Below, one piece after another: positions 1 to 53,876 of a stretch of DNA of 53,876 nt. Position 1 is the stretch's first letter. Each line of letters opens with the position of its first letter. The stretch lies in NCBI GenBank assembly GCA_947491475.1, contig CANLKN010000009.1, positions 1 to 53,876 of the forward strand. Direction: 5' to 3'. Below the pieces are notes generated by a model. The model saw only the letters and a program-made list of their open reading frames with translations. It was not told where the DNA came from and searched no databases. A program made the translations under genes and the position numbers. The stretch comes from Akkermansiaceae bacterium (lineage in GTDB: Bacteria > Verrucomicrobiota > Verrucomicrobiia > Verrucomicrobiales > Akkermansiaceae).

Positions 1-1999
1 GATTGGCGGCTGGCGCGGCATTGCCGGGGAAGGGGCCGAGGTTGACGCGCACATCCACCCATTGGTCCGCGCCGGTGCCACCGGTGGAGAGAGTGGTGAT
101 GTGGACATTGGCGGCGGTGTCGCTATAAGTGCGGCCGAGGGTGATGGACGAGTCATTTTTACCGCCGGTGCTGTTAGGCGTGGTGTCGAGCAACCAGCAA
201 CGGGTCTGGCCGGAGCGCTGCCAGTTGAGGTAAACGCCGCGCATTTGGGTCACGTTGTTTACAAAGGCCGGCCGGTAGGAAAGCCAGTAGTATTCGGCGG
301 GGGCACCCACCTTGGTGATGCGCACACCGCGGCTGTGGGTGGAGGTGGTGTTGGTATCATCGATGCGGTGAATGCGATAGGTATTGGAGCCGAGGGCGGA
401 GGCATCCTGCCATTGGCTGGCGGTGAGCCAGCTGAGGCGTTGTTTGGCTTGGGAATGGAAGTGCCCTTCCGGATCAGGGCCTGAGCCCATGATGTCGAAG
501 ATATCACCGTATTCGGTGGAAGCTCCCGCCGGGTCCGCTGGGTTGCTGGAAGCCACATTCCAGGAACTGGCGTGGCCGAGCCCGTAGTTGTGGCCCAACT
601 CGTGGATATACACTCCGGAGCTGTTGCTGTCCTGCATCCAGAGGTTGCTTCCTCCGGCCAGACCGGCATATCTGATTCCGCCGGAAACCATGCCGATATT
701 TTCAAAAGTGATGCCAACGATGTCATAGACGCCGAGGCTGCCACCGTCACCGTATTCGGTGTTGCTTACGGGGCCGATGTCGATCGCTGAGTCGGCTCCG
801 GATTTGTTAGTGCGGAAGGTGTTCCGGGCGTCGCGAAGCAGTTCGGAATTGAAGCTGTTGCCACCATTGGCATAGTAAGCTGCGGTTTTTGGCATGGTGT
901 AGAGCCCGGCGCTGACGCCGGCTTCGATCCAGGTTTTCTGATAGGATTGCTGGCGGATGCTGTCACTGACCACGCCGTTCAAGACAGTGGCTGCCGCGGC
1001 CTGGGTGACCGGTTCGGTCGGCGCATCGGTGAAGTTGATGCGGATGAGAAACAATTTTTTCTTGGTTTCCGTCCATGCTGTGGCCTGCTCACTGGCGAAG
1101 GTTTCCAGTTGGTTCCAGTCGATTTCCCCATCGCCGAGAGGCAGCAGAAATGAGGAAGCGGCCACCGGGCCCGGGCGGGCGTCGGCGAGGGCGAGGCGCT
1201 CGTTGGCGGCATTGAGTTCTTCCACGCTTTCAAAGGCGAAGAGCCGCCCGCCGGCAACGGCGTGGACAGGGCCTTCGCCAATGATGTCGTTGCCATTTGG
1301 AAGGCTGCGGGCAAGCGAGGCAAGATCCGCGGCGTGGACGGGTTGGAGGGTTTCCTCGCGCAGTGCGGCGATGCCATCGAGCGAAATGCCCTGCACGGGG
1401 AGGCGGCGCTTGCTCATGTGTCCGATGCGCTGGCCAAAGGCGAATGCCTCAAGGCTGGAACCGTCCGGCAGTGAGAGCTCGGCGATGTGGGACGGAGTGC
1501 CGGGCGGTAGAAAGCCGCCATTGCCGCAAACGGGATAGAATTGGTAGTCGGCCACGATGGTAAATGGCTTTTCCACCAGTGCCTGGATTTCCGGCGGCAG
1601 GGATTCCCACTCGGAGTAGGACAGCGCCTCGGCGAGGGCCTGTTGCGGATTCTCGCGAATCAGGCGGGCCATGCGATTGCGGCGGGCCTCGGCCAGCTTT
1701 GCCCCCTCGGCGATGAGGGCGGTGGCATCTGGCTGCGGGCCGCCTGCGGCAGTCCGCTCCATGCGGGTGGCCAACCATTTTCCGAACTCCACCTGAGATG
1801 CGGCATCCGCCGCATTTGTGACTGGAACAGTGTCGGCGACGTCCTTCTGTTCCGGCGTTGAAGTGATTGGCTGCATTGCCCGGGTATGCGGCTCGCCGGG
1901 TTTCGCATCATGCCGGGCAAGCCACAAAAAAACGGTGCAGGCGAGTAAAGATATTGGAAACAACAAACCGAGGAATTCACGCCGGGAAAGCCAATTCAT
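1..1999 (-). CDS. Secreted zinc metalloprotease, M11/M6-like (C-terminus beyond window)
   Basis: A single reading frame runs from the ATG at 1999 to the window edge, giving 666 codons without a stop, so the C-terminus is missing. Residues 466-476 read HELGHNYGLGH, the HExxHxxGxxH zinc site of metzincin-type proteases; about 30 residues later EYGD and DIMGSG supply the Met-turn, an arrangement like gametolysin (M11) and related secreted proteases. Residues 8-27 are hydrophobic after RR at 6-7; LLAC at 18-21 could be a lipobox, but the hydrophobic stretch continues past it, so a signal peptide or anchor is equally likely. The roughly 440 residues between are probably propeptide plus the N-terminal part of the catalytic domain. 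The catalytic call is firm; the family is inferred from motifs. Confidence 0.85.
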   Translation of the reverse strand, partial: MNWLSRREFLGLLFPISLLACTVFLWLARHDAKPGEPHTRAMQPITSTPEQKDVADTVPVTNAADAASQVEFGKWLATRMERTAAGGPQPDATALIAEGAKLAEARRNRMARLIRENPQQALAEALSYSEWESLPPEIQALVEKPFTIVADYQFYPVCGNGGFLPPGTPSHIAELSLPDGSSLEAFAFGQRIGHMSKRRLPVQGISLDGIAALREETLQPVHAADLASLARSLPNGNDIIGEGPVHAVAGGRLFAFESVEELNAANERLALADARPGPVAASSFLLPLGDGEIDWNQLETFASEQATAWTETKKKLFLIRINFTDAPTEPVTQAAAATVLNGVVSDSIRQQSYQKTWIEAGVSAGLYTMPKTAAYYANGGNSFNSELLRDARNTFRTNKSGADSAIDIGPVSNTEYGDGGSLGVYDIVGITFENIGMVSGGIRYAGLAGGSNLWMQDSNSSGVYIHELGHNYGLGHASSWNVASSNPADPAGASTEYGDIFDIMGSGPDPEGHFHSQAKQRLSWLTASQWQDASALGSNTYRIHRIDDTNTTSTHSRGVRITKVGAPAEYYWLSYRPAFVNNVTQMRGVYLNWQRSGQTRCWLLDTTPNSTGGKNDSSITLGRTYSDTAANVHITTLSTGGTGADQWVDVRVNLGPFPGNAAPAAN

Positions 2000-2014
2000 G
2001 GATTTTATTTGCGC

Positions 2015-2050
2015 AGATTATTTTTTTAGTGAGAGCAAACAAGATAATCT
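2015..2050. promoter_or_regulatory. AT-rich dyad upstream of the metalloprotease
   Basis: Arms AGATTAT (2015-2021) and ATAATCT (2044-2050) form an inverted repeat with a 22-base spacer, 15 bases upstream of the metalloprotease start, in a locally AT-rich stretch with runs of T and A. On the minus strand TTGTTT followed 16 bases later by TAATCT could be -35 and -10 boxes. An operator or promoter role is inference from position and composition. Confidence 0.3.
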
Positions 2051-2519
2051 TTGCTTTTAAAAAAAACACGACATGGAAATAAGAGGATACGCGGAGCAGA
2101 TGATGCAAAACGAGCGTTCGGGATAACCCAAATCAATCGGGATGTCACGGGAGCAAGCGTCACGGCAGGCGGAGCCGCCGAGTCAATTCCGGCAAGCCGC
2201 GGATGCGGCCCGTGTTCTCGCCTGCGATGTCCTCACCCTCCCATGGGCATCCTCCTTCGATTGGCGAGGATTGTCCGATCAGGCCCACTCCTTGAAACCG
2301 GACCACCGGACCCTCGCCCGTGAGTCCATCCAAGTCCGTTTTTCTGAGGGCCAGAAAAGTTCCAGCATGGTGCGGTCCCGCAGGCCGAAGGGATAGAAAA
2401 GCCCTACTTTTCCGAGCAACGCGCGCGCGGGGCAACGTATCGACCACCCCGCCGTCAATCTGGGCGAGCATGCGAATCGCGCCCCGCCCGGCCGCAAGCC
2501 CCGACAGCTCCGACAAATT
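2051..2519. other. Intergenic stretch without a convincing gene
   Basis: This stretch separates the end of the UroD-like gene from the metalloprotease promoter. On the minus strand a TTG-started frame of 118 codons (2160-2516) begins three bases after the UroD-like stop, but its composition (Arg/Gly rich, no domain I recognise) looks like chance in GC-rich DNA. Another frame of the same strand is also open. I see no RNA gene or clear repeat. Confidence 0.4.
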
Positions 2520-3539
2520 TCAGCCCGCTGATGGATTCGCCTGCCAGGGCACTGGTTCGCACAGCGCGCGGAGGTTTTCCACCGGCGTGCGACTGGGGAT
2601 TTCGCACCCGGCGTTGACCATGAAGGGATTTCCGGCGCGTGCATAGGCCTGGAGCACCGCCTGGCGGATCGCATCCGGATTCGAACGCATCACGTCCGCC
2701 ACTGGATCAAGGTTGCCGCCGATCACGACTTTGGGGCCCAGCACCTCGCGCACAGTCCGCAGATCCACCATGTGATCGACGTCGATGACATCAATGCCCA
2801 GCGTGGCGATGCCCGGCAGGAGGTGAGTGATATTTCCGCAGATATGCAATCGCACCTTGGCACCCATTTCCTTGAGGCCACGCACCAGGCGTTGTTCGCG
2901 CGGCAGCACCAGGCGCTCGTAAGTGTCCACCGCGAGCTGGCTGGCTGCGGCATCACCGATGCCGATGGTGTCCGCACCGGACTCGATCTGTGGCTTGGCG
3001 AAATCCAGCGCCACATCCACGCACAGGTCCATCAGGCCGGCGGAGTATCCCTCGTCATCCATCAGATCCATGAAGAAATTGTCCATCCGGCGAAGATCGG
3101 TGGCCTCGGCGGCGGGGCCTTCGACCCAGCCCATGATGGAATATTCGCCGCCCACGGTTTGATGGTAGCTGCGGATGGCCTCAATGCGGTCGCGCATGCG
3201 TGTGGCTTCAAGCGGATTCGGACGCGGGAGTTTGGAGAAATCCGGATCCTCCTCGAGCGGATGTTTCTCGCATCGCGGGCACATGTTGCGTTCGTAGATG
3301 ATTTTGGCGCCGAAGGCCTGCGTCTCGCAATAGGGATCGGACATCGTGTTCATCTGGTCGATGCCGAACTCGCGGGCGCAGGCAAGGTTGGCTTCGGTGC
3401 GGACACGATAATCCTCGGCGAAAGCACCGTAGTTGTTGCCGATGTGCTCCGCGGCGAACTGCATCAGGATGGGCAGGCGTGCGAGGTGATCGACGGGCTT
3501 GCCATCAATGGTGGCGAGGTAGCGTTCGAGGCTGTTCAT
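2520..3539 (-). CDS. UroD/MtaA-family methyltransferase-like protein
   Basis: This 339-residue protein belongs to the uroporphyrinogen decarboxylase superfamily, in the branch that includes methylcobalamin:coenzyme M methyltransferases (MtaA/MtbA) rather than haem-pathway HemE. RLHICGN in the C-terminal half and NAGCEIP near the end give the H-x-C...C zinc-ligand pattern used by that branch to activate a thiol. A PRCEKHP segment near residue 90 adds further Cys/His. The start lies four bases after the stop of the upstream ferritin-like gene, so the two are almost certainly one operon. No corrinoid-binding protein or methyltransferase B subunit is encoded nearby, so the methyl donor and acceptor are unknown. 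Known: family and zinc motif. Inferred: methyl-transfer chemistry. Confidence 0.8.
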   Translation of the reverse strand: MNSLERYLATIDGKPVDHLARLPILMQFAAEHIGNNYGAFAEDYRVRTEANLACAREFGIDQMNTMSDPYCETQAFGAKIIYERNMCPRCEKHPLEEDPDFSKLPRPNPLEATRMRDRIEAIRSYHQTVGGEYSIMGWVEGPAAEATDLRRMDNFFMDLMDDEGYSAGLMDLCVDVALDFAKPQIESGADTIGIGDAAASQLAVDTYERLVLPREQRLVRGLKEMGAKVRLHICGNITHLLPGIATLGIDVIDVDHMVDLRTVREVLGPKVVIGGNLDPVADVMRSNPDAIRQAVLQAYARAGNPFMVNAGCEIPSRTPVENLRALCEPVPWQANPSAG

Positions 3540-3543
3540 GATT

Positions 3544-5001
3544 TCAGGCGGATGGGGTGATGGTTTTCAAATCGGCGCGTTTGCCCTCATAGGTTTCACA
3601 AAATGCCAGCGCGCGGGGATCGGGGGTGGTGCCGCGTTTCGCACACCATGCCTGATAGAGATCCGGCCACCAGTTGCGGTGTTCGGTGAGGCCTTGTTCC
3701 TTCCACTCTCCCCAGCCGACGAGCACCTTGCTCCAGCAGGCGTCGCCATAGTCGATGGCCTCGCGCACTCCGGGCATGTCAGAGACATACCAGTCCCGGC
3801 CGACACGCGCGTGGAGCACCTCGTCCGCCCAGTCGAAGTCCTGGAAGGTGGTGGCCAGCGGGTTTCCGGCGTCCTTGCTGACCACCCATTCATGACGTTT
3901 GCCGGTCTTGGGCATGAGCCCCTGCTCGATGAAATAAAGCACGGCGTGGCGCTCCTTGGGCGTGAGCTGCGTGTTCAGGCTGCGCGACCAGGTCGAATTG
4001 ACCATCACAAGCTTCTGCCAATCGATGCCTTCTGAAACAAAGCCGACCTCGCCCATCATCGCGTGGCGCGCCTCGTCCCAAAGTTGGCGCGTCATGTCGC
4101 GGTAATAACTCCATGGCTTGCCTTTGGTTTCCGCGATGATACTGCACATCATTTCCGGGACATCGATTTCTCGCAGGCGTTTGTAGAACATCATGAGCAC
4201 CTTTGCGTTCGCAGGCATCTCCTCGTCATAGAGGAAAATTTCGGCGTTCACGCCCATGTTGTAGGGATCGGGAAAACGCTCGTCGCGTCGTGGCGTGCCG
4301 TCGAAGACAAACGGCTTCGAACTGTAATGGCGCAGCGGCGCTTCATCATTCGCAGTGGTTTTCCCCGTGCCATCGAGGCCGCCGGCACTGGCCAGACACA
4401 CTTCCAAAAATGCAAGCCAGTGGCCGCACTCCGCGCGCTGACGCTCCGTGACCAATGAGGCGAGCGCCTTTTCTCCCCACGCACAGATATCCACCAGATC
4501 GAGCAGCGCGATGCGGCAGATGCGGCGCGAAGGATAGTCCGCCAGCGGATGCGTCTCCGCGATGTAGCGCTTGAGTCCCTCGCGCAGCGCCGGAAACGCG
4601 ATCTGATAGAGACCCAGCAGTCGTTCCTCCACCATTGGCGTGGCGAGGATTTCATCAAAGAACACGTCGAGCGCCGGGTGCTGGCTTTTTTCCAAGCCAA
4701 GCGGCGGTTCGCGCATCTCGCCGACCCGTGAGCGGAACAAAGTGTCCATTTCCGCCGCCAGGTGGGCGTGCATGCTGAAAGCCATCTTGAGCTCATAGAG
4801 CGGTTCGCAGGCGATGTGTGCGATGCAGATCTGGTGGATGCGCCAGAGCGAGTAATGGAAGCGTTTGAGCCGCCTGACGCAGTCCTCGACCGGCAGGCCG
4901 GACTCGGTGGCGTCTTCAAATGAGGCAATGCCAACGAGCGGCGGAAGCTCATGGTCAGGCACACTTGCGGCAGGACTTTCGAAGTTCATGGAAGCAATCA
5001 T
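3544..5001 (-). CDS. Ferritin-like diiron protein (putative)
   Basis: A 485-residue, mostly helical soluble protein. In the C-terminal half, DEARHAMMGE and DEVLHARVGRDWY are two E-x-x-H motifs of the type that ligate a diiron centre in ferritin-like four-helix bundles; a further Glu in VPEMMCSIIAETK could complete the site. The N-terminal half has a second helical region that resembles a degenerate bundle without the ligands. I cannot name an exact family; DUF455-type ferritin-like proteins are the nearest I recognise. Two starts are possible, ATG at 5001 or the ATG four codons later, and neither has a clear ribosome-binding site. It is first in an operon with the UroD/MtaA-like gene, suggesting a shared, probably redox-linked, C1 or demethylation role; that is inference. 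Confidence 0.7.
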   Translation of the reverse strand: MIASMNFESPAASVPDHELPPLVGIASFEDATESGLPVEDCVRRLKRFHYSLWRIHQICIAHIACEPLYELKMAFSMHAHLAAEMDTLFRSRVGEMREPPLGLEKSQHPALDVFFDEILATPMVEERLLGLYQIAFPALREGLKRYIAETHPLADYPSRRICRIALLDLVDICAWGEKALASLVTERQRAECGHWLAFLEVCLASAGGLDGTGKTTANDEAPLRHYSSKPFVFDGTPRRDERFPDPYNMGVNAEIFLYDEEMPANAKVLMMFYKRLREIDVPEMMCSIIAETKGKPWSYYRDMTRQLWDEARHAMMGEVGFVSEGIDWQKLVMVNSTWSRSLNTQLTPKERHAVLYFIEQGLMPKTGKRHEWVVSKDAGNPLATTFQDFDWADEVLHARVGRDWYVSDMPGVREAIDYGDACWSKVLVGWGEWKEQGLTEHRNWWPDLYQAWCAKRGTTPDPRALAFCETYEGKRADLKTITPSA

Positions 5002-5115
5002 AATTGGCCATGCAACGTTGTCGAGTTTAGCAAGACGGACTGCTGGTTCCGCAATCCACGTTAGATTTCCATGGGCAAACGCCGGATTTCATGATTTCTG
5101 TCTGAAGAAACTACC

Positions 5116-6156
5116 ATGAACCGCCGCCATTTCCTCACCACAACCTCGGCCGCGCTGGCCTCCAGCGCCCTGCCGGGATGCTCCGGAAAGAAACCACAAA
5201 CCCTCCGCGTTTACTCGTGGGCCGACTACCTCGATCCCGATCTCGCCGAGCGTTTCGAGAAGGAAAACTCCTGCAAACTGAGCATCGATACTTTCGATTC
5301 GAACGAAGCGATGTATGCAAAACTCGTCATCGGCGCCACCGGCTACGATGTGCTCGTCCCCACCTCCTACATGGTCAAGACACTGGTGCGGGAAAACCGG
5401 CTGCTGCCCATCGTCCAATCGAAGCTCACCAACCTCGGCCACGTGGACACCCAGTATCTCAAGCGCTCGCTCGATCCCGCGATGGTGCACTCCGTGCCCT
5501 ACATGATGGCCCCCACCTGCATCGCATGGCTGGCCAGCAAGGTCAAAGATCCGGTGGCTTCCAACAGCATGTTCGACCGCGCCGACCTCAAAGGCCGCAT
5601 CACGCTGCTCGATGACATGCACGAAGTGCTCGGGGCCGCCCTGCGCTCACTCGGATTTTCCCTCAACTCCACCGATCCCGCGCAACTCGCCAAGGCCCGC
5701 GACGTCGCCTCGCGTTGGAAGAAGAACATCGCGAAGTTCGACAACGAGCAATACAAGAGCGGCATCGACTCCGGCGAGTTCCACCTCGTCCAGGGCTACG
5801 CTGGCGACCTCTTCCAAGTGGCGGATGGAAACGAAGACATCGTCATCAAGGTGGCTGTGGAAGGCACCGCTTTTTCCTGCGATGACCTGTGCATTCCAAA
5901 GGATGCCACCGAGGTGGATCTCGCGCACCGCTTCATCGACTTCCTCACCGCCCCGGAAGTGGCGGCGCAGAACATGGAATACATCGCCTACCGCGCGCCA
6001 AACGCGGGAGCTTATCCGCTCCTCAGCGAGGACTTTCGCGGCAATGAAGTTCTGTTTCCGCCGGAGGAAGCCTTCGCCACTTGGGAGCCGATCGATTACC
6101 TCGGAGACGCCCTCGCGCTCTGGACCAAGACCTGGGACGAGGTCAAGGCGTCGTAG
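5116..6156 (+). CDS. potD: Spermidine/putrescine-type ABC substrate-binding lipoprotein
   Basis: The 346-residue product has a lipoprotein signal with RR at 3-4 and a lipobox ALPGC (Cys22), followed by the PotD/PotF fold: LRVYSWADYLDPDL at the start of the mature protein, ATGYDVLVPTSYMV, a VPYMMAPTCIAW hinge strand and DDLCIPKDA before the C-terminal helices. It should bind a polyamine or similar cation in the periplasm for an ABC importer. No potA, potB or potC gene is nearby, so its permease must be elsewhere or it serves as a sensor; other substrates of this family are possible. The gene starts 115 bases from the divergent ferritin-like gene and converges on rlpA with only six bases between the stops. 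Confidence 0.85.
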   Translation: MNRRHFLTTTSAALASSALPGCSGKKPQTLRVYSWADYLDPDLAERFEKENSCKLSIDTFDSNEAMYAKLVIGATGYDVLVPTSYMVKTLVRENRLLPIVQSKLTNLGHVDTQYLKRSLDPAMVHSVPYMMAPTCIAWLASKVKDPVASNSMFDRADLKGRITLLDDMHEVLGAALRSLGFSLNSTDPAQLAKARDVASRWKKNIAKFDNEQYKSGIDSGEFHLVQGYAGDLFQVADGNEDIVIKVAVEGTAFSCDDLCIPKDATEVDLAHRFIDFLTAPEVAAQNMEYIAYRAPNAGAYPLLSEDFRGNEVLFPPEEAFATWEPIDYLGDALALWTKTWDEVKAS

Positions 6157-6162
6157 GCCGCA

Positions 6163-6603
6163 TCACTCTCCGGTGTCCGGATGGCCGAGCACCTCCACCT
6201 TGACGGGGACGACTCCGCGCTGGCGGAAACCGAGCCGCTCGGCGCTGCCGATGGTGAGATCGATCACGCGCCCACGGGTGAAGGGCCCGCGGTCGTTGAT
6301 GGTGACGATTTCGGATTTGCCGTTCACTTGGTTGGTCACGCGCACCTTGGTGCCCATCGGCAGGGTCTTGTGGGCGGCGGTGGCTCCCTTGTCGCAGAGG
6401 CGCTGGCCGCTGGCGGTCTTGCTTCCGCGGTTGGTGCGGATGGAATACCAAGAGGCTTTGCCGTGCTCAATGGCCTTGACGGCATATTGAGTCTCGTCGC
6501 CTTGTTTTTTCGAGGTCGCATTTCCGGTTGTGGCACAACCGGGAAGGATTATGACGCCGGCGATTGCCAGGGCCACGGACTTGAGGTTCCGGGTCAGGAT
6601 CAT
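6163..6603 (-). CDS. rlpA: RlpA-like septal ring lipoprotein (lytic transglycosylase family)
   Basis: RlpA-family proteins are outer-membrane lipoproteins whose double-psi beta-barrel cleaves naked glycan strands at the septum. I place the start at the ATG at 6603 because MILTRNLKSVALAIAG followed by ILPGC forms a proper lipoprotein signal; an upstream in-frame start at 6690 would put 29 charged residues before it. The barrel is recognisable by ASWYSIRTNRGSKTASG, LPMGTKVRVTN, IVTINDRGPF and RVIDLTIGSAERLGF; the Asp in NDRGPF is the conserved catalytic residue. There is no SPOR domain, so this is the short form (146 residues). Confidence 0.9.
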   Translation of the reverse strand: MILTRNLKSVALAIAGVIILPGCATTGNATSKKQGDETQYAVKAIEHGKASWYSIRTNRGSKTASGQRLCDKGATAAHKTLPMGTKVRVTNQVNGKSEIVTINDRGPFTRGRVIDLTIGSAERLGFRQRGVVPVKVEVLGHPDTGE

Positions 6604-6830
6604 CGTGTTTGTCTTTGGTTTGGTCGCCGCGTGCCGCAGGGTGCGGCGCATCGGCCCGAACGGGATAAGCGCTTGAGAATGAGGTTTCAAGGAAAATTTA
6701 CCTCGCCCAAAAACCGCAAAATCCCTTGGTTTTTCAATGAAAATCCGGAAACTCCTTAACTTTTATTGATGTTTTTTCCGGTCATTTCACACTTGGAACA
6801 GCGCTCGGCCCGGGTTGTGATCTGTCCGCG

Positions 6831-8234
6831 ATGTCTTATCTCGACGAAAATTTTCTCCTTCATTCTCCGACGGCACGCCGTCTTTTCCATGAGGTGGCCC
6901 GCGAGCAGCCGATCATCGATTATCACTGCCATCTCTCACCGCGCGAAATCGCCAGCAACCATCGTTGGGGAAACCTCGCCGAAATCTGGCTCGGCGGCGA
7001 CCATTACAAGTGGCGGCTGATGCGCGCCAATGGCGTGGACGAGGATATGATCACTGGCGAGTCCTCCCCGCGCGAGAAATTCCAGGCTTGGGCTGAAACC
7101 GTGCCATTCACCCTGCGCAACCCCATCCACCATTGGACCCACCTTGAATTGCAGCGCTACTTCGGCATCGACCTGCTTCTCGGCCCGGACACTGCCGATG
7201 AAATCTGGGAACGCGCGAATGAAAAACTCTCCGAGCCGGATTTTTGCGTCCACGGCATTTTGAAAAAATTCGATGTGCGCATGGTCGGCACCACCGATGA
7301 TCCGGCGGATCCGCTTGATGACCATTTGGCCATCGCCCGGTCCGGGCTCACCACCCGGGTGCTGCCCACTTTCCGCCCGGACAAGGCTTTCATGGTGGAT
7401 CATCCGGAATTGCTCGCGCCATGGCTCACCAAGCTGGAGGCGGTCACGGACACCGCCATCACCCACTTGTCCGACTTGCTCGCCGCCTTGCAAATCCGCC
7501 ATGATGACTTCCACACAGCGGGCGGACGCCTCTCCGACCACGGGCTCGAGCGTATGCCCGCCCTTGCTTGCACCGATGCCGAGGCGGCGATGATTTTTGA
7601 CAAGGCCCGCGCCGGCGAAGCCGCAACCGCCGAAGAACGGGAAAAATTCTCGTTTTACCTGATGGTTTTCCTCGGTCAGTTGGACGCGGCCAAAGGCTGG
7701 ACCAAGCAGCTCCACCTTGGCGCCTACCGCAGCGTCAACACCCGCATGGCCGCCGCCATTGGCCCAGACAGTGGCTTCGACAACATCGGCGATACCCGCC
7801 AGGGAGCCGCACTCATCGGCTACCTCGACGCACTCGCCAAAGACGAAGCCCTGCCGAAAATGGTAATCTACAACCTCAACCCCTGCGACAACTACCTCCT
7901 CTCCACCATCGTCGGCAGCTTCCAGGACGGCACCTTTCCCGGTAAAATCCAGTTTGGCTCCGGTTGGTGGTTTCTCGACCAGAAAAATGGCATGGAACTC
8001 CAGCTTGACGCCCTCTCTGCCACCGGGCTGCTCTCCCGCTTCGTCGGAATGCTCACCGACTCCCGCTCGTTCCTCTCCTTCCCGCGCCACGAATACTTCC
8101 GCCGCATCCTCTGCAATCTCATCGGCTCCGAGGCCGACCGCGGCGAACTGCCCGACGACTTCGAATTGCTCGCCGCTCTGATCCGCGCCGTGAGTTTCGA
8201 AAATGCCCGCCAACACTTCGGATTCGACGTCTGA
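6831..8234 (+). CDS. uxaC: Glucuronate isomerase
   Basis: UxaC converts D-glucuronate to D-fructuronate (and galacturonate to tagaturonate), the first step of hexuronate breakdown. The 467-residue length matches the family. DYHCHLSP (His32, His34) is the metal-binding start of this amidohydrolase-superfamily barrel; FDVRMVGTTDDPADPL, LHLGAYRSVNTRM, YNLNPCDNY and FGSGWWFLDQKNGM are conserved UxaC segments, and the C-terminus SRSFLSFPRHEYFRRILCNL is typical. No other hexuronate gene (uxaA, uxaB, kdgK) is adjacent. The 12-mer TTTTCCGGTCAT lies 46 bases before the start and recurs before the next gene. Confidence 0.95.
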   Translation: MSYLDENFLLHSPTARRLFHEVAREQPIIDYHCHLSPREIASNHRWGNLAEIWLGGDHYKWRLMRANGVDEDMITGESSPREKFQAWAETVPFTLRNPIHHWTHLELQRYFGIDLLLGPDTADEIWERANEKLSEPDFCVHGILKKFDVRMVGTTDDPADPLDDHLAIARSGLTTRVLPTFRPDKAFMVDHPELLAPWLTKLEAVTDTAITHLSDLLAALQIRHDDFHTAGGRLSDHGLERMPALACTDAEAAMIFDKARAGEAATAEEREKFSFYLMVFLGQLDAAKGWTKQLHLGAYRSVNTRMAAAIGPDSGFDNIGDTRQGAALIGYLDALAKDEALPKMVIYNLNPCDNYLLSTIVGSFQDGTFPGKIQFGSGWWFLDQKNGMELQLDALSATGLLSRFVGMLTDSRSFLSFPRHEYFRRILCNLIGSEADRGELPDDFELLAALIRAVSFENARQHFGFDV

Positions 8235-8319
8235 GCTTCACAAAACCTGATTTTCCGGTCATGAAAACAATCTTGCCCCGGAGCAGGAGTCGGCGGATGC
8301 TTTGGCCGCAGGCAATTGT

Positions 8320-10905
8320 ATGGCAGGCAGGGACAACAAGAAGCGCGGTGAATCCGCCGAACCATCGCAATGGACCAATGAGATCACCGGCATCTTGTGG
8401 TTCACGTGCGGTGTCCTGCTTCTGCTCTCGCTGGTAAAATACAGCCCCGCTGACCTCAGGGGCCCTGCCGGAATTCCGCTCATCGGTGGTTTCCTGGAAC
8501 CCTTCGCTGACAAATCCGGAGCCGTCGGCGAAAATCTTATCGGCCCCGTGGGCGGGTTGTTAGGCTTTCTTCTCATCCTGCTTTTCGGTGCGGCTAGTTC
8601 TCTGGTTCCGGTCGGTTTGATTTGGTTTGGCGTCGTGAAATTCGCCTTCGACCACCGGATCTGGCCGCGCACGGTGATCGGATTCTGCGTGCTTCTGCTC
8701 TCCGCCGCCGCCTGGCTGCACGCTTCGGACTTTTTTTTCAAGGAATGGGCAAAGAGCTGCCACGTCCACAGCCCCGGCGGAGTGATCGGCAACGGCATCG
8801 GTGGATTCGTCCTGATGAACCTGATCGGGCGCTCCGGCACACTCATCGTCACAGCTGCCGCTTATCTGATCTCGCTCATCCTGCTCACCGGCCAACAACC
8901 GATTCGTTTCGCAAAAACCTGTTTCCGCCTGGCAATGGGGAAATTTTCCGCATGGCGTGATAGCCGCAGCGATGCCGGCCGCGCCGCCGCCCGTGAGGCC
9001 GAGCTCGTCGCCGAGCGCGAGCGACAGCGCGAGGAGCGCCGCAAAGACCGCGAGACCGCCAAAGCCGCCGCCGCGCGCGATGAAGCGGAGGCCGATCCGC
9101 AGGGTCTGCTGCCGCTGCGCGACAATCCTCCCCCCCAGATCATCGATGCCTCGCAGCGCCGTGCCACCGGGCTGCTCATGCAGGATGCCAGGCCCTTCGA
9201 ACGGAAAAAAACCGGCCATCAGTTCCTCTCCACCGGCGATTACCCCGATTACGAACTGCCGGGATTCAATTTGCTCGATGCCGACGACGAGCAGGAGGAC
9301 GCGCCCGAAGCCAATCGCGACGAATTGCTCTCCACCCAGCGCATCATTATTGAGACTCTCAAGGACTTCGGCATCGAGGTCACCCCGGGCGACATCACCC
9401 GCGGCCCCACCATCACCCGCTACGAAATCTATCCAAGCAGCGGCCTGAGGGTTTCCCGCATCTCCCAACTCGAGGCCGATATCGCCCGCGCCACCTGTGC
9501 CGAGCGCATCAACATCCTCGCACCGATCCCCGGCAAGGACACCGTCGGCATCGAAATCGCCAACTCGCAGAAAATCGCCGTCCCGCTCCACGAACTGCTC
9601 CACGATCCCGATTTCCGCTCGGCCAAAAAGAAAATCCCGCTCGCTCTCGGCAAGGACGTCTATGGCAAGACCGTCATCGGCGACCTCGCCGCCATGCCCC
9701 ACCTGCTCGTCGCCGGCGCCACCGGCTCCGGAAAGTCGGTTTGCATCAACTCGATCATCTCATCGATGCTCTTCAAATTCGGCCCCGACGAACTGCGCTT
9801 CATCATGGTCGATCCCAAGGTCGTCGAGATGCAGATGTATAACAAACTGCCACACCTCGTCGTTCCCGTCGTCACCGACCCCAAGAAAACCGTTGCCGCC
9901 CTCAAGTGGGTCGTCAACGAAATGGAAAAACGCTACCGCATCTTCGCCAAGGAAGGTGTGAGAAACTTCGACAGCTTCAACAGCCGCCCGCGCAAAGAAA
10001 AACCCGCGGAAGCCCCCGCTGAAACAAATGATTTGTCAGACATGTCGGACCAGTCGGACTCCCCCCCTATCTCCGAGCAACCGGAATCCCCACTCATTCC
10101 CGGTGTTCCCGTCAGTCACCAACCGCCACCCTGGGTGCTCGAAGACGTGGATGACGAACAAATAGAATCCATCGCCGCAGCCCTCGAATCCGGCGAACTC
10201 GCACCCGAGGCCGATGAGGACGACCTGGATTTCGAGCCCGATGAAGACCGCATCCCTGACCGCTTCCCTTACATCGTGGTGCTCATCGACGAGCTTGCCG
10301 ACCTGATGCAGACCGCTCCCGCCGATGTGGAAATGTGCATCGCCCGCATCGCCCAGAAAGCCCGTGCCGCCGGCATCCATCTCATCATCGCCACCCAGAC
10401 CCCGCGCGCCGATGTCGTCACCGGCATCATCAAGGCCAATATTCCCTGCCGCATCGCCTTCCAGGTTTCCTCCGCCCTCGATTCCCGCGTCATCCTTGAT
10501 ACCAAGGGCGCCGACAAACTCGTCGGCAAGGGCGACATGCTCTACCTCCCGCCCGGCTCCGCCAAACTCGAACGCGCCCAAGGAGCCTACGTCACCGATG
10601 CCGAGATCGAGCGCATCATCGACCACTGCGCCGCCCAAGGTTCACCGAAATTCGAGACCGACATCCACTCCGCCCTCGCCGGCAGCGACGAGGACGAGGA
10701 AGACGATATCTCCGAAGCCGATGAAGAACTCATCCTCAAATGCATTGAGGTCGCCCGCCAGGAACGCAAATGCAGCACATCCCTGCTCCAGCGCCGCCTC
10801 CGCCTCGGCTACACCCGCGCCGCCCGCATGGTCGATATCCTCGAACAACGCGGCATCGTCGGCCCCGGCGATGGTGCCAAACCCCGCGAGGTCTTTCTGA
10901 AGTGA
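8320..10905 (+). CDS. ftsK: DNA translocase FtsK/SpoIIIE
   Basis: This membrane-anchored motor pumps chromosomal DNA through the closing septum. N-terminal residues up to about 200 hold four or five hydrophobic segments; a charged Arg/Glu coiled-coil linker follows (around 215-255). The motor has Walker A GATGSGKS (466-473) and Walker B VVLIDELADLM (Asp657, Glu658), and the C-terminal winged-helix gamma domain is ELILKCIEVARQERKC...LQRRLRLGYTRAARMVDILE. Between VRNFDSFN (about 547) and FPYIVVL (about 647) lies a roughly 85-residue acidic, proline-rich insertion longer than usual for the family. The ATG at 8320 is chosen; a TTG at 8302, 12 bases after AGGAG, is an alternative start. Confidence 0.95.
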   Translation: MAGRDNKKRGESAEPSQWTNEITGILWFTCGVLLLLSLVKYSPADLRGPAGIPLIGGFLEPFADKSGAVGENLIGPVGGLLGFLLILLFGAASSLVPVGLIWFGVVKFAFDHRIWPRTVIGFCVLLLSAAAWLHASDFFFKEWAKSCHVHSPGGVIGNGIGGFVLMNLIGRSGTLIVTAAAYLISLILLTGQQPIRFAKTCFRLAMGKFSAWRDSRSDAGRAAAREAELVAERERQREERRKDRETAKAAAARDEAEADPQGLLPLRDNPPPQIIDASQRRATGLLMQDARPFERKKTGHQFLSTGDYPDYELPGFNLLDADDEQEDAPEANRDELLSTQRIIIETLKDFGIEVTPGDITRGPTITRYEIYPSSGLRVSRISQLEADIARATCAERINILAPIPGKDTVGIEIANSQKIAVPLHELLHDPDFRSAKKKIPLALGKDVYGKTVIGDLAAMPHLLVAGATGSGKSVCINSIISSMLFKFGPDELRFIMVDPKVVEMQMYNKLPHLVVPVVTDPKKTVAALKWVVNEMEKRYRIFAKEGVRNFDSFNSRPRKEKPAEAPAETNDLSDMSDQSDSPPISEQPESPLIPGVPVSHQPPPWVLEDVDDEQIESIAAALESGELAPEADEDDLDFEPDEDRIPDRFPYIVVLIDELADLMQTAPADVEMCIARIAQKARAAGIHLIIATQTPRADVVTGIIKANIPCRIAFQVSSALDSRVILDTKGADKLVGKGDMLYLPPGSAKLERAQGAYVTDAEIERIIDHCAAQGSPKFETDIHSALAGSDEDEEDDISEADEELILKCIEVARQERKCSTSLLQRRLRLGYTRAARMVDILEQRGIVGPGDGAKPREVFLK

Positions 10906-10917
10906 TAAAAACTCCGC

Positions 10918-10939
10918 ACAACCGCGATTTTCCGGTTGT
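10918..10939 (+). terminator. Hairpin after ftsK
   Basis: Arms ACAACCG (10918-10924) and CGGTTGT (10933-10939) pair perfectly around an eight-base loop, starting 13 bases after the ftsK stop. There is no strong T tract after it, so termination is plausible but not proven. Confidence 0.35.
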
Positions 10940-10998
10940 CAAAGCCCGCGCCGCCACTCTTACTTCCGCCTCGCCCGCATGGGCGATCCTGTGTGTAA

Positions 10999-11074
10999 GG
11001 CTCGATAGCTCAGTTGGTAGAGCAGCGGATTGAAAATCCGCGTGTCGCTGGTTCGATCCCGGCTCGAGCCACCA
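10999..11074 (+). tRNA. tRNA-Phe (GAA)
   Basis: A full cloverleaf is visible: acceptor GGCTCGA pairs with TCGAGCC, the D-arm is AGCTCAGTTGGTAGAGC, the anticodon stem GCGGA/TCCGC carries loop TTGAAAA with anticodon GAA, and the T-loop is GGTTCGATCC. The 3' CCA is encoded at 11072-11074. Confidence 0.97.
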
Positions 11075-11125
11075 CTTTCATCCTTCCTGAGTGAGATGGG
11101 CTAAGAGTCGATAAATTCAATCGCC

Positions 11126-11350
11126 TTAAAGCGCTTCAAGATGGGCGAGGGCTTTGGTGAAACTCGCATTGCCAAGATAATGCCGCAGCCGCGCATCGGC
11201 CGCTTGCCCGTGCTCTGCTGCCCAAGCGGAAATTTCCTCCGAGACTTGTTTGAGCGCATCGAGGTGGCCGGCGGCATCGCGATCACGCCAGGCGTGGTCG
11301 GCGATGACGGACTCACGGCGGCGCAGCATCAGGATGAGTTCGGGGTGCAT
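11126..11350 (-). CDS. Small hypothetical protein
   Basis: A 74-residue frame starting at ATG 11350 (MHPELILMLRRRESVI). It is rich in Ala, Arg, Glu and Asp with no hydrophobic segment and looks like two or three amphipathic helices; composition is more protein-like than the other strand. It is divergent from the N-acetylglutamate synthase-like gene, 96 bases away. I do not recognise a family and no function can be given. Confidence 0.5.
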   Translation of the reverse strand: MHPELILMLRRRESVIADHAWRDRDAAGHLDALKQVSEEISAWAAEHGQAADARLRHYLGNASFTKALAHLEAL

Positions 11351-11446
11351 GACAGGCGGCAATCAAGCATCAGACACCAGGCACCGCCAGTCCGTTTTCC
11401 ATTAAACCCGCTCTTGCCGGCGGGTGGGGGTTTGCTAGAAGCAGGC

Positions 11447-12565
11447 ATGGCGCAGCCAAGTGACGTTCGGGAAGTGCTTCAATACATCCCCCAGTTCCGG
11501 GGAAAGGTGTTTCTCGTGCTCATTGAGGCCGGTCTGTTGCCGGAGCCCGCAGTCGCGGAAACGCTGCTGGATCTCGCCGTTTTGGAGGACTTGGGAGTGA
11601 AACTCGTGCTCGGCGTGCTTGGCGGGGATCTCAAGGATCTTTTCGATTGGACGTTGGAGTGCGAGATCATGGCGGCGCGCGTTTCCCGGGCGATCACCGA
11701 TCCGGCTGCCGTGCGCGAAACGCGCGACATCCTCGCGCGCGGGCAGTCCGCCGTGGTGGATGCCTCCGCCACCGGCCCGCTTGATGAGGCGGTGGTGGAC
11801 TTCGCGCTGGCCATCGGGGTGGCGAAAATCATCAGCCTGCTCGAAGATGAAATCCTAATTGATGGAGCGCCGGCCCATGCCATTCGAGCGGCGGATGCGA
11901 CATCGCTGGAAGACCGCACGAATGCCGCGGGCGTTCCGCTGCTCAGGTCGGCCGCCGCCGCCTGCCGCCGTGGCGTGCCGCGTGTCCACGTCCTCAACGG
12001 CCGCCGCCAGGGGGTGTTGGTGGACGAGATTTTCTCCAACGAAGGCGTCGGCACCATGGTCCACGCCGACAGTTACCGGATGATTCGTCCGTTGCGCGAG
12101 GAAGACATTCCGGAGTTGTTAGGAATGATCGGCCGCTCGGTGCGCCGCACCAAGCTGGTTGAACGCACTTATGAGGACATTCAGTCGCGCATCGGGGATT
12201 TCCACGTGATGACCATCGACGACAACGTGGTGGCCTGCGTTGCCTTGCATGGGTATCCGGCCGAGTCCTGCGCGGAGGTCGCCTGCCTTTACGTGAAACA
12301 GGCGCACGAGGGCAGGGGATATGGCAAACAACTCGTGGCACGCGCCGAGCAGTCCGCATTGGGTCACGGCATCCCGCGGGTCTTCGCGCTGACCAACCGC
12401 GCCGCGCCATTCTTCTCCTCGCTTGGCTACAGCCAGGCCACGGTGGAGGCTCTGCCACAGCGCCGCCGCGCGCAGTTCGAGGCCAGCGGGCGCGATTCGC
12501 TGGTATTCTCCAAAATCATTTCCGGAAAGATTGAACCGCGAATGGAAGCGAATGGACACGAATGA
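11447..12565 (+). CDS. argA: N-acetylglutamate synthase-like protein with reduced kinase-fold domain
   Basis: Acetylation of glutamate from acetyl-CoA would start arginine biosynthesis. Residues 1-210 correspond to the amino-acid-kinase-fold regulatory domain of ArgA: FRGKVFLVLIEAG, a DLAVLEDLGVKLVLG segment, and VHVLNGRRQGVLVDEIFSNEGVGTMV at its end. The C-terminal GNAT domain has RPLREEDIPEL, the acetyl-CoA loop QAHEGRGYGKQL, and FALTNRAAPFFSSLGY. The domain is shorter than usual and lacks the G-H-G loop normally seen after LVLV. I start at ATG 11447, where homology begins; an in-frame start at 11141 would add 102 residues overlapping the opposite small gene. The last 10 or so residues (IEPRMEANGHE) are encoded by a dispersed intergenic repeat. 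Confidence 0.8.
   Translation: MAQPSDVREVLQYIPQFRGKVFLVLIEAGLLPEPAVAETLLDLAVLEDLGVKLVLGVLGGDLKDLFDWTLECEIMAARVSRAITDPAAVRETRDILARGQSAVVDASATGPLDEAVVDFALAIGVAKIISLLEDEILIDGAPAHAIRAADATSLEDRTNAAGVPLLRSAAAACRRGVPRVHVLNGRRQGVLVDEIFSNEGVGTMVHADSYRMIRPLREEDIPELLGMIGRSVRRTKLVERTYEDIQSRIGDFHVMTIDDNVVACVALHGYPAESCAEVACLYVKQAHEGRGYGKQLVARAEQSALGHGIPRVFALTNRAAPFFSSLGYSQATVEALPQRRRAQFEASGRDSLVFSKIISGKIEPRMEANGHE
12531..12565. repeat. Dispersed intergenic repeat at the argA-like 3' end
   Basis: Read on the minus strand this segment is a version of the element CATTCGCGTCCATTCGCGG that also occurs at about 51388-51412. Here it supplies the final codons and stop of the N-acetylglutamate synthase-like gene. 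Confidence 0.5.
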
Positions 12566-12621
12566 AATGTTGATAGATAGTTTGCGTCGATTAGCGTTAT
12601 AAAACCCAGCCTCACGTTCAC

Positions 12622-14031
12622 ATGAAACTCAAATTCTGCGGTGCCGCCGGCACCACCACCGGTTCCCAGCACCTGCTCGAGGTCAATGGCAAGCGCATCC
12701 TGTTGGATTGCGGGCTCTATCAGGGATCACGCAAGCATGCCTACGAGGTGAACTGCTGTTTCCCGCACTTCGAGCCAAAGTCCATCGACATAGCCATTCT
12801 GTCCCACGCGCACATCGACCACAGCGGCAACCTGCCCAACCTCACCAAGAATGGTTTCGCAGGAAACATCTATTCCACCCATGCCACGCGGGATTTGTGC
12901 CAGATCATGCTGGCGGATTCCGCGCGCATCCAGGAAAGTGATATCGATTGGCTTAACAAACACCGCAAGAGGGAAGGGCTGGAGCCCGTGACGCCGCTCT
13001 ACAACGAGCAGGACGCCGAGCGCTGCCTGCGCCAGTTCGTGACGCTTGGCTACGACCGCCCACTGCCGGTCTGCGATGGCGTGACGCTCACTTTCATCGA
13101 TGCCGGCCACATCCTCGGTAGCGCGCAGGTTTTGTTAGAAGTGAATGATCAGGCCGACGGGAAAAAGAAACGATTCCTATTTTCCGGCGATGTCGGCCGC
13201 GGCGGCAACGAGGTGCTGCGCGATCCGGTGCCGGTGCATGATGTGGATTTCCTGCTGATGGAAAGCACCTACGGCGGTCGCGAGCACGAAGCACCTCCCG
13301 GCATGGGTGATCACTTCGCGGAAATCATCCGTCAGGCATTCAAGCGCGGCGGCAGGATCCTGATTCCCGCCTTCGCGGTGGAGCGCACCCAGCAGGTGCT
13401 CTTCGTGCTCAACGATTTGTTCGAGCGCGACGAAATCCCCGAGGTGCCCGTCTATGTGGACAGTCCGCTGGCGGTGAGCGCCACCGAGATTTACCGTTTG
13501 CACCCTGATTCATTCAACGATGAGGTTTATCAAACTTTGTTCGAGCGGCAAAATCCGTTTGGCTTCGAGCACCTAACACTTGTCAGATCCGTCAGCGGCT
13601 CCAAGGCGCTCAACGACATCCACGGCGTGGCCATTATCATTTCCGCCTCCGGCATGTGTGAGGCGGGGCGCATCCTCCACCACCTCAAGAACAACATCGG
13701 CGATCCGAAAACCACCGTGCTCTTCGTCGGCTACTGCGCGGAAAACACCCTCGGCCGGCGCATCCGTGATGGCGAAAAGGAAGTGCCCATCCTCGGCGGC
13801 CGCTACAAGGTGCGGGCCGACATCCAGATCGTGGATTCGTTTTCCGGCCATGCCGATCACTCGGAGTTGTTGGATTACTTCAAGCGCACCACCGGCCCGA
13901 AAAATCGAGTCTGGCTGGTGCACGGTGAACCGGATGCCGCCGCGACTTTGCGCGACGCGCTTCAAAACGGCCAACATGGTCCGGCGGAGGTGGCGGAGGT
14001 GGCGGAGCTCGGGACCGAAGTGGAGTTTTGA
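12622..14031 (+). CDS. Beta-CASP metallo-beta-lactamase RNA-processing nuclease
   Basis: A 469-residue metallo-beta-lactamase-fold protein of the CPSF73/Ysh1-like beta-CASP group, expected to be a zinc-dependent endo/exonuclease acting on RNA in the cytoplasm. The metal site is SHAHIDHSG (His62, His64, Asp66, His67); DAGHILGSAQ, FSGDVGRGG and FSGHADHSEL supply further ligands. The beta-CASP cap includes RILIPAFAVERTQQVLFVL and YVDSPLAVSATEIY, and ISASGMCEAGRILHHLKNNI is the conserved motif before the C-terminal strands. The start ATG follows 56 bases after the argA-like stop, so co-transcription is possible. Confidence 0.93.
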   Translation: MKLKFCGAAGTTTGSQHLLEVNGKRILLDCGLYQGSRKHAYEVNCCFPHFEPKSIDIAILSHAHIDHSGNLPNLTKNGFAGNIYSTHATRDLCQIMLADSARIQESDIDWLNKHRKREGLEPVTPLYNEQDAERCLRQFVTLGYDRPLPVCDGVTLTFIDAGHILGSAQVLLEVNDQADGKKKRFLFSGDVGRGGNEVLRDPVPVHDVDFLLMESTYGGREHEAPPGMGDHFAEIIRQAFKRGGRILIPAFAVERTQQVLFVLNDLFERDEIPEVPVYVDSPLAVSATEIYRLHPDSFNDEVYQTLFERQNPFGFEHLTLVRSVSGSKALNDIHGVAIIISASGMCEAGRILHHLKNNIGDPKTTVLFVGYCAENTLGRRIRDGEKEVPILGGRYKVRADIQIVDSFSGHADHSELLDYFKRTTGPKNRVWLVHGEPDAAATLRDALQNGQHGPAEVAEVAELGTEVEF

Positions 14032-14266
14032 AATTCCACTGTCGCAGAAACACTTTCCAAGGTTATGGATTTGCCCCCGGGCAGACCTGAGCCGCATGAA
14101 CATGCGTGGCGCCGTGTCCACGTATTTATTATTTCTGGTTAATTTGTTACTGAGCGAATGTGAATGAGGCGTATGCAGCAGAAAATCAGCCGCGAAGGCG
14201 GTAGGACCGAAAGTTGCCATGAAACCCCGGGTTGCCATCCGGCGGCGGGTTGTCCATAGTGATCGC

Positions 14267-14851
14267 GTGAATCTTCCCAATGCCATCACGTTCTCGCGTC
14301 TCGTGCTGACCGGGATCTTCGTGGCCGGAGCCATGTTCGACAACGCCGTCGGGCATTGGATCGCCCTGGTTTCCTTCGTGATTGCCGCGATCAGCGATTT
14401 TCTGGATGGTTACCTCGCCCGCAAATTGGGCTTGGTCACGCCGATGGGCAAGTTGATGGATCCTCTGGCGGACAAAGTGCTCGTCTGCTCGGCGTTCGTC
14501 TATCTGAGCGCGGAGGGGCTTTGCCCGGTTTGGGTGACGGTGTTGATTCTGGCGCGCGAGTTTCTGGTCACCGGGCTGCGCCAAATCGCGTTGGAAGCCG
14601 GGCAGGTGCTGGCGGCCGATCGTTTGGGCAAATGGAAAACCGGCTTGCAGCTCACGTTTTGCATCACCTGCCTGGTGTGGTTCGCGTTTCAACCGCTCGA
14701 TCCGGCAAACCCATTGGTTTGGCTGTTCCAGTATCTTTCCAGCCCGGAAGGGTGGCTGCAGCCGATCTCGCTATGGCTTGCGCTGGGACTCACGCTGCTC
14801 TCCGGTTGGAACTACGTCTGGGAAAGCCGGGATTTGCTGCGCGGCACATGA
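14267..14851 (+). CDS. pgsA: CDP-diacylglycerol-glycerol-3-phosphate 3-phosphatidyltransferase
   Basis: PgsA makes phosphatidylglycerophosphate, the committed step to phosphatidylglycerol, in the inner membrane. The CDP-alcohol phosphotransferase signature is complete: SDFLDGYLARKLG then PMGKLMDPLADK, giving DGxxARx8GxxxDxxxD with the first Asp at residue 44. Several hydrophobic helices surround it and NLPNAITFSRLVL is the usual N-terminus. I prefer the GTG start at 14267 (194 residues) because homology begins there; an ATG at 14219 would add 16 polar, Arg-rich residues. Upstream, 14032-14266 holds no gene I can support. Confidence 0.93.
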   Translation: MNLPNAITFSRLVLTGIFVAGAMFDNAVGHWIALVSFVIAAISDFLDGYLARKLGLVTPMGKLMDPLADKVLVCSAFVYLSAEGLCPVWVTVLILAREFLVTGLRQIALEAGQVLAADRLGKWKTGLQLTFCITCLVWFAFQPLDPANPLVWLFQYLSSPEGWLQPISLWLALGLTLLSGWNYVWESRDLLRGT

Positions 14852-14937
14852 TGGGCATCCCGCGTCGCTGAAAGTGTCACCCATTCCATCGTTTTTTCCG
14901 CTTCGACACGCCGCTTGGTGCTGCCCAGCATGGCCGC

Positions 14938-15969
14938 ATGAATGTTCCATCGGACTTGCGCGTGGCTCTCGTTGGAGGATTTGGCCATGCGGTATCTGTG
15001 TTTGAGGAATGGGCGGAAACCCGGCCGCAAGGGCTGGAATTTGTCGGCACGGCACCGGCCTATGCGGGCGAGGATCTTTCCGGATTCACCGTGCACCATT
15101 GGCTGGCTGGCTTCGGTGCGGAAGTTTTCCCGGATGTGGCCGCCTTGTTGCACGAAACCAAACCGCAGGTCCTGGTGATCAGCACCCGGCCGGACCAGAT
15201 CCCGGTGGTGGCCAAAACCGCGCTGCAACACGGCTGCCACCTGATTCTTGAAAAACCCATCGCTCTGGATCGCGGCGATTTGCGCAAGCTCCATGCGCAA
15301 GCCCGTGCGGCTGGTCTCAGGGTGATGGCCATGTTCACCATGCGCTCGATCCCGGCGCTGATCACGGCGCGGGAAACCATCGCCGCCGGGATGATCGGCG
15401 AGCCGGTGTTGATCAACTCCCGCAAGTCCTACAAGTGGGGCCTGCGGCCCGAATGGTTCAACCAACGCGGACTTTACGGCGGCACCTGGCCGTGGGTGGG
15501 CATCCACAATCTGGACATGGCATGGTTTCTAACAGGCAAGCGCGTTCTCTCCGTGACTGCCAGCCACTGCAACCTCGCGCATCCCATGATGCCGCACTGT
15601 GAGGACGTGGCCACCGGCATCTTTGAAATGGAGGGCGGCGCGCGGATGACCGTCTCCGTGGACTTGTGTCGGCCGGAATCCGCACCCAGCCACGGCGACG
15701 AACGGATCCGCGTGGTCGGCCGCAGCGGTGTCATCGAAGTCGATCCCCAAGCCAACACCTGCCGTCTGTCAGACACGGCTGGCGGCCTGCGCGACCTGCC
15801 GGTCGGGCAAAAGCCCGGCAGGATCTTCACCGACTTTCTCGCCACGCTCGGAGCAAACGACTCAGCCTCGGATCTCAGCGCGTTTCACCTGACCGATGCC
15901 GCACTCGCCGCGCGCGACTCGGCGGACTCGGGACAAACCGTGCGCCTGGACGTGGCTGAATTTTGTTAA
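14938..15969 (+). CDS. Gfo/Idh/MocA-family oxidoreductase
   Basis: A 343-residue NAD(P)-dependent oxidoreductase. The Rossmann domain begins RVALVGGFGHA, a slightly unusual dinucleotide loop; LILEKPIALD (Glu105-Lys106-Pro107) is the family signature, and GTWPWVGIHNLDMAWFLTG holds the GxHxxD motif that positions substrate. Substrates in this family are sugars, inositols or sugar-like compounds; none can be assigned here. It lies 86 bases after pgsA on the same strand with no sugar-catabolic genes adjacent. In these bacteria such genes are numerous and often linked to polysaccharide degradation. Confidence 0.88.
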   Translation: MNVPSDLRVALVGGFGHAVSVFEEWAETRPQGLEFVGTAPAYAGEDLSGFTVHHWLAGFGAEVFPDVAALLHETKPQVLVISTRPDQIPVVAKTALQHGCHLILEKPIALDRGDLRKLHAQARAAGLRVMAMFTMRSIPALITARETIAAGMIGEPVLINSRKSYKWGLRPEWFNQRGLYGGTWPWVGIHNLDMAWFLTGKRVLSVTASHCNLAHPMMPHCEDVATGIFEMEGGARMTVSVDLCRPESAPSHGDERIRVVGRSGVIEVDPQANTCRLSDTAGGLRDLPVGQKPGRIFTDFLATLGANDSASDLSAFHLTDAALAARDSADSGQTVRLDVAEFC

Positions 15970-16077
15970 CATGATCATTGTCGTTACACGGCGATTTTTG
16001 AGCTGTCTGGAAGCCCTGCCGGGCGAATCCCCTTGCCAAGCCACGTCCCGGATGGCTAGCAAATGCCTCCACACAAA

Positions 16078-16151
16078 GCGCCTGTAGCTCAGTTGGATAG
16101 AGCATCCGCCTTCTAAGCGGAATGTCACTGGTTCGAATCCAGTCAGGCGTG
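16078..16151 (+). tRNA. tRNA-Arg (TCT)
   Basis: Acceptor GCGCCTG pairs with CAGGCGT, the D-arm is AGCTCAGTTGGATAGAGC, the anticodon stem TCCGC/GCGGA carries loop CTTCTAA with anticodon TCT, and the T-loop is GGTTCGAATCC. CCA is not encoded. The 3' end can alternatively fold with the following bases into GGCGTG-CTT-CGCGCC before TTT, possibly a terminator. Confidence 0.96.
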
Positions 16152-16230
16152 CTTCGCGCCTTTGGAAAACACCCGGAGGGTGCTGATTTGGAAAGCCGGT
16201 GAAGGCAATCCAGTCAGGCGTGCTTCGCGC
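16136..16230 (+). repeat. 24-bp direct repeat of the tRNA-Arg 3' end (att-like)
   Basis: Bases 16136-16159, covering the T-arm 3' half, acceptor 3' strand and nine bases beyond, are repeated exactly at 16207-16230, 71 bases downstream. The 47 bases between contain no gene. A duplicated tRNA 3' end is what integration or excision of an element with a tRNA attachment site leaves; a simple local duplication is the alternative. Confidence 0.75.
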
Positions 16231-16262
16231 GTAGAACCAGAGGTCGCCGCTCCTTGTTGCGG

Positions 16263-17729
16263 TCACACGAACCAGTTCTTGATCACCTTGGCGGGTTCGA
16301 CACCGGTGAGGCGTTGGTCGAGGCCCTGGAACTTGAAGCTGAGGCGTTCGTGGTCGAGACCCAGCGCGTGGAGGATGGTGGCGTGGAGGTCGCGGATGTG
16401 GACGGGGTCTTTGACGATGTTGTAGGACATTTCGTCTGTTTCCCCATAAACCTGGCCGCCCTTGATGCCGCCGCCGGCCATCCAGATGGTGAAGCAGCGC
16501 GGGTGGTGGTCGCGGCCGTAGTCGTTTTCGGTGAGGTTTCCCTGGCAATAGACGGTGCGTCCGAATTCGCCGCCCCAAATGACGAGCGTGTCTTCGAGCA
16601 TGCCGCGTTGTTTGAGATCCTGGATGAGGCCGTAGCAACCCTGGTCCACGTCGTTGCACTGCGAGGCGAGGTCGCGCGGGAGGCTGCCGTGCTGGTCCCA
16701 GCCGCGGTGGAAAATCTGGACGAAGCGCACGCCGCGTTCCAACAAGCGACGGGCCATCATCGCGGAGTTGGCGAAGGTGCCGCGTTTTTTGGCGTCCTCG
16801 CCGTAGAGTTGATAGGTGGCTTCCTGCTCGCCGGAGAGGTCGGTGAGTTCCGGCACCGAGGCCTGCATGCGGAAGGCCATCTCGTATTGCTGCATGCGCA
16901 GCTCGATCTCGGGATCGCCGATGGCGGAGAACGAGCGCTGGTTGAGGGCGTTGAGGCCATCGATCATCTTGCGCCTGGTTTCCCGCGTGATGCCGGGCGT
17001 GTCTTCAAGGAACAGAACCGGATCGCCCAGCGAGCGGAGCGAAACGCCGGAAAATTTTCCGGGCAGGTAGCCGGATCCCCAGAGGCGGTTGGAAATCGCC
17101 TGGACGTTGGCGTGGGGCGAGGTGTGCGTGGCGTGAAGCACGACGAAGGCGGGCAGTTCCTCGTTCATCGAGCCGAGGCCGTAGGAGAGCCATGAGCCGA
17201 TGGAGGCCTTGCCATTCTGCATCGAGCCGGTGCAGATGAGTTGGTTGGCGGGCTCGTGGTTGATGGCATCGGTGTGCATCGATTTCACGATGCAGAGGTC
17301 ATCAACCATTTTGGCATGCCATGGCAAAAGCTCGCTGACCCATGCGCCGGAACTCCCGTGCTGTGCGAACTTGAAGATCGATGGCGCGAGCGGAAAGGCC
17401 GCCTGGCCGGAGCTCATGCCGGTGAGCCTCTCGCCCTGCTGCTTGAGCCATGTGTTGAGATCTTCCTTGAAGCGCTTGGATAGATCCGGCTTGTGGTCGA
17501 ACAAATCCATCTGCGAGGGCGCGCCGATGAGTGAGATGTAAATCGCGCGTTTCGCCCGGGGCGCGAACTGCGGCAGTGGATTGCCAAAGCCCGCCAGGCT
17601 CTGCGCGGCGGATGCGACGCGCGGGCCGAGCAATGATCCGAGTGCGGCCATGCCAAGGCCCGCCGCGGACTTGCGGAAGAACTGCCGGCGGGAGTAGGCG
17701 GTGTTGTGATATTCTAACAGGGGATTCAT
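16263..17729 (-). CDS. DUF1501 (sulfatase-like) secreted protein
   Basis: A 488-residue protein with a twin-arginine signal ([23 protein letters not shown]) and the alkaline-phosphatase-fold DUF1501 domain: [60 protein letters not shown], and the C-terminal [12 protein letters not shown] and [17 protein letters not shown]. These proteins occur almost always beside DUF1549/DUF1553 cytochrome-type proteins in Planctomycetes and Verrucomicrobia, as here: the partner ends 52 bases upstream in the same direction. The true substrate is unknown; sulfated polysaccharide or a role in an exported electron-transfer or degradation complex has been suggested for the group. Folded export by Tat is inferred. 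Confidence 0.92.
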
Positions 17730-17781
17730 GGCCGGTGCCGTGGTTTTTTAATTTCAGATTTCAGATTTCAGCTTTTATCAT

Positions 17782-20700
17782 CTAACGGGTGATGGTTTCA
17801 TCGAGATTGAGGATTTGGCTGGCAATCATCGTCCATGCGGCAAGTTGCGGCGCATCGATGTCTCCGGCGGGTGGTTTCTCACCGGTGCGGATCAATTTCA
17901 CCGCATCCTCGGGTTTGTCGCGGAAGATCCGCAGCATGGCATCCAGCGAGTCATGGATGATCGCGCGTTCCTCCGCGTCCGGCGTGCGTGCGGTCAGGCG
18001 CAGGGTGATGAAGTCGATGCGGGCATTGGCATCCGAAGAGGAACGGATGGCGAGCGTGGCGAGTTCGCGCGAGGCCTCGACAAACTGCGGGTCGTTCATC
18101 AGCGCGAGCGCTTGCAGCGGCGTGTTGGTGCGGTCGCGGCGGACGCAGAATTTCTCGCGGGTGGGGGCGTTGAAAATCTCCATCGTGGCGGGTGGAGCGG
18201 AGCGCTTCCACATCGTGTAGAGCGAGCGCCGGTAGAGTGCCTCGCCGCTGTCCTGGCTGTAATGGCGGGTGTTGGACTGCGGCATCGCCACGGCCTCCCA
18301 GATGCCTTCCGGCTGATAGGGTTTCACCGGCGGGCCACCGACCTTATCGGAAAGCATGCCGGATGCGGCGAGCACGAGGTCGCGGATCGGTTCGGCATCG
18401 AGGCGGATGCGAGGGCCGCGGGCGAGCAGTTTGTTAGATGGATCCTTCTCCAGTTTTTCCGGCGTGACCTTGCCCGACTGGCGGTAGGTGGCAGAGGTGA
18501 CGATCTGCTTGAGCATGTGGCGGTGGTCCCACTTGGAACCGATGAACTCCGCCGCGAGCCAATCGAGCAGTTTCGGATGGCTGGGACGCGCGCCCATGAC
18601 TCCGAAGTCGGAGTTGCTCTCCACGATGCCGGTGCCGAAAAAGTAATACCATGCGCGGTTCATCGTCACGCGGGCGGGCAGCGGGTTGGCGGGATCGTTG
18701 AGCCACTGCGCGAGTCCGAGTCGGTTTTTCGGAGCTCCCTCCGGCAGCGGCGGCAGGACTGCGGGCGTGGCAGGAGCGACCTTCTCTCCAAGGTTGGAAT
18801 AAACACCGCGGTTGAGCACATGGGCGAAGGGCTCTTCCTTTTTCTCCTCCATCACCAGCGAGACGGAGCCGCGCGCGCGCAGGTCGCGTTGTTCGGAACC
18901 GAGTTTGTCGAGCGCCGTCCGGATCTCCCGCGATGGTCCATCAATGTTGGAAATGAAATAATGATACAGACTGTCGGTCTGCTCCTTGGTCCGTTGCTCC
19001 GGCGGAAGGCCGGCGATGTGCTGGAGCAGGCTGTTGGTGGAGATGCCTGCGATTTCCTCAGCGGCGAGCAAGCGGCGGTAGAAACGGAAATCCTGGAGTG
19101 CGACCTTGCCGTTGAGTTGGGAATCGCCGCCCTCGCGTGAGCCGAGGCGCAGCGGGACATGGGTCTCGATGTTGCCACCGACCGAGTTTGGCGCGGCCGC
19201 GGCGTTCACGCGTTTTCCATCGACATAAATCGCGCTGGCCTCATGACCGGAAGCCTTGCCGTCGAAGGTGACCATCACATGATGCCAGGTGTCTGGTTTG
19301 AGAACATCCGGAGCGACCAGCTTGTTGGCGGCCTTGTCCCAGGAATCGATGACATGGCATGCGGGTTTGCCTTCCTCGAGATAGAGATCCCATCCGCGGT
19401 GGGACTGTGCGGGATTCATGCGTGCGATGACAGAACCCGTCGGCGCGCCCTCGATGCGGATGAAGCCACCAAAAGTGACTTGCTCGCCGCGCGAAAACCC
19501 ACCGATATCGCCGAGATCCACCGGGGTGCCACTGATGACGGAGGCTTTGTCGAAGGGGCCATCGATCCGGGCAAGCTCGACAGGCCACTCGCGCGCCTGG
19601 CCATCGACCATGCCACGGAGCGGGCCTTCGTTCCCGGCCAGTGGCAGGTGAATGGCGAGTGTGGAATCGATGCTTCTGTCCAGGGTGATGCTGGCATTGG
19701 CGAGCCATGGCTCGAACTCCGGGAGAGCGGCCTTTTCCCGTGCGGCGAGTTGTTTTTCATGTTCCGAAATTTCGTTGGCGAGGGATGTCCAGCGCTCGCG
19801 GTCCTCTGGCAGCGGCACGAACACATTGGGCGGATGCTCGGCACTGTTAACGTCCATCGCTGCCATGGTCGTGTTGCGGAAGAACGCGGCCAGAGAATAA
19901 AACTCCTGGATGGAAACCGGGTCGAACTTGTGGTCGTGACAGGCTGCGCAGCCGGTGGTGAGGCCGAGCCAGATGGCGGAGACGGTTTCCACGCGGTCCT
20001 GGGCATAGATCGCGTCGTATTCCTCACTGATCGCGCCGCCCTCGCCGGTGGTGGCAAGGCAACGCGAAAATCCGGTGGCCACGAGCTGGTCGAGCGTGCG
20101 GTCCGGCAACATGTCGCCGGCGAGTTGCTCGGTGGTGAACTGGTCCCACGGCATGTTGTCCTTGAACGCGCGGATCACCCAGTCGCGGTACGGCCAGATG
20201 GCGCGGTAGTTGTCGATGTGAATGCCATGGGTGTCGGCATAGCGCGCGGCATCGAGCCAATGGCGTGCGAAGTGCTCGGCGCTGGCGGTGGTGGCGAGCA
20301 AATCGTCCGCCGCTTTTTCAATGGCCGCTTGAAGACCGGAGCCGGCGTTTTGAAGGAAAGCGTCCACACTTTCCGGCGAGGGTGGCAGCCCCGTGAGATC
20401 GAGGTGCAGGCGGCGGTAAAAGCGCCGCAAGTCTTCCGGCTGATTCGGCTTGAGCCCGGCCTCAGCGAGTTTTTCGGCGATGAAGCGGTCGATCGGATTC
20501 GCTGCCCAGTCAGCGCCGGCATCCGGCAGGTCGGGCTTTTTGATCGGAGAGAATGCCCAGTGCGGCTGGTATTCAGCGCCCTGTTCGATCCAGCGTTCGA
20601 TGAGGGCGATTTCCGCAGCCGTCATCGTCTTGTGGCTCTGCGGCGGAGGCATGATCAGCTCCGGATCCGACGAATGCATGCGCCGGACGATCGGGGATTG

Positions 20701-21021
20701 GGCGGGATCTCCCTTGATGATGGCCGGCTTGCCGTCCTCGCGCAGCGCGAAGGCATCCTCCGGCCGGTCCAGCCGCAGTGGCTCGCTTTTCGGCTCGCGG
20801 GTGCCGGAGTCCGGGCCGTGGCAATGATAACAGTATTCCGAGAGGATGGGCTGGATGTGCTCGTTGAAGGAAACGGCCTGAGGCAGGGAGGCCGCGATCA
20901 ACTCCGCGGTGGCTTCCCTTGCGGCTTCGGGCAGCGCCGAGGTGCCGGGAGTTTGGGACGCGGAATCGCATCCCGCCAGATAGATGAGCGCTAGTGAAGT
21001 GGCTAAAAGGCGCAAAAGCAT
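17782..21021 (-). CDS. Cytochrome-type PSCyt1/DUF1549/LamG/DUF1553 lipoprotein
   Basis: This 1,079-residue protein is a typical large Planctomycete/Verrucomicrobia surface protein. It starts with a lipoprotein signal ending YLAGC (Cys18). A haem-c motif CYHCH (Cys64, Cys67, His68) sits in the PSCyt1 domain. DUF1549 follows (PIDRFIAEKLAEAGLKPN, LTGLPPSPESVDAF) with a second site CAACHDHKFDP. A concanavalin-like LamG domain in the middle (GEQVTFGGFIRIEG to LRLGSREGGDSQ) suggests carbohydrate contact. DUF1553 closes the protein (MNRAWYYFFGTGIVESNSDFG, TNTPLQALALMNDPQFVEASR). It is first in an operon with the DUF1501 gene and divergent from another cytochrome-type gene 118 bases away. Function is not established for the family. 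Confidence 0.93.
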   Translation of the reverse strand: MLLRLLATSLALIYLAGCDSASQTPGTSALPEAAREATAELIAASLPQAVSFNEHIQPILSEYCYHCHGPDSGTREPKSEPLRLDRPEDAFALREDGKPAIIKGDPAQSPIVRRMHSSDPELIMPPPQSHKTMTAAEIALIERWIEQGAEYQPHWAFSPIKKPDLPDAGADWAANPIDRFIAEKLAEAGLKPNQPEDLRRFYRRLHLDLTGLPPSPESVDAFLQNAGSGLQAAIEKAADDLLATTASAEHFARHWLDAARYADTHGIHIDNYRAIWPYRDWVIRAFKDNMPWDQFTTEQLAGDMLPDRTLDQLVATGFSRCLATTGEGGAISEEYDAIYAQDRVETVSAIWLGLTTGCAACHDHKFDPVSIQEFYSLAAFFRNTTMAAMDVNSAEHPPNVFVPLPEDRERWTSLANEISEHEKQLAAREKAALPEFEPWLANASITLDRSIDSTLAIHLPLAGNEGPLRGMVDGQAREWPVELARIDGPFDKASVISGTPVDLGDIGGFSRGEQVTFGGFIRIEGAPTGSVIARMNPAQSHRGWDLYLEEGKPACHVIDSWDKAANKLVAPDVLKPDTWHHVMVTFDGKASGHEASAIYVDGKRVNAAAAPNSVGGNIETHVPLRLGSREGGDSQLNGKVALQDFRFYRRLLAAEEIAGISTNSLLQHIAGLPPEQRTKEQTDSLYHYFISNIDGPSREIRTALDKLGSEQRDLRARGSVSLVMEEKKEEPFAHVLNRGVYSNLGEKVAPATPAVLPPLPEGAPKNRLGLAQWLNDPANPLPARVTMNRAWYYFFGTGIVESNSDFGVMGARPSHPKLLDWLAAEFIGSKWDHRHMLKQIVTSATYRQSGKVTPEKLEKDPSNKLLARGPRIRLDAEPIRDLVLAASGMLSDKVGGPPVKPYQPEGIWEAVAMPQSNTRHYSQDSGEALYRRSLYTMWKRSAPPATMEIFNAPTREKFCVRRDRTNTPLQALALMNDPQFVEASRELATLAIRSSSDANARIDFITLRLTARTPDAEERAIIHDSLDAMLRIFRDKPEDAVKLIRTGEKPPAGDIDAPQLAAWTMIASQILNLDETITR

Positions 21022-21139
21022 GATTGCAAGCTACGCTAGGACGCACCTAGTTCTTGCGCAAGCGGGAAAGACGGCCATGAGTCGGTCCGCCAATTGGCAC
21101 GAAACATCCACCGCAATCCACACGTAATCGAGTGCTGCC

Positions 21140-22651
21140 ATGACTGAATCCACTCCGCCCCGCCCTTCGTTTGCTGGCCCCTTCTTTTTCAGTTTTACTG
21201 CGATCCTGCTGATTGCGGTGTTGGCGCTGCTACCGTTTTGGGCGGGAAAACCCGTCGAAGACGGCTTGCAGGGCATTGCCAAGTTCATCGGCCGCTTCCA
21301 CCCGGTGGTTCTGCATTTGCCGATTGGCATGCTGGTTTGGGTGCTCATTTTGGAAACGGGAAATCTGTTTGCCGGCAAAGCTGGCGGGCCATCGAGCCGG
21401 ATGCCCCTGATGTTCACGGCACTTTCCGCGGTGATCGCCGCGCTGCTCGGCTTCGTGTTGTATCAGAGCACGCCCGATTACGACGCGGAGTTGGTGGAAC
21501 GGCATCTTTATGGCGGGCTTTTTTTTGCGTGTGCGACGGTGGCCACCTTCGCCTTCAAATGCTGGGTGGATAGCCTCGACGGGCTCGGTGCGGGATTTTA
21601 CCGGATCCTGCTGTTGGGTTGCGCCGCAGTGATGGGTTTTACCAGCCACGACGGGGCCTCGCTCACCCACGGCAAGGGCTATCTCACCGATCATGCGCCG
21701 GACCCGCTGCGCAAGCTGCTCGGCCTGCCTGAGAGGAAATCGCCGAAATCCGCGGCGGCTGCGGACAGCGGCGAGCAGATCGTTTACCGTGAGATCATCG
21801 TGCCGATCCTCGAACGGAAGTGTTACTCCTGCCACAACGTGGACAAGCAAAAGGGCCGCTACCGCATGGACGAATACGAACTGCTGCTCAAGGGCGGCAA
21901 GGAAGGCGATGGCATCATTCCCGGAAACTCCGCGGCAAGCAACGTGATCGTGCGCATCGAACTACCCGGGGACGACGATGAACACATGCCGCCGGAGGGC
22001 AAAAAGGACCTCGATCCGCACGAACTGGTCCTGCTGAAATGGTGGATCGATCAAGGCGCGCCGATGGAAACCAGGCTGGCGGACCTGGCGGTCACCGACG
22101 AGGTGAGGGACGCGATCGGGAAAATCGTGCCGGAGCCTACCGCGGAAAATGAAGAAGCACCGGTGGACGAATCGAGCAATGTGCTGAAGGCGGAAATCCA
22201 GCGCCTGCAAGCCGAGTTTCCCGCAGCCTTGAACTACGAGTTCCAAGGTTCCGGCCAGCTCACATTCACGGCGGTAGGCCTGCGCGGAAAATTTGGCGAT
22301 GAGCAACTCGCCATGCTCAAACCAGTGCTGCCGGCCATGGCCTCGCTCGACCTTTCCCACACATCCGTTACGGACAAAGGTGTGAGCTTGCTCGCCAGCG
22401 CCACCAACCTCAAATCCCTACGGCTCGCCGGGACCTCGTTGAGTGATGTCTCACTTGAGACATTGTCCGGACTGCGGAATATCGAGTCGCTCAATCTCTA
22501 TGGCACCCAGGTCACCGGCCAGGGGGTCATGATGCTCGCCAGCCTGCAAGGGCTCGGAAATCTCTACCTCTGGCAGACCCAAGTGGATGAGGCCGCATTG
22601 AAAAACCTGCGTGAAAAAATGCCGGACTGCGAGATCCTCACCGGCTTGTGA
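21140..22651 (+). CDS. DUF2231-type membrane/cytochrome-c/leucine-rich-repeat protein
   Basis: A 503-residue protein in three parts. Residues 1-180 hold about five hydrophobic helices of DUF2231 type, including HPVVLHLPIGMLVWVLILE. A haem-c site KCYSCH (Cys228, Cys231, His232) lies in a PSCyt1-like domain with HMPPEGKKDLDPHELVLLKWWIDQGAP. The C-terminal 130 residues form leucine-rich repeats (LDLSHTSVTDKGVSLLA, LRLAGTSLSDVSLETL, LNLYGTQVTGQGVMML). It is divergent from the PSCyt1/DUF1549 gene and is followed by a beta-propeller gene 40 bases later, so this looks like one functional cluster around secreted electron carriers. An electron donor or membrane-anchoring role is inferred. Confidence 0.88.
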   Translation: MTESTPPRPSFAGPFFFSFTAILLIAVLALLPFWAGKPVEDGLQGIAKFIGRFHPVVLHLPIGMLVWVLILETGNLFAGKAGGPSSRMPLMFTALSAVIAALLGFVLYQSTPDYDAELVERHLYGGLFFACATVATFAFKCWVDSLDGLGAGFYRILLLGCAAVMGFTSHDGASLTHGKGYLTDHAPDPLRKLLGLPERKSPKSAAAADSGEQIVYREIIVPILERKCYSCHNVDKQKGRYRMDEYELLLKGGKEGDGIIPGNSAASNVIVRIELPGDDDEHMPPEGKKDLDPHELVLLKWWIDQGAPMETRLADLAVTDEVRDAIGKIVPEPTAENEEAPVDESSNVLKAEIQRLQAEFPAALNYEFQGSGQLTFTAVGLRGKFGDEQLAMLKPVLPAMASLDLSHTSVTDKGVSLLASATNLKSLRLAGTSLSDVSLETLSGLRNIESLNLYGTQVTGQGVMMLASLQGLGNLYLWQTQVDEAALKNLREKMPDCEILTGL

Positions 22652-22691
22652 TTACACAACCAGCCACCCCAGCTATCCAAAGCTCCAGCAC

Positions 22692-23741
22692 ATGATCAAA
22701 AAACGCATCGCACTGATTGCATTGATTCCAACCATCGTTGCCGCACATCCCGACCACGATACCAAACCGGGTGCCGAACTCGACCATCCGGTGCTCACCG
22801 GCAACGGTGCATGGACTTACGAGGCTGTTCCCGGTTGGGGAATGCTGCCGGACAAGGCACCAATCGGCCCGACGCACGGCGGCGTGTTAGTGGGGCCGGA
22901 CGGCAATGTCTATCTGAGCACGGATCACGAGATGTCGATCATCGTATGGCAGGAAGATGGCAAGTTTGTGAAAACCATCGCGCCGGAATGCCAGGGATTC
23001 CACGCCATGCAGGTGGCCGAGGAAAACGGCCGCAGCGTGATCTATGGCGCTCAGAACAACGGCTACGGCAACAATGGACGCAAGGAAAAGGGACTCGAAC
23101 CCACGCCGTTCCGGGTTTGCAAAATCGGCCTCGACGGCACGCTGCTCCTGGAGATCCCGAACGCCAGCACTGGTGAAGTGCCCGGCGGCTGGCAGGGACT
23201 CACGGGAGTCACTGTGTCCCCGGATGGTTCGGTCTTCGCCGCCATGGGCTATGGCTCGCAGATGATCCACAAGTTCGACACCTCCGGAAAACTGCTCAAA
23301 TCCTTCGGCGGAAAAGGCAAGGACGAGGGAACCTTCGACACCTGCCACGGACTCGCCATCGACACCCGTTTCGGCGATCCACGCCTGCTGGTGGTGGACC
23401 GCGAAAACCGCCGCCTCTGCCATCTCGATCTGGACGGCAACTGGATCGGCGTCCATGCCACCAACCTGCGCAGGCCATGCGCGGTGACCGCGCACGGCGA
23501 ATTTCTCGCCGTGGCCGAACTCGAGGCCCGTGTGACGATCCTCAACAAATCCGGCACGCCGGTCGCGTTTCTCGGCGACAATCCGGACAAGTCCCAGTGG
23601 GCGAATTTCGGGGTGAAACCCGAGGACCATCACCTTGGAATTTTCACCGCTCCGCATGGCATCGCGTTTGCAGCGAACGGCGACCTCTACGTGCAAGACT
23701 GGAACCTCAGCGGACGGGTCACCAAACTGCGCCGCAAGTGA
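22692..23741 (+). CDS. Secreted NHL-type six-bladed beta-propeller protein
   Basis: A 349-residue protein with a signal peptide (MIKKRIALIALIPTIVAA) followed by repeated propeller strands: HGGVLVGPDGNVYLSTDH, LTGVTVSPDGSVFAAMGYG, KSFGGKGKDEGTFDTCHGLAID, LLVVDRENRRLCHLDLDG and APHGIAFAANGDLYVQDWN, typical of NHL/peptidylamidoglycolate-lyase-like propellers. The mature N-terminus is His-rich (AHPDHD). I choose the ATG at 22692 because the signal peptide starts there; an open frame extends to 22611 inside the preceding gene. Co-transcription with the cytochrome-type gene 40 bases upstream is likely. The ligand or partner is unknown. Confidence 0.87.
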   Translation: MIKKRIALIALIPTIVAAHPDHDTKPGAELDHPVLTGNGAWTYEAVPGWGMLPDKAPIGPTHGGVLVGPDGNVYLSTDHEMSIIVWQEDGKFVKTIAPECQGFHAMQVAEENGRSVIYGAQNNGYGNNGRKEKGLEPTPFRVCKIGLDGTLLLEIPNASTGEVPGGWQGLTGVTVSPDGSVFAAMGYGSQMIHKFDTSGKLLKSFGGKGKDEGTFDTCHGLAIDTRFGDPRLLVVDRENRRLCHLDLDGNWIGVHATNLRRPCAVTAHGEFLAVAELEARVTILNKSGTPVAFLGDNPDKSQWANFGVKPEDHHLGIFTAPHGIAFAANGDLYVQDWNLSGRVTKLRRK

Positions 23742-23913
23742 GCGCCCATTCATCGCCGCGATGTAAACACGATCTAAACAAGATCGATGACATTTCGTTT
23801 CAGGTGACCATCCGGGTATTTCCATCATTATTTATAATGTTGACAGTAAATGACTTACAAAAAAAATCATTCCGTGAAAGACACGCGGATGGAAATGAGG
23901 TAAGGAATTCCTG

Positions 23914-24585
23914 ATGTCTGAGAACGACGAGGAAAAAGCAGAAGTGCGCGACGAGGTGTTGGCGCAAGCTTACGCAAAGACCCGCAAGAGTCTGATTGCG
24001 CGGCTCGACAACTGGGAGGACCAGCGGACCTGGGACGAGTTCTATCAGACTTACTGGCGCTTGATTTACACCGTGGCGGTGAAGGCAGGGCTCCGCAACG
24101 ACGAGGCCTTCGACTGCGTTCAGGAGACCATCCTCTCGATCGCCAAGCAGAGCAAAAAGAACCTCTACGACCCCGAACAGGGATCCTTCAAGACCTGGCT
24201 GATGAACATGACGCGCTGGCGCATCAACGACCAGTTCCGCAAGCGCAAAAAAGACACCGCCATGGCCGGCGGCGAGTGGGATGCCGATCGCAAAACCTCG
24301 GCCATCGACCACGTGGAAGATCCCGCCGGCGAGGTGCTGCCGCGGCTGTGGGACGTGGAGTGGAAAAAAAACCTGGCCGATGCCGCGCTGGCCCGCGTCA
24401 AGGCCCAGGTTTCACCGAAGCAATACCAGATTTTTGATTGTTACGTGATCAAGCAGTGGGACGCGCGCAAGGTGCAGGACAAGCTCAACGTCAGCATGGC
24501 CCAGGTTTATCTTGCAAAGCACCGGGTGGGCGTTGTGCTCAAGCGCGAGTTGGCCAAACTCGAGGAAGAAGAAAATGTCGGTTAG
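23914..24585 (+). CDS. ECF-type RNA polymerase sigma factor
   Basis: A 223-residue sigma-70-family factor. Region 2 is visible in EAFDCVQETILSIAKQSKK and GSFKTWLMNMTRWRINDQFRKRKKD; region 4 in LADAALARVKAQVSPKQYQIFDCYVIKQWDARKVQDKLNVSMAQVYLAKHRV, ending in an acidic tail. No region 1 or 3 is present. A good Shine-Dalgarno AAGGA (23902-23906) lies seven bases before the ATG. The last 11 bases overlap the start of the downstream Ser/Thr kinase gene, which has no separate anti-sigma factor nearby, so phosphorylation by that kinase is the likely control, as described for kinase-linked ECF groups. Upstream DNA (23742-23913) is AT-rich with TATAAT and TTGACA hexamers but no properly spaced pair. 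Confidence 0.92.
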   Translation: MSENDEEKAEVRDEVLAQAYAKTRKSLIARLDNWEDQRTWDEFYQTYWRLIYTVAVKAGLRNDEAFDCVQETILSIAKQSKKNLYDPEQGSFKTWLMNMTRWRINDQFRKRKKDTAMAGGEWDADRKTSAIDHVEDPAGEVLPRLWDVEWKKNLADAALARVKAQVSPKQYQIFDCYVIKQWDARKVQDKLNVSMAQVYLAKHRVGVVLKRELAKLEEEENVG

Positions 24586-27118
24586 AGTGCGTCCTCATCC
24601 CACGATTCCGGACCACGAGGTGCTGCGCAAAATCGGTGGCGGCGCCTACGGCGAGGTCTGGCTCGCCCGCGGGGTGACCGGCGCGCTGCGCGCCGTGAAG
24701 GTCGTCTGGCGCGAGGATTTCGAGGACGAACGCGGTTTCGAGCGCGAGTTTGAGGGCATCCTGAAGTTCGAGCCGATCTCGCGCGATCATTCGGCGCTGG
24801 TCAACATCCTGCATGTCGGCCGCAGCCCGGATGGGGTTTCCTTCTACTACTACGTGATGGAGCTCGGCGACGACGTCACCACCGGCCGCGAGATCAACCC
24901 GGTCGAATACCAGCCGCGCACCCTGCGCGGAGATCACCCGCAGGCGGGCGTGCGCTGGGAAATCAATGAGTGCATCGATGTCGGTGTGCGGTTGGCCGAG
25001 GCGCTCGGGCATCTGCATGGCCACGGGCTGGCGCACCGCGATGTGAAGCCGTCCAACATCATTTTTGTCAACGGCCGCGCCAAGCTGGCAGACATCGGGC
25101 TGGTGGCGGCGCGCGGGCAGCGGACTTTTGTGGGCACCGAGGGGTTTGTACCGCCGGAAGGGCCGGGCTCGACTCAGGCGGACATCTACAGCCTGGGCAA
25201 GGTGCTCTACGAAATCGCCACCGGAAAGGACCGGATGGATTTTCCCGAACTGCCGGATGAAATGCCCGCCGGCAACGGCCGCCGGCGCTGGCTCGAACTC
25301 AACCGCGTGATCTGCGACATCTGCGAACCACGGATTTTGAAACGGCGAATCACGACTGCCGCCGCTTTGGTGGACGCCCTGCGGCGCATTCAAGGCGGCA
25401 AGAGTGGCCAGCGCAGCATGGCCACCGTCTGGCTGGCGACCATGCTGCTGATTGCCTTTACCGCCTGGGCTGGCTGGGAAATTTCCAAAGACCGCGGCTG
25501 GCTCGCTAGCCGGGTGCAGGAGGACCCCCCCCCGGAACCGGCCTCCGCATTGTTGCGCGTCTTCAGCACCCCCGAGGGAGCCGATGTGATCGATGCCAAA
25601 GGCGTGATGATCGGCACCACGCCTACCCCGACCATTGCCGCGAATGTCGGGGATGAGGTTTCCTTCACCTTGCGCAAGCGCGGCTACCTGCCGCTCGAAC
25701 TGCGCGGCACCCTCACGTCCGCCGCAGTGACCGAGCCGATGGTGCTTTCCGGCCAGTTACGGTTTTTCAGCCCGCCACAGAATGGCGAGTCGTGGACGGA
25801 TCATCTTGGTGCCCGTTATCAACCGCTGAATGACCACCATGTTAGTTCCGGATTCGTCACCGCCAGGGATTGGAAGGAATTCGCCAAGGATGCCGGTGAA
25901 ATCGCACAGGCATCCGAAACCATCACCTTCTCCCAAGACGGGCAAGCGGTGGAAATCGTGCTTGTTTCAGCCAAGGCGGCGAACGCCTTCACGCAGTGGT
26001 TGCGCGCCGGTGCCGTCAAGGAGGGATACCTCACTGCCAAGCATGAGGCGCGCGCACTGCGTGAAAAAACATTTGAAAATCCCGCACTCAGCGAGCAGGC
26101 GCGCAATGAGGACTTGCGCCCGTTCCGCGTGATGATCCGCAAGTTCTCACTCGGCAGGCTGCGCCTCAGCAGCCAACCGCCCGGAGCCGAAGTCTATCTC
26201 AACGGACGCCTTGTCGGCACCACTGGAGAGATCCTCGAAATTCCCAACCTCAAGCCCGGTAGCTTCGATCTCCTGCTCGTGATGGAAGGCTACAAGCCAC
26301 TCGAAAAAACCATCACGCTCGCCGAAGGCAAAACCCTCGAACAATCACTCGTCCTCCAACAAAACGAAGGCGTTGTGTTCGGCCGGCCATGGGAAAACGG
26401 CATCAAGATGCGTTTCGTGCCCGTCGGCCGCGAATTGATGGCTTCCATTTGGGAAACCCGCGTCAGCGACTACGCCCTCTTCGTCACCGAAACCGGACAC
26501 CCCAATCCTCCGGCAGCTCCCTTCACCCAGGAGCCGGACCACCCGGTCATCAACGTTTCACGCGATGACGCCCGCGCTTTCTGCAAGTGGCTCACCGTCC
26601 GCGAGCGCAAGGAGGAACGCATCACCCGCTCCCATGAATACCGCCTTCCGACCGATCTCGAGTGGAGCCTGATGGCCGGCCTCATTGAGGAAGAAGGCAT
26701 CAGTCCCGGCTGGCGTTTCGCACGCAAACAAGCGGTTTTTCCATGGGGCAATACCTGGCCTGAAAACGAAAAAGTTGGAAATTTCGCCGACATGGCCGCC
26801 GCCCGCTCGCCCGGCGTGAGCGTCAGCCGCACCATCGCCGGCTACGATGACGGCTTCGCCTACACCGCCCCCGTCGGTTCTTTTCCCGCCAATGAAATCG
26901 GGCTCTACGACCTCAGCGGCAACGCCCAGGAATGGGTAGAGGACGAATATTCGAAACTCGGCACCAATGTGCTCGGCGTGCTGCGCGGCGGCGGCTGGAA
27001 CACCTATCAGATCGATCAGCTTTACATCGGTGCCCGCAATGCCGTGCCGCCTGATTACCGGGATGTCTTCTACGGCTTTCGAGTGGTGCTTGCCAAAATC
27101 CCGCTGGATCCCGAATAG
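24575..27118 (+). CDS. Membrane Ser/Thr protein kinase with PEGA and sulfatase-modifying-factor domains
   Basis: An 847-residue transmembrane kinase. The cytoplasmic kinase domain has the glycine loop GGGAYGEV (21-28), Lys42, catalytic HRDVKPSN (154-161) and ADIGL (172-176), an Asp-Ile-Gly variant of DFG. The membrane segment is 282-304. Outside are two PEGA-like repeats (around 325-385 and 525-590), a middle region with a faint second copy of the terminal fold, and a C-terminal formylglycine-generating-enzyme (SUMF1)-like domain from about 603 (IKMRFVPVGRELMASIWETRVSDY, GLYDLSGNAQEWVEDEY, LRGGGWNT). Catalytic Cys residues of true FGE are not evident, so this is probably a ligand-binding sensor. 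The ATG at 24575 overlaps the sigma gene and follows GAGGAAGAA. A run of nine C at 25525-25533 lies in the coding sequence. Confidence 0.92.
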   Translation: MSVRVRPHPTIPDHEVLRKIGGGAYGEVWLARGVTGALRAVKVVWREDFEDERGFEREFEGILKFEPISRDHSALVNILHVGRSPDGVSFYYYVMELGDDVTTGREINPVEYQPRTLRGDHPQAGVRWEINECIDVGVRLAEALGHLHGHGLAHRDVKPSNIIFVNGRAKLADIGLVAARGQRTFVGTEGFVPPEGPGSTQADIYSLGKVLYEIATGKDRMDFPELPDEMPAGNGRRRWLELNRVICDICEPRILKRRITTAAALVDALRRIQGGKSGQRSMATVWLATMLLIAFTAWAGWEISKDRGWLASRVQEDPPPEPASALLRVFSTPEGADVIDAKGVMIGTTPTPTIAANVGDEVSFTLRKRGYLPLELRGTLTSAAVTEPMVLSGQLRFFSPPQNGESWTDHLGARYQPLNDHHVSSGFVTARDWKEFAKDAGEIAQASETITFSQDGQAVEIVLVSAKAANAFTQWLRAGAVKEGYLTAKHEARALREKTFENPALSEQARNEDLRPFRVMIRKFSLGRLRLSSQPPGAEVYLNGRLVGTTGEILEIPNLKPGSFDLLLVMEGYKPLEKTITLAEGKTLEQSLVLQQNEGVVFGRPWENGIKMRFVPVGRELMASIWETRVSDYALFVTETGHPNPPAAPFTQEPDHPVINVSRDDARAFCKWLTVRERKEERITRSHEYRLPTDLEWSLMAGLIEEEGISPGWRFARKQAVFPWGNTWPENEKVGNFADMAAARSPGVSVSRTIAGYDDGFAYTAPVGSFPANEIGLYDLSGNAQEWVEDEYSKLGTNVLGVLRGGGWNTYQIDQLYIGARNAVPPDYRDVFYGFRVVLAKIPLDPE

Positions 27119-27180
27119 GCAGTATCCTCCCCCAATTATCCCAGCTCGAAGTTCTCAATCTCCCTTCATTTTCCGTCCCC

Positions 27181-27240
27181 TCCGGCTTATCCGTTAGTTT
27201 GGCGGCAATCATGAAACGGTGGTTTTTCCTTTTGCTAGAA
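27181..27240 (+). repeat. Truncated copy of a gene leader (matches 29417-29476)
   Basis: Around ATG 27211 the sequence ATCATGAAACG and flanks match the leader and signal-peptide start at ATG 29447 over roughly 50 bases (for example CGTTA, CGGC, ATCATGAAACG, TTTCCT, GCTA at equal spacing). The frame hits other sequence after about nine codons. It overlaps the antisense 3' end of the YheT-like gene. Confidence 0.5.
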
Positions 27241-28189
27241 ATTCCGCCGCCCGGGTTTCCGACCAATATTCGCCGCCATTTCCGAGGGTGGGGAAGCCGA
27301 CGTGCCCGCCCGTCGCCGGCGACTCGAAGTGAAAGAAGCGGCTGCCCTCCGCCTCTTCCCGGGGGTGGCAGCCGGGGCCGAGAAACGGGTCGTTCACCGC
27401 GTTGATGAGCAGGGTGGGGAGCGTGATATTGGGGAGTAACGGGCGGGAGCTGCTACGCGCCCAGTAGTCCTCCGCATCACGGAATCCGTGGATCGGCGCG
27501 GTGAAGCGGTCGTCGAATTCCCGAAAGGTGCGGATGCGGTCGAGCCCGGTGAGATCGAGTTGATCGGGAAACATCCGTTTTTTCGCCCGGATCTTCGCAC
27601 GCAGGGCGATCAGGAAACGGTCCATGAAAATGCGGTTGGACGGGATGGAGAGCTGCCGCGACGAGCAAGCGAGATCGCAGGGCACCGAGAAAGCGACCGC
27701 TCGGTGCAGGCGCGGCGGGAGTTCCGCCGCACGCTCGCCGAGGTATTTCAAGGTGAGGTTTCCGCCGAGGCTGAAGCCGATGAGATCGACGGACCGCGCC
27801 GGGTGATGGGCAAGCGCGTGCGTAACGATTAAATGCAAATCCCCGGTCGCGCCGCTGTGATACATGCGCAGCAAGCGGTTTGGCGTGCCGCCACAGCCGC
27901 GGAAGTTCCATCTCAGCACATCCCATCCGCGGCGGATCAAGGCCGCGGCCATGCCTTGGATGTAGCCGGTCTTCATGTCCGCCTCGAGGCCGTGAGAGAG
28001 AATGGCGAGGCGCGGGCCGCCATCTCCCGACCATTCCAAATCCATGAAATTCCCGTCGGCCAGTTCCAGGCGCTCGCCCCGTGCGGCGACAGGCGCGAGC
28101 CGCCGAAACAAGGCCGGGTAGATCGTTTGCGCATGCCCGCCCGGCAGCCACGAAGGCGCCTGGTAGGTGGAATTCCGAATCAATGCCAT
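27209..28189 (-). CDS. YheT-family alpha/beta hydrolase
   Basis: A 326-residue alpha/beta hydrolase of the YheT/EMB8 group. APSWLPGGHAQTIYPALF near the N-terminus is the family signature. The oxyanion and nucleophile motifs are ILSHGLEADMKTGY and LIGFSLGGNLTLKYLGE (nucleophile Ser140); Asp in LLINAVNDPFL and His in ATGGHVGF complete the triad. WNFRGCGGTPNRL is also conserved. The substrate is probably a carboxylic ester, but the physiological role of the family is not settled. Start ATG 28189 is chosen at the beginning of homology; the frame is open to 28240. The final codons are read from a copied leader sequence of an opposite-strand gene. Confidence 0.9.
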   Translation of the reverse strand: MALIRNSTYQAPSWLPGGHAQTIYPALFRRLAPVAARGERLELADGNFMDLEWSGDGGPRLAILSHGLEADMKTGYIQGMAAALIRRGWDVLRWNFRGCGGTPNRLLRMYHSGATGDLHLIVTHALAHHPARSVDLIGFSLGGNLTLKYLGERAAELPPRLHRAVAFSVPCDLACSSRQLSIPSNRIFMDRFLIALRAKIRAKKRMFPDQLDLTGLDRIRTFREFDDRFTAPIHGFRDAEDYWARSSSRPLLPNITLPTLLINAVNDPFLGPGCHPREEAEGSRFFHFESPATGGHVGFPTLGNGGEYWSETRAAEFLAKGKTTVS

Positions 28190-28223
28190 GAAAGTTCTAG
28201 GGAGCCATATCCGTGGAACAGGC

Positions 28224-28391
28224 ATGCCACAAGCCATCAACCCCGTTTTTCTCCTTCACCCCACCCGCATTTTCCATAACGTTGCGGATTGGACGGCATT
28301 CACCATGGCATCCATCCCGGAACCCGCATCCGTATCTCTCATCGCCGGTGGACTCGCATTTCTAACCATGCGCCGGCGGAGGTGCGCTTGA
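28224..28391 (+). pseudogene. PEP-CTERM protein remnant
   Basis: The frame ends SIPEPASVSLIAGG followed by LAFLTMRRRRCA, a full PEP-CTERM sorting signal (PEP motif, hydrophobic segment, Arg cluster). Only some 30 residues without signal peptide precede it from the ATG at 28224; the frame is also open from ATG 28188 and GTG 28167, both overlapping the divergent YheT-like start. PEP-CTERM proteins need an N-terminal signal peptide, so this is most likely the surviving 3' end of a larger gene. Confidence 0.65.
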
Positions 28392-28466
28392 TTTCAGACG
28401 ACGAATGGCGGGTAGTTCCCGAGTCCCGCCGATCCTCTTGGAGTCCGGCGACAACCTGAAACGCTG

Positions 28467-28676
28467 ATGGAAGATCCCGCGAAATACTCCTCCGCCCGCA
28501 ATGCCCGCGTTTCCGCGCGGACTGCGTCTGATCCTGATTTCATCGGCGCTGAGGCCGCCTTGAAGCGCGCCTCCACCAAAGCCATCGAACGCGCCCGCCG
28601 CGCCCGGCGCGCTTGCGCAGGTTCGTGGATGGAAGATTGTGGATCGCGCATGTCTTCTTCTTCTCCCAAACCATAG
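28467..28676 (+). CDS. Small Arg/Ala-rich hypothetical protein
   Basis: A 69-residue frame ([19 protein letters not shown]) with a helix-like middle, [19 protein letters not shown], followed by an Arg-rich stretch and a Ser/Pro tail. It ends four bases before the higB start, so it may be a leader gene of the toxin-antitoxin operon. The opposite strand is also open here, and the composition could be chance. No family recognised. Confidence 0.35.
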
Positions 28677-28680
28677 CTCT

Positions 28681-28959
28681 ATGATCCAATCGTTCTCAGA
28701 CCGAGACACGGAGGAACTGTTTCGGACGGAGGCAAACCGACGCTTTCACGCCATCGCACGGGTGGCTCTGCGGAAACTCATTCAGATGAACCAGGCCGGC
28801 ACACTGGATGACCTCAAGGTGCCGCCCGGCAACCGACTCGAAGCGCTCAAGGGGCGACTCGCCGGATTCCATTCCATCCGCGTCAACGACCAGTGGCGCA
28901 TCGTGTTCCGATGGACGAATGCCGGTCCTGCCGAGATCGCCATCGTGGATTACCATTGA
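28681..28959 (+). CDS. higB: HigB-type toxin (RelE/ParE superfamily)
   Basis: A 92-residue type II toxin, normally a ribosome-dependent mRNA interferase. [52 protein letters not shown] and [16 protein letters not shown] are the conserved HigB segments, the last containing the Arg and Trp of the active-site strand, ending IAIVDYH. The ATG at 28681 matches the usual N-terminus; the frame is open further upstream. It precedes its antitoxin by 30 bases, the toxin-first order typical of higBA. Confidence 0.95.
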
Positions 28960-28969
28960 CACCCGTCCA

Positions 28970-28984
28970 TAACGCCATACGTTA
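28970..28984. promoter_or_regulatory. Inverted repeat between higB and higA
   Basis: TAACG (28970-28974) and CGTTA (28980-28984) flank CCATA, ending five bases before the higA start. HigA proteins bind short palindromes near their own promoters, so this may be an operator, though it lies inside the operon. Confidence 0.3.
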
Positions 28985-28989
28985 CAGCC

Positions 28990-29283
28990 ATGAAACATTC
29001 CATCACCCCCGGCGAGATTCTCCTTGAGGAGTATCTCCAACCCATGGGGATTTCCCAGAACGCCATGGCCCGCGCCATCGGCGTGCCGCCGCGGGCGATC
29101 AACGAGATCGTGCTCGGCAAGCGCTCCATCACCCCGTCCATGTCCATCCGCTTCGGTGCCTTCTTCGGCCAGTCCGACACCTTCTGGCACGGCATCCAGG
29201 TGGAGTGCGACTTCCGCGCCCTCACCCGCAAACGCAAGCAACTCGTCTCCGGCATCCAGCCAGCCACTTCGCTCGTCTCATGA
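28990..29283 (+). CDS. higA: HigA-type antitoxin (XRE helix-turn-helix)
   Basis: A 97-residue antitoxin with an XRE/VapI-type DNA-binding domain: [20 protein letters not shown], then the helix-turn-helix [23 protein letters not shown], and [20 protein letters not shown]. It neutralises HigB and represses the operon. Length and order are standard and the gene looks intact. Confidence 0.95.
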
Positions 29284-29446
29284 TTCCCCATTCGCCTCTC
29301 TTCCTCCGCGTTTCCTTGGCGACCTTCGCGCCTTGGCGGTTCATCCCTCTTCCTCTTCCTCCCCCTCTTCCACTGATCACTGCTCACTCGGCACTTCTCA
29401 CTTTCCACTTCCCCTCCACCGCCAATTCGTTAACCTTCCGGCGATC

Positions 29447-30043
29447 ATGAAACGCCGGTCTTTCCTCTCGCTATCCGCGCTTTCCGCGGTGCCGGTTGTG
29501 GCAAGCGCCGCGGACGCTGCTCCCGAGGCGGATTGGTATGAAACCGTCAACTCCGACGCTCTGTCGTTCAAGGCGGTGTCCGGGGAGGGAAAGCTCGTCT
29601 TGCAGGTGGAGTTGTTCCTTCCGCCGGAGGACGAGGTGACCGAGGCCAAGGACGACAAGGGCGAACACCGCTGTTACCAATACAAGGGCAAGGATATGCC
29701 CGAACGTTTCTGGCCCGGCCAATCCATGCTCACCCGCTTCGACCTCACATGGGACGGCAAGGCGATGAAGATCCCGGAACGCTTCTGGAACGACCTCCCA
29801 GGCTTCCGCATCGAAACCTCCACGCTCGATCCGGAAGAACTCAAACCGGACCTTCAGTGGAAGGCTCTGCAGTTCCTCGAACGTCTCCGCCAACCCCGCC
29901 TCTCCCTCTCCGCCGAGGGCGGCACCGTCCTCATCGAATGGGATCGCCCCGAGGAATGCGACTCACGCTCCACCATCCGCTGGATCGTCAGCAAGTCCGG
30001 CACCGTCCTCAGACACAGACACTGCCCGCCGCATGAGTGCTGA
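29447..30043 (+). CDS. Exported hypothetical protein with possibly replaced C-terminus
   Basis: A 198-residue protein with signal peptide MKRRSFLSLSALSAVPVVASA. The mature part is acidic with aromatic residues (DWYETVNSDALSFKAVSGEG, PERFWPGQSMLTRFDLTWDG) and no domain I recognise. ATG 29447 is the natural start; the frame is open far upstream only by chance. The final residues (HCPPHEC) are read from the first copy of the 89-bp repeat, so the original end may have been lost. The preceding 29284-29446 is non-coding and carries common intergenic repeat words. Confidence 0.7.
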   Translation: MKRRSFLSLSALSAVPVVASAADAAPEADWYETVNSDALSFKAVSGEGKLVLQVELFLPPEDEVTEAKDDKGEHRCYQYKGKDMPERFWPGQSMLTRFDLTWDGKAMKIPERFWNDLPGFRIETSTLDPEELKPDLQWKALQFLERLRQPRLSLSAEGGTVLIEWDRPEECDSRSTIRWIVSKSGTVLRHRHCPPHEC

Positions 30044-30180
30044 AACCACGACACTGAATGTGAACGAGCGAGGCCTGGCCCCATCCACGATGTTCAACTT
30101 CCCAATATTCCTGTCCGCCACATGAGTGCGGATCTGCCAAACCATAATGTGAACCCGCTAGGCCTGACCACATGCATGTT
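30024..30180 (+). repeat. Two-copy diverged repeat, period 89 bp, with conserved short reading frame
   Basis: Copy 1 starts near 30024 and copy 2 near 30113. Shared words at identical 89-base offset are CCGCC/CATGAGTGC (ATG at 30033 and 30122), AATGTGAAC (30057 and 30146) and AGGCCTG (30071 and 30160). After that ATGTT recurs at 86 bases, a three-base indel. Both copies read M-S-A-E/D, then N-V-N, then G-L in frame, so change has respected codons. Confidence 0.7.
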
Positions 30181-30204
30181 GAAATGCGACACCCGCCCCC
30201 ATTC

Positions 30205-32355
30205 ATGACCCCATTCAAGATTCGTGTGTGGCTTCTGGTGAGCTTTTGGACAGCATTTCTTCTTTCATGCCAGCCCAAGAGAAATCCCACTGAAGACCGG
30301 ACTCAGGAATCACCAGGCCTGGATGCCAAGGAGGTCTTTTCGCGCAACTCCCCATCAGTCCACAAACTGAATGTGGCATCCGTCGATGGCGATCTCATCG
30401 TGGGGAGTGGATTTGTGACGATTCTAGAAGGGAAGAAGGTTCTGCTTACAAACCGTCATGTCGTGGAGAACGCGGCTGAAGTGAAAATCGATGGATCTGA
30501 CGCTGTGATCGACATCAGCAAGGACATTAAAATCGCCAAAGATTTCGATCTTGCGGTGATCAACGTTGAGGGTGAAGAATCACTTACCTCGATCCCGATG
30601 CGCACATCCCCGCTGGAGATTGGCGAGAATGTTTACACACTCGGGTATCCACATGGACTGTCCAAGGCAATCTCCCAAGGAATGCTCAACACCGAGAAAG
30701 ACGATTTTCTGGTCTTCAGCGCGGCGGTTTCAAGCGGCAACAGCGGTGGGCCGCTTTTGGACAATACAGGAAGCGTCATTGGTGTGATCACTTCTTCGTT
30801 GAAGGAGATGGAGGGCGATGTAAGCCAGAATTACAACATTGCGATCAAGGCATCCAAGATCCCGAAGTTGAGCCTGTTTGCATCACCGAAGACACATTTG
30901 TTTGCAGCATGGAAGGTGGCAACGAAGGCAGAGGCATCTCTTTATCCAATCCTTAAGGAGGTCGGGGATTGTGCGGGATACAACCAATTGATGGACTATT
31001 TGCTCGTTGCATCGTTTTTCGATCAGCTTGGAGCAAGCGAGGATGACATAGAAATCGACAGTACCTTCAAAACGCTTAAACAGGTGTCAAACGATCCCCA
31101 GAAAATGAAGAAGCTGGCAAGCATCTCCAGCAAGATTTACAGCGCAAATCTCAAGCCTGTTTTCACGAAGAACATCGAACTTCTCTCCAGCGCCCTGCCA
31201 ATCGTGGCGGATCTCAAACGCGAAATTGGGACGCTAAATAGCAACTCGCACCTAATGGAGCAAATAGCCAGCGACTCTAGAAAGATCCGCTATTTCGACA
31301 CGAGTTACGATCCAGATTTGGCTTCTCAAATGCTCGATTTTTCAATTTTCCGCTTTGAGTCTGATCTCAAAGCCAAGCTAGAGAAATATCGAATTTTTGT
31401 CGAAATCATGTCGAGAGAAGAAAAAGATAAGGCTCTATTGGCTAAGTATGTTTTTCGACATGCAGTTTCTCAACTGAAAGACTCCACCCAAGAATACTTG
31501 AAGTCGATTGCATCTGGTAAATACACGGATGATAAAGATGACTTTCCTGCCTTTAGAAAGCCCCCGGAAAAGATTGATTTCACAAGATTCAGAAGACCCT
31601 TCACACCGATTTCATCGGCAGCGATGTCAAAAATGACTACTGATTCGCTCATCGAAATACTGAGTAATTTGAATTCACCCTGTTCTCCCCTTGATCTGGA
31701 TTACAAGAGACTTAAGAAAACAGATCGTTCACACGCAGCAACGGGCGACTTTCTCAGCACATTAGTCGGGATGTATGACCGCATGATTATCGATCTGATG
31801 CAAAAAGGTTTCCTGGAAGAGGCGGGACGACTGATTTCATTGAATGACGGGCATCGTCCTCATTGTCGTACCTTCGTAAGGAGAGCCGAATTTGAATCTT
31901 TCAAGGGCAACTATGGGGCAGCGAAGGACCAATACGAAAACATGTTCCATGACCTTCCTGCGCGCTATGATCCTTTTGAATTCAAACCTACAGGAGAGCT
32001 AGGTCGTAACTTGTTATCCTTGGCGTTTGCCGGAAACATGGGAGAGAGGTTCTGTGAATATCCATCTCCATACCCCCAGCGCATGGATGGATGGGATGAC
32101 TATGTCAAGAATCTGGTGGCAGTTCCAAGCAGAAAGCCGGATGTCATTTTTTCGGAAAGGAACTTTGATTTGTACACGGACTTTCAGAAGTTTATTATCT
32201 TCTACACACATAATGGTCTGGATCTCGATTTGGAGAAGTTTCCGGCGGTTCAGAAATTTTTTATAACGATTTCTAGTTATGATGATGGCGTCAAAGATTT
32301 GAAATCGATTCAGGATGATCTCACTGAGTTCTTCTCTTTATTGTCTCAGAATTGA
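30205..32355 (+). CDS. Trypsin-like serine protease lipoprotein with long unknown C-terminal region
   Basis: A 716-residue lipoprotein (signal ending FLLSC, Cys22). Residues 50-240 form a DegP/S1C-like trypsin domain: GSGFVTILEGKKVLLTNRHVV with His85, FDLAVINVEG with Asp115, TLGYPHG, and SSGNSGGPLLDN with Ser180. There is no PDZ domain; the remaining 470 residues look helical, with no family I recognise, and include DFPAFRKPPEKIDFTRFRRP. Base composition and codon use are clearly more AT-rich than flanking genes, suggesting horizontal acquisition. ATG 30205 begins the signal peptide; the frame is open 33 bases further up. Neighbours are HigBA and a pseudogene, an accessory setting. Confidence 0.85.
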   Translation: MTPFKIRVWLLVSFWTAFLLSCQPKRNPTEDRTQESPGLDAKEVFSRNSPSVHKLNVASVDGDLIVGSGFVTILEGKKVLLTNRHVVENAAEVKIDGSDAVIDISKDIKIAKDFDLAVINVEGEESLTSIPMRTSPLEIGENVYTLGYPHGLSKAISQGMLNTEKDDFLVFSAAVSSGNSGGPLLDNTGSVIGVITSSLKEMEGDVSQNYNIAIKASKIPKLSLFASPKTHLFAAWKVATKAEASLYPILKEVGDCAGYNQLMDYLLVASFFDQLGASEDDIEIDSTFKTLKQVSNDPQKMKKLASISSKIYSANLKPVFTKNIELLSSALPIVADLKREIGTLNSNSHLMEQIASDSRKIRYFDTSYDPDLASQMLDFSIFRFESDLKAKLEKYRIFVEIMSREEKDKALLAKYVFRHAVSQLKDSTQEYLKSIASGKYTDDKDDFPAFRKPPEKIDFTRFRRPFTPISSAAMSKMTTDSLIEILSNLNSPCSPLDLDYKRLKKTDRSHAATGDFLSTLVGMYDRMIIDLMQKGFLEEAGRLISLNDGHRPHCRTFVRRAEFESFKGNYGAAKDQYENMFHDLPARYDPFEFKPTGELGRNLLSLAFAGNMGERFCEYPSPYPQRMDGWDDYVKNLVAVPSRKPDVIFSERNFDLYTDFQKFIIFYTHNGLDLDLEKFPAVQKFFITISSYDDGVKDLKSIQDDLTEFFSLLSQN

Positions 32356-32445
32356 GCCGGCTTTGTCTTCTCCGGAGTCCCTTCAGTCTCGCAATTCTTC
32401 ACATGCGACATCGAAAGGGTTGGTCCCGACTAACAAGCATTTACC

Positions 32446-33120
32446 TTAAAACGGCTCGTCGTCGGACCAGGGGTCTTCGTTGCCGACGTTCCATTCCTCA
32501 ACGAGGTGTTGCGGGTAGTCGTCTAGGAATTGAGACGGGCGGCAGATGATGTCACCGATGTAGGACTTCGGGTTCAGCCGCCGTCGCCGATTGGCTATGG
32601 CGGGCCGAGTCATTCGGGTAGGAGAGGTAGAGTTCGTCTGGAGGGTAAAAGCTGAAAATCTGAAATGCTGAGAGCTGAAATGGAGAGAAATTCATGAGGG
32701 AGAGTTGTTGGAGGAACTCGAGGATGTCGGTGAAGTTGGCGGCGTATTCGGAGAGTTTTTCCCATGCGGAGGAAGGAGACCTCGTCCTTGCGGTTGACGA
32801 CGAAGCGCATGAAGGCCGAAACATCCTTGATGTGGGCCTGCTCGAAGAAGCGCAGGCCGCTGGTGATGAGGAAGGGGATGCCGCGGGCGGTGAGTTCCAT
32901 CTGGATTTCCAGGCTCTGGAAGTGGGCGCGGTAGAGCACGGCCATTTCGGAGAACGGGATGCCGTCTTCGTGGAGTTCGAGGATGCGCTGGGCGACGAAG
33001 GCCGCCTGGGTGTTCGGGTCTGGCAGCGGGACGAGCGCGGGTTTCGTGCCGAGTGCTTCGCGCGACGAGCGGAGGTGCTTCTCGAAGCGGCCGGTGTCAT
33101 GGTGAGTGGATAGGCTCTTC
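32446..33120 (-). pseudogene. Decayed UvrD/Rep-family helicase (C-terminal part, several deletions)
   Basis: Read on the minus strand, one frame gives RFEKHLRSSREALGTKPAL, FVAQRILELHEDGIPFSEMA, VLYRAHFQSLEIQMEL and FFEQAHIKDVSAFMRFVVNR, all from domain 2A of UvrD-like helicases. A second frame resumes with WEKLSEYAANFTDILEFLQ, then DELYLSYP (the normal ALTRAKDELYL region), and a third with SYIGDIICRPSQFLDDYP, HLVEEWNVGNEDPW to a stop at 32446. The N-terminal ATPase half (Walker A and B) is absent and conserved motifs between the pieces are deleted. Between two pieces lies an intergenic-type word (ATTTCAG/GCTTTT) also found at 17750. The gene is dead. Confidence 0.85.
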
Positions 33121-33227
33121 GTCGGCTTTTCTTCGGCGGTTCTGCCACGGGGAAAATGTGCGACAGGTCAATCGTTCTCGTTGGAATAGGACGAATCCTG
33201 GAATGCCGCCCGCGCGATGTGGTGGAA

Positions 33228-36412
<3,185 letters not shown>

Positions 36413-36414
36413 TC

Positions 36415-38976
36415 ATGATAACCCATCAAAACCCCGCGGCGTCCACCGGCTGGCCGGCGCTGGACGACGTGCTTTGCGGCATCCAGCCGGGCGACAACAT
36501 CGTCTGGGGCGTGGACCGCATTGAGAACTACCGCAAGCTGGTGATTCCCTACGAGGCGGCCGCGCGCCGCGCCGGACGGCGCAGGATCTACTTCCGCTTC
36601 GGGCCGGACGAGCCGTTGTTGGATGGTTCCACCGGCGTGGAAATCCACGAGGTGGATCCCTTCGAGAGCTTTGAGGGTTTCATCCGCGCGGTTCATGCGG
36701 TGATCGAGGCTTGTGGTGACGGCGCGGTGTATATCTTCGATTGCATCAGCCATCTTGGCGACGCATGGCAGTCCGACCAGGCGCTCGGCAATTTCTTCAT
36801 GCTGACATGTCCGCGTTTGTATGATCTTCACACGGTCACTTATTTCGCCATCGAGCGCGAGCGCCATTCGATTCACGCGCTGGGGCCGATCCGCAAGACC
36901 ACGCAGTTCTATCTGGAGGTTTTCACGGCGGATGAGAAATTCTGCATCCGCCCGGTGAAGGTTCAATACCGCTCGCTCGCGGCGATGGATACCATCCATG
37001 TCCAGGATGGCGAACGGTTGGTGGCGGTGAACGAGAGCGCCACGCTGGCGCAAATCCTTTCGCAGACGCGCTGGCCGCGGCACTTGCGCGACCGCCGCCT
37101 CGGCTACTGGGCGCGCATGTTTCATCAGCTCGAGCGGGTGATGGATGAGAAGGCGCGCGGCACCTGTTCCCATGAGGCGGAACAGGAAATGCTCGTGGTA
37201 ATGCGGCGCGCCTTCCGCGTCCACCGATCAGGCATTTCCCAACTCGCGGAGCAATGGCTCGGGTTGGAGGACTTCGATGCCATCCGCCAGCGTCTCATCG
37301 GCGTGGGCTCCATCGGCGGCAAGGCGCTGGGCATGATCGTCGCCCGCGCGATCATCCGCCGGAATGCTCCGGACCTTTCCGCGCGGTTGGAAGTGCACGA
37401 TTCGTTTTTTGTGGGAGCCGAGGTTTTTGTGACATTTCTCGTCCAGAACGGCATCTGGTGGATCCGCGAGCGCCAGAAAAGCCCGGATGGTTTTCTTAAA
37501 AACCTCGATGAAGGCCGCGAGCGCATTCTCAAGGGAGAGTTCCAGCGTGAAGTGCTGATGCAGTTCGAGGGCATGCTGGATTACTATGGCGAGAAACCCT
37601 GCATCGTGCGTTCCAGTTCCATCCTCGAGGACGCGCGCGGCAATGCGTTTTCCGGAAAATACGAAAGCATCTTCCTCTCCAACCGCGGCTCGCGCGAGGA
37701 ACGCCTCGCCGCGCTGTTAGATGCGATTCGCCGCGTCTATGCCAGCATCCTCGATCCGGAAACCTTGCTCTACCGGAAAGCCCGCAACCTGTTGCACAGC
37801 GAGGAGCGCATGGCGCTGCTCATCATGCGCGTCTCCGGCGCGCCGCGCGGCCGCCACTTCTTCCCGCAGGCCGCCGGCGTCGGCCTTTCCTACAACCCCT
37901 ACCGCTGGCATCCCGACATCGATCCCGAGGCCGGCGTGGTCCGCCTGGTCTTCGGCCTCGGCACCCGCGCGGTGGACCGCTCGGACGACGACTACACGCG
38001 GCTGGTTTCGCTCAGCGCGCCGCAGCGACGTCCGGAATCCTCTCTCAACGAGCAACTCGACCACTCGCAACGGCGGATGGATGTCATCGACCTCAATGGC
38101 AGCGGCCTGGTTTCACTGCCGGTGGAAACCGTGGTGCCGGAATGCACGGATTTCCCGCTGGGACATTTCATCGACCACTCGAAAGGCGAGATGCCATGGG
38201 TCACTTTCAACGGCCTGATCAAAAACACCGCCGTCATCGACGACCTCAAGCTGATGCTTCGCGAGTTATCATATGCCTATCAGGAAGCGGTCGATGTCGA
38301 GTTCGCCATCAACTTCCTGTCGGATGGCAGCCACCGCATCCACCTGCTGCAATGCCGGACATTCCAGGTCCAGAAAAACGCGGGGCATGGCGGAGTCGAT
38401 CCTGCCAGTGTGCCCGGCCGCCGCATCCTGGAGGCGCGCGGCGCGGTGATCGGCCTCGGCCGCGAAGTGCCGCTGCATGACATCCTCTATGTGCCCACCG
38501 CCGCCTACGCCGCGCTTGCGGAGAACGAGCGCCACCGCGTGGCGAAGTTGATTGAGAAGCTCGTCGAGAAACACGACCCCGCGCGCAACCTGATCCTCAT
38601 CGGGCCCGGCCGCTGGGGCACCAGCAGCGCCTCGCTCGGCATCCCGGTGCGCGCCGGCCGCATCGCCATGGCCTCCGCCGTTTGCGAAGTGGTGGCCATG
38701 CACAGCGGCCTGATCCCGGATGTTTCGCTCGGCACACATTTCTTCAACGACCTGGTCGAGCACGACCTGCTTTATCTCGCGTGTTTCCCTGCAAAGCCAG
38801 GCAACGCCCTCGATGAGGACTGGCTGATGCAGGCCCCTAGCAGGACTCCCGCACTCGCGCCGGAAGCCTCCGCCTTCCATCACGTCGTGCGCTGGATCAC
38901 GGCGGACAAACTTATTTTGCACGCTGATCCGTTTCACCAAAGCGCGGCCATCCGCCTCGCTGATGTGGGTTCATGA
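36415..38976 (+). CDS. RecA/KaiC-like domain fused to PPDK-type PEP/pyruvate-binding domain
   Basis: An 853-residue protein. The first 250 residues resemble a KaiC/RecA-like fold (GWPALDDVLCGIQPGDNIVW, GAVYIFDCISHLGDAW) but the Walker A GxxxxGK(S/T) is missing. From about residue 300 comes the PEP/pyruvate-binding ATP-grasp domain of pyruvate phosphate dikinase: VGSIGGKALGMIVAR, PCIVRSSSILEDARGNAFSG (around 396-415), GRHFFPQAAGVGLSYNPY, and VDVEFAINFLSDGSHRIHLLQCR. The C-terminal part has LILIGPGRWGTSSASLGIPV. The central phosphohistidine and the PEP-TIM barrel domains of PPDK are absent, so it cannot be a complete dikinase. Two bases separate it from gdhA. A role in sensing or phosphorylation linked to nitrogen/carbon balance is inference. 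Confidence 0.85.
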   Translation: MITHQNPAASTGWPALDDVLCGIQPGDNIVWGVDRIENYRKLVIPYEAAARRAGRRRIYFRFGPDEPLLDGSTGVEIHEVDPFESFEGFIRAVHAVIEACGDGAVYIFDCISHLGDAWQSDQALGNFFMLTCPRLYDLHTVTYFAIERERHSIHALGPIRKTTQFYLEVFTADEKFCIRPVKVQYRSLAAMDTIHVQDGERLVAVNESATLAQILSQTRWPRHLRDRRLGYWARMFHQLERVMDEKARGTCSHEAEQEMLVVMRRAFRVHRSGISQLAEQWLGLEDFDAIRQRLIGVGSIGGKALGMIVARAIIRRNAPDLSARLEVHDSFFVGAEVFVTFLVQNGIWWIRERQKSPDGFLKNLDEGRERILKGEFQREVLMQFEGMLDYYGEKPCIVRSSSILEDARGNAFSGKYESIFLSNRGSREERLAALLDAIRRVYASILDPETLLYRKARNLLHSEERMALLIMRVSGAPRGRHFFPQAAGVGLSYNPYRWHPDIDPEAGVVRLVFGLGTRAVDRSDDDYTRLVSLSAPQRRPESSLNEQLDHSQRRMDVIDLNGSGLVSLPVETVVPECTDFPLGHFIDHSKGEMPWVTFNGLIKNTAVIDDLKLMLRELSYAYQEAVDVEFAINFLSDGSHRIHLLQCRTFQVQKNAGHGGVDPASVPGRRILEARGAVIGLGREVPLHDILYVPTAAYAALAENERHRVAKLIEKLVEKHDPARNLILIGPGRWGTSSASLGIPVRAGRIAMASAVCEVVAMHSGLIPDVSLGTHFFNDLVEHDLLYLACFPAKPGNALDEDWLMQAPSRTPALAPEASAFHHVVRWITADKLILHADPFHQSAAIRLADVGS

Positions 38977-39040
38977 CGACAAGGCCTGCCTGCCTTCAGG
39001 CACCGGCCCGAGCGGTTCGCGCCGCGGGGCGATGTCATTG

Positions 39041-40027
39041 TCACAGCGGCTTCCAGCTTCGTTTCACGGAGAGTTGGATGGAGCCTTGGCCGCGGGTGGA
39101 TTGGGAGCCGCCGGGGCCGGACTTGATGGTTTGCACGGTTTTGAGTTCCTCGCGCAGGACGAGGGGATGGAGCAACGAGAGCCAGAGTTTGCCGGATTCG
39201 ATGGTGACTTCTTCGTCGGTGTAGATGCCTTCGAAATCCGGAAATTGATGCCGGCTGTAATCGCCGGTGACGGAGAAGACGGCGCAGGGATGGCCATCGA
39301 CTGCTTCGAAGGATTCAAGTGTCAGCTTGATGGAGCCGCTTGCGTCGCCGGTCACCAGCATGGGCAGGGAATCGCCGGCGACGGTGAGTTGGTCGCCGGG
39401 CTTGAAGCGTTTTTTGTTGGAAAACCAAAGAGGGCGTGGGGCAAGCGCGGTTTCGACCAACAATGCATCGAAAAACGGGGAAAGATCCTGCGCGAGTGAG
39501 GCGCTGCGGAAGTCGCCGGGAGGCTAGGCCCGCCAGGTGTTTTCCTGTTTGATGAAGGTGCTGGATTTGCCACCGCTGCTGATCGAGTTGAAAGGATCTG
39601 CGAGGGTTTGTTTGACGTTTTCGGGGTCCTCGGCGGATGGGATGGAGAATCCGGTTTCCTCGATGGTGTGGCGTATCTGATTGCCGGCGCGTTCGAGTTT
39701 GCTGACCGAGATCCGTGTGCCTTGCAGGGCTTCGGAAGTTCGCTCTATGGCGGATTGCCTGATGAGCCGGCCGGACCATTTCTCGCGGCGGGTGCTGCGG
39801 ACTTCGAGCTGGCTGGGGAAGGGGAGGTCCTTGCGGAAAATGACGCCGTCGGCGGATTGATCGACGAGTTTCTGGAGTTCGGCATCGGCCTTGGCGCCTT
39901 CTCCAGCGCCGGTTCTTGCGGCGATTTGTTCTTTGGCGGCGCTTGTGGCTTGTTCGGCGAGTTCCTTCGCCTTGTCGCATGACGAGAAGGCGAGCAGAGC
40001 GGGGATGAGAATCAGATGTGTCTTCAT
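39041..40027 (-). pseudogene. Lipoprotein gene interrupted by one in-frame TAG
   Basis: From ATG 40027 the frame encodes a lipoprotein (MKTHLILIPALLAFSSC, Cys17) with a helical start DKAKELAEQATSAAKEQIAA and beta-rich continuation up to QENTWRA, then TAG at 39524-39526. The same frame continues without another stop as PPGDFRSASLAQDLSPFFDA, then PLWFSNKKRFKPGDQLTVAG and on to TAA/TGA-type end at 39041 (last residues SVKRSWKPL). Without the TAG it would be a 328-residue protein. The second half could restart at TTG/ATG-like codons near 39463 but would lack an export signal. No family recognised. CAG or GAG to TAG is a one-base change. It lies three bases from cysE, same strand. Confidence 0.75.
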
Positions 40028-40030
40028 GGC

Positions 40031-40897
40031 TTACATGTGTTTTTTCCGGCAGTCGAGGTGCTGGTTCATTTCGATGGCGGGATTTTCCTCGCTGGCGACG
40101 CCAACGACCACGGCCGGCACGCCGGCGACGGTGGTGTGCGGCGGGACGTCGGCGAGCACCACGCTGCCGGCACCGATCTTGGCACCGGTGCCGATTTCCA
40201 CGCGGCCGAGAATTTTCGCGCCGGCACCGATGAGCACGCAGGAGCGGATGATCGGGTGGCGGTCGCCGGATTCCTTGCCGGTGCCGCCGAGGGTGACTTC
40301 ATGGAGGATGGATACATCGTCCTCAATGATGGCGGTCTCGCCGACGACAAACGAGGTGGCGTGATCGAGCAGGATGCCGCAGCCGATGCGGGCGGCGGGG
40401 TGGATGTCCACGGCGAAGGCCTCGCTGGCGATGCTTTGCAGGTATAGGGCGAGCCAGCGGCGGCGGTCGTTCCAGAGTTGGTGGGATACCCGGTAGGTGG
40501 TCAGGGCGAGGTAGCCCTTGAAAAAGAGCAGTGGTTCTAACAGCGAGAAGCAGGCGGGGTCGCGGTCGAACATCGCCCGCATGTCGCGGATGGCGCTGTG
40601 GACGATGAGCGGATGTTCCTCAAAGACGCCGGTAAGCAGCGGCTCCATGGTCTCGCGCGGCATGTCCTCGCGCGCGAGACGCCGGGCGAGCCGTGCTCCA
40701 AGCGCCGCGGCGGGGGTTTGCCGCGTGAGGATGACGTCTTCGACCAGATGGATCAGCGTGGATTCGCTGGCGGCGACCTTTTCGGCCTCCTCGCGCAGGA
40801 TTTTCCAGACGCCTTGGATGTCGGCGGATTTTCCGGCGCAAAGCTTGTTGGGAATATTGCTGGCCGCGTCGGCCGCGGTTTGTTGGGATTCGTTCAT
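40031..40897 (-). CDS. cysE: Serine O-acetyltransferase
   Basis: CysE makes O-acetylserine, the carbon acceptor for cysteine synthesis. This 288-residue form has the N-terminal helical domain (IQGVWKILREEAEKVAASE, DRDPACFSLLEPLLFFKGYL, YRVSHQLWNDRRRWLALYLQ) and the left-handed beta-helix: VDIHPAARIGCGILLDHATS, ETAIIEDDVSILHEVTLGG with the catalytic His, GTGKESGDRHPIIRSCVLIG and GAGSVVLADVPPHTTVAGVP. The start ATG (complement 40895-40897) shares two bases with the start of the opposite Rrf2 gene. The next in-frame Met lies beyond residue 75, so a later start would damage the domain. Confidence 0.95.
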   Translation of the reverse strand: MNESQQTAADAASNIPNKLCAGKSADIQGVWKILREEAEKVAASESTLIHLVEDVILTRQTPAAALGARLARRLAREDMPRETMEPLLTGVFEEHPLIVHSAIRDMRAMFDRDPACFSLLEPLLFFKGYLALTTYRVSHQLWNDRRRWLALYLQSIASEAFAVDIHPAARIGCGILLDHATSFVVGETAIIEDDVSILHEVTLGGTGKESGDRHPIIRSCVLIGAGAKILGRVEIGTGAKIGAGSVVLADVPPHTTVAGVPAVVVGVASEENPAIEMNQHLDCRKKHM

Positions 40898-40898
40898 G
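40895..40898. promoter_or_regulatory. Interlocked divergent start codons (CATG)
   Basis: The four bases CATG at 40895-40898 give the start codon of cysE on the minus strand and of the rrf2 gene on the plus strand. There is no intergenic space, so each promoter and leader must lie inside the other gene's coding sequence. Confidence 0.85.
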
Positions 40899-41309
40899 AA
40901 AATTTCTCAGAAATTGGAATACGCGTGCCGGGCACTGGTCCAGCTCGCGAAACACCATGACGGACGGACTCTTACACGGCTTGAGGATTTAGCGCAACGC
41001 GAAGCAGTCTCGGCAAATTTTCTGGTGCAGATTCTCAACGACCTGAGGCGGGCCGGGTTGGTGGATAGCCGCCGCGGCCAGGCGGGGGGCTACCTGCTGG
41101 CGCGCTCAGCGGAAACCGTGACGCTGCGCCACGTGGTGGAAGCGGTGGATCCGGCGCTGCTGCAATGCAGCGTGTCGGGCGGCGGCGAGTCCGGACAGGC
41201 GGTGCGCCATGGCTGGGAGCGGATTTCTTCCACCCTGTGCCAGGCACTGGATCAGATCACGCTTGAGATGCTGGCCAGCAAGCCGGGCGGTGAGATGTTT
41301 TACATTTGA
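40896..41309 (+). CDS. Rrf2-family transcriptional regulator (CymR-like)
   Basis: A 137-residue Rrf2 regulator. The start MKISQKLEYACRALVQLAKH is canonical; the winged helix includes LEDLAQREAVSANFLVQILN, LRRAGLVDSRRGQAGGYLLA, followed by VTLRHVVEAVDP. The region that carries three Cys ligands of the Fe-S cluster in IscR and NsrR has only one Cys here (LLQCSVSGG), so it resembles the cluster-free CymR type, which represses cysteine genes together with CysK. Sharing its start with cysE strongly suggests control of cysteine synthesis. That regulatory target is inferred from position. Confidence 0.92.
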   Translation: MKISQKLEYACRALVQLAKHHDGRTLTRLEDLAQREAVSANFLVQILNDLRRAGLVDSRRGQAGGYLLARSAETVTLRHVVEAVDPALLQCSVSGGGESGQAVRHGWERISSTLCQALDQITLEMLASKPGGEMFYI

Positions 41310-41363
41310 TCGCTTTGAAATCCGTCCAAGATTGTCGCCGCCTACGCACAATTCATTTCCACC

Positions 41364-41644
41364 ATGATCCGTTGGTTCGCCCGCAATGACATCGCTGCCA
41401 GTTTTCCCCAGGAAATCGAGCCACCCGATATCCGGATTCCGGATAGCAGCCAGTGATTTGATGTGATCAAGCTGGCGGTGGTCGGAAAGATGAACGAGCC
41501 CGACCTGTGTCACTTTTCCTTGCACTTGGGATGGGCGCAATCGGCTATTTCAGCAGCGGCACGCTCGGCTTTGTGAACATGCCTTCCATCGATCGCAACC
41601 GCATCAACGCCCAAGTCCGCATGCCGCTCACACCAAGGGTGTGA
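41364..41644 (+). pseudogene. RND efflux permease ghost gene (massive internal deletions)
   Basis: Four pieces of an AcrB-type RND permease remain in correct order within 281 bases. MIRWFARNDIAAS is the N-terminal cytoplasmic start; FPQEIEPPDIRI is the start of the first periplasmic loop; after an in-frame TGA at 41454, DVIKLAVVGKMNEPDL is a porter-domain strand; and, shifted by frame, RPVSLFLALGMGAIGYFSSG then FVNMPSIDRNRINAQVRMPL is the mid-protein helix and second loop start. A full permease is about 1,000 residues. All transmembrane bundles are deleted. I read this as a product of repeated deletion, not a small gene. Confidence 0.8.
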
Positions 41645-41729
41645 ATTTGTCAAGAAAAGTGTAATATTTTGCTGGATGAAGGAAGTGGTTTTGGATAAGC
41701 GAATTGCATCTTTCCCATCCCAAGCAGTC

Positions 41730-42365
41730 ATGGCCACCTCCACCGAACACACCCACCGCATTAAAATCCGCTCCACGCAGATGGAAATGCCCTCTTCCGG
41801 AATGGTTAATCGCGGCACCGAGGATTACGACCGCAAGCTGCGGGAGGCGCAGGAAGAGCTCGAGCGAATCCAGCAGCAGCAGGAACAATTGGAGCGCCAG
41901 AAACAGGAACTTGAGGAGCTCACCAGCCGCAAGCGCGCCTTCGTTTCCCAACAAGTGGAACTGAGCGAAAAGCTGACCTCCTCTCTTACGCTCATTGACC
42001 GCGAGTTGTTCGAGATGCGCAACGAGACCGAAGATCTGGAGCAGTGCCGCTCGGTTTTTGCCGCCCACCTCGACAAGATCCAGAAGTTCACTCCCGAGAA
42101 CTGGACGCGCGAAAATTTATCGGAAAAGCTCGAGCGGGCCACGCTCAGCATCGATCTCGCAGCTGATGAATACGAGCAGGCGGCGGCGCATTTCGAGGGC
42201 AGCCGCAGCGGCTCGATTTTCGGCCGCGCTTCGAAGCGCGGCCGCAGCGGCTCTCGCCAGCGGAACTCCGGCGAGTTCATGGCCCAGCTTCGCAACGGCC
42301 TCGCCTTCAATCTGCCGATCCTCGCGCTCGGCATCCTTGCGCTGCTCATTTATCTCAGCAAATAA
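41730..42365 (+). CDS. Coiled-coil protein with C-terminal membrane anchor
   Basis: A 211-residue protein beginning MATSTEHTHRIKIRSTQ (the frame opens upstream at 41676). Residues about 32-80 are a long charged coiled coil (DRKLREAQEELERIQQQQEQ and onward), followed by a helical region with LSEKLERATLSIDLAADEYE, a basic Ser/Arg linker and one hydrophobic helix at the very end, LAFNLPILALGILALLIYL. This is a tail-anchored topology: coiled coil in the cytoplasm, C-terminus in the membrane. The next gene, 15 bases downstream, has the same plan in miniature. No family recognised; a structural, membrane-organising or secretion-associated role is only a guess. Confidence 0.75.
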   Translation: MATSTEHTHRIKIRSTQMEMPSSGMVNRGTEDYDRKLREAQEELERIQQQQEQLERQKQELEELTSRKRAFVSQQVELSEKLTSSLTLIDRELFEMRNETEDLEQCRSVFAAHLDKIQKFTPENWTRENLSEKLERATLSIDLAADEYEQAAAHFEGSRSGSIFGRASKRGRSGSRQRNSGEFMAQLRNGLAFNLPILALGILALLIYLSK

Positions 42366-42380
42366 CCGAACCCTTCCACC

Positions 42381-42704
42381 ATGAAACGTCCCAAGCAATT
42401 CAAGGAGGAGCTCGAGCTCGATGAGGTCCTCGTCAAACAACAGGAACTCCAGAACCGCATGCGCCAGTTCGAACGCAGCCAGCGGGAAATCGAACGCAAC
42501 CGCGCCGAGAACGAGGCCACCATCCCGCCTCTCATGGAAATCATGGAGCGTGAAAAAGCCCGCCAGCACGAGAATCAGGTGACCCGCGGCGAGGTCGCAA
42601 ACGTCCGCCGCGATCAGAACCAGGGCCTACTGCTTCTTTTCCTACTGCTCGCCGCCACCACCGCCCTCGTCTGGTGGGGACTGCAGCTGATGCGCGGCAC
42701 CTGA
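42381..42704 (+). CDS. Small coiled-coil protein with C-terminal membrane anchor
   Basis: A 107-residue protein, MKRPKQFKEELELDEVLVKQ, with a charged coiled coil through about residue 75 and a terminal hydrophobic helix LLLLFLLLAATTALVWWGLQ. It follows the larger coiled-coil gene by 15 bases and shares its layout, so the two likely interact, perhaps as a hetero-oligomer. Convergent with the phosphorylase gene, 31 bases away. No family recognised. Confidence 0.75.
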   Translation: MKRPKQFKEELELDEVLVKQQELQNRMRQFERSQREIERNRAENEATIPPLMEIMEREKARQHENQVTRGEVANVRRDQNQGLLLLFLLLAATTALVWWGLQLMRGT

Positions 42705-42735
42705 CAAGTGGCGCGAATGCCCCAGCAAGCGGTGT

Positions 42736-45700
42736 TTATCCCAAGGACAGCACAAGGCGGTTTGGGCTTTCATTGAGGCGGGAGCTCCACGATTCCATCG
42801 GAATGCGAATGCCTCCAAGGCGGTAGCGGTTGGTTTGTCGTGAAAACTCCAGCGGTGATCCGTTCAACTCCACTGCCATCGGACCATGACCGGTTTTTCC
42901 AATGCGGTAAACCACTTCGATGGTTTGGCCGTTGAGTTTGAGATGAGCGGTTAGACCATCGAGTTCCGGCGGGATCACAGGGTCCACGACCAGCGCATCC
43001 TTTTCCATGCGGAGTCCGAGGAAGCATTGCATGATGAGGCGCACGGCGATGCCCGGGCCACTGGAATAGACCCGCCAACCGCCTTCCAGCGGCACTTCAC
43101 CGCGCTTCACTTTTTCATATCCGGCAAATGCCTGATATCGGTCGGCGAATGCGGGGTCCGAGCTGGAGTAATAACAATTCGCCTGGCGGATGGCAGCGGA
43201 TGGCACGAGGTCGCGCATGGCGATCGGGTTGATCTGGCAGAGCGCGTGAAAGAACTCCTTTGAGTCGCCATGGCGGGCAAGCGCCTCGCAGTAGCGGATG
43301 TGGGCGTGGAGATACATGATGCCGATCTCGCGGCCGAAGTAGCTCGCGCTTTCCGCGCGTTGGAAGTTGGTCTGGATGCCACCGTGGTAAGCCATCGGGC
43401 GGTCAAACAAGTGCGCGCCATCGGGACCGAGCAGATGCCCGCGAATCAGCGCGAGATGATGCGCCGCCTGCACCGGCGTGAGCATGTCGTTGATGATCGC
43501 ATGAATCATAGGCAGCAGGCTGAAAGACAGCCCGGTGCTGCGGTCGCGCGGATGGATCAGTGGTTCCGCATTTCCGTGAGGATGGAAATAGACGAGTCCG
43601 GCGATTACGTCATCGACGATGAGGGTGCTCTGGAAGGCTTCGAGGATGGCGGCGGCTTCGGTTTCCAGCGCAGCAGCGCGCGAAACAAGGCCCAGCTTGC
43701 GGAAGGCGGCCGCCAGGGTGATGAAAGTCTGATAGTTGAGCGTCACCGTCCATGAGCTGCACAGTTGGTCGCGCATTTCGGGCTTGGCCGGTTGCAGCGA
43801 GTCGTTCCAGTCGCCATGGCCGTAAGCGGCCAGCACGGTGCCTTGGATCACGCGCCGCCGGATCAATTCCAACGCACGATCGACATGGCCGAGAATGGTG
43901 GTCACTTCGCCGCCGCCGTCCGGTTCGAAGAATGGCAATGTTTCATCTAATAACGAAGCATCGCCCGTGGCATCGAGATATTCGGCGAGGGCGAGAACCG
44001 GCCAATACACAATATCGCCATGCGAATCGTCGGGGCGGATGCCGCGTTCGCGTTCAAAGAACATGAACCACTGCGGCCAGTCGCCGTCCGGGTTTTGCTG
44101 GCGGAAAACACGGCACAACAAGTCTCTAACAGGATCGAAGCGGCCGAGCGCGAGCAGCAGTTCAAGCGGGCCCTGGCAGACATCGCGGGTGCCCCAGCCA
44201 CCACCCGAGTATTGTTCGAGCCCGCGGGGCGATAGATAGTGCACGAGCGCGTTTTGGATGAACCATGGCAGGATTTCCGCCACCCGCTGCGCTGAAATCG
44301 AGAGCGCGTCCGAGCCTGGAGTGGTGATGGCGAGGGTGTCGGCAACCGATTGCCAGAAGCCTGGCGCATGCGGAATTTCTGACGCCACCAGATTGCCGCG
44401 AATCGTAATGCCTGCTGACGACGAGGGTGTGGTGATAAAACAAAGGAACGGCTCGTTGCGGGAATGTCCGTCCTGATAGAGCATTTCATCCCCGCCGACC
44501 GCTTCGATGACCGTCGCCGCATCGGGTTCAATGATAAAGCTGCCATTTGGAAAACGCCGGCCTACGTCGCTTTCTGGCACCGCGCGGACGTGAAAGGCAT
44601 TGCCTGTTTTTTCATATGATACCGTTCCGCTGTGGATTTCTTCATCGCCGTTCACGGCAATGTGGTGGGATATGAGAAACCTTGCCGGCTGGCCCGACAC
44701 CATATTGAGGGAGAGATGAAGTTTGTGGCTGGTTTCAGCAGCCGATGAGGTCACCTCGATCACTCCGCCGGCATGTTGGTAGATCCAGCGGCAGCTATCC
44801 GCCTTCATGGCGAAGGCCGAGGGTGTCCCTAACAGCCGCCATTCTCCGTTGATCTCCACAAAGACTCGCTGGCCGTGGCTGCGGAACAGCCCCAGATAGC
44901 TGTGGCAGGTGGAAAGCAGGCGGTTGATGCTGACGTGTCCTTGAGTGACCATCGAATGAAATACGCCACCCATCCATGCAGTGGATGTGAGCGAGGCTTC
45001 ATCGGGAACCAGCGCGCTGCCGCTGCGCAGGATGTGACCGTGTGGCCGCAGCACCTCAAGTTCCTTGACCTTCAGGACGACATGGCCGCCGCTTGCCGTG
45101 TAAAATGACATCAACTTCCCGTCCTCGATTTCTTCATGCCGCACGGCTTCTCCAAAGTATCCACGCGTCTCATCATTTGTTAGGTCGCGGGATTCAAGGC
45201 ATGGCGCGGTGGTGAAACATCCGCCGGTTCCGCATGGTTCGGTTTCATTTTCCGGCCATGCCGGGCAGATCGCCTCGGGCAATGCAAGTGCGTCATCGAT
45301 CCGGCCGAGGTCGGCATCCGAAGTCGCGTCCGGATGATCGGCTTCGAACCATGCGAAAAATCCGCGCGTTGATTTCCTCCCGGGATGCAAAGCGATGAGT
45401 TCATCCTGAATGCACACCAGGGAATGCTCATGTTGCATGCGCGCCCCGGGCAGTCCGGTGCCCAACGCTGCGGGTTTTCCGCCCGCGCGGCTTGTCAGGC
45501 CGTGGAATTGCAGCGCATCGGTGGCGTAGGACACGCCCTTGGAGAGGCTGCCGATCACGGTCCATGGGAAGGCCCCGCCCATCGACTGGTTTTGGCGTGA
45601 GGCGATGGCGACACCCTTCGCCGGATGTGCCAGCGGTGAGTGATCGATGTATTGACTTACATAATATTGATTCAGCCGCACCGCACCGTAATGGGCGATG

Positions 45701-46104
45701 CCGATGTCCTGGGTGTGGATGAGATCGCATTCCGCCGTTTGCGCTCCGGTGTTTTCCAATTCCACGTGCCAGAACCAGGCAGTCGCGCTTTCCGCAAGCA
45801 GCAAGCGGATGCGGAAAACCAGATCGCCCCAGCGGCCGTGGCCGGTCATGCCGCGCTCGTTGAAGAGCCATCTGGTCGGGCTGTGCGGCCCGGTCAGCGG
45901 GATGCTTTGGATCCGTGTGCCATGGCGGCGGAGATGGATGTTGAGCGGCCCGCCTTCCGCCTCGTTGCCGGGAAACAGGTTGATGAATATTTCGCCGCAA
46001 TTCATGCGGCGCGGCGAGCCGTTGGAGTTGAGCTGAAACGAAGTGCCCGCAGGGCTGGTAATGGTAAAGGGGAAGGGGATTTCGGAAGGACGGTGGATTT
46101 TCAT
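42736..46104 (-). CDS. GH94-type glycoside phosphorylase, 1,2-beta-oligoglucan phosphorylase-like
   Basis: A 1,122-residue cytoplasmic enzyme with no signal peptide. The C-terminal half has the GH94 (alpha/alpha)6 barrel: YSGGGWGTRDVCQGPLELLL, FRQQNPDGDWPQWFMFF, SHGDIVYWPVLALAEYLDAT, YGHGDWNDSLQP with the presumed general acid around Asp765-Asp768, and GGWRVYSSGPGIAVRLI. The long N-terminal beta-sandwich and overall size fit the 1,2-beta-oligoglucan phosphorylase group rather than the roughly 800-residue cellobiose phosphorylases. It would release glucose 1-phosphate from beta-1,2-glucan oligosaccharides. It is last in an apparent operon with an ABC-type membrane protein (15 bases) that could import the sugar. 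Substrate specificity is inferred from size and motifs. Confidence 0.82.
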   Translation of the reverse strand: MKIHRPSEIPFPFTITSPAGTSFQLNSNGSPRRMNCGEIFINLFPGNEAEGGPLNIHLRRHGTRIQSIPLTGPHSPTRWLFNERGMTGHGRWGDLVFRIRLLLAESATAWFWHVELENTGAQTAECDLIHTQDIGIAHYGAVRLNQYYVSQYIDHSPLAHPAKGVAIASRQNQSMGGAFPWTVIGSLSKGVSYATDALQFHGLTSRAGGKPAALGTGLPGARMQHEHSLVCIQDELIALHPGRKSTRGFFAWFEADHPDATSDADLGRIDDALALPEAICPAWPENETEPCGTGGCFTTAPCLESRDLTNDETRGYFGEAVRHEEIEDGKLMSFYTASGGHVVLKVKELEVLRPHGHILRSGSALVPDEASLTSTAWMGGVFHSMVTQGHVSINRLLSTCHSYLGLFRSHGQRVFVEINGEWRLLGTPSAFAMKADSCRWIYQHAGGVIEVTSSAAETSHKLHLSLNMVSGQPARFLISHHIAVNGDEEIHSGTVSYEKTGNAFHVRAVPESDVGRRFPNGSFIIEPDAATVIEAVGGDEMLYQDGHSRNEPFLCFITTPSSSAGITIRGNLVASEIPHAPGFWQSVADTLAITTPGSDALSISAQRVAEILPWFIQNALVHYLSPRGLEQYSGGGWGTRDVCQGPLELLLALGRFDPVRDLLCRVFRQQNPDGDWPQWFMFFERERGIRPDDSHGDIVYWPVLALAEYLDATGDASLLDETLPFFEPDGGGEVTTILGHVDRALELIRRRVIQGTVLAAYGHGDWNDSLQPAKPEMRDQLCSSWTVTLNYQTFITLAAAFRKLGLVSRAAALETEAAAILEAFQSTLIVDDVIAGLVYFHPHGNAEPLIHPRDRSTGLSFSLLPMIHAIINDMLTPVQAAHHLALIRGHLLGPDGAHLFDRPMAYHGGIQTNFQRAESASYFGREIGIMYLHAHIRYCEALARHGDSKEFFHALCQINPIAMRDLVPSAAIRQANCYYSSSDPAFADRYQAFAGYEKVKRGEVPLEGGWRVYSSGPGIAVRLIMQCFLGLRMEKDALVVDPVIPPELDGLTAHLKLNGQTIEVVYRIGKTGHGPMAVELNGSPLEFSRQTNRYRLGGIRIPMESWSSRLNESPNRLVLSLG

Positions 46105-46119
46105 GGGTGTGGCTGGTCT

Positions 46120-47160
46120 TTAGCCCGTTGGGGAGTTGCCCTTTCCACAACGTTCGGCGTGTTCGACAAACTCGCTGAGCCGGGCGACTACCGAGGCATA
46201 GGTGGAGATCGCCTGAAACTGCGTGACGATGAGGGAAAACGCGCCTAACAGCGTGGCGAATGCCATGGCCGACTGGCCGATCACGCCAAAATCGACTTCG
46301 CCCCGGATGAACAAAGGCGCGACGATCAGAACCGGGATCAGCTGGATCATGTAGTTGTAGCCGCTGGTGAAAAAGCTGAGGTTGCGGTTGATGGCGATGA
46401 TGCGCTGTAGGTTGGCGACCACGCTGTCGATGCGTTCATTGACTTTTTGTTTCACATCAAGCTCGGTGCCTGAGGAGATGATATGATTTCCCTCCCTCTG
46501 GACCTGGATGAGCACGGAGCGGAAATCCGCCTCGAAGTCGGATTGCCGGTAGTTGAGCCGGATGAGCGGGCGCCCCAGCCAAATGGTGAGAAGAGAACCA
46601 CCGAGCGCGTAAACCACCGCCACCAGGAATAGCTTGGGGCTGATGTTCCACAATACACCCGAGAAGGAAAGGACGGTCAGTGTGGCATTGAGCATCATCA
46701 GCACGAATGACAGCGTGGTGGTGGTCAGTGCCCGCACGTCCTCGGTCATGCGCTGGTCCGGGTTGCTCACCATGTCTTCGCCCACGAGGTGCTGGAACAA
46801 GTGGCGTTCGATGTAAACTCCGGTGATGCGGCGGGTGAGCCATTCCCGCCAGAGCAGCCCGAGTCGCTCTTCGGTGAAGCGGAACAGCACGCCGACCAGC
46901 GTGGAGCAGGCAAAGACCGCCACATAAAACCAGGCGTAGCGGACAAATCCCGCGGAATCCCGGTTTTCGATAGCCGTCATGAAATATCGCCCGACATAAC
47001 TGTTGGTCACGTTCATGCCATTGATGCAAAGCATGAGTAAAATCAGGCCCACGAGCATCAGGCGTGCCTTGTGGCCCACGCGCGATTTGAGGAAAAAACC
47101 GATGGCGTTCAACAAGCGCCAAATCGTTTTTCGGCTGATGGCTCCTTGTTTGCCGTTCAT
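46120..47160 (-). CDS. ABC exporter/importer membrane domain without ATPase domain (YddA/SbmA type)
   Basis: A 346-residue protein matching the ABC_membrane_2/SbmA-like transmembrane domain: about six hydrophobic helices, FRFTEERLGLLWREWLTRRI, NPDQRMTEDVRALTTTTLSF, LNYRQSDFEADFRSVLIQVQ and the final FQAISTYASVVARLSEFVEH. In YddA-type proteins a 200-residue ATPase domain follows directly; here the frame stops after HAERCGKGNSPTG and the next gene starts 15 bases later, so the ATPase is absent. Either it was deleted or the protein works like SbmA/BacA, which are proton-driven and lack an ATPase. ATG 47160 is preferred; a GTG at 47190 would add ten residues. Confidence 0.8.
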   Translation of the reverse strand: MNGKQGAISRKTIWRLLNAIGFFLKSRVGHKARLMLVGLILLMLCINGMNVTNSYVGRYFMTAIENRDSAGFVRYAWFYVAVFACSTLVGVLFRFTEERLGLLWREWLTRRITGVYIERHLFQHLVGEDMVSNPDQRMTEDVRALTTTTLSFVLMMLNATLTVLSFSGVLWNISPKLFLVAVVYALGGSLLTIWLGRPLIRLNYRQSDFEADFRSVLIQVQREGNHIISSGTELDVKQKVNERIDSVVANLQRIIAINRNLSFFTSGYNYMIQLIPVLIVAPLFIRGEVDFGVIGQSAMAFATLLGAFSLIVTQFQAISTYASVVARLSEFVEHAERCGKGNSPTG

Positions 47161-47186
47161 GTTGTTGGTGGGTGATTTGCCATCTC

Positions 47187-47334
47187 TCACTCAAGCAGCG
47201 CGTAGGCCGGGTCCCGCCAAAGGAAGCTGCCCTGCGGATGATGGACCATGGAGAACCACATGCGGAAAATCATGCCAAAGCCATGAATCGCAATGCTGGC
47301 GGATAAGAGAAGCAACAACGAGCGGCTTGATCAT
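47187..47334 (-). pseudogene. Small membrane-protein remnant between nodT-like and ABC genes
   Basis: From ATG 47334 (eight bases after the NodT-like stop) the frame starts MIKPLVVAS, but the protein-like reading after a few codons is the neighbouring frame: LLLLLSASIAIHGFGMIF, RMWFSMVHHPQGSFLWRD, PAYALLE with stop at 47187. Joining both by a one-base correction would give a 47-residue single-span protein. It may be a frameshifted small gene or the 3' end of a larger deleted one. No family recognised. Confidence 0.4.
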
Positions 47335-47341
47335 GGGTGGA

Positions 47342-48727
47342 TCATTTCCAGCCGCCACCCAGCGCGCGGTAGGCCTGCACCACGGCGAGCAACCGGTCGC
47401 GGCGCGCGTCGGTGAGTGTCAGTTCGGAATCGAACAAGCTGCGCTCGGAATCAAGCACTTCGAGATAACTCGATTCGCCGCCTTGGAAGCGGTCGTTGGC
47501 GACACGCGCGACCTTGCGGTTTGCCTCCAGCAGGCGTTCCTGTTCGGTGATGATTTCGCCGGTTTTCAGGTGACTGTTGATGGCGTCCGCCGCTTCGCGA
47601 AACGCTTGTTTGGCAGCACGGTCGTGTGCGGCGAGCGCCTCGCCGGCCAACGCGCTGGCGGAGTCCACGCGGGCCTTGCCGCGGCCGGCATCGAAAATCG
47701 GCCCGGCGAGGCGGGGTCCGATGGTATAGACGGCGGAATTGCTGTCGAGCAGGTTGTCGAGCTGGCTGCTTAGCACTCCACCATTGCCAGTGAGTGATAG
47801 TGACGGTAGGCGCAGCGCCTCGGCCACGCCGATTTCCGCGACGGCTGCCTGATAGGCCTGGCTGGCGGCGGCGACGTCCGGACGGCGCTCCAGCAGCGTG
47901 GACGAAAGGCCCCCATTGATGCGCAGCGAGCGGTCCAGGCTGTCGAGGCTGCCGCCGCGTGCCACACCGGCCGGGTATTCACCTAACAGGAAACGGATTT
48001 CGTTTTCCTTGGCTGCGATCGCCTGCTCGGTGACCGGGATGGCGGTGCGTGCCTGGCCTAACAGCGCCTCGGCTTGGCCAACTTCGAGGTCGGAGCTGAC
48101 TCCACCGTCGCGGCGCGAGATGACGAGCTCGAGCGATGACTGGCGGCTTTCCGCAGTGCGCATGGAAATGGCGAGGCGTTCATCCAGATTCTTGAGCTCG
48201 ATGTAGGCGAAGGCAACTGCGGCGACCAGACTGGTTTGCACCGCATCGCGCCGGTATTCGGCCTCCAGCAACCTGGAACGCGCCGCCTCGTTGCTGCGGC
48301 GGATGCCGCCCCACAGGTCGAACTCCCAACTGAGTAGTCCTGTTAGATCGTAAATCTCGGAACTTCGGTCGCCACCGGGAGCGACCTGGCCTGCGTTGCG
48401 CGAACCGTAGTTTGCGGCTGCGCCGGTGCTGCCGCTGATTTGCGGAAACCAATCGGAGCGCGCGGAATTGGCGCGCGCGCGCGCTTGTTCGATGCGGTAG
48501 GTGGCGGCCACCAGATCCGGGTTGTTGGCCAGCGCGCGTTCGATCAACTCGCGCAGAGTGGAATCGGTGAAAACCTGCCGCCATGCCTTGTCACCGAAGG
48601 ACTCGCCATGGGGCGAGGAATCGCCTCGGATCGAGCCGGGCGCTTTCGCATCAGGCGAGCCAGGCTGCGGTCCGAGGACGCAGGAACTGAGAAACAATAA
48701 ACCTGGAAGGGTGTAAAATTTTCGCAT
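47342..48727 (-). CDS. NodT-family outer-membrane efflux lipoprotein
   Basis: A 461-residue TolC-like channel of the RND/NodT group. The lipoprotein signal MRKFYTLPGLLFLSSC ends at Cys16 (ATG 48727; the frame is open far upstream only by chance). Two repeated helix-barrel units follow: LRELIERALANNPDLVAATY, RIEQARARANSARSDWFPQI, SWEFDLWGGIRRSNEAARSR and the second copy SSTLLERRPDVAAASQAYQA, AEIGVAEALRLPSLSLTG, GGESSYLEVLDSERSLFDSE. It would form an outer-membrane exit duct with a periplasmic adaptor and an inner pump, but neither is intact nearby; the only RND permease trace is the ghost at 41.4 kb. It is first in the operon with the ABC-type membrane protein and the phosphorylase. Confidence 0.92.
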   Translation of the reverse strand: MRKFYTLPGLLFLSSCVLGPQPGSPDAKAPGSIRGDSSPHGESFGDKAWRQVFTDSTLRELIERALANNPDLVAATYRIEQARARANSARSDWFPQISGSTGAAANYGSRNAGQVAPGGDRSSEIYDLTGLLSWEFDLWGGIRRSNEAARSRLLEAEYRRDAVQTSLVAAVAFAYIELKNLDERLAISMRTAESRQSSLELVISRRDGGVSSDLEVGQAEALLGQARTAIPVTEQAIAAKENEIRFLLGEYPAGVARGGSLDSLDRSLRINGGLSSTLLERRPDVAAASQAYQAAVAEIGVAEALRLPSLSLTGNGGVLSSQLDNLLDSNSAVYTIGPRLAGPIFDAGRGKARVDSASALAGEALAAHDRAAKQAFREAADAINSHLKTGEIITEQERLLEANRKVARVANDRFQGGESSYLEVLDSERSLFDSELTLTDARRDRLLAVVQAYRALGGGWK

Positions 48728-48962
48728 CGGGACGGTAGTGTGATGGGAGATGCTCCGGGAGGCAACGGATTTATCAGGCGTGTTGAGCCCCCGCCAAGCT
48801 GCCCAAAAGGGAAGTTGACCACCATGGCGATGCCGCTTCCATCTGGTGAAATCCTGATGGATTCCGAGCGTTGCGAGTAGGTGATTCGACCATCCGTTAC
48901 GGCGTATTTGCCTCTGGACAGCGGTGATTTCTTTAGTTGGTATCGAGTGCCCCCTGCACCGC

Positions 48963-50246
48963 ATGGAAACCTCCCCCGATGCAACCCCAGACCTTGTTAC
49001 CTCGGCACGTGACTTGCGGTGGGAGCTTCTGTTTGAACAAAGCCCGCTGAGCATCCAGGTCTTCGCGCCGGACGGACGCACCATCCGATTCAATCCCGCT
49101 TGGGAAAACCTCTTCGGCCTGACGCGCGAGGAAGCCTACGTCTTAAACGTGCTCAAAGCACCGGATCTCATCGCGTCAGGGGCCATCCATCACATTCGCA
49201 AGGCCTTCTAGGGAGAGGCGGTTTTCGTTCCACCCGTCCCGTTTCCAGTTCGCGGGAAACCTAAGGAAATCCGCTGGATCGGCGGCACCCTGTTCCCGGT
49301 CATCACGCCCGATGGGGTGCTTCAGGAAGTCGTCGTCATCCACCATGATATCACCGAACTCAAGGAGGCGGAGGAAACGATGCGCCGCCTCAATGAGATC
49401 CTTGAGGAACGCGTCGCCACCCGCACCGCGGAACTCCGTGCCTCCGAGGAAAACCTCCGTGCCGCTCTTGATGCGGAGCGCCAGATCAACCTGCTCAAGA
49501 CCAGTTTCGTAGGCATCGTCAGCCACGAGTTCCGCACCCCACTCGGCATCATCAGCACGGCCACCGAGCTGCTCAGCCGCTACGATGGCAAGCTCACCCC
49601 ACTCCAACGCTCGCAATACACCGGCTCGATCATGGGGGCCGTCAAACGCATGACCGGCATGATGGAGCACATCCTCCTGCTCGCTTGGATCGACAGCGGA
49701 AACGTCGCGCTCGCCCTGAGCCCGCTCGATCTAACGACCTGGCTCCCCAAGACCCTCGCGGAAATCAAAGGCTCCTGCCCGTCCCAGGACTACTGTCTGA
49801 ACCATTTGCCAGCGGACTCAAGACCCCTCGAAAATCGCGTGGAAACCTGCCCCATCGTGCACGATTACCACCTCGAAATCGACTCTTCAGACACGCTGCG
49901 CCACGCCTTGATGGACGAAGCCTTGTTGCACCACATCTTCGGCAACCTGTTTTCCAATGCCTGCAAATACTCGCCTCCCGGCTCGCGGATCGACATCAGC
50001 CTCCGCCATCAAGCGCCCCACGTGATTCTCAGCATCCGGAATCAGGGCCCCGGCATTCCGGAGGACGAGCAGGCCCACCTTTTTGATGGGTTCTACCGCG
50101 GCTCGAATGTCGGCAACCAGCCGGGCACCGGTCTCGGCCTGGCCATCACCCACCGCTGCATCGAACTGCTAGGCGGCGCGATCACTCTCCAAAGCAGTGC
50201 CACTGATGGCACCACCTTCACTGTCACCCTCCCGCTTTCCCCATGA
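48963..50246 (+). pseudogene. PAS-domain histidine kinase interrupted by one in-frame TAG
   Basis: From ATG 48963 the frame gives a PAS domain (RWELLFEQSPLSIQVFAPDG, RFNPAWENLFGLTREEAY) up to HHIRKAF, then TAG at 49209-49211. The same frame continues without a stop: GEAVFVPPVPFPV, IRWIGGTLFPVITPDG completing the PAS domain, a coiled linker, HisKA with phospho-acceptor His in FVGIVSHEFRTPLGIISTAT, and HATPase motifs LFSNACKYSP, GPGIPEDEQAHLFDGFYRG and GTGLGLAI. Corrected length is 427 residues, cytosolic. A GTG near 49317 could restart translation of the kinase part without PAS. The response regulator start overlaps its stop (ATGA). Everything except the one codon looks functional. Confidence 0.8.
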
Positions 50247-50854
50247 CCGATCTGCTGCTCATCGAGGACGATCTCACCATGCTCGAACTGCTCGCCACCG
50301 CGCTCGAGTTCGAGGGTTTTTTCGTCCATCGCGCGCCGGACGGCCATAGCGGGCTGGAACTCGCCCGCCAGCACAACCCACACCTGATTCTCTGCGACGT
50401 CATGATGCCCGGCATCGACGGCTACAGCGTCCTCGCCGCCCTCCGCTCCGATCCACGGCTCGCCTCCACTCCATTCATCTTTCTAACCGCGCGCGGCGAA
50501 AAGAAAGACCTCCGCCTCGGCATGGTCAGCGGGGCCGATGACTATCTCACCAAACCTGTCGCCATCGACGAGTTGCTCGAAGCCATCCGCTGCCGTCTCG
50601 CCCGCCATGGTGAGCTTGCGCGCAGGCAGCGCGATTTCTCCGACGTCACCCCGCTGCGCGCCCTCGGCCTCACCCCCAAGCAGGCCGAAATCCTCCTCTG
50701 GGTCGCCCAGGGAAAAACCAATGCCGAAACCGCCCTCATCCTCGGCATCAGCGAAGGCACGGTGAAAAAACACCTTGAACACATCTTTGAAAAACTCGGC
50801 GTCGAGAAACGCGGAGCCGCCAGCCTCATCGCACTCGAAGCGCTGGTGGCTTGA
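50243..50854 (+). CDS. Two-component response regulator, LuxR/NarL type
   Basis: A 203-residue regulator. The receiver domain has the acidic pair Glu8-Asp9-Asp10, phospho-acceptor Asp52 in LILCDVMMPGIDGYSVLAAL, Thr in IFLTARGEK and Lys in DDYLTKPVAIDELL. The C-terminal LuxR-type helix-turn-helix is LTPKQAEILLWVAQGKTNAE and LGISEGTVKKHLEHIFEKLG. It overlaps the histidine kinase gene by four bases (ATGA), so the two are co-translated partners. Targets are unknown. Confidence 0.95.
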   Translation: MTDLLLIEDDLTMLELLATALEFEGFFVHRAPDGHSGLELARQHNPHLILCDVMMPGIDGYSVLAALRSDPRLASTPFIFLTARGEKKDLRLGMVSGADDYLTKPVAIDELLEAIRCRLARHGELARRQRDFSDVTPLRALGLTPKQAEILLWVAQGKTNAETALILGISEGTVKKHLEHIFEKLGVEKRGAASLIALEALVA

Positions 50855-52015
50855 GGTCCGGGCCCGCCCAGCGGATTCCTCCAGTGCCAGAACCGTAAAC
50901 TGCGCGTTTGTCGCCGGGGAATCCAGAAACAAGCCGCCGCGCCGGGTCCCGGTCGACCGCTCGCATCTTATAAGCCGTCAACTCTTGCGTCTTGAATTCT
51001 TGAGTCTCCCCCACATACGTCGAAAGACGGATACCCAACTTCCGAAGAATCAGGTAGGACCTGCCTGTGGTTGTCGGAAGTCACGCCGCCAGTCCCTAAA
51101 CCGGAACATTCCATGAAGCTGGCCAAGCCGTGGCATCCTTCCCCCCTCGACCCCAAAGCTTTGGCGCGGATAGCAGCGCGGAAACGACACGCATGCCCCC
51201 CGACATCGCGTCGCCCAAGCACTGCTTCCGCGTCAAAGCCCTGGTGCCGCTCCAGCCAAGATGCCCGATCAAGGAGCGTGGGCATCCTGCCCACATCAGG
51301 AAAAAGCAACCGCCACAACCCGGCCAATGCCCCGCTTGGAAATCCCCCAATTGGCCCCCTCCGTTTGCTCCTGTTCAAAAAACCATTTCATTCGCGTCCA
51401 TTCGCGGTTCAAAAACTCTTCCCTCTTCCCGAAGAAGTCTCAAAGTCCTGGATGCGAAAGACCAGCGCCAAGCTCCATTTCGACGTTCAATGTTCGATGT
51501 TGGACGTTCGATGTTCCTCTTCCCTAACACTTCCAAACCATCCCCTCCGCAACAATTCCGCCACATTGGGCGCGCCTCTTCCCTCTCTTCCGTTCCATGT
51601 TTCATGTTCCATGTTTCGTGTTTCATGTTCATCTCCTTCTCCCAACCCCCTCATTTTCAACAACTCACCACTCCCCAGCCGCCGCCCTCCGCCCTCCAGC
51701 CTCCGCCCCTTCTTCTCTCTTCCACTGCTCACTGCTCACTGCTCACTGCTCACTGCTCACTGCTCACTGCTCACTGCTCACTGCTCACTGCTCACTGATC
51801 ACTCGGCACTTTTTTTCGCCCCCAGCGAAAAAAAATCTTGCCGCCCCCCCCTTCACGTTGTTCTTTAGCCACGAAACCTGTGGTGAATCAGGTGCACTGT
51901 GTTCGCAATCCCGCTTCCCAGACACCCGCCAACCACTCCAAATACCGACCAAATACCTGAAAAAACCTAACCTCGACCCCAACCCCCGATTCCAAACCAA
52001 AAAACAACCATTGTC
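50855..52015. other. 1.16-kb non-coding stretch made of dispersed repeats
   Basis: No frame here looks like a protein. The stretch is a patchwork: a Cys-free, Ala/Arg-type segment around 51125-51310; the word CATTCGCGTCCATTCGCGG near 51388-51410 also found at the argA-like 3' end; several near-copies of TTCATGTTCCATGTTTC and GTTCGATGTT around 51490-51630; CCGCCCTCC-rich DNA at 51670-51720; the heptamer array at 51723; and a poly-C/poly-A tract at 51830-51855 before the next gene. This is typical intergenic repeat debris of these genomes. Confidence 0.6.
51723..51799 (+). repeat. Heptanucleotide tandem repeat (CACTGCT)n
   Basis: Ten exact copies of CACTGCT run from 51723 to 51792, followed by one variant CACTGAT. 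The flank CACTGATCACTCGGCACTT also appears near 29375-29400 with only a single repeat unit, so the array has expanded at this site. It lies in non-coding DNA about 220 bases upstream of a secreted-protein gene. Confidence 0.9.
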
Positions 52016-52990
52016 ATGAAAACCACACTTTATTCATTACTCGCCGCCGCTGCCGCTCTAGGCTTCGCACAGGCGCAAACCGCTTACACCACTCCGGTGG
52101 GGTATGAAACCGTTGCAGTAGCATCGGGATTCAACTATCACGGCTTACGCCTTCATCAGGCGGCTGTCGCTGCCGGCACTTTCGAAACTGTCGGTGCTTC
52201 TTCTGTCACCGACACCGGTGCGGATTTCAGTGCTCTTAGTTCAAATCCTACTACAACCTTCGTTATTGAAATCACCGACGGTGCAGGGGTTTTGACTCAA
52301 GTATTGGGTTCTGCTGTCAGCGGTAGCACTATCAATACCACAGATAACCTCAGTGCTGCTGGAGTAGCTAACGGTGCCAACTACAGAATTCGCCCCGCCA
52401 GCACACTCTCTAGTGTTTTTGGAGCCAACAACTCTGCTGGTTTGGCCGCTGGTTTCGGCGGCATCGGTGGTGACATCATTTTCATTCCTGATGGTGCGGG
52501 TGGATTTGATCAATATTATTACGACGACCTCGAAGGTAGCTGGGCAGACGTTAACGGCGCTCCTGTAAATGGCGCTACTATCCCCTTGGTTTACACTGAC
52601 AGTCTTATTATTTCCGCAACGGGCTCACTAAACTTGGTTGTCACAGGTGAAGTGAAAACCAAGAACACCCTCGCTGCAACCGCTTCAGGATTCAATTACC
52701 TTGGTTCTGTTTACCCAGTCGGCGCCACTCTTGCTTCGACATTTGATTCCGCAATCCCAGACTTGGATAAAGGTTTCGGCGGCATCGGTGGTGATATCTT
52801 TTTCGTTCCAGATGGATCGGGCGGATTTAATCAATTTTACTACGATGACCTTGAATCCAGCTGGGCTGATGTTAATGGCGCAGCCATTGACGGTTCCACG
52901 ATTCAAATGAAACCAGGAGTTATCTTTTCCAATGATGGTGCACCTATGAATCTAAAACTTACTCCTCCTGCTTCTTATTTAAATCTATGA
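52016..52990 (+). CDS. Secreted Verrucomicrobia-type protein with internal duplication (TIGR02597-like)
   Basis: A 324-residue exported protein with signal peptide MKTTLYSLLAAAAALGFAQA. Two halves are homologous: ASGFNYHG and ASGFNYLG, then FGGIGGDIIFIPDGAGGFDQ with YYYDDLEGSWADVNGAPV, and FGGIGGDIFFVPDGSGGFNQ with FYYDDLESSWADVNGAAI. The layout resembles the Verrucomicrobia family TIGR02597, whose function is unknown; that assignment is from memory of the pattern. It is Ser/Thr/Gly rich and likely beta-stranded, fitting a surface or matrix protein. Base composition is lower in GC than the core genes. The PEP-CTERM gene 45 bases downstream is probably co-expressed. Confidence 0.8.
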   Translation: MKTTLYSLLAAAAALGFAQAQTAYTTPVGYETVAVASGFNYHGLRLHQAAVAAGTFETVGASSVTDTGADFSALSSNPTTTFVIEITDGAGVLTQVLGSAVSGSTINTTDNLSAAGVANGANYRIRPASTLSSVFGANNSAGLAAGFGGIGGDIIFIPDGAGGFDQYYYDDLEGSWADVNGAPVNGATIPLVYTDSLIISATGSLNLVVTGEVKTKNTLAATASGFNYLGSVYPVGATLASTFDSAIPDLDKGFGGIGGDIFFVPDGSGGFNQFYYDDLESSWADVNGAAIDGSTIQMKPGVIFSNDGAPMNLKLTPPASYLNL

Positions 52991-53005
52991 TCCTTTGATT
53001 GAAAT

Positions 53006-53029
53006 CCACAACCACAACCACAACCATAA
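53006..53029 (+). repeat. Hexamer repeat (CCACAA) in the leader of the PEP-CTERM gene
   Basis: Three exact CCACAA units at 53006-53023 and a variant CCATAA at 53024-53029, ending six bases before the start codon. TATAAT at 53032-53037 overlaps the ATG, so no Shine-Dalgarno sequence is present. Confidence 0.7.
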
Positions 53030-53035
53030 ATTATA

Positions 53036-53665
53036 ATGAAATCGAAATTAACCATGCTCGCGTTGGCGGCTTCTGCTTCGGCCTCCTTTGCCGCTTCGAC
53101 GCTCAATATTAACAACTTCTCTGGAGCCACAAATGGCACACCTATAGTTAACAGCGCGGGTGCCGCGCTTGCCGTTAATACATTCTTTGCCAACGGTGGC
53201 TACTTCAATACGACAATGAACTGGGCAACTGTGACTGCTCAGGACATCAAGGCTGCATTTGTCGGTATCGATGCTTCGACATTAGCAGTTGGAACTAGAA
53301 ACGGTCTTTTCACCGGCCAAACCTTTAATGGTGTGCTTCCTGGGGGACTTGCTGGCCAGAATGCATACATAGTTGTGGCAGATAGTAGTAATTTTGCGTT
53401 GGCTACCGTATTTGCAGTTTTCAATGCAGGTGTGCCATTTACCGCTCCCGATGGACTCGGTAATAGCTCGCAAACGATCTCGGGTGCCAACAGCGCCAGT
53501 GTAGTGTTCGGCACCGTTCGCTCAGTTACAACTCAGCCTAACAACGTTACGGGCGCTAATTTCGCAAATGGCGTTGTGATGGTGAGTCAAAACGTCCCCG
53601 AGCCCTCCGCCGCGCTTCTCGGTGCGCTGGGTGCCCTCGGTCTCCTTCGCCGCCGCCGGATCTGA
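53036..53665 (+). CDS. PEP-CTERM sorted surface protein
   Basis: A 209-residue exported protein: signal peptide MKSKLTMLALAASASASFAA, a Ser/Thr/Asn/Gly-rich mature part, and the C-terminal sorting signal VPEPSAALLGALGALGLLRR with a final RRRI. PEP-CTERM signals are processed by exosortase (XrtA-like) and mark proteins for the exopolysaccharide-rich envelope. The mature part (TLNINNFSGATNGTPIVNSA) has no named domain. No exosortase gene is in this window. Confidence 0.9.
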   Translation: MKSKLTMLALAASASASFAASTLNINNFSGATNGTPIVNSAGAALAVNTFFANGGYFNTTMNWATVTAQDIKAAFVGIDASTLAVGTRNGLFTGQTFNGVLPGGLAGQNAYIVVADSSNFALATVFAVFNAGVPFTAPDGLGNSSQTISGANSASVVFGTVRSVTTQPNNVTGANFANGVVMVSQNVPEPSAALLGALGALGLLRRRRI

Positions 53666-53704
53666 TCCAAGCGTTGGCTGAACAAGCACACAACCTTTAA
53701 CCAC

Positions 53705-53733
53705 AGAGGCGGGCCCCACAAAGGCCCGCCTCT
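53705..53733 (+). terminator. Rho-independent terminator after the PEP-CTERM gene
   Basis: GAGGCGGGCC (53706-53715) pairs perfectly with GGCCCGCCTC (53723-53732), plus A53705-T53733, around a seven-base loop, followed by TTGCTTT. It starts 40 bases after the stop codon. Confidence 0.88.
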
Positions 53734-53752
53734 TGCTTTGCAAGGGTCTCTC

Positions 53753-53808
53753 TGGGGTCAGTCCCCGCAGTCTAACATGAATGAATGGGGTCAGTGAATG
53801 GGGTCAGT
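53753..53808 (+). repeat. Three copies of TGGGGTCAGT near the window end
   Basis: TGGGGTCAGT occurs at 53753-53762, 53786-53795 and 53799-53808. The window then ends with a possible start, ATGCCGCATGGCCAG, at 53857. Words of this type often sit near small transposases of the IS200/RAYT kind, but too little of the next gene is visible to say. Confidence 0.5.
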
Positions 53809-53876
53809 CCTTGGATTTCAATATGGTGGTTGACGTCCGGGCGGTGTATGTTAGAGATGCCGCATGGCCAGACCAC

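Follow-up and report, generated by a model that had tools for sequence, protein, structure and literature searches.

The gene for serine O-acetyltransferase (cysE) and a gene for an Rrf2-family regulator (rrf2) are arranged head to head in an Akkermansiaceae bacterium, their start codons fused, and cysE transcription most likely starts inside the rrf2 coding sequence, at a stretch in which silent codon positions are nearly frozen and the spacing resembles that of a promoter. The observations are jointly best explained by a cysE promoter within rrf2, transcription of rrf2 from inside cysE and a CymR-like loop, a reading to which we assign a probability of roughly 0.6. The DNA analysed is a stretch of 53,876 nucleotides from contig CANLKN010000009.1 (hereafter the window), which was compared with related loci from other genomes.

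The tetranucleotide CATG at 40895-40898, within GATTCGTTCATGAAAATTTCTCAG, carries both start codons (Table 1), and the overlap between cysE and an Rrf2 gene claimed in a preliminary description of this DNA is thereby borne out. The cysE product matches SATase_N (96 bits) and belongs to the CysE family (TIGR01172, 222.5 bits against a cut-off of 210.65). The opposing product belongs to the Rrf2 superfamily (PF02082, 108.1 bits with a cut-off of 30; TIGR00738, 105.9 bits with a cut-off of 73.3) and begins with the conserved family start M-K/R-I-S. As there is no intergenic gap, the signals for both genes must lie in coding sequence, unless the mRNAs are leaderless. The host genome is a 3.9-Mb draft, 96.6% complete, whose closest named relatives are Luteolibacter, Haloferula and further Akkermansiaceae, mostly MAGs. 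Elsewhere in the window, 30172-32355 encodes a 727-aa lipoprotein-like protein with the trypsin-like protease pattern GNSGGPL (by eye) and forms an AT-rich island (GC 0.48 at 30001-32000 against ~0.6 around it), and 36409-38976 encodes an 855-aa protein that matches PPDK_N only at residues 301-658 and reaches no NCBIfam cut-off.

Table 1. Features of the cysE-rrf2 junction, in window coordinates
Feature	Position	Strand	Basis or remark
cysE, serine O-acetyltransferase, 288 aa	40031-40897	-	Pfam and NCBIfam matches
rrf2, Rrf2-family regulator, 137 aa	40896-41309	+	Pfam and NCBIfam matches
cysE ATG	40897-40895	-	Sequence
rrf2 ATG	40896-40898	+	Sequence
Inverted repeat AATTTC-TCA-GAAATT, rrf2 codons 2-7	40901-40915		Considered as operator
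In-frame TGA, nine bases 5′ of cysE ATG	40907-40909	-	Excludes an outer cysE start in the window
Predicted cysE transcript start	40960-40964	-	Predicted from the -10 position; codon 22 GAC nearby
Candidate cysE -10 box TAAGAG, rrf2 codons 25-27	40969-40974	-	17 nt past the -35 box
Candidate cysE -35 box TTGCGC, rrf2 codons 33-34	40992-40997	-	74/77 CATG loci
Conserved TTC 5′ of the -35 box, rrf2 codon 36	41001-41003	-	GAA in 76/77
Regulator C-terminal tail M-F-Y-I	41295-41306	+	M-[FY]-[FYH]-I ends 96/96

The position of the cysE start is central to this arrangement. In the window, GAA-ATT-TTC is all that lies between the in-frame TGA and the cysE ATG, and no further ATG, GTG or TTG occurs ahead of the SATase_N domain, which begins at residue 30. 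The cysE start is therefore well fixed in this genome, where both an upstream and an internal start were rejected, including the inner start that the preliminary description had set against its own proposal. The first ~25 residues of CysE are poorly conserved and, in the relatives that share CATG, codons 2-29 are free of ATG, GTG and TTG in 31 of 78 loci and contain at least one in the other 47, so that the start-codon test alone leaves an internal start possible there; an ATG at offset -8 was found in 7 of these 78. That the true start lies further inside and a normal gap remains is nonetheless scarcely credible, given the lack of an alternative codon in the window and the retention of the cysE ATG within CATG in most of the junctions described below.

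Loci were gathered through cysE (30 loci after a search of 37 same-genus genomes, plus 15 of the 18 stretches of another fetch) and, independently, through Rrf2 alignment (the best 80 of 115 relatives, then the best 30). A cysE match is present in each of the 110 loci obtained by the Rrf2 route. Merging of identical junctions gave 96 distinct junctions with an rrf2 match, and in all 96 the gene adjoins a divergent cysE. This set does not include L038 and L041, two contigs of the same genus that gave no rrf2 match in the fetched stretch, or L042-L049, eight cysE-like loci from distant members of the order, likewise without rrf2 match. The comparison of spacing in relatives suggested in the preliminary description yielded identical CATG in 78 of the 96 junctions and in 33/33 same-genus loci having both genes (L005-L037). 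A cultured relative, Luteolibacter pohnpeiensis (L094/L026), also has the CATG overlap. Four of the 37 same-genus genomes gave no testable pair: G010 and G028 have a partial cysE and no rrf2 match in the fetched stretch, G024 gave no match and G026 weak matches only. Fifteen of the 18 non-CATG junctions abut without overlap, the start codons being separated by 7-19 nt (the cysE ATG lies at -8 or -9 for 13 junctions and at -19 or -20 for 2), while L039 and L040, from a sister family, have gaps of 140-250 nt and L057 has a broken cysE frame. In L057 the cysE match begins at residue 146, yet neither rrf2 nor the promoter-like block is damaged, and a sequencing error or decay may be involved.

Beyond this set, cysE is divergent in 17 of 32 more distant Rrf2 loci, its ATG never lying more than 21 nt from the start of rrf2 and forming CATG in one case; the other 15, including one locus of genus g18 and the loci of family f2, have no cysE match. 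In 20 of the 21 loci of genus g24, 2 nt separate the start codons (rrf2 GTG, cysE ATG at -3); the remaining one, L274, gave no cysE match. The CATG overlap is thus not a product of chance and represents an old arrangement: abutment is the rule wherever the pair occurs in the family, and exact overlap is the most frequent form in the collected set. However, since junctions that abut or stand 2 nt apart exist, the overlap is dispensable, and because it is not strictly kept, the fused start codons themselves are probably not the switch device.

Such data also agree with ordinary compaction, in which the overlap arose once and was kept since a gap does not readily form anew, with nothing regulated through it. 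The exact overlap in most junctions and the small gaps or GTG starts of related genera are what drift under packing predicts, and this explanation is a possible one that has to be taken seriously. However, compaction accounts for CATG and not for a localised synonymous constraint that is found in two genera and absent in both controls (see below). In addition, according to the available part of one study (PMC2174442), prokaryotic genomes are strongly depleted of divergent overlaps, probably owing to the space that upstream signals require.

Evidence for regulation within the coding sequence comes from silent positions. Synonymous codon identity was compared column by column in 77 CATG loci (L107, with an rrf2 of 138 codons, was left out), near-identical pairs being removed from pairwise means (2827 of 2926 pairs kept). 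With a mean synonymous identity of 0.49, this comparison showed a localised constraint in rrf2 codons 22-36, where D22 is GAC in 75/77 loci, A33 is GCG in 74/77, Q34 is CAA in 75/77 and T27 is ACA in 63/77. Across the 340 scored columns of both genes, synonymous excess is highest at rrf2 codons 47 and 33, cysE codon 13 and rrf2 codons 26, 34, 22 and 36; five of these seven fall within 17 of the 340 columns, with a hypergeometric probability of 3e-6 for a region picked post hoc. The best run of 15 codons begins at rrf2 codon 20 and was equalled by 21 of 2000 column shuffles. cysE columns 134, 126 and 147 show a moderate excess.

A tree built on the concatenated proteins gave parsimony counts of 0 changes for Q34, 1 each for E36 and D22, 3 for A33, 4 for L47 and 5 each for L26 and T27. 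Q34, E36, D22, A33 and T27 are the least changed codons of their own residue class, and L26 is second to L47. The tree-based mean ratio of the region, chosen post hoc, is 0.55, a value reached by 0 of 20,000 random sets. In the 33 same-genus loci alone, the shuffle of codon runs was not significant (153/2000), hence the invariance of single codons is the stronger evidence. As for rrf2 codon 47 (41034-41036), which has the top synonymous excess, it is CTC in 73/77 loci and precedes the candidate -35 box by ~37 nt; it could perhaps be an activator site.

Two control sets of Rrf2 genes without a cysE match lack this pattern. In genus g2 of family f2, whose 25 fetched loci gave no cysE match, the mean excess over codons 20-45 is -0.016, and one (codon 43) of the four columns above 0.25 falls inside that range. 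In a same-genus Rrf2 paralogue (30 loci), the corresponding mean is -0.059 and the best run begins at codon 117, reached by 101/2000 shuffles. Genus g24 (21 loci), which does have the head-to-head pair, shows frozen codons 31-34, 38, 39 and 41, as well as 2 and 10, with the best run starting at codon 31 (0/2000 shuffles), and the sequence differs from the block of the first clade; the codon tables of g24 and f2 were ungapped, so that any row differing slightly in length loses its register from that point on. In one g24 locus (L255), an imperfect dyad, GATATTGC-N10-GCAATACC, was seen by eye in rrf2 codons 31-39, and the frozen block with its dyad is possibly an operator or a promoter. The block of the first clade was absent from the genera examined, g20, g22, g24, g27 and g28, of which all except g24 are thinly sampled; as the genes abut there too, the cysE promoter must differ in these genera. 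In the comparison of the four sets, silent positions of this stretch are constrained where cysE lies head to head, and the second genus has another version of the block.

A coding or translational cause, such as an overlapping ORF, mRNA structure or tRNA pausing in the HTH region, could also freeze silent positions. Over offsets 54-114, a single additional plus frame is free of stops in 54/77 loci, as are two minus frames in 56/77 and 58/77. However, none of the alternative frames stays open throughout the 77 loci, on which ground an overlapping ORF was rejected, and HTH segments of this kind are also encoded by the paralogue and by the f2 relatives, where no such cluster is seen. An explanation of this type is thus highly unlikely.

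On the cysE-sense strand, the block reads TTCnCG-TTGCGC-N17-TAAGAG, the part from TTGCGC to TAAGAG occupying 40997-40969. TTGCGC is also present in 12/16 other loci, while the second box among the 77 CATG loci is TAAGAG in 39, TAAGAC in 10 and TAATCG in 8. When 1,200 nt of both strands were scanned for TTG-N3-N16..18-TA in 78 loci, the candidate site was common to 74 in the same register; the next sites were at +47 in 26/78 (same strand) and at -39 in 9/78 (rrf2 direction). Measured against E. coli the boxes are weak, each agreeing with the consensus at 3/6 positions by eye, and a scan of 40600-41300 with the E. coli sigma-70 consensus (TTGACA/TATAAT) found no promoter. A partial likeness exists with sequences upstream of the tRNA-Arg genes of the genus, in which TTGAC-N17-TA occurs in 6/20 (missing from 14/20) and TTG-N3-N16..18-TA in 10/20; upstream of tRNA-Arg, L233 has TTGACT-N17-TAAGAC. 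Many tRNA-Phe rows have TTGTCA-N17-CTTACT instead. An earlier reading of the -10 box as TGTAAG with a 15-nt spacer was replaced by TAAGAG with N17 in view of the tRNA-Arg upstream sequences.

Given the frozen promoter-like block, the block of the second genus and two controls without either, transcription of cysE most likely begins within rrf2. Counting against the promoter model, rrf2 L47 and cysE S13 rank high in synonymous excess and have no role in it. Alternatively, the frozen block could be a protein-binding site, i.e., an operator of Rrf2 itself or of another factor, rather than the cysE core promoter. The zero synonymous changes of the Q34 codon are strict for a promoter box, the corresponding stretch of g24 holds the dyad mentioned above, and the position of the block would suit operator control of cysE. 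In the main block, however, no dyad was seen by eye, and two boxes at 17-nt spacing suit a promoter better. Moreover, the composite motif matches the locus in 32/37 same-genus genomes and only one further site, against 6 for a reversed control pattern, unlike a regulon operator, and a shared regulon operator was rejected on this basis; the motif has no match in 5/37 genomes (two mismatches allowed), of which G033 has the gene pair. We therefore consider a protein-binding site in place of the core promoter rather unlikely.

The preliminary description had placed each promoter within the opposite gene. For cysE this is supported by a synonymous footprint with promoter-like geometry, but for rrf2 no widely shared site was found, TTG...TA in its direction being common to at most 9/78 loci. 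A putative rrf2 -10 box, TnTGTT at -17..-12, was discarded since its near-invariant bases are non-wobble positions of cysE, the wobble bases being variable. The cysE S13/K14 block is weak as a -35 box of rrf2 because AGC/AGT is a two-codon box. The inverted repeat in rrf2 codons 2-7 was rejected as an operator, these codons showing no synonymous excess, although by parsimony changes codon 7, within the repeat, is the ninth lowest. Akkermansia muciniphila belongs to the same family as the host. In that species, 10% of the start sites are leaderless by Cappable-seq, as stated in the available part of the report (PMC4782308). Leaderless or near-leaderless initiation is thus possible for rrf2.

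The regulator was previously described as CymR-like. By the formal test it is not CymR proper, with 75.8 bits against a cut-off of 195 for the CymR equivalog NF047409, and it is not IscR either (TIGR02010, 74.6 bits, cut-off 207.55; PRK10857, 62.4 bits, cut-off 275). In IscR-type Fe-S regulators, three Cys are conserved between residues 90 and 105; in this region the regulator has Cys91 in 35/78 loci and Cys99 in 1/78, C11 being found elsewhere in 75/78. Among solved structures, 2y75, presumably CymR of B. subtilis, comes top for the family profile, while the top hit of the single regulator protein is IscR 4hf0. A second Rrf2 of the genome (L050, 1845-2435) contains a Cys-rich stretch, CCASENAYQPCSCPDEEHC, and lies beside a permease-like ORF (by eye); this paralogue may perhaps sense a metal or Fe-S.

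The likeness to CymR rests further on the C-terminal Ile tail. Arguing against its specificity, Ile is also the last residue in 14/15 Rrf2 relatives that do not adjoin cysE. According to the available parts of two papers, C-terminal Ile motifs of CysE and CdiA dock into CysK, and CymR is cited as well (PMC12895370, PMC4961446); the available part of another describes sensing of O-acetylserine (OAS) by the CymR-CysK complex (PMC2940859). A cysK above the cut-off is present in the host genome, with TSGNTG and QFDNPANP. The CysE of the window ends in KKHM, without the C-terminal Ile that is a feature of CysE in the cysteine synthase complex; this Ile is kept in 20/33 same-genus and 50/95 complete CysE sequences, as compared to 96/96 for the regulator. 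Hence the earlier label is partly supported, by the tail and the family profile but not by the formal cut-off or the single-protein structure match, and it is plausible from the sequence that the regulator acts like CymR.

The mechanism that we propose has its main step at the block, where TTGCGC-N17-TAAGAG on the minus strand would act as the cysE promoter. The cysE RNA would begin near 40962, and its leader of ~65 nt would be antisense to rrf2 codons 1-22. Secondarily, rrf2 would be transcribed from within cysE with a short leader or none, so that the transcripts would overlap at their 5′ ends and two polymerases would face each other. In a third step, CysK may dock on the C-terminal Ile tail of the regulator and let go of the regulator when O-acetylserine rises. 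With O-acetylserine as the product of CysE, the loop would be closed on cysE and rrf2. The complete version, i.e., a gap-free mutual switch with the cysE promoter in the HTH part of rrf2, rrf2 transcribed from cysE, antisense 5′ ends and O-acetylserine read via CysK, remains tentative and, as a whole, somewhat doubtful.

The locus suggests that a conserved pair without any gap is possible when the adjacent gene accommodates the promoter in its silent codon positions. It offers a testable case of a transcription factor gene whose segment for DNA binding would at the same time serve as promoter for the probable target gene, as well as a candidate for CymR-like cysteine control in Verrucomicrobiota. 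If the proposal is true, one stretch of DNA encodes a DNA-binding domain, the promoter of the target and an antisense leader together, and the switch has been kept through most of a bacterial family and rebuilt with a different sequence in a second genus. A search of one literature library found no paper joining verrucomicrobi-, cysE and Rrf2, and none on the locus among the matches listed.

In known cysE-iscR neighbourhoods, cysE and an Rrf2 gene lie in the same direction. The same two gene families adjoin here, but the orientation is divergent and the Rrf2 protein is without the three-Cys cluster of IscR. In coliphage 186, the face-to-face promoters pR and pL show transcriptional interference. 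Convergent promoters drive a regulator and an opposing gene in the phage, as proposed here, with the difference that both promoters would sit in protein-coding sequence in the present case and that a candidate exists for one only. The antisense leaders of excludons are usually long, whereas a leader of ~65 nt and fused start codons are predicted and found, respectively, at this locus. If the model is right, the 5′ transcript ends would be mutually antisense, a likeness to excludon-type divergent transcription as described in the available part of PMC7154746. The closest parallel in cysteine control is CymR-CysK of Bacillus subtilis and Staphylococcus aureus, which, in the available parts of the sources, shares with the present locus an Rrf2 regulator, the cysteine pathway, a C-terminal Ile tail and the OAS signal, the latter being a proposal here (PMC12895370, PMC4961446, PMC2940859). 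It differs in that the regulator described here scores below the CymR cut-off, belongs to another phylum and is encoded head to head with cysE.
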